Shown here: piece after piece, positions 1 to 48,337 of the stretch
Numbering within the stretch: position 1 is the stretch's first letter
Layout: each line of letters starts with the position of its first letter
Made by a program: the position numbers and the translations under genes
Notes under the pieces: generated by a model
Told to the model about the DNA's origin: nothing
Seen by the model: only the letters and a program-made list of their open reading frames with translations
Databases searched by the model: none
Source of the DNA: Desulfuromonadaceae bacterium
Lineage (GTDB): Bacteria; Desulfobacterota; Desulfuromonadia; Desulfuromonadales; Geopsychrobacteraceae
Reading direction: 5' to 3'
DNA length: 48,337 bases
Assembly: GCA_030595055.1 (NCBI GenBank)
Contig: JAUVEB010000002.1
Coordinates: 1 to 48,337, forward strand

Positions 1-190
1 CAGATTCTTGCTGATCCACAAATCCAATGTAATCCGCAAAGGCCTTTTTCCTTGTTTTTGAAAACATCCTCAGCAGCATATCTCTGTACAACCAGTCCCA
101 CCCTTTTTCGTGGGCAAGATATCCACGGTGACTGCACCAAGTAAAAAAAGTGGTCAAAGTAAAAAAAGTGGTCAAGTCTACGCTTGACTC
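1..190 (-). pseudogene. C-terminal fragment of a Y1/REP-associated (IS200-like) transposase, running off the left edge
   Basis: Reverse-strand frame reads ...TFFTWCSHRGYLAHEKGWDWLYRDMLLRMFSKTRKKAFADYIGFVDQQES, resembling the C-terminus of Y1_Tnp proteins (SSHRAYLG...WL...LSLFS...YxxFV). Preceded by low-complexity tandem repeats rather than a normal N-terminus. Confidence 0.5.
140..175. repeat. 18-bp tandem repeat x2 (AGTAAAAAAAGTGGTCAA)
   Basis: Two exact adjacent copies, 140-157 and 158-175. Confidence 0.85.
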
Positions 191-236
191 AAAAAGCCGT
201 CTTCTGGATGATTGATCCGGTTGACGGCTTTGATTT
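191..236 (+). terminator. stem-loop, possible terminator
   Basis: AAAGCCGTC ... GACGGCTTT followed by T-rich tract. Confidence 0.4.
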
Positions 237-523
237 TATAATGGATTCCCCCCCTTGTCCGGCATGGCCCCTCCTTCATGCAGGCAAATGACCATCCAAT
301 AGATACCGGTGACGGCTATAGATGTCAAATTTCTCCTTTTACAAAAGTGGTCGGAATGGAGTCCTCTGCTTCTCTCCGTCTCTGCGTTAAAGCTGTCGGC
401 TTTCCTGAAGTTTGATGTTCTTTTGCTTTACAACTGCTCAGGATAGCTGAAAGAAAGATCGCACAGGTCAACGACCTCTCCATTCAGTTTAAATTGCGCA
501 TCATTGTCGATGCTATAGACAGG

Positions 524-1126
524 TTATTCGAATGTGACCAACTTCTCCCATCGGTCAGGGTGTGTGAGGATTTTTTCGACCCGACTTTGCCACTCTGCAG
601 CAAACAATGCTTTTTCTTCTGATGTCATTGCATTTTGTCCAATTTTTTGCATCAGTGGCTGGAGCTGTGGGTGAAAAGGGATGGTCGAGGGGTCATATTT
701 CATTGTGACATTTTGACCGTCGTCAAGGCGTGTCAACTGTACCTCTCCGTTGATGTCGCGGCCGAAAAAGAGTCGGTTGTTACGAGCATAGTTTGGTCCA
801 AGTCCTTTGAATCCTCCCTCATTGGCGGCCCCGGTGATAAAGCTGAGGCAATGAGCAATGACGCCATTGACTCCTTCATCAAGGGAGCCACGCATCTCAA
901 CCTTGATATTCCCACGCACGGGTGTGGTGTTCCCGTAGAGTTTTTTAAGACCGAGATCACTCATGATCCATGCACCGGCAACAGTAGGACAAGAGTGCCC
1001 GGCCAGTTTAACCATATCGAGGTAGCTGTAGGTGATCAGGCCGTCATCAACGGCACCGAGTAGCTGCGCCAGCGGGTCAAACATGTTAATGGGAGCAATG
1101 GTGTCAAAAAAAGCAGGATAATTCAT
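524..1126 (-). CDS. FmdE-like protein (formylmethanofuran dehydrogenase subunit E family)
   Basis: ORF 200 aa; GHSCPTVAGAW motif typical of FmdE domain proteins. Confidence 0.7.
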   Translation of the reverse strand: MNYPAFFDTIAPINMFDPLAQLLGAVDDGLITYSYLDMVKLAGHSCPTVAGAWIMSDLGLKKLYGNTTPVRGNIKVEMRGSLDEGVNGVIAHCLSFITGAANEGGFKGLGPNYARNNRLFFGRDINGEVQLTRLDDGQNVTMKYDPSTIPFHPQLQPLMQKIGQNAMTSEEKALFAAEWQSRVEKILTHPDRWEKLVTFE

Positions 1127-1249
1127 ATGATTCCTTTGTTATTGGTTTTAATGGAGATATTTGTGGGGGTTCTTTCCTGCGGCTTAAGGGTGTTCTGAAG
1201 ACATACAAGGGTGGGCGATGCACACCCTACCGGCTGATCATAGCATACG

Positions 1250-1398
1250 CTGCTTGCCGCGCCCTCTTGACAGATTACAGATCCACTATCAGGGCGCAGC
1301 AAGCGGCGCCCCTACTGATCCTAAAAACAGCCAGACATGGTTGAGTGCTCTCACCAACCAGTTCTGTATGATTTGCTTTGGAACCAACATACAAGGGC
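1250..1398. repeat. dispersed repeat family A, copy 1
   Basis: About 148 bp, closely similar to 10198-10343 (TGCTTGCCGCGCCCTCTTGACAGATTACA...AGGGCGCAGCAAG...GGCGCCCCTAC...TATGATTTGCTTTGGAAC). Confidence 0.85.
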
Positions 1399-1577
1399 GG
1401 GCATTGCCCGCCTTCATCGGAGCATGTCGGAGAGCCATACACCCTTACGGTAAAACTTTCAATCTGACGCACACAAATTATCCCGTACAGTAACATCTCC
1501 TTGACTGCAAATCCCAATACGGTTATTTTTCACGAGCGGGATATTCTATTGCCGCCTATTTTCCGACAGGAGGAGTT

Positions 1578-1814
1578 ATGTCCACCAGCCCTGCCAACCT
1601 GACCCCGATCAACAACACCACGGAACTTGGGCAAATATTACGCAGCAAAAGAAAAGCACAAGGTCTCACGCAGGGCGACGTCGCACAACATTGCGGGCTG
1701 AGCTTGCGGTTTGTTTCGGAAGTTGAGCGGGGCAAAACAACAGCGGAAATCGGGAAAGTTCTTTCCCTGCTCAAAGCTGTCGGCGTTGACCTGTTTGCCT
1801 CATCCAGAGATTAA
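1578..1814 (+). CDS. hipB: XRE-family transcriptional regulator / HipB-like antitoxin
   Basis: 78 aa HTH (LGQILRSKRKAQGLTQGDVAQHCGLSLRFVSEVERGK) immediately upstream of hipA. Confidence 0.85.
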   Translation: MSTSPANLTPINNTTELGQILRSKRKAQGLTQGDVAQHCGLSLRFVSEVERGKTTAEIGKVLSLLKAVGVDLFASSRD

Positions 1815-1824
1815 GCGACGCCAT

Positions 1825-1851
1825 CGTATTCTTTTTTTTGCGAGACCATCA
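1825..1851 (+). repeat. dispersed repeat family C, copy abutting the hipA start
   Basis: CGTATTCTTTTTTTTGCGAGACCATCA, near-identical to 10361-10385. Confidence 0.7.
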
Positions 1852-3113
1852 TGACTGAGATACTGATTGTCTATAAAGGGGATAGCCGAATCGGAGAGCT
1901 TCATAAAGAAGCAGAGGGCTACCGCTTTTGCTATCGAACAGACTGGCTGGACCACCCGACTTCGCAACCACTGTCGCTGAACCTGCCACTGCAGCCGGAA
2001 CCATTTACCACTGCCGCCAGTAGAGCCTTTTTCGCCAATCTGCTCCCGGAAGGGCAGCTGCGCGACTACTACGCCAGAAAATTCCGTGTCTCACCGGAGG
2101 ATGATTTTGCCCTGTTGGAAGCTCTTGCCGGAGATTGTGCCGGAGCCATTTCGCTCTACCCACCGGAAACTGGTCCGATTCCCGGGGCAACCGCCGATAA
2201 CTATCGGCTGCTGACAGCAGCCGAGCAGGAACAACTGCTGGACGAAGCCTATGTCATGGATCCCTCCTTTCTGGGGGAAGAAAAACGCACCCGGCTCTCA
2301 CTGGCGGGGATGCAGAACAAGCTGCCGATTGCGTATATCGACGGACAGATCGGCCTGCCGCTCGACGGCGCACCGAGCAGCCACATTTTGAAACCGCAAA
2401 ATCATCGCTTTCCTTCACTGGTGGAAAACGAAGCCTTCTGCATGGTTCTGGCCCGCAGCATGGGCCTGGATGTCCCCGACGTCACGATCCTGCCGATCAG
2501 GGATGGCGCTTATGTGGTTGCACGGTATGATCGCACCACAGATGTAAACGGAAAAATTATCCGTCTGCATCAGGAGGATTTCTGCCAGGCTCTCGGCGTG
2601 CCGCCACGGCTGAAGTACGAAATCAATGGCGGTCCCGGGTTTGCTGACTGTTTTCAACTGGTCACCCGCTGCAAAAACCCGCTGGCCGACCGGATCAAGC
2701 TGCTGCAGCTGACCTTTTTCAACCTGTTGATCGACAACGCCGATGCCCACGCGAAAAACATCTCGCTGCTTTACGGTTCAAGCCGCAATCCGTCACTGGC
2801 CCCCTGTTACGACCTGGTCTGTACCGCCATTTATGACCGGGTCGAAAACGAGATGGCAATGAAGATCGGCAGTGCCTTTCATCCTCGGGATATCCGACGT
2901 GAAGATTGGCAGGAGTTCGTCAAACAGATCGGCGGGTCGATAAAAGCGGTTATCAGCCCGTTGCGAAAGGTTGCGGAAGCCCTCCCCGGCACCGCCCGCA
3001 CGGTTGCTCGGGAGATGGAAAATCGTTATGGGGAAAATGGAATATACTCAGCAATTATTGAAAAGATCAGTGAACGTGCCGCAGCGACTTTGCGCTGCAC
3101 ATCAGACATGTAG
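1851..3113 (+). CDS. hipA: HipA-family serine/threonine kinase toxin
   Basis: 420 aa; HipA motifs LSLAGMQNKLP, SHILKP, LLIDNADAHAKN. Confidence 0.93.
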   Translation: MTEILIVYKGDSRIGELHKEAEGYRFCYRTDWLDHPTSQPLSLNLPLQPEPFTTAASRAFFANLLPEGQLRDYYARKFRVSPEDDFALLEALAGDCAGAISLYPPETGPIPGATADNYRLLTAAEQEQLLDEAYVMDPSFLGEEKRTRLSLAGMQNKLPIAYIDGQIGLPLDGAPSSHILKPQNHRFPSLVENEAFCMVLARSMGLDVPDVTILPIRDGAYVVARYDRTTDVNGKIIRLHQEDFCQALGVPPRLKYEINGGPGFADCFQLVTRCKNPLADRIKLLQLTFFNLLIDNADAHAKNISLLYGSSRNPSLAPCYDLVCTAIYDRVENEMAMKIGSAFHPRDIRREDWQEFVKQIGGSIKAVISPLRKVAEALPGTARTVAREMENRYGENGIYSAIIEKISERAAATLRCTSDM

Positions 3114-3125
3114 GGCCTCAAAAAC

Positions 3126-3158
3126 AAAAAGGGCTGCCATCTCCGGCAGCCCTTTTTG
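3126..3158. terminator. bidirectional rho-independent terminator
   Basis: AAAAAGGGCTGCC-ATCTCC-GGCAGCCCTTTTT between convergent hipA and hemB. Confidence 0.9.
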
Positions 3159-3181
3159 TTGACTCAATATTTACAACCCTC

Positions 3182-4156
3182 TCACCCCTTCAGCAACCGC
3201 GCTGCTTCCTTGGCATGATAGGTGATGATCAGATCCGCACCGGCGCGCTTCATACCGAGCAGGGTTTCCATCATCACCCGGTCACCGTCGATCCAACCTT
3301 TTTCAGCAGCCGCCTTAACCATGCTGTACTCACCGGAAACGTTGTAAGCCACCAACGGCAGATCGAAATTATCTTTCAGTTCACGCAGGACATCCAGATA
3401 AGCCAGAGCCGGTTTCACCATCAGGAAATCAGCAGCCTCGGCGACATCCTGATGCGCCTCGCGCAACGCTTCCAACCGGTTGGCCGGGTCCATCTGGTAA
3501 CTGCGCCGATCACCGAACTGCGGGACCGATTCGGCAGCATCGCGGAAGGGCCCGTAGTAAGCACTGGAGTACTTGACGGCATAACTCATCACCGGGATAT
3601 CGCTGAAACCGTTTTCATCCAGGATATCGCGAATCGCCGCCACCCGACCGTCCATCATGTCGGACGGAGCGACGATATCAGCCCCGGCCTGAGCGTGGGA
3701 GAGAGCCTCCTTGGCCAGCAGCTCAAGGGTGGCATCGTTGTCGACATCCTGATCCTTGATAACCCCGCAGTGGCCGTGATCAGTGTACTCGCACATGCAG
3801 ACATCGGTGATCACCGTCAATTCCGGCACCGCCTCCTTGATGGCACGGATGGTGTTCTGGATAATCCCGGTCGCACAATAGGCATCGGAACCGACCGCAT
3901 CTTTGGTTTCCGGAATCCCGAACAGGATCACCGCCGGAATCCCCAGCTCATGCACCTCTTTGGCTTCAGCAACGATATTTTCGATCGACTGCTGATAGAT
4001 ACCCGGCATCGAGACTATCTCTTTCTTGATATTCTCCCCGAAGGCACTGAACATCGGGTAGATCAAGTCTTCAACATGCAGATGGGTTTCACGCACCATA
4101 CGCCGGATATTCTCGTTACGGCGCAAGCGACGGGGACGGTAAGCAGGGAAATACAT
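3182..4156 (-). CDS. hemB: porphobilinogen synthase (delta-aminolevulinic acid dehydratase)
   Basis: 324 aa; [42 protein letters not shown]. Confidence 0.97.
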
Positions 4157-4188
4157 GGACGACTCCTTTTATCAGGCGGGAACAGAAT

Positions 4189-5721
4189 TCAATTCTGTCC
4201 CCGGTTTTTGTTGTAATAATCAACCATCGCTGCAACCAGCGCGTCGATGGTCCATTTCTCCGCTTGCAGCGCAACCGCAAAACCATGCTTGCGGATAGTT
4301 TCCGAGGTCAGCGGCCCGATGGAAAAAAACTCGGTGCGCCCTTGCAGGGTTTTCAGCTCATCGCCAAACATGGCCAACAGGTTATCGAAGGTGGAAGAAG
4401 AGCTGAAGCAGATGGCATCCAATTCTCCGGCACTCAGCAGCCGGCGGATCATCTCCTCTTGCCCTTTCGGCCTGATCGTCCGGTAAGCGAGCGGAGCCAC
4501 CACCTCGGCCCCGGCTTCCTGCAGTTTGTCGATGATCAGGGTGCGGGCAATTTCGACCCGCGGGTAAAGAATCCGTTTGCCGGCCACCCCTTGGGCCAGC
4601 AACTCTTCCACCACCCCTTCCGCCTGGAATTTTTCCGGGACCAGATCAGGCCGCAAACCATGTGCTTCAATAGCAGCGGCGGTTTTCGGCCCAACGGCAA
4701 CCAGCTGCACACCGGCCAGATTACGCAGATCCAGTCGGTTCGCAGCCAACCGCGCGAAAAAGGCCTCGACCCCATTGGTTGAGGTCAGGATCAGGCTGTC
4801 AAAATCGCCGATCCGCTGCACCGCTGCATCCAGCGGCCGCAGATCTTCCGGCGGAGCAATTTCGATCGTCGGGATGCAGATCGTTTCTGCACCCTGTTCC
4901 TGCAGCAAACGGGCAAAGCCGGCGGCCTGGGCTCGTGGCCGGGTAATCAGGAAGCGTTTACCGAACAACGACAGATTGTCGTACCAACGCAGTTCTTCGC
5001 GGTATTTCACGACCTCACCGATGATGATCACCGCCGGCGGCTCGACCCCTGCGCGGGCGACATCCTCGGCGATGGTTTTCAGGGTTCCCACCAGGGTCTG
5101 CTGACGTGGCAACGTTGCCCACTGTACTACCGCCACCGGGGTTGCTGCCGGGCGGCCATGCTTGATCAATTCGTCGCTGATCAGCTTGAGATTAGACATC
5201 CCCATGTAAAATATCAGTGTACCGAGACCCGTCGCCAACTTTTCCCAGTCGAGGCTGGAAAGTTTACGTTCAGGGTGGTCATGGCCGGTGAGCAGTGCCA
5301 GGCTGGCGGTGACATCACGGTGGGTCAGGGGAATCCCGGCGTAGGCGGCCGCGGCAAAACCGGCCGTGACCCCGGGGATCACCTCGAAGGGGACGCCATG
5401 CTCTCGCAAAAAAACGGCCTCTTCACCTCCGCGGCCGAAGATGTACGGATCGCCCCCCTTCAGGCGGACAACCTGCAAACCGGCCCGGGCTTTTTCCAGT
5501 AACAGCGCATTCGTTTCCTCTTGGGGGAGGGAATGGTTGCCACGCACCTTGCCGACGTAAAGCTTTTCCGCAGTTGCCGGAGCGTAGTCAAGCAACAACG
5601 GATTGGCCAGGTAATCGTAAATAACCACGTCGGCTCGTGCCAGGCAGTCGCGCCCTTTGAGGGTCAGCAGGCCGGGATCTCCCGGTCCGGCCCCGATCAG
5701 GTAAACCTTGCCAATGGCCAA
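4189..5721 (-). CDS. cobA-hemD: uroporphyrinogen-III C-methyltransferase / uroporphyrinogen-III synthase fusion
   Basis: 510 aa; GAGPGDPGLLTLKG, VRLKGGDPYIFGRGGEE, GIPLTHRDVTAS plus C-terminal HemD domain. Confidence 0.95.
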   Translation of the reverse strand: MAIGKVYLIGAGPGDPGLLTLKGRDCLARADVVIYDYLANPLLLDYAPATAEKLYVGKVRGNHSLPQEETNALLLEKARAGLQVVRLKGGDPYIFGRGGEEAVFLREHGVPFEVIPGVTAGFAAAAYAGIPLTHRDVTASLALLTGHDHPERKLSSLDWEKLATGLGTLIFYMGMSNLKLISDELIKHGRPAATPVAVVQWATLPRQQTLVGTLKTIAEDVARAGVEPPAVIIIGEVVKYREELRWYDNLSLFGKRFLITRPRAQAAGFARLLQEQGAETICIPTIEIAPPEDLRPLDAAVQRIGDFDSLILTSTNGVEAFFARLAANRLDLRNLAGVQLVAVGPKTAAAIEAHGLRPDLVPEKFQAEGVVEELLAQGVAGKRILYPRVEIARTLIIDKLQEAGAEVVAPLAYRTIRPKGQEEMIRRLLSAGELDAICFSSSSTFDNLLAMFGDELKTLQGRTEFFSIGPLTSETIRKHGFAVALQAEKWTIDALVAAMVDYYNKNRGQN

Positions 5722-5724
5722 GAA

Positions 5725-6678
5725 TCAATCCTTGTCCGCGAAGGTGTCACAGCCGTAAACCTCGTTGAGGATCGGCCCGGCACCTTCGGCCAGCAGCTGT
5801 TTCGCCAAAGCAACGCCGGTTTCCTTGGCCTGATCAACGTGACAGTGCATGGTTTTTTTCAGCATGTTCCGACCATCAACGCTGGAAACCAAACCGACCA
5901 GATTAAGCTGCTCGCCGGTGACCGTACCGAAAGCGGCGATCGGCACCTGGCAGCCACCTTCGAGGGTCGCCAGCACGGCACGCTCAGCGATGACCGCATA
6001 AGCGGTCGGCGGGTGATTGAAAAAATCGATCAGCGCGTTGGTCACATCATCATCAATGCGACTCTCCAGTCCCAGCGCTCCCTGGCCGATGGCCGGCAAG
6101 CAGGTTTCCGGTTCCAGGTACTCGCCGATCTGCTCACCGAAACCGAGCCGGTGCATGCCGGCGGCAGCCAGTACTACGGCATCCAGATTATCCTCAGTAA
6201 GTTTGCTGATGCGGGTCTGCACGTTGCCACGGATATCGATCATCTGCAGATCAGGACGCAGGTTGAGCAGCTGGGCTTTACGGCGCAGCGAGCTGGTACC
6301 GATGCGCCCGCCCTGACGGACATCTCTGAAACTTTTATAGCCCTCTTTCAACACAACAATGTCACGCGGGTCTTCCCGCTCGGTGATGCAGCGCAGCCCG
6401 GTCCCTTCGGGGAAAAAGGTCGGCACATCCTTCATCGAGTGAACGGCGATGTCGATCTCGTCACGCAGCATTGCTTCCTGAATCTCTTTAACGAACAGTC
6501 CCTTGCCACCGACCATTGCCAGGGGCACGTCAAGAATTTTATCCCCTTGCGTCTGGATTTTGGTCAGGGTCACTTCCATGTCGGGATATTTCTTTTCCAA
6601 CTCCGACTTGACCCAGTTCGCCTGCCAGAGAGCCAGGGCACTGGCACGGGTGCCGATACGTAAAGTCCGGGTAGCCAT
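5725..6678 (-). CDS. hemC: hydroxymethylbilane synthase (porphobilinogen deaminase)
   Basis: 317 aa; RIGTRASALALWQA, HSMKDVP, GTSSLRRKAQL, EGGCQVPI. Confidence 0.97.
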   Translation of the reverse strand: MATRTLRIGTRASALALWQANWVKSELEKKYPDMEVTLTKIQTQGDKILDVPLAMVGGKGLFVKEIQEAMLRDEIDIAVHSMKDVPTFFPEGTGLRCITEREDPRDIVVLKEGYKSFRDVRQGGRIGTSSLRRKAQLLNLRPDLQMIDIRGNVQTRISKLTEDNLDAVVLAAAGMHRLGFGEQIGEYLEPETCLPAIGQGALGLESRIDDDVTNALIDFFNHPPTAYAVIAERAVLATLEGGCQVPIAAFGTVTGEQLNLVGLVSSVDGRNMLKKTMHCHVDQAKETGVALAKQLLAEGAGPILNEVYGCDTFADKD

Positions 6679-6692
6679 AAAAAAACTCCTTT

Positions 6693-8006
6693 TTAATTGT
6701 CAACCGACGGTTCAGCCTCATCCTGCTGAGCATCAGTGCTTTCCGGCAGGTCGAAGAGGGTACGGACGGCATCAACGTACTGGTCACCGCCGCCACCGTT
6801 CTGGGACTGTTTCAAAATATTGGTCGGGTGATGCAATATCTTGTTGACGATGGCAGCTGTCATCGCCTCAATCGCCTTGCGTTCCTTGTCCCCCAAAGTG
6901 TTCAGGCTGGCAAAAGTCTTTTCCAGTTCCGTCTTGCGCACCTGGTCCAGTTGACGGCGCAGGGCAACGATGGTCGGCTTGACCTCAAGGGTCGCCAGCC
7001 AACGCTGGAACTGCTCGATCTCGCCGTCAATGATCGCCTCGGCCTTGGCCGCTTCCTTCTCCCGCCCCTTCAGATTGGCCTGAACCACTCCCTGCAGATC
7101 ATCAACATCATACAGGTAGATACCATCAAATTTGTTGGCCAGGGGATCGATATCACGCGGTACGGCAATATCGATCAGAAACATCGGCTTATGCCGCCGC
7201 AGTTTGATAATCTCCTTGACCCTTTTCGCCGAGAGCACGTAATCGGGGGCTCCGGTCGAGGACAATACGATATCGACACGGTGCAACTGCTCACGAAAAT
7301 TCTCAAAAGAGACCGCTATCCCGCCATTGAACTCGGCGGCCAGCTTCTCGGCCCGAGCAAAGGTCCGGTTGGTCACCAGGACCTTCTTCACCCCGTTATT
7401 GACAAAGTGTCTCGCCGCCAGTTCACACATCTCCCCGGCACCGATCAACATGACCGTCTTGTCTTCGAGATCATCGAAAATCTTCCGCGCCAGTTCCACC
7501 GCAGCAAATGAAACCGAAACCGCATTGCTGGCGATGGCGGTTTCGGTACGGACCCGTTTGGCCACGGAGAACGCCTTGTGCAAAAAGCGGTTAAGAATCA
7601 AGCCGAGGGTTTTATATTCGCTGGCGTAACCGTAAGCCGTCTTGATCTGACCGAGAATCTGCGGCTCGCCGATAATCATTGAATCAAGGCTGGCAGCAAC
7701 CCGCAAAACATGGCGGATAGCGTCTTTCCCTTCCAGGTCGTAGAGATGTTCAGACAATTTATCTGCCGCGATCTGGTGAAAATCGGCCAGGAAGCGTTTC
7801 AGCTCAATAACAGCAGCTTCCGGGGTGCGACTTACGGCATAGAGTTCGACCCGGTTGCAGGTGGAAACGATCACCCCTTCGGCAACGGCCGGCAGGGCCA
7901 GCATCTGCCGCAGCGGCGTCGCCATTTCAGTGGGAGGAAAGGCGACTTTTTCACGTATTTCGACTGGGGCCGTCTTGTGACTCAACCCCACTACAACAAT
8001 ATTCAT
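6693..8006 (-). CDS. hemA: glutamyl-tRNA reductase
   Basis: 437 aa; [35 protein letters not shown]. Confidence 0.97.
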
Positions 8007-8027
8007 AGTCTGTTTTCCAGACTCCGG

Positions 8028-8864
8028 TTACAGCTGGGCAAAAGCTTCGAAGGTGTGTTGACCGTCAAGCAGCAGGTTCACCCCGAGAAAAGTAAACAGC
8101 AGGAACAGGAAACCGATAATGGAAAAAATGGCCGCTTTGCGGCCGCGCCAGCCGATCGTCAACCGGCCGTGCAACAGGGCCGCATAGAGAAACCAGGTAA
8201 TCAGCGCCCAGGTTTCTTTCGGATCCCAACTCCAGTAGGCACCCCAGGCAGTGTTCGCCCAGAAGGCCCCGCTGATAATCCCCAGCGTCATTAACGGGAA
8301 CCCGACACTCAGGCAGGTGTAATTCACTTTGTCAAGGGTGCCGAGGGACGGTAATAATTGATAGATCCTGGTAAAACGCTTGCTCTTCAGCATCCGGTCC
8401 TGGACCAGGTACATCACCCCGGCACCGAAAGCGAGGGCAAAAGCTGCATTGCCGAAAAAGGCAAAGACAATATGGACCGGGAACAGCCAGCTTCTCAGCA
8501 TCGGGTTGAGCTGGACGACCACGTCCGGACTGACGGCGCTGCCGAGCATCAGCAGAAAAGCCAGCGGACCGGCAAAAGCGCCCATCACCGAGAGGCGAAA
8601 ACGCAAATCAAACAGCAGGAACAACAAAACCAGACACCAGGCAAAGAATGACAGGGATTCGTGCAAGCTGGTGACCGGGGCACCACCGGTGGTGGAATGC
8701 CGGACAGCGAAGCAGGCGGCGTGCAGGACAACCCCGGCAAGTAACACCCAACGCCCGGTTCGGGCGGCCTGCGGTCGTTTTCCGAGCATCGCCAGCAGGT
8801 AGCAGATACTGGCCAGCAAATAAATAAGAGTTGTCAGGTTAAACAACAGATTCATGGTCCCCAT
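8028..8864 (-). CDS. ccsA: cytochrome c assembly protein, CcsA/HemX-like
   Basis: 278 aa multi-span membrane protein; GAFWANTAWGAYWSWDPKETWALITWFLYA (WWD-type motif). Confidence 0.9.
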   Translation of the reverse strand: MGTMNLLFNLTTLIYLLASICYLLAMLGKRPQAARTGRWVLLAGVVLHAACFAVRHSTTGGAPVTSLHESLSFFAWCLVLLFLLFDLRFRLSVMGAFAGPLAFLLMLGSAVSPDVVVQLNPMLRSWLFPVHIVFAFFGNAAFALAFGAGVMYLVQDRMLKSKRFTRIYQLLPSLGTLDKVNYTCLSVGFPLMTLGIISGAFWANTAWGAYWSWDPKETWALITWFLYAALLHGRLTIGWRGRKAAIFSIIGFLFLLFTFLGVNLLLDGQHTFEAFAQL

Positions 8865-9550
8865 GGCATCCCTTCCGGCAGTTCGACCTGCAACTGCGCC
8901 AGAGAAAATGCTTCTCCGAAGGTTTCCTGCAACAACTGGTCAATATCCTTGACTTTCCCCTGATCAAGCAGCGGAAGCAATTGATTCTCCCAGAAACAAC
9001 GCAAAACCTGTTGATTATATTGACTGCACGGCGGAGCAGTCAACCACTTTCGCCGCACGGCGGCCATGATCTCCACCGACAGGCCCCAACTATCAGGGAT
9101 CTGTTCTGCCAGGCGATCACGCAACAGGGCCGCCAGGGCCGGGCTCCCCCCCCCCCCGGTCGACACCGTGATCTGCAGCGCCCCGCGCCTCAATATTGCC
9201 GGCAGGGAAAAGTCTCCCACTTTTAAATTATCACTACAACAACTGAAAACACCCAGCAGACGTGCATCCTCGACAATCTGCCCATTAACCGCAGCGGAAT
9301 CGGTACAGGCAAAAACCAGCCTGGCTCCCCGGAGATCCTCCTGCCGATAGGCCCGCCCGATCGATTCAATCCGGCTTGAACAAGAGGGCGATGCAGTCAA
9401 ACAGGGATCAACCAAGCGAATCCTCGCTCCTGCTCGCAACAAGTTGCCCAGCTTCCGTCGCCCCACAGTGCCCGCGCCAACCACAACGACCTGCTGATCG
9501 CGCAGATTCAACACCAACGGAAAATCAAAATATCCCGCAACAACGGCCAT
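8852..9550 (-). CDS. siroheme synthase N-terminal-type precorrin-2 dehydrogenase/ferrochelatase
   Basis: VVVVGAGTVGRRKLGNLLRAGARIRLVDP and ITVSTGGGGSPALAALLRD. Start chosen at MAVVAGYFDFPL (ORF track starts at 9598). Confidence 0.85.
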   Translation of the reverse strand: MAVVAGYFDFPLVLNLRDQQVVVVGAGTVGRRKLGNLLRAGARIRLVDPCLTASPSCSSRIESIGRAYRQEDLRGARLVFACTDSAAVNGQIVEDARLLGVFSCCSDNLKVGDFSLPAILRRGALQITVSTGGGGSPALAALLRDRLAEQIPDSWGLSVEIMAAVRRKWLTAPPCSQYNQQVLRCFWENQLLPLLDQGKVKDIDQLLQETFGEAFSLAQLQVELPEGMPWGP

Positions 9551-9563
9551 GATGACACAGACC

Positions 9564-10142
9564 CTAAACGCCGAACAATTCTGACTCGACCAGCTCACAC
9601 AACAGCTGTCCGGCGATCAGCGTCAACTCCAGCTGCCTCGGCACAGAATCGGTTCCCAGCTCAAGGCAGATATCAATACCGTCACGGCAAAGCGGCTCCT
9701 GCTCTCTGGCAACGGTCAGTAGGGCGACCGGCTGTTCATTTTCCATAACTTCATCGCGCAATAACTGCAGCGCATTGGATGGCGAGCCATCATTTAAAAT
9801 CAATAACAAATGCCGGGCGCTGGCGAGAGATCGATAATGCCGCACCAGCCGCTGATCGAACTGGCCGGCATTCATCATAGCCGTCAAGAGCATCTGATCG
9901 CTCCCCAGGGTCACCGCCGGCAAAACCGGTCGATCAAAACCGAGCCGATAAGTGAAATGGCCGGCCAACAGCTGGGCAACCGGTTGAAACGCAGCACCGG
10001 CGGCAATCAGCAGCTGTCCACCCCCGGCGAACATGGCGCCCATTTGCGTTGCCAAACGGGTCAGCTCAGCATTTTGTTGCCGGCAGAATTCCCCCAGTAA
10101 ATCCTGAATCTGGCTGCATGTTGCAGTAATGCGTTGATTCAT
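9564..10142 (-). CDS. SIS-domain protein (GmhA/DiaA-like, degenerate)
   Basis: 192 aa; overall GmhA/DiaA layout (GGQLLIAAGAAFQPVAQLLAGHF, LTAMMN, LLLILNDGSPSNALQ, C-terminal ELTLIAGQLLCELVE). Confidence 0.6.
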   Translation of the reverse strand: MNQRITATCSQIQDLLGEFCRQQNAELTRLATQMGAMFAGGGQLLIAAGAAFQPVAQLLAGHFTYRLGFDRPVLPAVTLGSDQMLLTAMMNAGQFDQRLVRHYRSLASARHLLLILNDGSPSNALQLLRDEVMENEQPVALLTVAREQEPLCRDGIDICLELGTDSVPRQLELTLIAGQLLCELVESELFGV

Positions 10143-10197
10143 TTTTATTCTCCCGGACTGTTCCCCTGCGGGCAGAGTCCACCAAAGAAAAGGCGGT

Positions 10198-10343
10198 GCT
10201 TGCCGCGCCCTCTTGACAGATTACACAGATCCGATGTCAGGGCGCAGCAAGTGGCGCCCCTACCGATTCTACAACAGCTGGACATGGTCGTGTGCTCTCA
10301 CCGACCAGTCCAATATGATTTGCTTTGGAACGAACATACAGGG
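10198..10343. repeat. dispersed repeat family A, copy 2
   Basis: Closely similar to 1250-1398. Confidence 0.85.
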
Positions 10344-10344
10344 T

Positions 10345-10385
10345 CGTTTTACTTAGCCGGCGTATTCTTTTTTGCGAGACCATCA
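10345..10385. repeat. dispersed repeat family C, copy 2
   Basis: TTTTACTTAGCCGGCGTATTCTTTTTTGCGAGACCATCA; related to 1825-1851, 13478-13525 (rc), 22072-22115 (rc). Confidence 0.7.
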
Positions 10386-10550
10386 AAATTGATGCTCGGA
10401 GCATGATAGGAAGCCGCCCTCACCCTGTCAAGCAACTGGGCAGCCAGGGTTGATTGCAACTTGATTTTTTTGGCAGCTTCTATATATTTGAATTCAATTG
10501 TGCTTTCATTAACTACCAAGATGCCAACACTGAACAAAGGAGAACCACAA

Positions 10551-10880
10551 ATGGCTGGCGATAAAGTTGCAGAATTTACTGACGATAATTTTGATGCAGA
10601 TGTTCTGAAATCATCCGTTCCGGTTCTGGTCGATTTCTGGGCAACCTGGTGTGCTCCCTGCAAAGCGATCGCTCCGGTGATCGATCAACTTGCTGAAGAG
10701 TATGACGGCAAGGTCAAGATCGGCAAGGTGAATGTCGATGAGAGCCCGGCAACCCCGGGCCAGTACGGCGTACGCGGCATCCCGACGATGATCCTCTTCA
10801 AAGATGGTCAGATCGTTGACCAACTGGTCGGTGCAGTCCCGAAAACCCAGATAGAAAGCCTGCTGCAAAAAGCGCTATAA
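10551..10880 (+). CDS. trxA: thioredoxin
   Basis: [22 protein letters not shown]; start at MAGDKVAEF rather than the upstream ATG at 10461. Confidence 0.95.
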
Positions 10881-10891
10881 ATCCTCAGAGT

Positions 10892-10920
10892 GAAAGGGCT
10901 CCAGAAATGGGGCCCTTTAT
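10892..10920 (+). terminator. rho-independent terminator downstream of trxA
   Basis: AAAGGGCTCCAGAAATGGGGCCCTTTAT. Confidence 0.7.
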
Positions 10921-11442
10921 TTATTGATCCGCTATCCCCTCCAGCAAATCGCGAATCTGCCGCCGCTCGGCCGTGGTCAAGCGTACTGAAGTCAACTCAT
11001 CAAGCAACCGACGTCGCTCTTTTTCAACCTGTTGTAACTCCTCGTCTGCCTGCTTGATCGTCGTACGCGATTCATAGCTCCAGCGCCTTTTGGCCTGCCG
11101 TTTCTGTTGCAACGCCTGCCGGTATCTTTCGACCAGCGATTCAGCCTGAAGCTTTAATTCCCGAGCCGCTGATTCTTTTTCTTGCTGTTCCCGTTCTGCG
11201 GCACGCACTGAGTCCTGAAATTTGCCGCCCGGTTTTTGCGGATCAGGTGCGGCAGGGACAATGATCAACTTATCGCTCTGCTGCTTGATCTCTTTCTCCT
11301 TGCCGAGGCATTCTTCCGGTAAACCCTGTAAATTATCCGCAAAGTGCCATTGCCCCTTGCTGTCACGGCAGGAATAGCTTTTTACCCAACCAACGGACGG
11401 GATTAACAGCAACAATAAAACAACAAACAGAACCTTTTGCAT
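10921..11442 (-). CDS. DUF4124-like secreted/periplasmic coiled-coil protein
   Basis: Signal peptide MQKVLFVVLLLLLIPSVGWVKS, YSCRDSKGQWHFADN, Gln/Glu/Arg-rich helix. Confidence 0.6.
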   Translation of the reverse strand: MQKVLFVVLLLLLIPSVGWVKSYSCRDSKGQWHFADNLQGLPEECLGKEKEIKQQSDKLIIVPAAPDPQKPGGKFQDSVRAAEREQQEKESAARELKLQAESLVERYRQALQQKRQAKRRWSYESRTTIKQADEELQQVEKERRRLLDELTSVRLTTAERRQIRDLLEGIADQ

Positions 11443-11464
11443 CCCAGCTCCCCTTTCCTTTCCA

Positions 11465-11914
11465 TCAAAATTGGCGATGGCTGTCCAGCATGATCGTCAC
11501 CGGACCGTCGTTGACCAACTCTACAGCCATTTCAGCCCGAAAGCGGCCGGTCTGCACCGGCAGACCCGATGCACGTAACCGGGCCACAAAATAATCACAG
11601 AGCGGCTCAGCCGACTGGGGCAGCGCTGCCCGGGAAAATCCGGGGCGCCGACCTTTGCGACAATCGGCCAGCAGGGTGAACTGGGAAACCACCAACAGTT
11701 CACCGGCCCGATCCACCACCGATAGATTCATTTTACCCGCATTGTCCTCAAAAATCCGCAACCCGGAAATTTTTTCGGCCAGATAATCGGCGGCTTTTTC
11801 ATCATCACCTGTCTCGATCCCGAGCAAAACCAGTAACCCGGCCCCGATCGCGGCAACCTGTTCGTCAGCAACCCTCACCCCCGCGCGACTGACCCGCTGA
11901 ATCACTGCACGCAT
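11465..11914 (-). CDS. dtd: D-aminoacyl-tRNA deacylase
   Basis: [32 protein letters not shown]; start trimmed to MRAVIQ. Confidence 0.95.
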
Positions 11915-11915
11915 C

Positions 11916-12806
11916 TCAAGCCCCCGATATTTCCTGCCCCGCCATGCGGCGAAGCAGGCTAAGATTTTCCAGATCGTAACAATGATTCTCGCCCCCGGGG
12001 GTCTCGATGATCTTGGCAATCCCGGCAAAACGGGCATCCTGCATCAACGCCTGGAACCCGGCCGGACCAATCTGCCCCTTACCAACATGGTCATGGCGAT
12101 CAACGCGAGAACCGAGAGGCTTTTTGCTGTCATTCAGGTGGAACAGCGCCAGGCGCTCGACCCCCAGTAAACGATCAAATTCATCCATAACCGCAGCATA
12201 ACCTTCAACCGTGCGCAAATCATAGCCGGCAGCAAAAGCGTGGCAGGTATCGAAACAGATTGCAAAATTTCCCTGCGGGACCCGGTCGAGAATTTCCGCA
12301 AGTTCTTCGAGCCGGGCTCCGAGACAGGTCCCCTGCCCGGCAGTATTTTCCACCAGAACTCTCACCCCGCTCGGTACCTGTGCAAAAACAGTACGAAAAC
12401 TTTCCGTCAGGGTTGCCAGTCCCGCTGCGGTTCCTTTCCCCATGTGAGCGCCGGGATGCATGACCAGATCTTCAATGCCAAGTTGATCGCAGCGAACCAT
12501 CTCATCGACAAAAGTTTCGATCGACTTTTTTCGCAGTTCGACCTCCGGGCCGGCCAGGTTGATCAGATAACTGTCGTGAGCAGAAATATATTTGATCCGG
12601 CTCGCTGATCTGGCTTCCTGAAATGCTGCAATCGAGTCAGCTGCCAGCGGTTTTGCCCGCCAGCGGCCGGCATTGCGAGTAAAAATCTGGATCGCCGTGC
12701 AGCCGATCTCTTCACCGCGCCTGATCGCTTTTTCAATGCCGCCGGCAATCGAGACATGGGCACCGATCAGCGGTAACAGCTCTTGATCATGCTCGGCTCT
12801 TTCCAT
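11916..12806 (-). CDS. nfo: deoxyribonuclease IV (AP endonuclease)
   Basis: [57 protein letters not shown]. Confidence 0.95.
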
Positions 12807-13459
12807 CAGCCGGCCACCCCGCTCCAGTCCCGCAGCAGTGAACCGATTTCAGCCGGGCGAGAGAGATGGGCATCGATATAGGAAGACTGTTCGGTTGCCG
12901 GCAGCTCAGGCCCGACCAGGACCGTCTTCATGCCGAAATCCTTGGCAGTTTTCAGGTTCTGAGGCTGATCCTCAACCATCACGCACTGCTCCCCGGCAAG
13001 TTGCAACCGGTCCAGAACCTGCTGATAGGGATCGGGGTTCGGTTTCGGCTGGTAATTGGCGATACGGATGTCAAAAACATCGGTAAACAGACCGTTCAAT
13101 CCCAGTGCCGTCACGACCCGATCGACATGGCAACGCGAACCGTTGGTGAAAACATAACTGGAAACCGGCAAGCTCTCCAGTGCCTGCCGCAGATCCGCAT
13201 CCACAGACAGACGACTGCCGACATCAACCGCATGGACATAGTCGAGATAATCCTCCGGATTGATGGCATGGTGGCGGATCAAGCCCTGCAGGGTTGCCCC
13301 GTAATCTTTCCAGTAACGTCGGCGCAGTCCATCGACTTCAGCCGGTGCAATGACGACAATCTCCTCCATATAGCGATTGATGCGCACATCAATCAGCGAA
13401 AAAAGATCTTTTTCCGGAGAATAGAGGGTGTTGTCCAGATCAAACAGAATGGCTTTCAT
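12806..13459 (-). CDS. HAD-family pyrimidine 5'-nucleotidase-like hydrolase
   Basis: MKAILFDLDNTLYSPE, YVFTNGSRCHVDRV, MVEDQPQNLKTAKDFGMKTVLVG. Confidence 0.88.
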   Translation of the reverse strand: MKAILFDLDNTLYSPEKDLFSLIDVRINRYMEEIVVIAPAEVDGLRRRYWKDYGATLQGLIRHHAINPEDYLDYVHAVDVGSRLSVDADLRQALESLPVSSYVFTNGSRCHVDRVVTALGLNGLFTDVFDIRIANYQPKPNPDPYQQVLDRLQLAGEQCVMVEDQPQNLKTAKDFGMKTVLVGPELPATEQSSYIDAHLSRPAEIGSLLRDWSGVAG

Positions 13460-13477
13460 CTCTTTCAACCTCACTAT

Positions 13478-13525
13478 TTGGTGATCTCGTAAAAAGTCTT
13501 GAGATGGCTAAGTAAAAAGTCCGCC
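13478..13525. repeat. dispersed repeat family C, inverted copy
   Basis: GTGATCTCGTAAAAAGTCTTGAGATGGCTAAGTAAAAAGT; reverse complement resembles 10345-10385. Confidence 0.6.
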
Positions 13526-13529
13526 ATCA

Positions 13530-14375
13530 CTATTTCGGATCGAACTCACCACTGAACACTTCGACGGCCGGACCGGTCATCATCACCGCTCCACCCTCCA
13601 GCCATTCCAGTTGCAGTTCGCCACCCCGCAGATGGTTGCTGATCTTTCGTTCGGTGCGCCCGGTCAACACCCCGGCAACAGCCACCGCCGAAGCCCCGGT
13701 GCCACAAGACAGGGTTTCCCCGGCGCCACGTTCCCAGGTGCGCTGAATCACTTCCACCGGGCTGACGAACTGCACAAATTCAACGTTGACCCGCTGGGGA
13801 AACCAGGGATGATTTTCAATCAACGGGCCGATTTCATGCACCGGAAAATTTTCGACATCTTCAATAAAAATCACGCAATGGGGATTACCCATCGACACGC
13901 AGGTGATCTCGAACTGTCTACCGGCAACCTCCAGAGGCACAGAGATGACCTGTTCATCGGCAGGCCCGGTCATCGGCAGGTCGGCCCTGGTCAGTCGCGG
14001 GACTCCCATGTTGACCTGCACCCGATCAATCAAACCGGAGTCGCCGGGAAACAACTGCAACGGCAAAATGCCGTTGCCGGTCTCAACACGGATCGCCAAG
14101 CGGTCAACCAAACCATGATCATGAGCATACTTGGCAACGCAACGGATACCGTTGCCGCACATCTCCGCCTCGCTACCGTCAGCATTGAACATGCGCATTT
14201 TCAGATCAGCCTGTTGCGACGGCAGGATCAGAATCAGGCCGTCTGAACCGATACCGAAATGGCGGTCACTGACTTTTTTTGCCAGTTCCGCCGGGTCGGT
14301 GAGCGACTCCTCGAAACCGTTGATATAGACGTAATCGTTACCGGCACCCTGCATCTTCGTGAATTTCATCGCCAC
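13530..14375 (-). CDS. dapF: diaminopimelate epimerase
   Basis: KMQGAGNDYVYING, MFNADGSEAEMCGNGIRCVAKY, GAGETLSCGTGASAVAV. Confidence 0.97.
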   Translation of the reverse strand: MAMKFTKMQGAGNDYVYINGFEESLTDPAELAKKVSDRHFGIGSDGLILILPSQQADLKMRMFNADGSEAEMCGNGIRCVAKYAHDHGLVDRLAIRVETGNGILPLQLFPGDSGLIDRVQVNMGVPRLTRADLPMTGPADEQVISVPLEVAGRQFEITCVSMGNPHCVIFIEDVENFPVHEIGPLIENHPWFPQRVNVEFVQFVSPVEVIQRTWERGAGETLSCGTGASAVAVAGVLTGRTERKISNHLRGGELQLEWLEGGAVMMTGPAVEVFSGEFDPK

Positions 14376-14460
14376 CCCTCTGGTCGGTTGTTGTTGACCT
14401 TTACTCTCTGATACTATAAACAGCGTCTGGAATGCTCACAATAGAATTTACGGAGATGAT

Positions 14461-14685
14461 ATGGCTTTTTTCCTGAAAACCAAACTCTGGCAGACTGGCT
14501 CCCTTGACTGGTGGACGAGGATCGGCAATGAAGAAGTTTACCTCGGCAGCCGGGAATTCCCCCTCCCCCCGGAAGAAGGAGATGAATGGCTGGTGAGTTC
14601 CACCGGAAATCGCTTCAAAGTGATCGAAGGCGAAATTCGCCTGATCGCCAAAGAAGAACCGGTTGAGTCACGGCAACCCTGGTAA
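14461..14685 (+). CDS. hypothetical protein (74 aa)
   Basis: ORF with plausible upstream purine-rich RBS; no family recognised. Confidence 0.45.
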   Translation: MAFFLKTKLWQTGSLDWWTRIGNEEVYLGSREFPLPPEEGDEWLVSSTGNRFKVIEGEIRLIAKEEPVESRQPW

Positions 14686-14777
14686 TCAGTTCAACGGCAT
14701 GCCGGTCAAAGAAATTCTCCCCGGGATTTCCCGAAGACTCCGCAGAGAGCGACGGCATCCTCGGTTCAGTTGAAATA

Positions 14778-14816
14778 GCAAAGGCCCCCGACATGAAAAA
14801 CATCGGGGGCCTTTGC
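14778..14816. terminator. strong stem-loop terminator
   Basis: GCAAAGGCCCCCGA-CATGAAAAACA-TCGGGGGCCTTTGC. Confidence 0.8.
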
Positions 14817-14917
14817 TTGTCTCAGTTCAGTCAGTTTTCGTCCGGAAACGGTTCTTTCCCACGTTTCCATATGAAAACCTGATTCGTGTAGATCCGAAGT
14901 TTACGGATAGAGACAAA

Positions 14918-16468
14918 TTAAGTTTCTTCCGACAATCCCTTCAGGGCAATCAACCGCGTCCCGGCCAGACGGTCATTCCAGCCACGTTGGTCGGCACTGG
15001 CCAGAATTGCCAAATAACCCAGACCGACCGGCAACAGCTGCAGCAACCCGCCGACACTGCGCAAAAACGCTTGGGAAAAAACCAATGACTCCCCAGCTAA
15101 AGTTTCCACCCGCAGTCCGGCCAGCATCTTGCCGGGAGTCTGCCCGGCAAGAAAATGAAACAGGGTGAAATAGCCGAAAGCAAGAAAAAACAGCACCAGG
15201 AAATAGACAACGGACAGATCGATCAAGGTTTCCAGAGAAGGCAACAGACTGCCGCCGTTGACAGCAATGGCCGCTTCCGCAGCAATGATAAAGCTCATGC
15301 CGACAATCACCAGCAACAGCAGGTCACAGCAAAAAGCGCTGATACGACTGAGCAGCGGCGGCAACAAAGCAGAGCCGGCAACGGCGGGTGACACAATCGG
15401 CAAGTCGGAGGCAACTGCCGGATCGGCAATTTCAGGGGGGGCAGGCGCCTCCACGGTGTCGGCCGTGAGCTCTGCTGCAGCGGTCTCAACCATAGGTACC
15501 GGAGCCTGCGGCAGCTCGCCGTCTTCCTCCTGAACACCGGCCGAAAAATCGGCCGGCGGCTCTTGAACGTCTTCAACCGTTACATTCGCTAACGGGACAA
15601 AATCTTCGGTGGTGGAAAAATCATCAACAACCGCGTCATCAGGATCCTCTTTAACATCGGCAGCTTTTACCCGCAGCAGCCCATCGTCTGTTTCGGTGAC
15701 AATCGCTAAACTCGGATCGTTGCCGAACAAATCGGTCTCCGGAGCCCCCTCGATCTGAGGAGACTCCGGTAATTCAAAAGGGGCTTTGGGGTCCTCCTCG
15801 GTCCCTTCAGACTCTTCAAACTCAACCTCATCCGTACTGAAAGTAAATTCCCCGGCGGTCGCCGGAGGCGGTTCAAAATCTTCCGCCGGCAAATCATCTT
15901 CAGAAGCGGTAGAGCTCGTTTCTTCACTCACTGAATCATCCGTCGGGTCGAAACCGAAATCATCTTCCAGCCCGGTATCTGCAGAGGAATCTTCATCCGC
16001 ATCGCTTTCACCTTCTCCCTGGTCAAAAGCAAACCCTTCGCCAGTATCAGCAGAGGCAGCCTCCTGATCCGGCGCGGGAAGGGTTTCTTCGACATCCTCA
16101 TCGACAGAAGCTTCTTCGAACAACTCATCGAAAGAAAGGTCTTCATCCTCTTCACTGTCACCCATGAAGTCAAAACCGAAATCATCCCCGGCGCTGGAAA
16201 CTTCTGCAGCGGAGTCCTCAGCCACGGAATCGGTGGCTGCCACAGCAGTCGCCGCGACAACCCCGGTTGCCGCCGCAACGGCCGCATCCACTGTGGCACT
16301 CTCCTCCTCCGGCGCCGCCGCAACGGCCGGACCACCCGGCTTCATCTGCCCTGGAAAGAGGACACTCACGATCCCGAAATGCTGCTTGTGTTCAAGTAAA
16401 TCCTTGCCACATTTTTTGCAGTTATCGAGATGGTCAAAACTGTTGTAGCCACACTTAGGGCATCTCAT
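14918..16468 (-). CDS. RDD-family membrane protein with N-terminal zinc ribbon and long acidic linker
   Basis: 516 aa; CPKCGYNSFDHLDNCKKCGKDL, about 330 aa Asp/Glu/Ala/Ser-rich region, then RISAFCCDLLLLVIVG...AGQTPGKMLAGLRVE. Confidence 0.8.
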   Translation of the reverse strand: MRCPKCGYNSFDHLDNCKKCGKDLLEHKQHFGIVSVLFPGQMKPGGPAVAAAPEEESATVDAAVAAATGVVAATAVAATDSVAEDSAAEVSSAGDDFGFDFMGDSEEDEDLSFDELFEEASVDEDVEETLPAPDQEAASADTGEGFAFDQGEGESDADEDSSADTGLEDDFGFDPTDDSVSEETSSTASEDDLPAEDFEPPPATAGEFTFSTDEVEFEESEGTEEDPKAPFELPESPQIEGAPETDLFGNDPSLAIVTETDDGLLRVKAADVKEDPDDAVVDDFSTTEDFVPLANVTVEDVQEPPADFSAGVQEEDGELPQAPVPMVETAAAELTADTVEAPAPPEIADPAVASDLPIVSPAVAGSALLPPLLSRISAFCCDLLLLVIVGMSFIIAAEAAIAVNGGSLLPSLETLIDLSVVYFLVLFFLAFGYFTLFHFLAGQTPGKMLAGLRVETLAGESLVFSQAFLRSVGGLLQLLPVGLGYLAILASADQRGWNDRLAGTRLIALKGLSEET

Positions 16469-17231
16469 GACTCATCCTTTCTTGGGGAGCAGCATCGCTG
16501 CCGCATCTGCCTTTGGCTAAATCTCCATAAAGATATTGTAAAATTGTCACAATCGCAAGTCCGGCGGTCTCGGTGCGTAAAATTCTTGGCCCCAGACTGA
16601 CCGGCTGGAATCCTGCCTGCTGCGCTCTTTGAGCTTCCTCTTCGCTTATCCCACCTTCAGGCCCAACCAGAACAGCCACCCCTCGTGGTTGATTTTTCGG
16701 CAGTAATTGTTCCAGAGGCCGGGCGCTCTCTTCCCAAAGCATCAGCTTGAAATCTGCCGCGACCAGCGCCAGAGAATCGTCCAGAGAGGAACTCAGCTGC
16801 AATTCAGGCAGGTGTGGTTGGCCGCATTGGCAAGCAGCCGCCTGAATAATTTTTCCCCAGCGCTCGAGCCGTTTCTGCTGCCGCTCGGCCTTCAGCTGTC
16901 CGACACTCCGGGCCATCCGGGTCGGCAGAAAACGGTTAACACCAAGCTCTGTCCCTTTCTGCAGGACCAGTTCCAGCTTGTCTCCCTTGGGTAAGCCCTG
17001 GATCAGGCTGATCGCACAAGCGGCGGCAGCAACCCGCTTAACACTCTGAACTTCTGCCATCCCGTCTGACAGAACAACCGCTCCGGCAATCAATCCGGCA
17101 CCATTAAGGAGTTCAATCTCTGCACCAACCGGCATCCTGAGCACAGTATTGAGATGATGCCTCATTTCAGCCGGCAAAGATAGAATTTCTCCCCGGCACA
17201 TCTCGGCTTTCGGCAAAAAGAATCTGGGCAT
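16455..17231 (-). CDS. rsmE: 16S rRNA (uracil(1498)-N(3))-methyltransferase
   Basis: PKGDKLELVLQKGTELGV, VLVGPEGGISEEE, LGPRILRTETAGLAIV. Confidence 0.95.
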   Translation of the reverse strand: MPRFFLPKAEMCRGEILSLPAEMRHHLNTVLRMPVGAEIELLNGAGLIAGAVVLSDGMAEVQSVKRVAAAACAISLIQGLPKGDKLELVLQKGTELGVNRFLPTRMARSVGQLKAERQQKRLERWGKIIQAAACQCGQPHLPELQLSSSLDDSLALVAADFKLMLWEESARPLEQLLPKNQPRGVAVLVGPEGGISEEEAQRAQQAGFQPVSLGPRILRTETAGLAIVTILQYLYGDLAKGRCGSDAAPQERMSHEMP

Positions 17232-18152
17232 TTATTTCTGTCGCCGGTAAAGTAAACAAACCCAACCATCCTGCACATGAGTCGCTAAATAGTGGAGTGG
17301 CAGTTCGGCAAACCCGTCACGCACCAGCGGCTCCTTCTCTTGCAAAATCCCGGATAAAACAAGCCAGCCCCCCGAACGCAGATGACGGAACAATTCTTCC
17401 TTTAAACGGATATTTTCTTCGGCAAGAATATTGGCCACGACCAGGTCAAAATCACCTGTCAGCTCTTCAAGCGGCTGCGGGCTGATCGCAATCTGCTCAG
17501 CATAGCCATTCTGCGAAACATTTTGTCGAGCAACCTTGCAGGCCACTGGATCGATATCGTTGGCGAGAATTTTCTGACAGCCTAAAGCCGCAGCGCCAAT
17601 CGCCAGGATCCCCGACCCGGTACCGACATCAAGCAGATCGCTCGGGGGGTTGTTCCCGGTAAAGATTTCGGCAATCACCTGCAGGCAGAGCAAGGTTGTT
17701 CCATGCGTCCCGGTCCCAAATGCCATTCCGGGATCAATCTCAATCACCGCCTCACCCTCTTGTGGGAGATATTCTTCCCAACTGGGGCGAACAATCAGGT
17801 TCGGACCGACCCGCATGGTCGAAAAATTCTGCTTCCAGTTTTCCGCCCAATCTTCCATATGCACTACGGCAGCTTCGCCCAGAGGTAAGGACAATCCTTG
17901 TAAAACAGGAATTTTCGCAAATTCCCGCTGAATAACGCTGCTCATCTCTTGAGGATCACGACAATCGGCAAAATAGGCTTTAATCTGGTAGGTCATTTCG
18001 GGGTCGAGTTCTTCATCCGGAACGATAAAGGTATCCAACTCGCGATCTTCGACAACCACGCCCTGACAACCACAATCACCCAGTACAGCACTCACCAGCT
18101 CAACACAATTGCCGGGAACGGCGATCTCTATGACAATCCATCCATTCTCCAT
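17232..18152 (-). CDS. prmA: ribosomal protein L11 methyltransferase
   Basis: WAENWKQNF, IDPGMAFGTGTHGTT, LLDVGTGSGILAIGAA, VVANILAE. Confidence 0.95.
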   Translation of the reverse strand: MENGWIVIEIAVPGNCVELVSAVLGDCGCQGVVVEDRELDTFIVPDEELDPEMTYQIKAYFADCRDPQEMSSVIQREFAKIPVLQGLSLPLGEAAVVHMEDWAENWKQNFSTMRVGPNLIVRPSWEEYLPQEGEAVIEIDPGMAFGTGTHGTTLLCLQVIAEIFTGNNPPSDLLDVGTGSGILAIGAAALGCQKILANDIDPVACKVARQNVSQNGYAEQIAISPQPLEELTGDFDLVVANILAEENIRLKEELFRHLRSGGWLVLSGILQEKEPLVRDGFAELPLHYLATHVQDGWVCLLYRRQK

Positions 18153-18557
18153 ACCCCCTAATTAACAGAGAGATGAGAGAAAAATCAACAAAGAATCCTA
18201 AGAAAAAAGTTGACAGCAGAAACAAAGTCTGGCTGAATTTTAACTCTAGCTCAATAAGAAACTGGGATCCTCAACTTTATAGTCCCGGTTTTTGGGGATA
18301 TTTTCCCATACGCGGATAATTAAAAAATAATTATTATCCACTTGCACGGGGATCTACACTCTGATAAAGTTGCTAATAATTTTCATGAGCATCTGCTATA
18401 AATATTGAACTCGCAATAGATGTTTTTTTGAATACAATCTGCACATATATGTTGATCAGAGCCTGTCGCGGCGCGGTCAAAAACAACAGAAATAATGTCA
18501 ATTTTTTTAAGTGCCGAGGGGAATACTCTTCGGCGGCTTGCAGCGAAGGAGACACGG

Positions 18558-19232
18558 ATGCGCATCCTGGTAGTTGAAGACGAGAAAAAGGTTGCCAGCT
18601 TTATCAAGCGGGGATTGGAAGAGGAAGAGTTTACCGTTGATGTCGCCTATGATGGTGAAGAAGGCGTCTACATGGCAGGAAATACCAGCTACGACCTTAT
18701 CCTCATGGATGTCATGTTGCCGAAAAAGGACGGCTTGAGTGCCATCAAAGAGATCCGGGAAATGGACATTGTCGCACCGATTCTCTGCTTGACGGCAAAG
18801 GATACCATTGACGATATCGTGTCCGGCCTGGATATCGGCAGCGATGACTACCTGACCAAACCGTTTGCCTTTGCCGAATTGGTCGCCCGCGTCAGAGCTT
18901 TGATCCGCCGTGGCTCCCAGGATCGTGGCGCCGAGCTCTTCTTTGCCGACCTGCGCCTTGATCCGGTTGGGCACACAGTCTGGCGCAGTAATAAAGAAAT
19001 TGATCTCACCGCCAAGGAATACGCCCTACTTGAATATTTCATGCGCAACACGAATCAAGTTCTGACCCGCACCATGATTGCCGAGCATGTCTGGGACTAC
19101 ACCTTTGATTCTTTCACCAACATCATCGACGTTTACGTCAATTATCTGCGTAAAAAGATCGACCGCGATTTCGACAAAAAGCTGATCCACACCGTACGTG
19201 GGGTCGGTTATGTTCTTAAGGAGTCAGATTAA
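18558..19232 (+). CDS. OmpR-family response regulator
   Basis: MRILVVEDEKKVASF receiver plus winged-helix C-terminus (IDVYVNYLRKKID...HTVRGVGYVL); start trimmed. Confidence 0.95.
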   Translation: MRILVVEDEKKVASFIKRGLEEEEFTVDVAYDGEEGVYMAGNTSYDLILMDVMLPKKDGLSAIKEIREMDIVAPILCLTAKDTIDDIVSGLDIGSDDYLTKPFAFAELVARVRALIRRGSQDRGAELFFADLRLDPVGHTVWRSNKEIDLTAKEYALLEYFMRNTNQVLTRTMIAEHVWDYTFDSFTNIIDVYVNYLRKKIDRDFDKKLIHTVRGVGYVLKESD

Positions 19233-20699
19233 TTGCCGGTAGGCCGTCAACTGAGAACCCGCCTCACTCTTTGGAGCTTGATGCTGCTGATCCTGCTCCT
19301 CGGAGGTGGCGGTTTTTTTTGTTACTACATACAGCGACAGGAACTCGCAGACAGCCTCGATTCCCAGCTGCTGTCCACGTCCCGTAGCTTCTCTTGCAGT
19401 TGCCGTGAAGTTGCCCCCGCCGAATCGGGACAAACGTCTTTCTGCCAAGCTATTAACCGATGTTCCATACGCCTGGAAGGGAACGTCGCCGTTGCCCTGT
19501 ATTCTTCTCAGGGGGCTCTGCTGTGTCACAGCAAACATCCGAGCAACCCACCGCCTGAATTGTCCGTTGACATTCTCAACAGTTCACTCCTTGGCGAACC
19601 GTTTTTTGAGACCACTGGCACCCAGGGAGATCGGTGGCGCCAACTGACCACGCCCGTCATCAAAAATGGACAAGTTCTCTATCACCTGCGAGTGATCCAC
19701 TCCCTTGCAAGCGTTGAAAATCGCTTGGCAAAACTTGCCTTATTGCTCTGTTCCGCCGGGTTGCCGGCGGTTATTGCTTTTGCCGTTGTCCAATGGGTTT
19801 TATTAGGCCTGCTAACCAACCCACTGGCCAAGCTGGCTCTGCGGATGGACAGAACCGGCGAAGGCAATCTTTCAGCGACATTCAAATTACCATTTTTTGC
19901 CGGTCAAGAACTTCAACAACTCGTGATCAGCCACAACAATCTAACGGAACGCCTGAGTAGCAGCCTGCATAAAGCCAGACAGTTTTCGGCCGATGTCACC
20001 CACGAACTTCGGACACCATTGACCATTTTACGCGGTGAAACCGAACTGGCGCTCAGGGGCAACAAGGATCGCGAACAATTGCTGGAGATTCTCGGATCGA
20101 ATCTGGAAGAAATCGGCCGGATGGGTGGCCTGATAGAAGACCTGCTCATTTTATCGAAAAGCGAACTGGGAGAAATCCCCCTGAAGATGGAAGCCCTTGA
20201 CCTCGGAACCCTGTTGCAAAAGCTACATGAACAGGCAAAAATATTAGCTGAGTCAAAGCACATTAAACTTGAACTCAACGGGGGGGAAGAACAGATCAGC
20301 CTGTTTGCCGACGGCGCCAGACTGCGTCAGGTTTTCCTCAATCTATTAACGAACGCAATCAAGTACACACCTGAAGGGGGACGCGTCATTATCAATTGGT
20401 CACTTCAGGGGGAAGCAGCCAGAATCATTATTGAAGATACCGGTATCGGGATCGACAGCGAACATCAGCAACATATCTTTGACCGATTTTATCGGATCGA
20501 AAAAACCCGCAATCGTAACGATGGCGGCTCCGGACTCGGGTTGGCGATTGCTAAATGGATTGTCGATGCCCATGCCGGTTCAATCAGGGTCTGTTCAATG
20601 CCGGGACAAGGAAGCAAATTTGCCGTCATACTGCCGTTAACACACCAGCCGAGTCACTCGGCAGATGAAAGAAAAAAACTAGTGTCATGTCAACCTTGA
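19233..20699 (+). CDS. HAMP/HisKA sensor histidine kinase, 3' end altered by IS630 insertion
   Basis: TTG start abutting the regulator; ADVTHELRTPLTILRGETELAL, GGSGLGLAIAKWIVDAH; last codons (VSCQP*) lie inside the IS. Confidence 0.9.
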   Translation: MPVGRQLRTRLTLWSLMLLILLLGGGGFFCYYIQRQELADSLDSQLLSTSRSFSCSCREVAPAESGQTSFCQAINRCSIRLEGNVAVALYSSQGALLCHSKHPSNPPPELSVDILNSSLLGEPFFETTGTQGDRWRQLTTPVIKNGQVLYHLRVIHSLASVENRLAKLALLLCSAGLPAVIAFAVVQWVLLGLLTNPLAKLALRMDRTGEGNLSATFKLPFFAGQELQQLVISHNNLTERLSSSLHKARQFSADVTHELRTPLTILRGETELALRGNKDREQLLEILGSNLEEIGRMGGLIEDLLILSKSELGEIPLKMEALDLGTLLQKLHEQAKILAESKHIKLELNGGEEQISLFADGARLRQVFLNLLTNAIKYTPEGGRVIINWSLQGEAARIIIEDTGIGIDSEHQQHIFDRFYRIEKTRNRNDGGSGLGLAIAKWIVDAHAGSIRVCSMPGQGSKFAVILPLTHQPSHSADERKKLVSCQP

Positions 20700-21896
20700 A
20701 GTGTCGCAAGTGATCGGCTATACTTTCTTCATAATTCAATCCCGGAGGTTTGACTATGAAGAAATACACTGTGACCCTCAGCATGGAAGAACGTAATTTT
20801 CTAAATGATCTCACATCAAAGGGGAAACACCAGTCGCAGAGGATTCTCAACGCGTTGATTTTACTTGATTGTGATACGGGCGAGTTTCAACCAGGTCGCT
20901 CAACCAATGAAGAAATTGCTCGGGTTCTGAATATCAGCATGAAAAAAATTGACCGGGTGAAGAAACGTTTTGTTGAAGAGGGGTTTGAATTTGCGCTGGG
21001 CAAGAGGAAGGCAGATCGCGTTTATCAAAAAAAGGCGGATGGCGACTTCGAGGCCCATCTGGTTGCCTTGAGTTGCAGTGACCCGCCGGAAGGTTTTTCC
21101 CGCTGGTCGTTGCGGTTACTAGCGGACAAAGTGGTTGAGTTGAACTATATCGACAGCATTTCGCATGAAGCTGTGCGAGGCATTTTAAAAAAAACGAAAT
21201 CAAGCCCTGGCGACAAAAAGGGTGGATAATTCCGCCGGATCAAAATGGCAGCTTTGTCGCTAACATGGAAAAGGTTCTGGATGTCTACAAACGACCATTT
21301 GAGCAGCTCCGCCCGGTTGTCTGCATGGACGAATCGCCCAAACAGTTGATCGGAGAGGTCCGGCAGCCGATCCCGGCATCACCTGGGAAGCCCACCAGAT
21401 ATGACTATGAGTATTGTCGGCACGGGGTGTGTAATGTTTTTCTCGCCTGCGAACCACTGGCCGGGAAACGCATGGTCACAATTGCCGAAAGAAAGACCAA
21501 GAAGGATTGGGCGCACTTCCTGGAAGAAATCGCTGACCAATACAAGCATGCTGCGAAGATAACGCTGGTGATGGACAATCTGAATACACATGAACCCGGA
21601 GCTCTCTACGAGGCCTTCCCACCGGAAAAGGCGAAGGTCTTGTGGGATCGTTTCGAATTTGTCTACACCCCAAAGCACGGCAGCTGGCTGAACATGGCCG
21701 AAATCGAACTAAATGTCCTGACGGGCCAGTGCCTCAACAGAAGGATCGATGATATCGAGATTGTGAGAACGGAAGTGCGCGCATGGCAAAAGTTCAGAAA
21801 CAACAAGCAGGCCAAAGTGAATTGGCAGTTTACGACAAAGGATGCACGCATCAAGCTATTAAGACTTTATCCGACACTTGTTGATTGACATGACAC
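20682..21896 (+). mobile_element. IS630-family insertion sequence flanked by TA
   Basis: Inverted ends GTGTCATGTCAA... / ...TTGACATGACAC, TA at both boundaries (CTAG context), DDE transposase inside. Confidence 0.9.
20750..21888 (+). CDS. IS630-family DDE transposase, two overlapping frames probably joined by -1 frameshift at A8 (21187-21194)
   Basis: ORFA 20750-21229 (HTH), ORFB frame (NEIKPWRQKGWIIPPDQNGSFVANMEK...VVCMDESP...LVMDNLNTH...NMAEIELN) open through 21888. Confidence 0.88.
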
Positions 21897-22060
21897 TAGG
21901 GGCCCGTGCGGTTAATCGTGACGCGTAATTCTGGCCTTTTTGATTGCTGTCAAGGCACGCCGATGAAGGCCTAGCCTGCGTTAAGCCAAAGAGGTGCAAC
22001 GCAGACAGCGAGCAAAAAAAGCCAGAATTAATGGATAGGATTAGCCGCACGGGCCACTAG
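21896..22060. repeat. MITE-like inverted-repeat element (family B), about 165 bp
   Basis: Ends CTAGGGGCCCGTGCGGTTAATC...TAATTCTGGC and the reverse complement of the right end, CTAGTGGCCCGTGCGGCTAATCC...TAATTCTGGC. Confidence 0.75.
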
Positions 22061-22071
22061 CTGCCCCAAAT

Positions 22072-22115
22072 TATTGATGCACGCGCAAAAAGTCATGGCT
22101 AAGCAAAAATTTACG
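22072..22115. repeat. dispersed repeat family C, inverted copy
   Basis: TTGATGCACGCGCAAAAAGTCATGGCTAAGCAAAAATTTACG resembles 13478-13525. Confidence 0.5.
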
Positions 22116-22172
22116 GTTCACTTTTTCCATCAATTGTTATATAAAGAAGCACTAGAGACCTTTTATAAGGTT

Positions 22173-22222
22173 TCGGGCCCCGAAGACCTCCCCCCCCTCC
22201 AGGTCTTTGGGGCTTTCTCTTT
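22173..22222 (+). terminator. stem-loop terminator-like structure
   Basis: GCCCCGAAGACCT-CCCCCCCTCC-AGGTCTTTGGGGC followed by TTTCTCTTTT. Confidence 0.7.
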
Positions 22223-22362
22223 TAATCCCCCTTATCTATACCCGATCACCAAAACAACCAGAATAATCACCGCCGGGGCCTTCGAGAGAGCACATGGGCA
22301 GGCAATTGCCGACTGCGCATCTGCACAGTGCTTTCCCCGAAACCACATGTTAAGCTGCACAC

Positions 22363-23754
22363 ATGCGAATCACCGTCAAACAACAGATACTGCTGGCCCC
22401 CGCGACCGTCCTGTTACTGCTGGTTCTATTGCTTGTTTTCATGCAGTATAGCTATTGGAACCTGGCCCTGATCCGCCAGGAAACCAAGACGCTCGGCACA
22501 ACCTTTATCGCCCTGGCTGAAGCAGATATGGCTGCCAGGCGCCTGCACGTCATCATTCGCACCTTCCAGCACACGGGGATTGCCTCACCGGAGGAAATGG
22601 CCCTGGTCACCGATCTCTATGATCGCCTGATTGATGCCATCGAGCGGATTGAGCCTTTCGGGCCACTGAAAGAGAATAACGAACTCAACCAGCTCCATAT
22701 ACTTGCCGGCAAACTCAATCCGGCCAACGGCCCGGAACCGGAACAGACCGCCGAGCTTTATGCCCACCTTCGAGCCCAGCTATCAAATCTGTCGAACACC
22801 ACCCAGATTCACCGGAATAAGCTGCGCCACCGGCATAGTCATGATATCAATCAGCTGATTGAGCGATCGGTGCTGGTATCAATTTCGGTCATCAGTCTGG
22901 CAATTTTTCTCGGACTCGTGCTGGCCACCTACTTCAGCAAGCGGATCCTCAATCGTATCCAGTTATTGTCGGACAGTGCCGGCCGCATTGCCGGTGGTGA
23001 ACTGGTCCTGCCGCCGGCACCCGATAACATCCGTGACGAATTGGATGCTTTGGGTGTTTCGATCAAGCGCATGACCGGCCGCCTGATTCAGGTTGTCGGC
23101 ACAGAAAAACTGCTCGAAGGTGCAGAGGAAGAACGACGCAGAATCGCTATGGATCTGCATGACCAGTCACTGGCCGACCTCTCGGCAATTTTGCGGGGCA
23201 TTCAAAACCTGGCGGCAAAATCAGTGGACCAGGAAACGATCCGAAGTGTTACCGCACTGGAACAGGACCTGGATCGCGCAATAACCAACCTGCGTGACAT
23301 CATGAACAACCTGCACCCGCAAACTCTCGACATTCTCGGTTTGGGTGCAGCAATCGAAGCTCACCTGGATCGTTATTGCTCGATTGAGAGCCTTCCTGAG
23401 TACCACCTTTATCTCGATCCGAAAATCGGTGAATTGAAACTAAGTCGGGTTCGGCAACTGGCCCTCTACCGAATTGCCCTGGAAGCAATCCAGAATGTCC
23501 TCAAGCATGCTGCCGCCAGTCGCTACGAAGTTAACCTGGAGGTGCGTGACAAAACACTGGTCCTCTCCGTCGAAGATAATGGCAATGGAATCGCTGACGT
23601 GTCCGACCCCGGACAGAGTCGGGGCTTGAACAATATTCAGGAACGGGCCAGAAGTATCGGTGCCGAAGTCACCTGGAAAAATTCACGATTTTCTTCCGGC
23701 ACCCGCTTTGAACTGACCCTGCTGGTTTCCCCGGATAGCCTGATACCCTCCTGA
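22363..23754 (+). CDS. NarX/DegS-type sensor histidine kinase (HAMP, HisKA_3, HATPase)
   Basis: Two TM segments; EEERRRIAMDLHDQSLADLSAILRGIQNL; LSVEDNGNGIADVSDPGQSRGLNNIQERA. Confidence 0.9.
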   Translation: MRITVKQQILLAPATVLLLLVLLLVFMQYSYWNLALIRQETKTLGTTFIALAEADMAARRLHVIIRTFQHTGIASPEEMALVTDLYDRLIDAIERIEPFGPLKENNELNQLHILAGKLNPANGPEPEQTAELYAHLRAQLSNLSNTTQIHRNKLRHRHSHDINQLIERSVLVSISVISLAIFLGLVLATYFSKRILNRIQLLSDSAGRIAGGELVLPPAPDNIRDELDALGVSIKRMTGRLIQVVGTEKLLEGAEEERRRIAMDLHDQSLADLSAILRGIQNLAAKSVDQETIRSVTALEQDLDRAITNLRDIMNNLHPQTLDILGLGAAIEAHLDRYCSIESLPEYHLYLDPKIGELKLSRVRQLALYRIALEAIQNVLKHAAASRYEVNLEVRDKTLVLSVEDNGNGIADVSDPGQSRGLNNIQERARSIGAEVTWKNSRFSSGTRFELTLLVSPDSLIPS

Positions 23755-23776
23755 GCAATTTTTGAGGAACAAAAAG

Positions 23777-24559
23777 ATGCAACCGATTGAAATACTGATT
23801 GCAGAAGACAATCCGAAAGATTATGAATTCCTCGAACAACTGCTTTCAGACTGGGATGAGGAGGTCCGGATCACCCGGGCGTCCAACGGCAAAGATGCCC
23901 TGGATATTGCTTTGACCCGCACCAATCCGTTAATCATCAGTGACATACAGATGCCGGAAATGAACGGGATCGATTTGGCCCAAAGCCTCTGGCAAGCACA
24001 GCCGGAAACCCGCATTGTTTTCTGGAGCCAGTTCAAGGATGAGATGTATGTCCGTGCCCTGGCGAAAATTGTTCCACCGGAAACGGTCTATGGTTACATC
24101 CTTAAATCGAGCTCCCGAGAACGGATTACCTCGGCCATTCGGACCGTCCTTCTGGAGGAACAGTGCTGGATATCTCCAGAGGTGCGCAAAGTGCAGGGAC
24201 GGGCAGGACACAGCTTAACGGCTCTGTCTGACATTGAATATGAGGCATTGCTCGACATTTCGCTGGGCCTGACTGACAACCTGATTGCCCAACGGCGCTA
24301 CCTTTCCCGACGCGGGGTGCAAAGTCGGCTCAACTCCCTCTACAACAAGCTCGGCCTCGACCAGGAACAGTTCCACTGTGAAAAAGTCGGCGACTCTTTC
24401 AATTTACGAAACCGGGCAGTCGCCGTCTCATTAGCACGGGGGTTGATTAACGCTTTTGAAATGGAGCGGGAAGAAAAAGACTTCAAGACATGGTTTAAGC
24501 GTTTCCAGCGAACGCAAAAAGCGAAAGAACAGGGTCAACACAACTGGTCTGACCGCTGA
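23777..24559 (+). CDS. response regulator with LuxR-like C-terminus
   Basis: IEILIAEDNPKDYEFLEQLL receiver; LSDIEYEALLDISLGLTDNLIAQRRYLSRRGVQSRLNSLYNKL. Confidence 0.85.
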   Translation: MQPIEILIAEDNPKDYEFLEQLLSDWDEEVRITRASNGKDALDIALTRTNPLIISDIQMPEMNGIDLAQSLWQAQPETRIVFWSQFKDEMYVRALAKIVPPETVYGYILKSSSRERITSAIRTVLLEEQCWISPEVRKVQGRAGHSLTALSDIEYEALLDISLGLTDNLIAQRRYLSRRGVQSRLNSLYNKLGLDQEQFHCEKVGDSFNLRNRAVAVSLARGLINAFEMEREEKDFKTWFKRFQRTQKAKEQGQHNWSDR

Positions 24560-24701
24560 CTTATCTCACCAAGAACAGGCCATGGTTCAACGCCCGGGAA
24601 AGAACAAAAGGAAGCAGATTGTAGCTACCTTCAGCTTCTCTTGCCTTGTTATTGACCAACGGCTATGGTAAAAGGTCTTACCAAGAAAGTCGGAGGAACT
24701 T

Positions 24702-25439
24702 ATGGCCACAGTCTTTAAACCGATCCGTCCGAAAAAACTCTCCGAAGAGATCGTCAACCAAATCAAAGAACTGATTTCACGCGGTGAGCTGAGTCCCGGG
24801 CAAAAGATTCCTTCGGAACGGGAATTAGCATCATTTCTCGGCGTCAGTCGCCCCTCTGTGCGCGAAGCCATCATGGTGCTCGAAGCGATGGGCTTTCTCG
24901 AATCACGTCAGGGCGGAGGCACTTACGTCCGTTCACTGGCGGATGCCACCATGGCCGACCCGCTGGCCAGTATGGTTGAGCAGCGCGACCCACGCATGTT
25001 GCATGCTTTGACAGAAGTCCGTATCGGCTTGGAAACCTGGTCTGCCTATCTGGCGGCAAAGCGCGCCGACGATTCCGAAATTGAACGTTTACGGGAACTT
25101 TACAACAGCATGGTTGAACTGGCCGCCAGTGGGAACTGGGACGCTGAAGTTGACTTTCGATTCCACCTGACCATCACTGCGGCCACCCACAATACCTTGC
25201 AGGTCCATATCCTCGATACTGTCCAAAAGCTCTTTCAAACCACCATTATGGAAGCATTGAGCGAGTTTTACAGCAAGGAAGGCTACATCGAGCTACTGCT
25301 CAATCATCACCGTGAAATCATGGAAGCGATTGCCGATCACGACCCGGAGCGTGCCCGTGACCGGATGATGGAACACCTGACCTTGGTGGAAAAAAAACTG
25401 ACAATCTTTCTCCAGAAGAACCGTCAGGAGACTGCGTGA
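24702..25439 (+). CDS. GntR/FadR-family transcriptional regulator
   Basis: LSEEIVNQIKELISRGELSPGQKIPSERELASFLGVSRPSVREAIMVLEAMGFLESRQGGGTYV plus FCD domain. Confidence 0.92.
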   Translation: MATVFKPIRPKKLSEEIVNQIKELISRGELSPGQKIPSERELASFLGVSRPSVREAIMVLEAMGFLESRQGGGTYVRSLADATMADPLASMVEQRDPRMLHALTEVRIGLETWSAYLAAKRADDSEIERLRELYNSMVELAASGNWDAEVDFRFHLTITAATHNTLQVHILDTVQKLFQTTIMEALSEFYSKEGYIELLLNHHREIMEAIADHDPERARDRMMEHLTLVEKKLTIFLQKNRQETA

Positions 25440-25458
25440 CCACCAGACTGACAATTTA

Positions 25459-25495
25459 ATGAAAAAGGCTGCCCGATTCGGCAGCCTTTTTCATT
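25459..25495 (+). terminator. rho-independent terminator
   Basis: GAAAAAGGCTGCC-CGATTC-GGCAGCCTTTTTC. Confidence 0.85.
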
Positions 25496-25498
25496 AAC

Positions 25499-25795
25499 AT
25501 GTGTAATCCGCTATCACAGGACTTATTTATGCCGATGGAACAGATCTATCAAGCAACCCTCGACAAGTGGGGGGAAGACGCCCAGTACGACCAAGCGGTC
25601 GAAGAATGTGCCGAATTGATCGCCGCACTGAAACATTATCGGCGCGGCAAGATCGACGAACAAGCGGTCATTTCAGAACTGGCGGATGTCAGCCTGATGC
25701 TTGGTCAACTCAGCTGGATGTTCGGCCCCGAAAAGGTAGCCGCCGCAAAAGAAATGAAACTGGCAAAACTGAACAGATTGTTGTCGACCCCCTGA
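25499..25795 (+). CDS. MazG-like nucleotide pyrophosphohydrolase-related protein
   Basis: YDQAVEECAELIAALKHYRRGKIDEQAVISELADVSLMLGQL; actual start may be the ATG at 25529 or 25535. Confidence 0.75.
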   Translation: MCNPLSQDLFMPMEQIYQATLDKWGEDAQYDQAVEECAELIAALKHYRRGKIDEQAVISELADVSLMLGQLSWMFGPEKVAAAKEMKLAKLNRLLSTP

Positions 25796-25878
25796 AACAG
25801 TTAAATCGATCACATTTTTCAAATTGAATCCCCGGAGGAAAAGACCCGGCAAGAATCAGGGTCAGTTGCCTGCCTGAT

Positions 25879-26433
25879 TCAAAGCGTTTTCAAACGACCG
25901 CCGCAAGAACGATGGATATAGTCACCCCGACGGTTTAAACGCCGGACTCGCTGCAAAACAAACCCACATTTCAGACAAACCGCAACCGGCTTCAGACGGG
26001 TGCGGTGCAACTGGGCAAGCTCAGCACTTTCGCCACATCGGACCGGAAGAATCCCCAACGCTACGGCCCAAGCTTGCCAGGCCCTGCCATGACCACGGCG
26101 CTGAACTTTTTTCGGTTGATGGCTCAAATGGTCACAGGCATGGGCGACTTCATGTAGAAAGGTCTGCTGTAAACTCTCTGGCGACTGAACAAACTGCAGA
26201 CGAATACAAACCGGCTCTCCTGTTTTGAAAATATAGGCTCCGAGCATTCGGCTTGCCCGGCTGCTTTTGATCGGAACCCCTGCCAAACGTTGCAGCAGAG
26301 CATCGACAGCATTCCCTTCGAGTGCCTGTTTAACCGCATCTTCAATCCGGCACCAGAGGTTTTGTTCCGTGGCAAAGCTTTTAACCGTCATCATCATACA
26401 AATGGATGTAGCAGTTATCTGATGACCTGACAA
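25879..26433 (-). CDS. SprT-like zinc metalloprotease-domain protein
   Basis: FLHEVAHACDHL (HExxH) plus C-terminal Zn ribbon CLKCGFVLQRVRRLNRRGDYIHRSCGG. Confidence 0.8.
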   Translation of the reverse strand: MSGHQITATSICMMMTVKSFATEQNLWCRIEDAVKQALEGNAVDALLQRLAGVPIKSSRASRMLGAYIFKTGEPVCIRLQFVQSPESLQQTFLHEVAHACDHLSHQPKKVQRRGHGRAWQAWAVALGILPVRCGESAELAQLHRTRLKPVAVCLKCGFVLQRVRRLNRRGDYIHRSCGGRLKTL

Positions 26434-27398
26434 TGCTCATCTGCGAAAATAGCCGAATGACGAACAAAACGGACATTGAGATTGAACAATTGGACTGGGT
26501 GGCGATTCCACCACAACTGGAAGATGGGCCGATCGTCCGGCAGCTGACAAAAAAACAACTGCGCAACTGGGCTCTGGTTTTACAGGCGCGGCAGATCCCT
26601 TGCCGTAGCGAACAAGGCACGCAAGGCCGGCAAATACTGGTACCGATCGATCAGTTTCGGGAAGCCTGCGAAGAATTGCGTAAATATGAGATAGAAAATC
26701 GCAACTGGCCGCCCCCCCTTCCAACGTCACCGCCACAACGGGAAAACCGGACCGCAACCATCTGGGTGCTGATTCTACTGGCAATCTTCCACAATTTCAC
26801 TTTACAGAAAATCACTTTATTCGGCCATCCGGTCGACTGGATGGCCCAGGGCAATGCCCAAGCCGGAAAAATATTAGCCGGAGAATGGTGGCGGCTGGTC
26901 ACTGCCCTGACTCTGCATTCCGGAGCCTTACACCTGGCCGGCAACATGCTTGTCGGTGGGATATTCATGCTCCGTCTCTGCCGTGATCTCGGCTCCGGAA
27001 CGGCTTGGAATCTTGTCCTCGCTGCCGGAGCCCTCGGCAACCTGGTGAACGCTCTGCTGCAATCACCAAACCACCGTTCCATCGGTGCATCAACTGCCGT
27101 CTTCGGTGCCGTCGGCATACTTGCAGCGATCAACGTGCTGCATTACCGAATCAATTTGCGCCACCGCTGGCCACTCCCAATTGCAGCCGCACTGGGCTTA
27201 CTGGCGATGCTTGGAGCGGCCGGCGACACAACCGATCTTGGTGCCCACCTGTTCGGTCTGCTGGCGGGGATTGCCTTGGGGTTAACCTACAAATTCTTTT
27301 TGGGCAAGCTTGGCCAGCCAAATAAATCCACCAACTCGGTCTTGGTTTCTCTGGCTATCGCCGTCATCAGCTATGCCTGGTTCACCGCACTGAAATAG
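26433..27398 (+). CDS. rhomboid-family intramembrane serine protease
   Basis: GEWWRLVTALTLHSGALHLAGNMLVGG, GASTAVFGAVG, DLGAHLFGLLAGIALG. Confidence 0.9.
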   Translation: MLICENSRMTNKTDIEIEQLDWVAIPPQLEDGPIVRQLTKKQLRNWALVLQARQIPCRSEQGTQGRQILVPIDQFREACEELRKYEIENRNWPPPLPTSPPQRENRTATIWVLILLAIFHNFTLQKITLFGHPVDWMAQGNAQAGKILAGEWWRLVTALTLHSGALHLAGNMLVGGIFMLRLCRDLGSGTAWNLVLAAGALGNLVNALLQSPNHRSIGASTAVFGAVGILAAINVLHYRINLRHRWPLPIAAALGLLAMLGAAGDTTDLGAHLFGLLAGIALGLTYKFFLGKLGQPNKSTNSVLVSLAIAVISYAWFTALK

Positions 27399-27428
27399 CC
27401 CGATTGCAAAAGTTGCAACCAAACCGGT

Positions 27429-27500
27429 GTCCCGTGCGGTTAGTCGTGTCAATTGAATTCTGGCCCTTTGGGGCGCTGCCCGCGTTGCGCAAATTGCCGC
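27429..27500. repeat. partial copy of family B element
   Basis: TCCCGTGCGGTTAGTCGTGTCAATTGAATTCTGGCCCTTTGGGGCGCTGCCCGCGTTGC aligns with the reverse complement of the right half of 21896-22060. Confidence 0.65.
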
Positions 27501-27637
27501 TGTAATGCTATGGCTGTCCGGCGATCAAGGGTCCAGCATGGCAGTGGTGAAAGCCAATCAAAACACCAGAAACTGGAAATCCCAGCTTGTTTCGCTATAC
27601 TTTTGCCAACTGTCAATTCTGCGCTACGGAGGTCAGC

Positions 27638-28159
27638 ATGGCTGCCGAAATTGAAATTATCCAGGGGGATATCACCCAACTCTCCGTTGCTGCCATCGTC
27701 AATGCCGCCAACAACAGGTTGCTCGGTGGCGGTGGTGTAGACGGTGCCATTCATCGCGCTGCCGGACCGGAATTGCTGGCAGAATGTCGAACCTTGCACG
27801 GTTGCCCAACCGGGGAAGCAAGAATGACTGCCGGTTACCGTCTGTCGGCAAAAAAAGTGATTCACACCGTCGGCCCGGTATGGCACGGTGGTACTCAGGG
27901 TGAACCACAATTGCTGGCGAACTGTTACCGCAACAGTTTGCGTCTCGCAGCAGATATCGGTCTAACCAGCATTGCCTTTCCGTCGATCAGTACCGGGGTC
28001 TATGGCTACCCCATTGAAAAAGCTTGCCGGATTGCCATTCATGAAACCTTGCAATTCCTCAAGCAGAAAAATTCACTGGAAAAAATTATTTTCTGCTGTT
28101 TTTCCGACAAAGATGCCGAGTGTTATCGGCAAACGCTTGCGGAACTGACAAGCAAATAA
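27638..28159 (+). CDS. macrodomain protein (O-acetyl-ADP-ribose deacetylase family)
   Basis: [39 protein letters not shown]; start trimmed to MAAEIEI. Confidence 0.93.
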
Positions 28160-28165
28160 TCTTTC

Positions 28166-28693
28166 TCAGCAACTGAAATGATTCCGGTGGATCTTTTCAT
28201 CCAACAGAGATGCGCGTGGGTGCCCCGCTTTTTCTTCATCCGGATAGCCGAAAGCGATCACCATCGGCACCTCCATCCCCACCGGCAACCCGACCAACTC
28301 GCGGACATATTCCGAAGCCGTTTCCCCATCGCGCAGGCGCAGGCGCAATTGCGCCCAGCAACTTTTCAGCCCGAGCTCTTCACCCGCCAGCTGCGCAATA
28401 ATTGCCGCGATGGAGCAATCTTCAATCCAGACATCGCTGACTGTCGGATCGGCAGCGATGACAACCGCCAAAGGAGCACTGGCAAAAAAGGCGGTACCGT
28501 GCGCTTTGGCGCCGGCAAATTGTTGCAAAAGCTGTGGGTCATCAACAACCACAAACCGGCAGGGTTGCAGATCCCGCGAAGTCGGAGAGCGCAATAACGC
28601 CTCACAAAGCTGCTCGATCTTCTCCGCTTCGACCGGCCGATTGTGAAATTTCCGGACACTGCGCCGCTGACGTAATAATTCAAGCATAACCAT
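28166..28693 (-). CDS. nitroreductase-family protein
   Basis: LLRQRRSVRKFHNRPVEAEKIEQLCEALLRSPTSRDLQPCRFVVV. Confidence 0.9.
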   Translation of the reverse strand: MVMLELLRQRRSVRKFHNRPVEAEKIEQLCEALLRSPTSRDLQPCRFVVVDDPQLLQQFAGAKAHGTAFFASAPLAVVIAADPTVSDVWIEDCSIAAIIAQLAGEELGLKSCWAQLRLRLRDGETASEYVRELVGLPVGMEVPMVIAFGYPDEEKAGHPRASLLDEKIHRNHFSC

Positions 28694-28710
28694 TCCTCCG
28701 AATTTGCAAA

Positions 28711-29172
28711 TTAGCCACAGACAACCGCAGCTTGCCCCCCTGTCAACTGTTGCAACTGCTGATAGGTTACCGGGACAGCTGAATAATCATTTCCTGCGGC
28801 AGCGTAAACCTTCTCAAAGCGCTGCAGGGAAACGTCCAGCAATATCGGTAATTCCCTGGTCAACAGAAAAGGGCAAACCCCGCCCGGCAGATAGCCGGTA
28901 TATTGCGACACCTCTTCGGCGTGCGGCAGCTTCACCTTGCCGGACAATCCTGCCGCCTTCTTTAAGAGCGAACTCTTGACCTTCATATCACCACAGGTGA
29001 CAACGGCAACCGGTTTGCCGCCGATCAAAAACAGCAGGGTTTTAGCAATCTCGGCGGGGGTGCAACCAACCGCAGCAGCCGCGGCCTCAGCTGTCGGGGT
29101 CGGCTGCTGATACTCGCGAACTTCGATTCCATACTCGGCCAGATACTTTTTAACCTCGACAATGCTCGGCAT
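28711..29172 (-). CDS. YbaK/EbsC aminoacyl-tRNA deacylase family
   Basis: AAAAVGCTPAEIAKTLLFLIGGKPVAVVTCGDMKVKSSLLKKA, TGYLPGGVCPFLL. Confidence 0.9.
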   Translation of the reverse strand: MPSIVEVKKYLAEYGIEVREYQQPTPTAEAAAAAVGCTPAEIAKTLLFLIGGKPVAVVTCGDMKVKSSLLKKAAGLSGKVKLPHAEEVSQYTGYLPGGVCPFLLTRELPILLDVSLQRFEKVYAAAGNDYSAVPVTYQQLQQLTGGQAAVVCG

Positions 29173-29174
29173 TT

Positions 29175-30434
29175 TCAGGTATCCAATCCGGCCAGTTGGA
29201 TGACTGCTTCCTGATGCAGTTCAGGAGTCAGCCGCGGATCATCAACCACCCTTTTCAGTAAATTCAATCCCTCTTTACGCCAGTTGCGAGCCAGATAGGT
29301 TTGAGCCACACGTAACTGCCAACGGGGATTTTCTGGATCCTCACGGCAGGCCGCGTTGAAAGTATCAAGTATTTTCCCCAGATCCCGTTTCTGCCGCAAC
29401 AGAAATTCTGCCAGCGGCAGGTTCAGCCCCCCGCGACAGCCCCCTCCGGACAGTCGATTCAACACCTCCTCCGCCTCCTCCAGGGCCCCCGCCTGTTCCA
29501 GTAAAGACGCTCCCAACACCAGGAACGCGGGGTCAACGGCACCCTCTACCAGGGCCTGGCGAGTATGCACAAGGGCCTGTTCCTGCGCTTCTTCCTGAAC
29601 GAAGAGGACTGCCAATTGGGCATGGCAAAATGCCGGGTCTTGCCCCTTATCAAGCATCCTCTGCAAGAACTCCCGGGCCATATCAGCGGTACCGAGAGCC
29701 ACCAGCACCGACACCAGCGCTTCGGTTGCCGGCAACAAGTCAGGATTCTCCTGCAGCGCCGTTTCCAGCGATTTTCGGGCTTCCTCTCTTTGGCCGCAGC
29801 GAGCTTGGGCAGATCCCAATTCGAACCAGTAAAGGTCATCCTGCTCTGCTCCCGAAAGCCCCTGCCAACGCAACAACGCCTCTCCATCCTGCCCTGCATG
29901 AGCAAACAGAAAGCCCTCCAGGAATTGTTCACTTTTGTGCCGGTAGCGTTCAGCAAGATCCGGCGGATAAGAGATCAACACCAACTCCAGTCGACTGTCA
30001 AGATCCGGAAAATCACTTTCCTCATGGGTTGACGGCGTCAGTTTCTGCGGGGCACAATGACTACAGGAAACATTGGACAACCCTTCCGACACATTTTCAA
30101 TGGTCGGCTGAAGCGGTTTCATACTCACTTCTTCAATCTCTCTGCGCAACTCGGCACTACAGACTTGCTGCAGAGCCAATTGCAGATGTTCGTCAGCCCG
30201 CTCCGGCTCCCCGGCTCGCTGAAAACCGCAAGCCTCGTCCAGGTTCAGTCGAGCCAATCCATCACCGGCAGTCACCGCTAAGCGCTCCACTTCGGCAACC
30301 TCTTCTGCGGGCAAATTCTGTCCCTGCAGCTGTTCGGCCAGCAACCGGGCATCGGCAAAACGCTTCTGCGCCAGCGCTTTGCGCAAGCCGTCAACGGAGG
30401 CACCGCCACCGAATATTTTTCCCAACCAACCCAT
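29175..30434 (-). CDS. TPR-repeat protein
   Basis: Multiple TPR-like helices (ARCGQREEARKSLETALQENPDLLPATEAL). Confidence 0.7.
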   Translation of the reverse strand: MGWLGKIFGGGASVDGLRKALAQKRFADARLLAEQLQGQNLPAEEVAEVERLAVTAGDGLARLNLDEACGFQRAGEPERADEHLQLALQQVCSAELRREIEEVSMKPLQPTIENVSEGLSNVSCSHCAPQKLTPSTHEESDFPDLDSRLELVLISYPPDLAERYRHKSEQFLEGFLFAHAGQDGEALLRWQGLSGAEQDDLYWFELGSAQARCGQREEARKSLETALQENPDLLPATEALVSVLVALGTADMAREFLQRMLDKGQDPAFCHAQLAVLFVQEEAQEQALVHTRQALVEGAVDPAFLVLGASLLEQAGALEEAEEVLNRLSGGGCRGGLNLPLAEFLLRQKRDLGKILDTFNAACREDPENPRWQLRVAQTYLARNWRKEGLNLLKRVVDDPRLTPELHQEAVIQLAGLDT

Positions 30435-30469
30435 GAAAATATGTCCTTCGATGATAGATTGTTGTAACG

Positions 30470-30572
30470 ATTCAGCAAGATGTGCTGGTGATGCCCATGG
30501 AAAGGGTCATATATTCATTCAATCTGCGGCCCTTGGAATAGGCGGACCGGCACATCAGCACCCGTTCTGAAT
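30470..30572. repeat. dispersed inverted-terminal repeat family D, copy 1
   Basis: ATTCAGCAAGATGTGCTGGTGATGCCCATGG...CAGCACCCGTTCTGAAT; reverse complement matches 33872-34016. Confidence 0.8.
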
Positions 30573-30588
30573 AGATTACAGATTTTTT

Positions 30589-31680
30589 TCAGAAGAGGCG
30601 ATCGATAGTTTCGAAATCGAGCTCACTCTCAGCCAGTTGCTGTACCAGGGCAATTTTTTCTTCGTCATCTGCGCGGATTTTGGCGACATCCTCCATGATG
30701 GTTGTATAAATTTTCGCCATCGTATCGGTTGAACGCATGTAGGGTATCCCGGCATCGTCGAGAACCCGCTGGACAATATCGGCAACCGGTGCCCCCCCCG
30801 AGATGACCAGACCGGCAATTTTAGTCCGATATTCGGGAAGATGATAGAGAGTCGCCAGCATGACCAGCACTTCGTCCCGGCTACTGGTGACAACCAGCAG
30901 AGTCGAATCGAGCAGTTTATCAATGACCCGCTGGGTCGAAGCCGCCCCCAGTTGGAAATGATGGGTAATTCGGCGAGCATCTTCCGGCGCAGCATGCAAC
31001 TCAAGCTTCAACAGTTCCGAGAGATACTTCAATGTCGGGTTGGCGAGGATCGGCGAATAGTTAAACCCCCCGACCACCCTGATGCCGCTCTCCTTGAACG
31101 CCAAACGGAGATAATGCAGGGTCGTGTCCCGCTTCTCCTTCAACAGCTTGTTCGGCAGCACCACCCGAACCTCGGCGCCGGCTTCCCGAAAGAGAGCCAG
31201 ATTCAGATTTATCGCGTCAATGACGTTGCCGATCCCGCCACCGGCAACCATCAGCACCGGGGCATTCAGACGTTTCGCCAGCCGGGCATTGTTCAAACCG
31301 ACCACCGAACCGACCCCGGCATGCCCGGCGCCCTCGATAATCAGAAAATCACACTTTTCTTCCAACGCGACCGTCGCCCGGCAGATCTGTTCCAGATAAA
31401 GTTGCGGATCGATCTTTCCATCAAGAACATCGCGAGTTGTCTGCGGCTGCAGCACCACCGGCGACATAAGTGACAGATCCTTATCCATATCGAAAACATG
31501 CGCTATGAGCGCCGCATCAACATCGACATCCCGCCCCCGGCAACTGGTTCTTTTCGGGCCGAACGGTTTGATAAAACCAATCCTTTGGTACTTCCTGCGT
31601 GCCAGATGCAACAAGGACAGGCTGGTTGTGGTTTTACCGCAGTGCTGATCGGTCGCGGCGATAAAGATTTTCTTGCACAT
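30589..31680 (-). CDS. BioD-like P-loop / DRTGG-domain protein (phosphotransacetylase N-domain-like)
   Basis: KIFIAATDQHCGKTTTSLSL, DFLIIEGAGHAGVGSVVGLNNARLAKRLNAPVLMV, IAGLVISGGAPV; start trimmed to MCKK. Confidence 0.75.
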   Translation of the reverse strand: MCKKIFIAATDQHCGKTTTSLSLLHLARRKYQRIGFIKPFGPKRTSCRGRDVDVDAALIAHVFDMDKDLSLMSPVVLQPQTTRDVLDGKIDPQLYLEQICRATVALEEKCDFLIIEGAGHAGVGSVVGLNNARLAKRLNAPVLMVAGGGIGNVIDAINLNLALFREAGAEVRVVLPNKLLKEKRDTTLHYLRLAFKESGIRVVGGFNYSPILANPTLKYLSELLKLELHAAPEDARRITHHFQLGAASTQRVIDKLLDSTLLVVTSSRDEVLVMLATLYHLPEYRTKIAGLVISGGAPVADIVQRVLDDAGIPYMRSTDTMAKIYTTIMEDVAKIRADDEEKIALVQQLAESELDFETIDRLF

Positions 31681-31752
31681 AAACCGTCTCCTTGGGAGGG
31701 GAGGAAGTGCGGATTGCATTAAAAATCAACCGTTGAAAGCTACCAGGCGGCA

Positions 31753-32610
31753 TCAAGAAAGGAAAAGGTTCCGCTCCTTGACAAACTCAGGGTGAAATTT
31801 TTCCAACAACTCTTCAACCACGATCGGGTTGGCTGCCAATGCCATCGCTCCCTTGTTTCTGGTCAGATCGATGCTGTCGTCCGCCTGCAATTGACCGATA
31901 CCGTAATAGCGACAGAAATCACTTGCCAGGCAAAGAATCGCACAAATCGTAAAGACCTCCCCATCTTCATCCCGCAGTTTTTCGAATTCATGGTGATGCT
32001 GGGTGGCTTTGACGAGTGTTTTCGGGTAATTCCAGTAGTCGAGCAGGGCGGCCCCGACCAACTCGTGAGAGTAGGCAAAAAGGGCGCGCTCGACATCCTG
32101 CAGGCTACCCTTCCCGGCATCAACAATCCGGACCACTTCCTTGTAGAGATCCTTGTCACGATTCATCATCACCACTTTGCCGATATGGTGCTGTAAGCCG
32201 GCCAGATAGGCCTCATTTTTATCGATTTCGGTCAGCTGGTCAGCAAGCATCCGGCTGGCCACGGCGCTGCCGATCGACATTTCCCACAAGCGTCGCTCCA
32301 GCAGACCGTAGGTTTTATGTGCAGTACGCAAACTGCTTTCCAGAGCGAGATTTTTCAGGACATTTTCACCAATAACAATAATCGCCCGGTCAACAGTGGT
32401 GATCTGCTTTTGTTGCTCATAGAAAGCCGAATTGGCCATCCGCATCAGCCGCGCTGAAAGCACCGGATCCAGGGATACGGCGTTGGCGAGTTCCTTGATC
32501 GTCAGGTCCGGTTTTCGTAACAGTTCGAGTATCTTGCTCGCCACAAGCGGTGACGGCGGAAGCTCTCCCATGTTTTTGATAATCGTACTGAAATCCGTAT
32601 AGGTCGCCAT
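31753..32610 (-). CDS. HDOD-domain signalling protein
   Basis: LPPSPLVASKILELLRKPDLTIKELANAVSLDPVLSARLMRMANSAFY; start trimmed to MATYTDF. Confidence 0.9.
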   Translation of the reverse strand: MATYTDFSTIIKNMGELPPSPLVASKILELLRKPDLTIKELANAVSLDPVLSARLMRMANSAFYEQQKQITTVDRAIIVIGENVLKNLALESSLRTAHKTYGLLERRLWEMSIGSAVASRMLADQLTEIDKNEAYLAGLQHHIGKVVMMNRDKDLYKEVVRIVDAGKGSLQDVERALFAYSHELVGAALLDYWNYPKTLVKATQHHHEFEKLRDEDGEVFTICAILCLASDFCRYYGIGQLQADDSIDLTRNKGAMALAANPIVVEELLEKFHPEFVKERNLFLS

Positions 32611-32618
32611 ACTGCCCG

Positions 32619-33671
32619 TCACCTCACCTGCGCCTGAAGCCCCGCAGCAATCCTGCGCAACTCTTCGCCGAAAGCAAGGATCTCCTCTTCCCGACTCTGC
32701 CAGGAACACATGAACCGGGCATGGCCGGAACCGATAAAGGTGTAAAAATGCCACCCGGCTGCATGCAATGCATCAATCAAAGCTTCCGGCATCTGCACAA
32801 AAACCGCGTTGGCCTGCACCGGATGAACCAGTTGAATCACATCCAACGACTGTAATTGCTCCGCCAGCAACTGAGCACAGCGATTGGCATGGGCGGCATT
32901 CTGTAAAAGTGTCCCCTGCTGTAACATGCCGGCCCAGGGTGCGGATAAAAAACGCATCTTCGAGGCCAGCTGGCCCGCTTGTTTACATCGATAATCAAAT
33001 TCCTCTGCCAGTTGTCGGTCGAAAAAGACCACCGCTTCACCGACAGCCATGCCGTTTTTGGTGCCGCCGAAAGTCAACACATCGACCCCGACCTGCCAGG
33101 TTATTTCCTTGGCCGACAGATTGAGAGTTGCGAGCGCATTGGCGAAACGGGCGCCATCCATATGTAACTTCAGCTGATGGCGTTTGGCCAGATCATCGAC
33201 AAGCTGCAATTCCTCGCGTGAATAAACCGTCCCCAGCTCGGTCGCCTGGGTGATACTCAGCACTTTCGGTTTTGGATAATGGATATCGGTGCGCCGCTCA
33301 ACGGTCCGGGTCACTGCATCAGGATCAATCTTGCCGTCAGCTCCAGGGACGAGAAGAATCTTGGTGCCGTTAGAAAAAAACTCCGCCGCCCCGCATTCAT
33401 CCGTTTCCACGTGGGCCATCTCGTGACAGATGATGCTGTGATAAGAACGGCAGAGGGCGGCCAGTGCCAGTGAATTGGCTGCGGTGCCGTTAAAAACAAA
33501 AAATACCTGACAGTCGGTCTCAAAAAACTCCCGCAGGGCATCGCAGGCTTTCGCTGTCCAGCAATCATCGCCATAGGAATTGACATAGCCCGAGTTTGCC
33601 TCGACCAACGCCTGCCAGGCCTGTGGACAAATACCGCTGTAATTATCGCTGGCGAACATATTTTTATCCAT
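32619..33671 (-). CDS. ltaE: low-specificity L-threonine aldolase
   Basis: FASDNYSGICPQ, FVFNGTAANSLALAALCRSYHSIICHEMAHVETDECGAAEFF, LHMDGARFANALA, TFGGTKNG. Confidence 0.93.
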   Translation of the reverse strand: MDKNMFASDNYSGICPQAWQALVEANSGYVNSYGDDCWTAKACDALREFFETDCQVFFVFNGTAANSLALAALCRSYHSIICHEMAHVETDECGAAEFFSNGTKILLVPGADGKIDPDAVTRTVERRTDIHYPKPKVLSITQATELGTVYSREELQLVDDLAKRHQLKLHMDGARFANALATLNLSAKEITWQVGVDVLTFGGTKNGMAVGEAVVFFDRQLAEEFDYRCKQAGQLASKMRFLSAPWAGMLQQGTLLQNAAHANRCAQLLAEQLQSLDVIQLVHPVQANAVFVQMPEALIDALHAAGWHFYTFIGSGHARFMCSWQSREEEILAFGEELRRIAAGLQAQVR

Positions 33672-33871
33672 TTATCCAACTTCCATTAGAGCAACATAAC
33701 AAGGCTGCCGCTAACCGTATAGTAAAATAATACCCTGAGGACGAGGGCTTGTTTATTTCCACGAAAACAAAACTTCACTGACAACAAACTTCTGTCTTGA
33801 CGATTATCGGCATATCGGGCAGTTTATTACGCTCTTAATATTCCGCCTGATACCGTTGTTTTTATGTAACT

Positions 33872-34016
33872 ATTCAGAATGGGTGCTGATGGTCTGGTGC
33901 CGCCTATGCCAAGGTCCGCCGATTGAATGAATATATGGCCATCCCCGGGGCTTGACTGTCGCCATCCGGGCGACAATCTCCCTTTCCATGGGCATCACCG
34001 GCACATTTTACTGAAT
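33872..34016. repeat. dispersed inverted-terminal repeat family D, copy 2 (with about 42-bp internal insertion)
   Basis: ATTCAGAATGGGTGCTGATG...GATTGAATGAATATATGG...CTTTCCATGGGCATCACCGGCACAT...CTGAAT. Confidence 0.8.
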
Positions 34017-34062
34017 CAGTTACGTTTTTATTATCATAAACACCGTCAAAAAAGGAGTCGAG

Positions 34063-34659
34063 ATGTCTGCTGAAAAAAAGATCGGGGCCAAGGTTCGGCA
34101 AATGCGCGATGCCAAGCAGATGACCGTCGAGCAGTTGGCCGAGCAGAGTCAATGTCATGCCGATCAGATCCGGCAGATTGAGGATGGAGCTCTGGTTCCC
34201 TCGCTCACCCCGCTGATGGAAATTTCACGAGCACTGGGCGTACGACTCGGCACCCTTCTGGACGATGATCCGCTGGATGGTCCGGTGGTGTTTAATTCCA
34301 CCCAGACGCCAAACGTGATCCGCTTCTCCGGTAAGGACCCCAACGCGACCTGTAGTAATCTCGATTTCTACTCCCTGGGCGCCGGCAAGCGCGACCGCCA
34401 CATGGAACCTTTCATGATCGATGTTAAACCCAGAACCGGTGAAGCCCCGCCCCTCTCCGCTCATGAGGGCGAGGAGTTCATCTTTGTCCTCTCCGGTGCC
34501 ATCCAGATCAACTACGGTCGCACCACCTACGACTTAGAAGCTGGAGAAAGTATCTACTACGACTCTGTCGTACCCCACGATGTCCATGCCAAGGGCGATG
34601 ACAGCGCACGCATCCTGGCTGTCGTTTATGCCCCCTGCTCGGGGACGGAGAAGCCGTAA
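34063..34659 (+). CDS. XRE-family regulator with C-terminal cupin domain
   Basis: [33 protein letters not shown]; cupin [20 protein letters not shown]...[14 protein letters not shown]. Confidence 0.92.
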
Positions 34660-36545
34660 TGCCCCATACTGATAAAACCATCGGCGCTTTTTTTGAAGAC
34701 CAGGTCCAACGCCTGCCGGATCATGAATTCATCGTCTACCCCGACCGCGACCTGAGATTCACCTTCAGCCAATTTGACCAGCGCGTCAACCAACTGGCCA
34801 AAGGCCTGCTGGCCATCGGTATCGGCAAGGGAGACCATGTCGGCATCTGGGCGACCAACGTGCCAGACTGGACGACTTTCATGTTCGCCACCGCCAAAAT
34901 CGGCGCAGTGCTGGTCACCGTCAATACTCACTACCGCAGCTTCGAACTGGAATATCTGGTCCGTCAGGCCGACCTCAAAGCGTTGGTGCTGATCGACGGT
35001 TTTCGCGACCACGACTACCTGAAAACAGTCAACGAACTCATTCCGGAACTCGGCTCCTGCCAGCGCGGCAAGTTGCAGAGCGAGAAGTTTCCGAACCTGA
35101 AGAACATCATCTTCATCGGCCCGGAAAAACACCGCGGCATGTACAACACACGCGAACTGATGCTGCTCGGCGACCAGTACGACGATACGGAGTTGAACGC
35201 GATAAAGTCATCCCTTGATCCGCATGATGTCATTAACATGCAGTACACCTCCGGGACCACCGGTTTCCCGAAAGGGGTCATGCTCAGCCACTACAACATT
35301 CTCAACAACGGCTACTACATCGGAGAACGACAGAAGTTCACTGAAGCCGACCGGCTCTGCCTGCCGGTGCCGTTGTTCCACTGCTTCGGCTGCGTGCTCG
35401 GCGTGATGGCGGCACTCACCCACGGTACCACTTTGGTCCCGCTCGAAGTTTTCGACCCACTGTTGACACTGGCGGCAGTACAAAAAGAGAAGTGTACCGC
35501 GATCTACGGTGTTCCAACCATGTTCATTGCCGAACTTGACCATCCGATGTTCGATATGTTCGACCTCAGTTCTCTGCGCACCGGCATCATGGCCGGCTCG
35601 CCCTGCCCCAGGGAAACCATGCGCCAGGTGATGGAGAAGATGCACTGCCGCGACATCACCATCGCCTACGGGTTGACCGAGGCTTCACCGGTCATCACTC
35701 AGACCCGCACCGACGATTCTATCGACCACCGGGTCGGTACGGTCGGCATGTCCCTGCCCGAAATCGAGGTCAAGATCATCGACCCCGACACCGGCATCAC
35801 GCTCAAACCCGGTCAGCGTGGCGAGCTCTGCTGCCGTGGCTACAGCATCATGAAGGGCTACTACAACTTGCCCGAACAGACCACGGAAGCGATCGATACC
35901 GAAGGCTGGCTGCACTCCGGCGACCAGGCAGAGGTGGACGTAAACGGCTACTACCGTATCACCGGCCGCATCAAGGACATGATCATCCGTGGCGGCGAAA
36001 ATATCTATCCACGTGAAATCGAGGAATTTCTCTATACCATGGATGGGGTTCGAGAGGCACAGGTGGTCGGCATTCCGGACGAGCGATACGGCGAAGTGGT
36101 CGGCGCCTTCATCATTCGCAAAGAGGGCGTTGAACTGACCGAAGAGGATGTCATCGATTTCACCCGCTCCCGGATCGCGCCTTATAAAAAGCCGAAGTAC
36201 GTCTTTTTCATTGACGCCTTTCCGCTCACCGCCAGCGGCAAGATTCAGAAATACAAGTTGCGCGAGAACGCCTGTGAGCGTCTCGGAATCAAAGACGTCA
36301 TGTTTGAGAACAACGCGGCGGCCAAACCGGAAGTCGCAAAACCTTCGGTGACGATTCACGCCGACCTGTGCAAGGCCTGCGGCCTCTGCATAATTCATTG
36401 CCCGAAGAATATCCTGAGCGCCTCCGATCAAATCAACGAGCTCGGTTACCCGACCACCTTGGTCACCGGCGACGACTGCAGCGGCTGCGCCAACTGCTAT
36501 CTGGTCTGCCCCGAACCAGGGGCGGTGACCGTGATCCGCCCTTAG
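34659..36545 (+). CDS. AMP-forming acyl-CoA synthetase fused to C-terminal 2[4Fe-4S] ferredoxin domain
   Basis: [48 protein letters not shown]; then [16 protein letters not shown]...[22 protein letters not shown]. Confidence 0.95.
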
Positions 36546-36590
36546 GCCCCGTGCGGCATCTAACAACACAAAACGATAGGAGTTGCTGGT

Positions 36591-37646
36591 TTGAAGAAAC
36601 TAGTTAAAGGGAACGAGGCCGTAGTAATCGGCGCTCTCGTTGCCGGCTGCGATGCCTACTATGGGTACCCGATCACCCCGGCGAGCGAAATTGCCCAAGC
36701 GGCCAGCGAATATTTTTTGCCCCTGGGCAAGGTGTTCATCCAAGCCGAATGCGAAGTCGGCGCCATCAACATGGTGTTCGGCTCAGCAGCGTCCGGCCTG
36801 CGAACCTTAACAGCCAGTTCCGGCCCCGGTATCAGTCTCAAGATGGAGGGGATCTCCTACCTGGCCGGAGCCCAACTGCCTTGCGTGATCGTCGACGTAC
36901 AACGGGTCGGTCCGGGTCTGGGTAACATCGGCCCGGAACAGAGCGACTATTTTCAGGTCGTCAAGGGCGGCGGCCACGGCGACTACCGTACCATCGTGCT
37001 GGCCCCGGCCTCGGTAGAAGAAACCTACCGCATGACCATTGAGGCCTTCGACCTGGCCGATCGCTGGCGAACCCCGGTCTTCTTACTGACCGACGCCACT
37101 CTCGGGCAGATGATGGAGCCGATCGACATCTGTCAGGAACCCGTACATAAGGTCGACAAACCTTGGGCCCTCGACGCCTCGCCTGAGAGCAACCGGAATC
37201 TGGTCACCTCCATCTATCTCGATTTCGACGATATGGAGGCGCACATCGAACGGTTGCACGAGAACTACCGGCAGATCAGTAAGACCGAAGCCCGGGCCGA
37301 GGTCAGCGGGGCTGAAGATCCCCAGATCGTCCTGACCGGCTACGGCATCACCAGCCGCCTGCTGCGCAGTGCAATCGAGACACTCGACGCCCGCGGCATT
37401 CGTGCTGCACTGATCCGCCCACAGACCCTCTGGCCCTTCCCCACCGCAATCTACCAGGGGTCCGTTAAACCGGGCGTACCGGTGCTCGCCGTCGAAATGA
37501 GCCGCGGCCAGTTTGTCGAGGATGTCCGACTGGCCCTGCCGAAGCACCAGGTGAGCTGGTACGGACGTGTCGGCGGCAACCTCCCGGAACTGGAACAGAT
37601 CATCACCCAGGTCGAACGGTGCCTGCAGGAGGTGTCCAATGCCTAA
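36591..37646 (+). CDS. 2-oxoacid:ferredoxin oxidoreductase, alpha subunit (VorB/KorA-like)
   Basis: TTG start; GNEAVVIGALVAGCDAYYGYPITPASEIAQ, SSGPGISLKMEGISYLAGAQLPCVIVDVQR. Confidence 0.93.
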   Translation: MKKLVKGNEAVVIGALVAGCDAYYGYPITPASEIAQAASEYFLPLGKVFIQAECEVGAINMVFGSAASGLRTLTASSGPGISLKMEGISYLAGAQLPCVIVDVQRVGPGLGNIGPEQSDYFQVVKGGGHGDYRTIVLAPASVEETYRMTIEAFDLADRWRTPVFLLTDATLGQMMEPIDICQEPVHKVDKPWALDASPESNRNLVTSIYLDFDDMEAHIERLHENYRQISKTEARAEVSGAEDPQIVLTGYGITSRLLRSAIETLDARGIRAALIRPQTLWPFPTAIYQGSVKPGVPVLAVEMSRGQFVEDVRLALPKHQVSWYGRVGGNLPELEQIITQVERCLQEVSNA

Positions 37647-39054
37647 AGTCTTTCAGAAATCCGCGGCCTTTTTCGAGACCTTCGAGCGCAAACCGGGAAT
37701 GCAGAAAACCACCCACTACTGCCCCGGCTGCGGCCATGGCACCCTGAACAAGATCATTGCCGATCAAGTTGCAGAATTGGGGATTCAGGATCAGACCATC
37801 TTCGTCGGGCCGGTCGGCTGCGGCGTGTTTATCTACTACTATTTCGAAAGTGCCGGCGTCTCGGCCGCTCACGGACGTGCCTCGGCAGTCGCCACCGGCA
37901 TCAGCCGCTCCAACCCGGACGCTATCGTGATCTCCTACCAGGGCGACGGCGACCTGGCGGCCATCGGCACCAGCAACGCCATCCATGCGGCAAACCGCGG
38001 CGAAAACATGATCGTATTCTTTGTCAACAACAACGTCTACGGCATGACTGGCGGCCAGCTCGCGCCGACCACGCTGCTCAATCAGAAGACCACCACTTCG
38101 CCCTTCGGCCGCAGCCAGAGCAATGACGGCTTTCCGCTCAGGGTGGCCGAGATGATCGCCGGACTGGATGCACCAACGCTGGTGGCCCGTGTCGGGGTTA
38201 ATAATCCGCGTAACATCCGCCAAGCGTCCAAGGTGATCAAGCGCGGTCTGGAAATCCAGCGGGACAAAAAAGGTTATGTCTTCATCGAAGTCCTCTCCCA
38301 GTGTCCAACCAACTGGAAAAAGAACCCGCAGCAGGCCTGCGAGTGGATCGACGACGTGGTCAGCAAACAGTACCCGATCGGCGTACTCAAAGATCTCGCC
38401 GACGAACGGGGAGCTCTGGAACGCCCACGCAAAGAGGCCGACTTCGCAGCTGTAGCCGAACTGCTCGGTCTCGATGCCGAAGCGGAGACGGTCGATAAAG
38501 AGATGATCCTGCCCTATGAGGAAATGCGCTTCAAGTTTGCCGGCTTTGGCGGACAGGGCGTTCTGTCCCTCGGCATGATGGTTGCCAAAATGTCGATGAA
38601 ACGTCACCTGGAGGTCACCTGGTTGCCCTCCTATGGCCCGGAGATGCGCGGCGGCGTCGCCAACAGCTCAGTAGTTGCCGGCAAAACCCCGATCAGCTCT
38701 CCGGTGGTCGATGCCCCCAACGTGCTGGTTGCCCTTAACCGCCCGTCGTTGGAGAAGTTCGGTCCACTGGTCCCGGATGACGGACTGATTGTCTACAACA
38801 GTTCGCTGATCGACCAAGTCCCAGACGGGCTCAAGGGCAAGGTGCACGCCCTGCCGGCCACCGATCTCGCTGCTGCTGCGGGCACAGTCAAGGCCGCTAA
38901 CGTGGTCGTACTCGGCTTCATCGCTCGCTTGACCGGCATATTCGAGCTGAGCGATATTGAGGCCTTCCTGCGCGAAACGTTCAAGAAACCGGCTCTGCTC
39001 GAAGTCAACCTAAAAGCGGTCAGCACCGGCTGGGACGCCGCTGGAGATATCTAA
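37639..39054 (+). CDS. 2-oxoacid:ferredoxin oxidoreductase, fused beta (TPP-binding) and gamma subunits
   Basis: YCPGCGHGTLNKIIADQ, YQGDGDLAAIGTSNAIHAANRGENMIVFFVNNNVYGMTGGQ; then FAGFGGQGVLSLGMMVAKMSMKRHLEVTWLPSYGPEMRGGVANSSVV. Confidence 0.95.
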   Translation: MPKVFQKSAAFFETFERKPGMQKTTHYCPGCGHGTLNKIIADQVAELGIQDQTIFVGPVGCGVFIYYYFESAGVSAAHGRASAVATGISRSNPDAIVISYQGDGDLAAIGTSNAIHAANRGENMIVFFVNNNVYGMTGGQLAPTTLLNQKTTTSPFGRSQSNDGFPLRVAEMIAGLDAPTLVARVGVNNPRNIRQASKVIKRGLEIQRDKKGYVFIEVLSQCPTNWKKNPQQACEWIDDVVSKQYPIGVLKDLADERGALERPRKEADFAAVAELLGLDAEAETVDKEMILPYEEMRFKFAGFGGQGVLSLGMMVAKMSMKRHLEVTWLPSYGPEMRGGVANSSVVAGKTPISSPVVDAPNVLVALNRPSLEKFGPLVPDDGLIVYNSSLIDQVPDGLKGKVHALPATDLAAAAGTVKAANVVVLGFIARLTGIFELSDIEAFLRETFKKPALLEVNLKAVSTGWDAAGDI

Positions 39055-39135
39055 CCCGCGGTTCAGTGGGCACATCCATAGACGAACACCCCTGTTTCAT
39101 CTCAAGGGGTTGAGTCATCTATTCTTTCAGTTACA

Positions 39136-39168
39136 AATCCCCCAAGCTTCAAGTTTGGGGGATTTTTT
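39136..39168 (+). terminator. rho-independent terminator downstream of oxidoreductase operon
   Basis: AAATCCCCCAA-GCTTCAAG-TTTGGGGGATTTTTT. Confidence 0.9.
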
Positions 39169-39423
39169 CACGCCTGCCAATGGCTGAAGTAAATATCCAA
39201 GGATGCCGCTCAAAATAGATAGTGGAACAACATTCAGGAATATGTTGCCAGGAAGGCACTGACCATCTGCATAGCCGGTGGCTTGAGGAAACCCCCTAAA
39301 AGGGGCTGAACAGTGACTACGCTGGAACGACATAACCAGTGATTTGTCGATCTTAACAATTAACTCGATTGCCACCGGCATTCAGTCGAGACCAAAAACT
39401 GATTACAACTGCTGTCATTATCC

Positions 39424-39469
39424 ATAGAATAATCCCCCCAACCTATTAAGGTCAGGGAGATTATTCTGA
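39424..39469. other. long imperfect palindrome in noncoding DNA
   Basis: AGAATAATCCCCCCAACCT-ATT-AAGGTCAGGGAGATTATTCT. Confidence 0.7.
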
Positions 39470-39589
39470 TTATCAAGCCACCTTTCAACGACTCGAGCAA
39501 ACGGCTTGAGCACTCGGGGATCTTTGTGTTTGTTCGGCTACGGCAAGAGAAGATTGCCGCACTCATGACCAAGCAGACAGCGGTAACCG

Positions 39590-39994
39590 CTAATAGTCAC
39601 TGAATCCCAGTTCGACCAGGACACAAGTGCCGTCAGCAATCAGATTTATGCTCTGTTCCTGACAAAAACGGATGGCGGCCGGGCTTTCAGCTCCAGGCTG
39701 CATCCAGACATTTCTGATGCCCTTGGCTGCCGCCATTTCGACCACCTGCTCGGTAATCCTTGGTGGTGTAATCATCGAGAGGCTCTCCACGGCATCCGGC
39801 AATTCAGCCACCGAAGTGACACATTCAATTCCCTCAATCTCTTTCTGTGCCGGATGCACCGGCACCACCTGCCGATCATTTTCCAGATAGCAGCGCAGGA
39901 TCTTGTTGCCAAACTTATTGCGATTATTCGATACACCGACGATAGCGATCACCGGCGAGGCCAAAAAAGTTTCCAGCTGTTCTTTGACGGTCAT
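39590..39994 (-). CDS. CoA-binding domain protein (YccU-like)
   Basis: PVIAIVGVSNNRNKFGNKILRCYLENDRQVVPVHPAQKEIEGI; GIRNVWMQPGAES; start trimmed to MTVKEQ. Confidence 0.88.
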   Translation of the reverse strand: MTVKEQLETFLASPVIAIVGVSNNRNKFGNKILRCYLENDRQVVPVHPAQKEIEGIECVTSVAELPDAVESLSMITPPRITEQVVEMAAAKGIRNVWMQPGAESPAAIRFCQEQSINLIADGTCVLVELGFSDY

Positions 39995-40190
39995 TATTCT
40001 CTCCTGTTGAATGGCGGACGAGGAGCCTGTTGGTTCCACTTGGCATCTCAAGCGCTCTAAACATATCATCCTTTGCAGTCGATGAAACATCAAGCAGAAA
40101 GACTCTTGACATGATAGAATTCGATCGGCGGGGCAATGATTATTCAGGATTCATTGCCACTTCTTTTCTCCAGCCAGCAAAGAAAGATGC

Positions 40191-41423
40191 ATGCCAGGAA
40201 AAGTACTGATTGCTCATGCTGATCAGAAAACTGCGGGCCGCCTGAAAAACGACCTTGTGCGTGAAGGATGCACAACTCTCAGTGCCTCTGACCTTGAGCA
40301 GGTACGCCCGTTGCTCCACCAGCAACCCGAGCTGCTGCTCCTGGATACCAAACTGGCAACAACCGCCTCTGCTGAACAGCTCTCTGCCCTGGGATCCGAA
40401 CTGGAACTGGCCGAAGTTCTCTGTCTGCGCCTCGGCAGGGAAGATATCGATTTTCAACAAGCCCGGACACTCACTCCCTGGGCCTGTGGAACGATCGCGG
40501 CTCCAAACGCAAGTGAGCAAGCCCTCGAACAGATCAGTATCTTGCTGAGAGTCAAACAGGCGGAAAAAGAACGGGATCTTGCCCAGGGTCGTCTGCTGCT
40601 CCACCAGAGGGAAGTTGCCGAGGGACTCCGCAGCGCAGCGCAGATCCAGCGTACTTTACTGCCCAACCGCTATCCGGACTGTAAAGCTTTCAGTTTTGCC
40701 TGGCAGTTTCTCCCCTGCGAAACGGTGGGTGGCGACCTGTTTAATGTTCATGCCCTGGCCGATAATACCCTGATGGTTTACATGCTGGATGTCAGCGGTC
40801 ACGGCGTTTCCTCGGCCATGGTCACGGTTTCCGTCAACCAAAGCCTCTCCGACCGAACCAGCCACCTGGTCAAACAACCGACCGACCAACCGCCTTTTTA
40901 CCGCATCGCGACCCCGGCCGAAGTCCTCACCGCTCTTGACCGTGAATACCCCTACGAACGTTTCGAGAAATTTTTCACGATCAGCTACCTGTTGTTGGAA
41001 CCGGAATCCGGTCGGGTACATTATTGCAACGGCGGACATCCCCCACCCATTCTGGTCCGTCAGGATGGGAAACTGGAATTACTGGAAGCGGGTGGAACCC
41101 TGGTCGGACTCGGCGGCCTGCTACCCTACGAAGAAGGGGAAGTTCTACTGCAACCCGGTGACCGGCTCTATCTCTATTCGGATGGGATTACCGAGTACGC
41201 TGCCCCGTCCGGTGAAATGTATGGGAGACAACGCCTGATGGATTTTCTCTGCCGACAACAGCAAGTCTCACTGGATGAGGTCTCCAGCAGCTTCATAAAA
41301 ACCCTGAAAAACTTCGGTGAAGAGCACCCGCCTGACGACGATATCAGCCTGTTCTGCATTCAATTCAACACCCCGGTCAAATCACGACGGGCATGCGGAC
41401 GCAAAGCAAAACCTGCGCAATAA
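40191..41423 (+). CDS. PP2C/SpoIIE-type phosphatase with N-terminal receiver-like domain
   Basis: AAQIQRTLLPNRYP, GGDLFNVHALADNTLMVYMLDVSGHGVSSAMVTV, GDRLYLYSDGITE, DDDISLF. Confidence 0.9.
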   Translation: MPGKVLIAHADQKTAGRLKNDLVREGCTTLSASDLEQVRPLLHQQPELLLLDTKLATTASAEQLSALGSELELAEVLCLRLGREDIDFQQARTLTPWACGTIAAPNASEQALEQISILLRVKQAEKERDLAQGRLLLHQREVAEGLRSAAQIQRTLLPNRYPDCKAFSFAWQFLPCETVGGDLFNVHALADNTLMVYMLDVSGHGVSSAMVTVSVNQSLSDRTSHLVKQPTDQPPFYRIATPAEVLTALDREYPYERFEKFFTISYLLLEPESGRVHYCNGGHPPPILVRQDGKLELLEAGGTLVGLGGLLPYEEGEVLLQPGDRLYLYSDGITEYAAPSGEMYGRQRLMDFLCRQQQVSLDEVSSSFIKTLKNFGEEHPPDDDISLFCIQFNTPVKSRRACGRKAKPAQ

Positions 41424-41439
41424 CCCCCCGGTTGCATTC

Positions 41440-41889
41440 CTACGACAAAACCAGGGAAATCAGCTCCAGTAAAGGCCCCGGGTAAACCCCGAAAACCAGT
41501 AGCAGCGCAACACAAGTGCCGAGCAAAACAAACTCCTCGCGGCAACCCGAACGCAATTGACAGGTGGAGCGCTGCTGCATGAAAAGAACAATGATCGGTC
41601 GCAAATAGTAATAGAGGGAAATCAACGAGGTGAGAACACCGATCACAGCCAACTCCGCGTAGCCATGACGCAAGGCCGCGTGAAAGATACCGAACTTACC
41701 AAAAAACCCGGCCAATGGCGGAATCCCGGCGAGAGAGAAAAGAAAAACGGCCCGCGCTGAGGAGCGGTGCGAGTGCAGGTAGCCCAAACCGCAGATCTCC
41801 CCATAATCTTGGACCTCTTCATTTTCCAGGGCCCAGGAGGTAATCACACCGAAGGCTCCGAAAATCGCGCAGGAGTAAAAATGGGTTCC
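41440..41889 (-). pseudogene. nuoN: 3' remnant of NADH-quinone oxidoreductase subunit N
   Basis: FYSCAIFGAFGVITSWALENEE...ARAVFLFSLAGIPPLAGFFGKFGIFHAAL; upstream frame closed by stop at 41890-41892. Confidence 0.85.
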
Positions 41890-41971
41890 TTATCGCTGAG
41901 TACATACCGTATTGATCTTTCAGCTAAATAAGTACCGGGGGGAGCTCGTCACCCGTTCCGTTTTTACCGCA

Positions 41972-42436
41972 TTATTGATCAGCTGTGTTCAGCAACCCCT
42001 GTGCAATCGCCGCACGGGCCAATTCATCGCAGCGTTCGTTTTCGACGTGTCCGTCATGCCCTTTCACCCAGGTCCATTCGATTTGGTGCTTGGCACTCTG
42101 CACAAGCAAGCGTTCCCAGAGGTCTCGATTAGCAACCTCCGCTTTCTTGGAATTTTTCCAGTTTTTCCGCTGCCAACCGGCAATCCACTCAGTCATCCCC
42201 TTGACGAGATACTGGGAATCGGTTGTCAACCTGACCTGGCAAGGACGCTTGAGCGATTCCAGCCCGATAATGGCACCAAGCATTTCCATCCGGTTGTTGG
42301 TGGTTTCCGGATCGTAGCCGGAAAGCTCCCTGACATGTTCACGATAGCGCAAAATGGTCCCGTAACCGCCTGGCCCAGGGTTTCCAGAGCAGGCCCCATC
42401 GGAAAACATCTCAACAATTATCGCAGCTTGGGACAT
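41972..42436 (-). CDS. rnhA: ribonuclease HI
   Basis: [56 protein letters not shown]. Confidence 0.97.
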
Positions 42437-42489
42437 AGAAAGAACCTTTTATTGGACGAGGAATAATATAAAACGTAGCGTTCTGAAAA

Positions 42490-42530
42490 AGCAAACAGCC
42501 CCTCCCGAAAAACGGAAGAGGCTGTTGTTT
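42490..42530 (-). terminator. terminator downstream of tRNA-Glu
   Basis: Reverse strand AAACAACAGCCTCTTCCG-TTTTT-CGGGAGGGGCTGTTTGCTTTTT. Confidence 0.8.
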
Positions 42531-42533
42531 CAT

Positions 42534-42611
42534 TGGCGTCCCCAGGGGGATTCGAACCCCCGTCGCCGCCGTGAAAGGGCGGTGTCCTGGGCCAGGCTAG
42601 ACGATAGGGAC
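42534..42611 (-). tRNA. tRNA-Glu (anticodon UUC), CCA encoded
   Basis: GTCCCTATCGTCTAGCCTGGCCCAGGACACCGCCCTTTCACGGCGGCGACGGGGGTTCGAATCCCCCTGGGGACGCCA folds as a cloverleaf. Confidence 0.96.
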
Positions 42612-42923
42612 CTGCTGAGTGTCCGCACTGATCATGCGGAAATAATTTAATACCTCAGAGTCGTGAAAACATGCAAGAAAAAATTTATTCAGTTTTTAAA
42701 GCCGCAGGTTGAATGCCACCATATCGTGGACACTTTTGCAAAACCGCCTTGACCCGGATAGTCCGACGGTCTTCTGACTTGTTTCCGTCCGAAGTTTCCG
42801 GATGGAAACTGACTTCAACAATTGAACAGCGCGGGATTGCACTCACGGATTAATCCATTAGTCTATAAGCATAACTGTCGACCACCTTGTCGGTTTTTTC
42901 GATGATTTACCGGGAGCAGCAAA

Positions 42924-44483
42924 ATGCACAAAGCCCAAGAAGCACTCGTTAAGAGGATGCTCACCCCGTCATTTTATGACCATCCGGTGACTGAGGTCGA
43001 ACTGGTCGAAACCCATATTTCCTGGATCTTCCTGGCCGGAGATTTTGCTTACAAACTGAAAAAACCGGTCAATTTCGGCTTTCTCGATTTTTCCACTCTG
43101 GAAAAACGTCAGTATTTTTGCCAAGAGGAACTGCGCCTGAACAAGCGCTTCGCCCCGCAACTTTACCTCGAAATCGTCCGGATAGGCGGAGAACCGGACA
43201 GTCCGAAATTGAACGGGGAGCCGGAAATCGACTACGCAGTCAAAATGCGACGTTTCCCGCAACGGAGGCAGCTTGACCGGATGTTGGCTGCCGGAGAACT
43301 GTCTGTCGATCATATCGAAAGGTTTGCGGAAAAAATTGCGCAGATTCACAGACACGCACCGGTTACCGAAACAAACAGCGAATTCGGCTCACCGCAATTG
43401 ATTATCGAGCCGATTTTACAGAATTTTGTGCAAATCCGTCGCTTCTTGCCCGACACCGGCATGGTACAACAGGTTGACATGCTGGAAAGCTGGAGCCGGG
43501 CAGCTCACGCACGGCTGGAGGAAATATTCCTGCAACGTCAGTCTGAAGGGTTCATCCGCGAGTGTCACGGCGATGTTCATCTGGCCAACATGGCCTGGTT
43601 TGACGGAGCCCCGCTGCTTTTCGACTGTATCGAATTCAGCGAGAATCTGCGCTGGATCGATCTGATCAATGACGTCGCCTTTTTGGCAATGGATCTTGAC
43701 GACCGGGGAGAAGCCGCGCTGGGCTGGCGTTTCCTCAATCGCTACCTGCGGGAAACCGGGGATTATCCGGGAACGGTACTGCTCAACTTCTATAAAGTTT
43801 ATCGAGCAATGGTGCGCGCCAAGGTGGCCTGCCTGCGACTCTCGCAAGCGGATCTTGATGAAAAGGAAAAGAGCACGGATCTACATCTGGCCCACAGTTA
43901 TCTCGAACTCGCCAGCGGCTATATCGCGCCACACCCCCCGCGGCTGATCATCTGCCATGGCCTGTCCGGGTCGGGCAAAACCACTTTTGTCAACGAGTTG
44001 GCTCCGCTATGCGGGGCGATCTGCCTCCATTCCGATATCGAACGGAAACGCCTGCACGACCTCGCGGCCACGGCAGCCAGTCATTCACCGGTCGATGGTG
44101 GTATCTACAGTGCCACTGCGACCGAGAGCACCTATCAACGGTTGCTGGAGCTTGCCGAATCACTACTGGGGACAGGGTTCAACACGATTGTCGACGCCAC
44201 TTTCATCAAACGTCAGCCGCGCGAAGCGATGAGCCGACTGGCCGAAAAGCTGAAAATCCCCCTGTACATCCTCGACTTCCCTCTCTCGGCGGAGGAATTG
44301 CAACAGCGCATTACCGAGCGAACCCGGCAGCCGGGACAGATCTCCGAGGCAAACCATGCAGTTTTGGAATTTCAGCTGACCCACGAGGAGCCATTGAGTT
44401 CGGATGAGTTGAAAAATACCGTCAGGGTACTCCCCGGAATGCGTGCAGAAAAAATCACGACACAGTTTACCGATCAGGGGTAA
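42924..44483 (+). CDS. aminoglycoside phosphotransferase-like / P-loop kinase fusion protein
   Basis: VETHISWIFLAGDFAYKLKKPVNFGFLDFSTLEKR; ECHGDVHLANMAW; IICHGLSGSGKTTFVNELA. Confidence 0.88.
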   Translation: MHKAQEALVKRMLTPSFYDHPVTEVELVETHISWIFLAGDFAYKLKKPVNFGFLDFSTLEKRQYFCQEELRLNKRFAPQLYLEIVRIGGEPDSPKLNGEPEIDYAVKMRRFPQRRQLDRMLAAGELSVDHIERFAEKIAQIHRHAPVTETNSEFGSPQLIIEPILQNFVQIRRFLPDTGMVQQVDMLESWSRAAHARLEEIFLQRQSEGFIRECHGDVHLANMAWFDGAPLLFDCIEFSENLRWIDLINDVAFLAMDLDDRGEAALGWRFLNRYLRETGDYPGTVLLNFYKVYRAMVRAKVACLRLSQADLDEKEKSTDLHLAHSYLELASGYIAPHPPRLIICHGLSGSGKTTFVNELAPLCGAICLHSDIERKRLHDLAATAASHSPVDGGIYSATATESTYQRLLELAESLLGTGFNTIVDATFIKRQPREAMSRLAEKLKIPLYILDFPLSAEELQQRITERTRQPGQISEANHAVLEFQLTHEEPLSSDELKNTVRVLPGMRAEKITTQFTDQG

Positions 44484-44486
44484 ACT

Positions 44487-44732
44487 TTAGTTGAGCCGCT
44501 GGGAAAGGTACGCAACAAGGTCCTCCAGCGTGATCAGCTTCTCATAGTCGATTTCCGGGATTTCAACACCCAGATCCTCATTGAGCCAGATCAGAAAACT
44601 GAGAAAGTCGTAGGAGTCGATGTCGAGCTCTTCGCGAAGGTTCTCTCCGGCCGGGAGTTCGTCGAAATCGGCCTCGGGGGCAATCAACTCCAGGCCGTGA
44701 AAGATGTGGGTTCTGATTTCGGCTTCAATCAT
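44487..44732 (-). CDS. acyl carrier protein
   Basis: 81 aa; [45 protein letters not shown] (DS-type phosphopantetheine site). Confidence 0.88.
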
Positions 44733-45850
44733 AGGCTCTCCGGCTCCTGCAGGGCACGCCCCAAGGCATCGAGGAACTGACCGCCCTGATGGCCATCGCC
44801 GGCCCGGTGATCGCCGGCCAGGGTCGCGGTCAACACCGGCCGGACTCCCAGCAGCCCCTGCTCGGCCCAGGGACGTTCGCGAATCCGACCCAGCCCGACC
44901 AGCGCGACTTGCGGCGGGTAAATAACGCCATAAACCGTCTGCACCCCGAGATCACCGAGGCTGGTCACGGTGATGCCGGCATCGGTCATCTCCGAACCGC
45001 GCAGTTTTCCGGTTCTGGTTCGGGTGATCAGGTCGCCAAGATCGGCCATCAACTGATCGAGACTCTTGCGATTGACATCATGCAGGGCCGGGGTGATCAA
45101 TCCGCCTTTGCGCAGGGCGACGGCAAACCCGATGTGGATCTCCCGTTTCAGCTGCAACTGTCCGTCAACCCAGTGACCATTCAATTCCGGTACTTTCTCC
45201 AGGGCTCGGGCCACCGCTTTCAAAGACAGCACCACCGGCAGCAACCGCTGCTTGATCGACCGTTCCCGGTTCTGTTCCGCCAACCAGTTGAGCGCCCGGC
45301 TCATATCGATATCGGTGGCCAGGTAGTAATGGGGGATCTCCCGGTTGGAAAGACTCATCGCCGCGGCAATCGCCTGACGCATTCCGGCCTTGAAATCGTC
45401 CGGCTTTTTCGGTTCGGCGGGTGCAGGAACTGCTTGCTCTTTGACTGTCTCTCCAATGGCATGTTCAATATCAGCCAGGCAGAGGCTCCCCTGAGGACCG
45501 GTTCCTTCGAGACGGTTGAGATCGATATGCCGCTCAGCCGCCAGTTTACGGGCAGCGGGAGACACCCTCAGCCGTTCACCCGGCTCCGAGACCGGCACCG
45601 TAGCGACGGCCATTTTATCGGCAATGGTCGCCAGGACCGTACCGACCGGAACTTTATCCGGGCCGGGTTGCACCAGCAGCCGGTCAACCACGCCAGCGTC
45701 AAAAACCTCAATTTCGAACAATCCTTTTTCAGTTTCCACCTCGGCGATGATGTCGCCATGCTTGACCCGATCCCCCGCTTCGACCCGCCAGGCGACCAGA
45801 ATTCCCTCAGTCATATCAGCGCCCAGGCTGGGCATGATGAAATCAGCCAT
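44729..45850 (-). CDS. dihydrolipoamide acyltransferase (E2) of a 2-oxoacid dehydrogenase complex
   Basis: Lipoyl domain [15 protein letters not shown], peripheral-subunit domain [17 protein letters not shown], catalytic [18 protein letters not shown]; start trimmed to MADFIMP. Confidence 0.93.
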
Positions 45851-46835
45851 GCACCATCCTCCGGGCGGTCTCGACAATGGACACCACCTGCGGCAGGGCA
45901 GCCTCCTCCATATGTTTGGCGTAGGGCATCGGCACTTCGGCACTGCAGATCCGCTCAACCGGGGCATCAAGCTGATAGAAAGCCTGCTCCATTATTCTCG
46001 CGCTGATTTCTGCGGAGATACTACCGCTGCGCCATCCCTCATCGACAATCAGCGCCCGATGGGTTTTCGCCACTGAGGCGAGGAAGCTTTTCTCATCGAG
46101 GGGCCGCAGGGTCCGCAGATCGATCACATCGGTTTCGATTCCCTCTTCCGCCAGAATTGCGGCTGCTTCCAGCGACTTATGCAGACAACTTCCGTAGCTG
46201 ATCAGGCTCAGATCCTTCCCTTCACGGAGTAATTTCGCCTTTCCTATCTCCACCGCACCGGCATCGACGGCCAGTTCACCTTCCATCGGGTAGAGCACCG
46301 CAGGTTCAAAAATCAATACCGGGTCGGGATCGAGCAGGGCACTCCAGAGCATGCCGCGGGCGTCTTCGAGGGTCGCCGGACAGAGTACCTTGATGCCGGG
46401 GATATGGGCATACCAGCCCTCCAGGCTGTGGGAGTGCTGGGCCGCCAGCTGCTTGCCGCCACCGGTGGCCATACGAATCACCAGCGGCACGTTGAACAGG
46501 CCGCCTGACATGTGCAGGTAGGTGGCGGCGTTGTTCATGATCTGATCGAGAGCCAAAAGGCTGAAATTGACCGTCATGATCTCGACAATCGGCCGCATCC
46601 CACCGAGTGCCGCACCGATCCCGGCTCCGGTAAAGGTCGACTCAGACAACGGGGTGTCGCGAATCCGCTCCGGGCCGAACTCTTCGAGCAGGTCCTTGCT
46701 GGCAGCGAAGCAGCCGCCGTAACGGCCGACATCTTCCCCCATCAGGAAAACCCGCTCATCTTTCTGCAACGCCTCGCGCAACCCCTCACGCACCGCGTCC
46801 CGATAAGTCAGTTTGCGCATCTCCTGTTGTCCCAT
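45843..46835 (-). CDS. 2-oxoacid dehydrogenase E1 beta subunit
   Basis: [58 protein letters not shown]; start trimmed to MGQQEM. Confidence 0.94.
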
Positions 46836-47839
46836 CAGTTCACCCCCGATTCTGAATAGACAAAACGGGTAAGATCCTCGACCGATTCCCATGCACTCTG
46901 TTCGGCAAAATCGACCGCCTCGGCAATTTCTGTCGCGATCTCCGCTTCCAGCTGTTCCAGCGCCGACTCATCAAGCCACCCTCGTTCTTTGAGGCGGTTG
47001 CTCAGGGACAGGATCGGACAGCGTTGCTTCCACCCTTCCACTTCCTGCTTGGAACGATAGAACTCCGGATCAAACATGGAGTGCGGGCGGAACCGGTAGG
47101 TGCGGCATTCCAGGAAAAAAGGGCCACCGGTTTCTCTGACTGTATCGCTCGCCTTCCGAGCCGCTTCGGCGACGGCAATAACATCCATACCGTCGACCGT
47201 TGCCGTCGGCACAGCGTAAGCAGCCGCCTTGCGTGGCAGATCGATGACCGATTCGGAGAGTTGCAGTGCCGTGCCCATGGCATAGAGGTTATTTTCACAA
47301 ACGAACAGAACCGGCAACTGCCAGAGCGCAGCCAGATTCATCGATTCGTGAAATTCCCCCTCGGCGACCGCCCCCTCGCCGAAACAGCAGCAGGTCACAC
47401 GGTTTTTTTTCTGCAACCGATCCGCCAGGGCCAACCCGACGGCAACCGGCAGACCGCCGCCGACGATGGCATTGCCGCCGTAGAGCCGCCGCTCGGCATC
47501 GAACAGGTGCATGGAACCGCCCCGCCCCCGGGAGCAACCGCCAACCTTGCCGTACATTTCCGCCATGATCTCAGCCATGCTCATCCCCCGAACCATGGCG
47601 TGACCGTGCTCACGATAGGTCGCAACCACAGCATCATCGGCAGTGAGAGCTTCAGCTACACCGACCGCCACTGCCTCTTCACCGATATAAAGATGAAGAA
47701 ACCCGCGGATTTTCATGGCACTGTAAAGTTCGGCGGATTTTTCCTCGAAGCGCCGAATGCGTAACATCCGGTGCAGCAAGTGCAGGCTATGCTCCTGGTC
47801 GACCAAAGGTTGACCGGATACGGAACTCGCAATCGTCAT
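46835..47839 (-). CDS. 2-oxoacid dehydrogenase E1 alpha subunit
   Basis: [71 protein letters not shown]. Confidence 0.94.
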
Positions 47840-48337
47840 TTGCTCTCCTCCAGCGTTGAGGTATCTCCCTCGGGAAGTCCCAGTTCCCGAGCTTTGAGCA
47901 GTCGCCGCATGATCTTGCCACTGCGGGTTTTCGGCAGATTGTCGGTAAAGGCAATCTCCTTGGGGGCGACGGCCGAACCGAGTTTTTTTCGGGCAAAGCC
48001 GAGCAGTTCCAGCCTTAACCCCTCGCTCGCTTCAAATCCCGGTTTCAGGGCAACGAACGCTTTCACCAGTTCGCCGATCATCGGTTCCGGTTTGCCGATC
48101 ACCCCGACTTCAGCGACCGCCGGATGCTCCATCAGGGCGCTTTCCACTTCAAACGGCCCGACCATATGCCCGGAGGTTTTGATGATGTCATCGGCGCGCC
48201 CGATAAACCAGAAATAGCCGTCGGCATCCCGTTGAGCCAGATCCCCGGTGATATACCAGTCGCCGACAAAGCAGTTGCGGTAGCGCTCGTCATCATGCAG
48301 ATAACCGCGAAACATCGACGGCCAACCGACCCGCAGA
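47836..48337 (-). CDS. acetyl/acyl-CoA synthetase (AMP-forming), C-terminal part, runs off window
   Basis: [61 protein letters not shown]; frame open to the window end. Confidence 0.92.

Follow-up and report, generated by a model that had tools for sequence, protein, structure and literature searches.

The window, as the whole stretch of 48,337 nucleotides analysed here is called, is part of a 2.44-Mb MAG (85% complete) whose nearest named relatives are Desulfuromonadales. It contains four genes that follow one another on the forward strand (Table 1): a regulator, an acyl-CoA ligase joined in one reading frame to a ferredoxin-type delta subunit, and the alpha and beta~gamma genes of a 2-oxoacid:ferredoxin oxidoreductase (OFOR). 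Regulator stop and ligase start overlap in the sequence TAATG. Alpha begins 45 bp past the fused gene with a GGAG upstream of its TTG, and the start of beta~gamma overlaps the alpha end by 8 bp, so the prediction that the alpha and beta-gamma genes directly follow the fusion is borne out. The four genes would form one operon, in which the XRE-cupin regulator would control a two-enzyme module.

Table 1. Features of the locus, with positions counted from the first letter of the window
Feature	Position	Strand	Description
Upstream element CTTGACGATTATCGGCATATCGGGCAG, 27 bp, candidate promoter/operator	33796..33822	+	several relatives carry a similar element 5′ of their XRE gene
Repeated element, ~156 bp	33868..34023		at least 40 copies in own genome, 78-92% identity
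XRE-family HTH + cupin regulator, 198 aa	34063..34659	+	Pfam HTH_3/HTH_31 and Cupin_2
Fused ligase-delta gene (P0001), 628 aa	34659..36545	+	single ORF, zero internal stops
AMP-forming acyl-CoA ligase part	34659..36278	+	residues 1-540; AMP-binding (PF00501), residues 12-402, 340 bits (Pfam cut-off 29.9); AMP-binding_C (PF13193), residues 453-528, 74 bits (cut-off 24.5)
Linker	36279..36347	+	residues 541-563; variable, predicted disordered
2[4Fe-4S] ferredoxin-type OFOR delta	36348..36545	+	residues 564-628 and stop; dicluster ferredoxin Fer4_7, residues ~564-624, 32.9 bits (Pfam cut-off 27)
OFOR alpha, VorB type (P0002), 351 aa	36591..37646	+	TTG start; POR_N and PFOR_II
OFOR beta~gamma, fused (P0003), 471 aa	37639..39054	+	TPP_enzyme_C (PF02775) and POR (PF01558)
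C-terminal NuoN/Mrp-type antiporter subunit fragment	41440..41847	-	PF00361 positions 228-294 only

The original prediction described the continuous reading frame as a complete acyl-CoA synthetase followed by two 4Fe-4S motifs, and the Pfam matches and cysteine positions agree with it. Both cluster motifs of the delta part are intact and hold eight cysteines (C571/574/577/581 and C607/610/613/617). The ligase P-loop and the TASGK motif with K528, the catalytic A10 lysine, are invariant in nine fused sequences. By its domains and motifs the ligase part is an AMP-forming acyl-CoA synthetase of the ANL superfamily. Its best NCBIfam family is the fatty acid CoA ligase PRK12583 (784.6 bits, under the cut-off of 832), and the best Foldseek matches of P0001 are 4-coumarate:CoA ligase and other members of its superfamily, with ligase-superfamily proteins only among the best 50 listed. 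The Macs structure 3ETC is absent from the best 60 PDB matches of P0001, which places the protein outside the Macs family. The PorD/KorD model TIGR02179 is absent from the best 25 NCBIfam matches listed for P0001. The ferredoxin domain is identified as an OFOR delta subunit, as had been claimed, by gene position and homology, because 12 unfused relatives have a separate delta gene placed between this ligase and alpha.

The genes downstream encode the parts of a 2-oxoisovalerate:ferredoxin oxidoreductase (VOR). Alpha passes the NCBIfam VorB model NF005507 with 462.7 bits (cut-off 399), a score below that of the order's other VorB group (512-549 bits), and falls outside IorA with 52 bits on the IOR_alpha model (cut-off 650.9). 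The TPP-binding beta part carries four proximal-cluster cysteines (29, 32, 62 and 223 of P0003) and is accompanied by a POR-type gamma and the 2[4Fe-4S] delta. The beta and gamma parts score below the curated OFOR models (PorB_KorB, 120 versus 261.9 bits; PorC_KorC, 56 versus 81 bits). The enzyme thus resembles VOR in its alpha and in its delta, alpha and beta-gamma domains, and differs from it in having delta covalently joined to a ligase.

The full fused reading frame is found in 8 of the 136 genomes of the window's order, Desulfuromonadales, and again in two (G136 and G403) out of 297 genomes from one planctomycete order. One of the eight, G059, is a 3.2-Mb genome on a single contig. An assembly artefact or frameshift is ruled out by these ten genomes, the single-contig one included. 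A sample of 395 genomes from the phylum showed no ligase-delta fusion outside the window's order. Twelve further genomes of the order keep ligase and delta as separate genes, out of frame but in one operon. At the 13 unfused loci checked (these 12 genomes and contig C228), 61-76 nt separate the homologous parts, never in frame, and delta starts near the ligase stop or overlaps it; the corresponding gap in nine fused genes is 22-23 codons and always in frame. Contig C228 (L121, 1-3733) places a second, unfused ligase-delta copy in the window's own MAG (G000). Its DNA shares 98.6% identity with a locus from another genus versus 77% with a fused orthologue, so it is probably mis-binned and is left out as evidence. 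On the ligase tree the fused state needs about four changes, at least three of them forced by supported branches, which rules out a single origin. Fusion or fission has thus been repeated, with gains and losses both possible, a pattern that fits a modest benefit or neutrality. No account of a covalent ligase-delta fusion was found in the literature searched, a body that leaves most subscription journals outside it. The fusion appears to be undescribed, while the neighbourhood of ligase and OFOR is already known.

Median dN/dS values for seven fused genes are 0.067 for the ligase, 0.52 for the linker and 0.080 for the ferredoxin part. Purifying selection acts on both sides of the linker, and the linker itself is nearly unconstrained. 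In the AF2 model, built from 70 sequences (pLDDT 83.5; a nine-sequence input gave 51), ligase blocks are mostly above 90, residues 547-558 lie below 50 and blocks of the ferredoxin part range from 46 to 73. The model points to a protein that is likely composed of two folded domains on a flexible tether. As the linker is both the least conserved and the least confidently predicted segment, it suggests tethering rather than a built channel. A stop lost between two adjacent, co-translated genes with zero functional gain would also leave a nearly unconstrained linker, and would be in keeping with the short junction (61-76 nt) of unfused relatives and with about four changes of the fused state. This account of the junction is nevertheless rather unlikely, since the frame is intact in eight genomes of the order and two planctomycetes, and G136 has kept it although alpha and beta-gamma are no longer adjacent. 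All that such a neutral origin denies is a benefit of the tether; the pathway proposed below is compatible with it.

In the planctomycete G136 the fused gene is on contig C245, alpha on C198 (62%) and beta~gamma on C154 (63%), and the three contigs carry unrelated neighbours. No close delta other than the fused one was found in this genome. If the MAG is sound, its OFOR would take delta in trans from the ligase gene. The contig of G403 stops ~85 bp after the fused gene. Three more genomes of the planctomycete order have delta as the gene next to the ligase, and alpha and beta-gamma were not seen nearby in these (one contig is short). In planctomycetes, ligase and delta remain together while the other OFOR genes disperse. 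Beside the lone OFOR alpha of the planctomycete (L194:370-5681), an acyl-CoA dehydrogenase and both ETF subunits lie on the opposite strand.

The wider association was counted over the order's ligases in the 76-100% clade, at 33 resolved loci that leave out three at contig ends (L121, L124 and L152). An OFOR adjoins the ligase in 26 of the 33 and is of three kinds. Delta, alpha and beta~gamma of the VOR type lie downstream of the ligase at 20 loci, and a PorGDAB-type OFOR lies downstream at three (L148, L151 and L157; typed on L021). At another three (L123, L167 and L169) the OFOR is upstream, with a gamma that carries an NAD(P)-linked flavoprotein and Fer4 as fused parts. No OFOR was seen beside the ligase at the other seven (L119, L153, L161, L162, L165, L166 and L170). 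Shared descent of a single operon does not easily account for three kinds of OFOR beside one ligase clade. Together with a parallel operon in methanogens, these counts sustain the claim that ligase and OFOR belong together. All 13 alphas of P0002's score class among 60 relatives adjoin this ligase. The original prediction also called for a check that the fusion always neighbours an OFOR. This holds in the order, where alpha follows the fused gene in eight of eight genomes and beta~gamma in the seven with a long enough contig, and fails in the planctomycete G136.

An XRE-cupin homologue is found directly 5′ of the ligase in nearly all relatives, as far as methanogens and Bacteroidota. Because it is present even where no OFOR adjoins, the regulator-ligase pair is probably the older unit, and the OFOR would be its frequent partner. 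The OFORs with a gamma-NAD(P)H-oxidoreductase-Fer4 fusion are like the window in being tied to this ligase clade and in having an electron domain fused; unlike the window, gamma is joined to an electron-input domain and the ligase is separate. At two of these loci (L123:1100-3493 and L167:146-2428) one protein combines gamma with Fer4 and a GltD-like flavoprotein that binds NAD(P); its gene lies upstream of regulator and ligase, and the enzyme is an NAD(P)-linked variant of OFOR.

In Methanolobus and Methanohalophilus a parallel operon has the order XRE-cupin, 558-aa ligase, delta, alpha and beta~gamma. Over its length the L035 ligase scores 906 bits against 3ETC (Macs of Methanosarcina acetivorans). 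In 28 of 30 Methanosarcinaceae loci the XRE-cupin regulator precedes this ligase, the orthologue of M. acetivorans Macs, and delta and VorB lie directly 3′ of it. The same arrangement is present in one Methanobrevibacter and in one genome of the window's order. The preferred substrate of M. acetivorans Macs is 2-methylbutyrate (PMC10455477). In the alpha tree the window clade, which includes the planctomycete, is sister to the Macs-linked VorB clade (SH-aLRT 97 on the joining branch), and VorB with separate beta and gamma falls outside both. Two ligase families placed before related OFORs are the main support for the order acid to acyl-CoA to 2-oxoacid, and for branched-chain acids. The window ligase belongs to another family than Macs, so the case for 2-methylbutyrate runs via the OFOR partner only. 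The Methanosarcinaceae operon is like the window in its regulator-ligase-delta-alpha order, its AMP-forming ligase, its VorB alpha from the sister clade and, where seen, its fused beta-gamma; it differs in that its ligase is of the medium-chain Macs family and its delta is a separate gene. Between regulator and ligase, L036 (7566-7979) and L037 (7562-7975) in Methanolobus/Methanohalophilus encode a 138-aa protein that looks thioesterase-like by eye and has no NCBIfam match.

The pathway suggested by this arrangement would begin with the ligase, which would activate a short organic acid with ATP and CoA to an acyl-CoA. The acid is most likely branched-chain (2-methylbutyrate, isobutyrate or isovalerate). 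The VOR-type OFOR would reductively carboxylate the acyl-CoA with CO2 and low-potential electrons to a 2-oxoacid, which would then be transaminated to an amino acid. Electrons would pass from ferredoxin through delta and the beta cluster to TPP, with the ligase carried along as part of delta. With delta as its C-terminal domain, the ligase would be a stoichiometric OFOR subunit, and the complex would have the composition (ligase-delta)-alpha-(beta-gamma) with a flexible 23-residue tether. Taken as a whole, the genomic evidence makes it reasonably probable that the locus encodes a tethered module that activates short branched (or aryl) acids and carboxylates them reductively. A more specific and only tentative idea is that the assembly may act as a covalently tethered, ATP-driven acid carboxylase, a single complex turning free acid and CO2 into a 2-oxoacid, in which local delivery of acyl-CoA by the ligase, itself the bearer of the electron-entry clusters, helps an unfavourable carboxylation.

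The same enzymes could also run in the opposite direction, an alternative named in the original prediction. Transaminated amino acids would then provide 2-oxoacids that the OFOR oxidises to acyl-CoA with reduction of ferredoxin, and the reversed ligase would release the free acid and make ATP from AMP and PPi. In amino-acid fermenters, VOR/IOR-type OFORs work oxidatively, and OFOR genes there adjoin ADP-forming ligases or Pta/Ack (PMC13285125; PMC13290082). However, AMP-forming ligases normally favour acyl-CoA formation, as has been argued for the arylacetate ligase-IOR pair of Bacteroides (PMC13285125), so the AMP-forming ligase of the window favours the direction of acid activation. The sister OFOR clade is found in methanogens and is usually viewed as anabolic there, and acyl-CoA dehydrogenase, kinase and ADP-forming ligase were not seen in the window operon. 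Such a catabolic role is quite improbable. Still less probable is that ligase (from acid) and OFOR (from 2-oxoacid) both feed a shared pool of branched acyl-CoA primers for membrane lipids. Why parallel producers of one product should be locked into a 1:1 fusion is not obvious, and the membranes of archaea, in which the parallel operon occurs, are not made from fatty acids. Branched-chain amino acid auxotrophy as the reason for the module is ruled out by ilvC, which is present in the window's own genome and in 56 of the 60 genomes searched. Valine and isoleucine are thus probably made de novo, and the carboxylating module would serve salvage.

OFOR substrates are poorly predicted by sequence. 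Some VOR-like enzymes prefer aromatic 2-oxoacids and carry no recognisable motifs (PMC13290082). The module could act on aryl acids (phenylacetate, indoleacetate) or on a simple acid (acetate, propionate), a variant that competes on substrate and not on mechanism. In Bacteroides an AMP-forming arylacetate-CoA ligase adjoins an IOR, an arrangement that has been read as biosynthetic (PMC13285125), and in relatives of the window, ligases of the window's clade occur with PorGDAB-type OFORs. The Bacteroides pair is like the window in its neighbouring ligase and OFOR and its proposed biosynthetic role; its OFOR is of the IOR type with other subunit fusions and aryl substrates, and a ligase-delta fusion has not been described for it. 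Against such substrates stand the IOR-alpha score of P0002 (just 52 bits, cut-off 651) and the pairing of the sister alpha clade with a branched-acid ligase, which make an aryl or simple acid somewhat unlikely. Benzoate would be the least likely of the acids originally listed, because ligase-joined OFORs act on alkyl- or aryl-pyruvates. A further lead comes from Phe65 of P0003, which aligns with Lys49 of StOFOR beta, the residue that binds 2-oxoglutarate. The K49I change in StOFOR abolished activity on 2-oxoglutarate (PMC5020499), and several 2-oxoglutarate enzymes carry Lys or Arg at this position. The non-basic Phe65 would thus speak against 2-oxoglutarate, though as no more than a lead, given that KorAB of H. 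thermophilus is also without a basic residue, and it does not point to any one substrate.

Rumen anaerobes are known to convert 2-methylbutyrate and similar acids into amino-acid precursors by carboxylation; M. ruminantium, for example, requires 2-methylbutyrate, which it is believed to carboxylate toward isoleucine (PMC2812497). The enzymes that activate these acids have rarely been assigned. Concrete candidate ligase-OFOR pairs come from the fusion and from the Macs-VOR operon that parallels it in methanogens. If the proposed complex is real, it would amount to a natural assembly that fixes CO2 in two steps and has the activating enzyme built into the carboxylase, and it would be useful for pathway engineering.

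Upstream of the operon, CTTGACGATTATCGGCATATCGGGCAG has one exact match in the window and 0 in 100 shuffles. A search for a palindromic operator 5′ of the regulator found no shared palindrome. Between CTTGACGATTATCGGCATATCGGGCAG and the regulator sits the ~156-bp repeated element, which is absent from this position in the nearest relative (L009). It belongs to a MITE-like family and may alter expression of the operon. Downstream, the NuoN/Mrp-type fragment on the opposite strand is a probable gene remnant.
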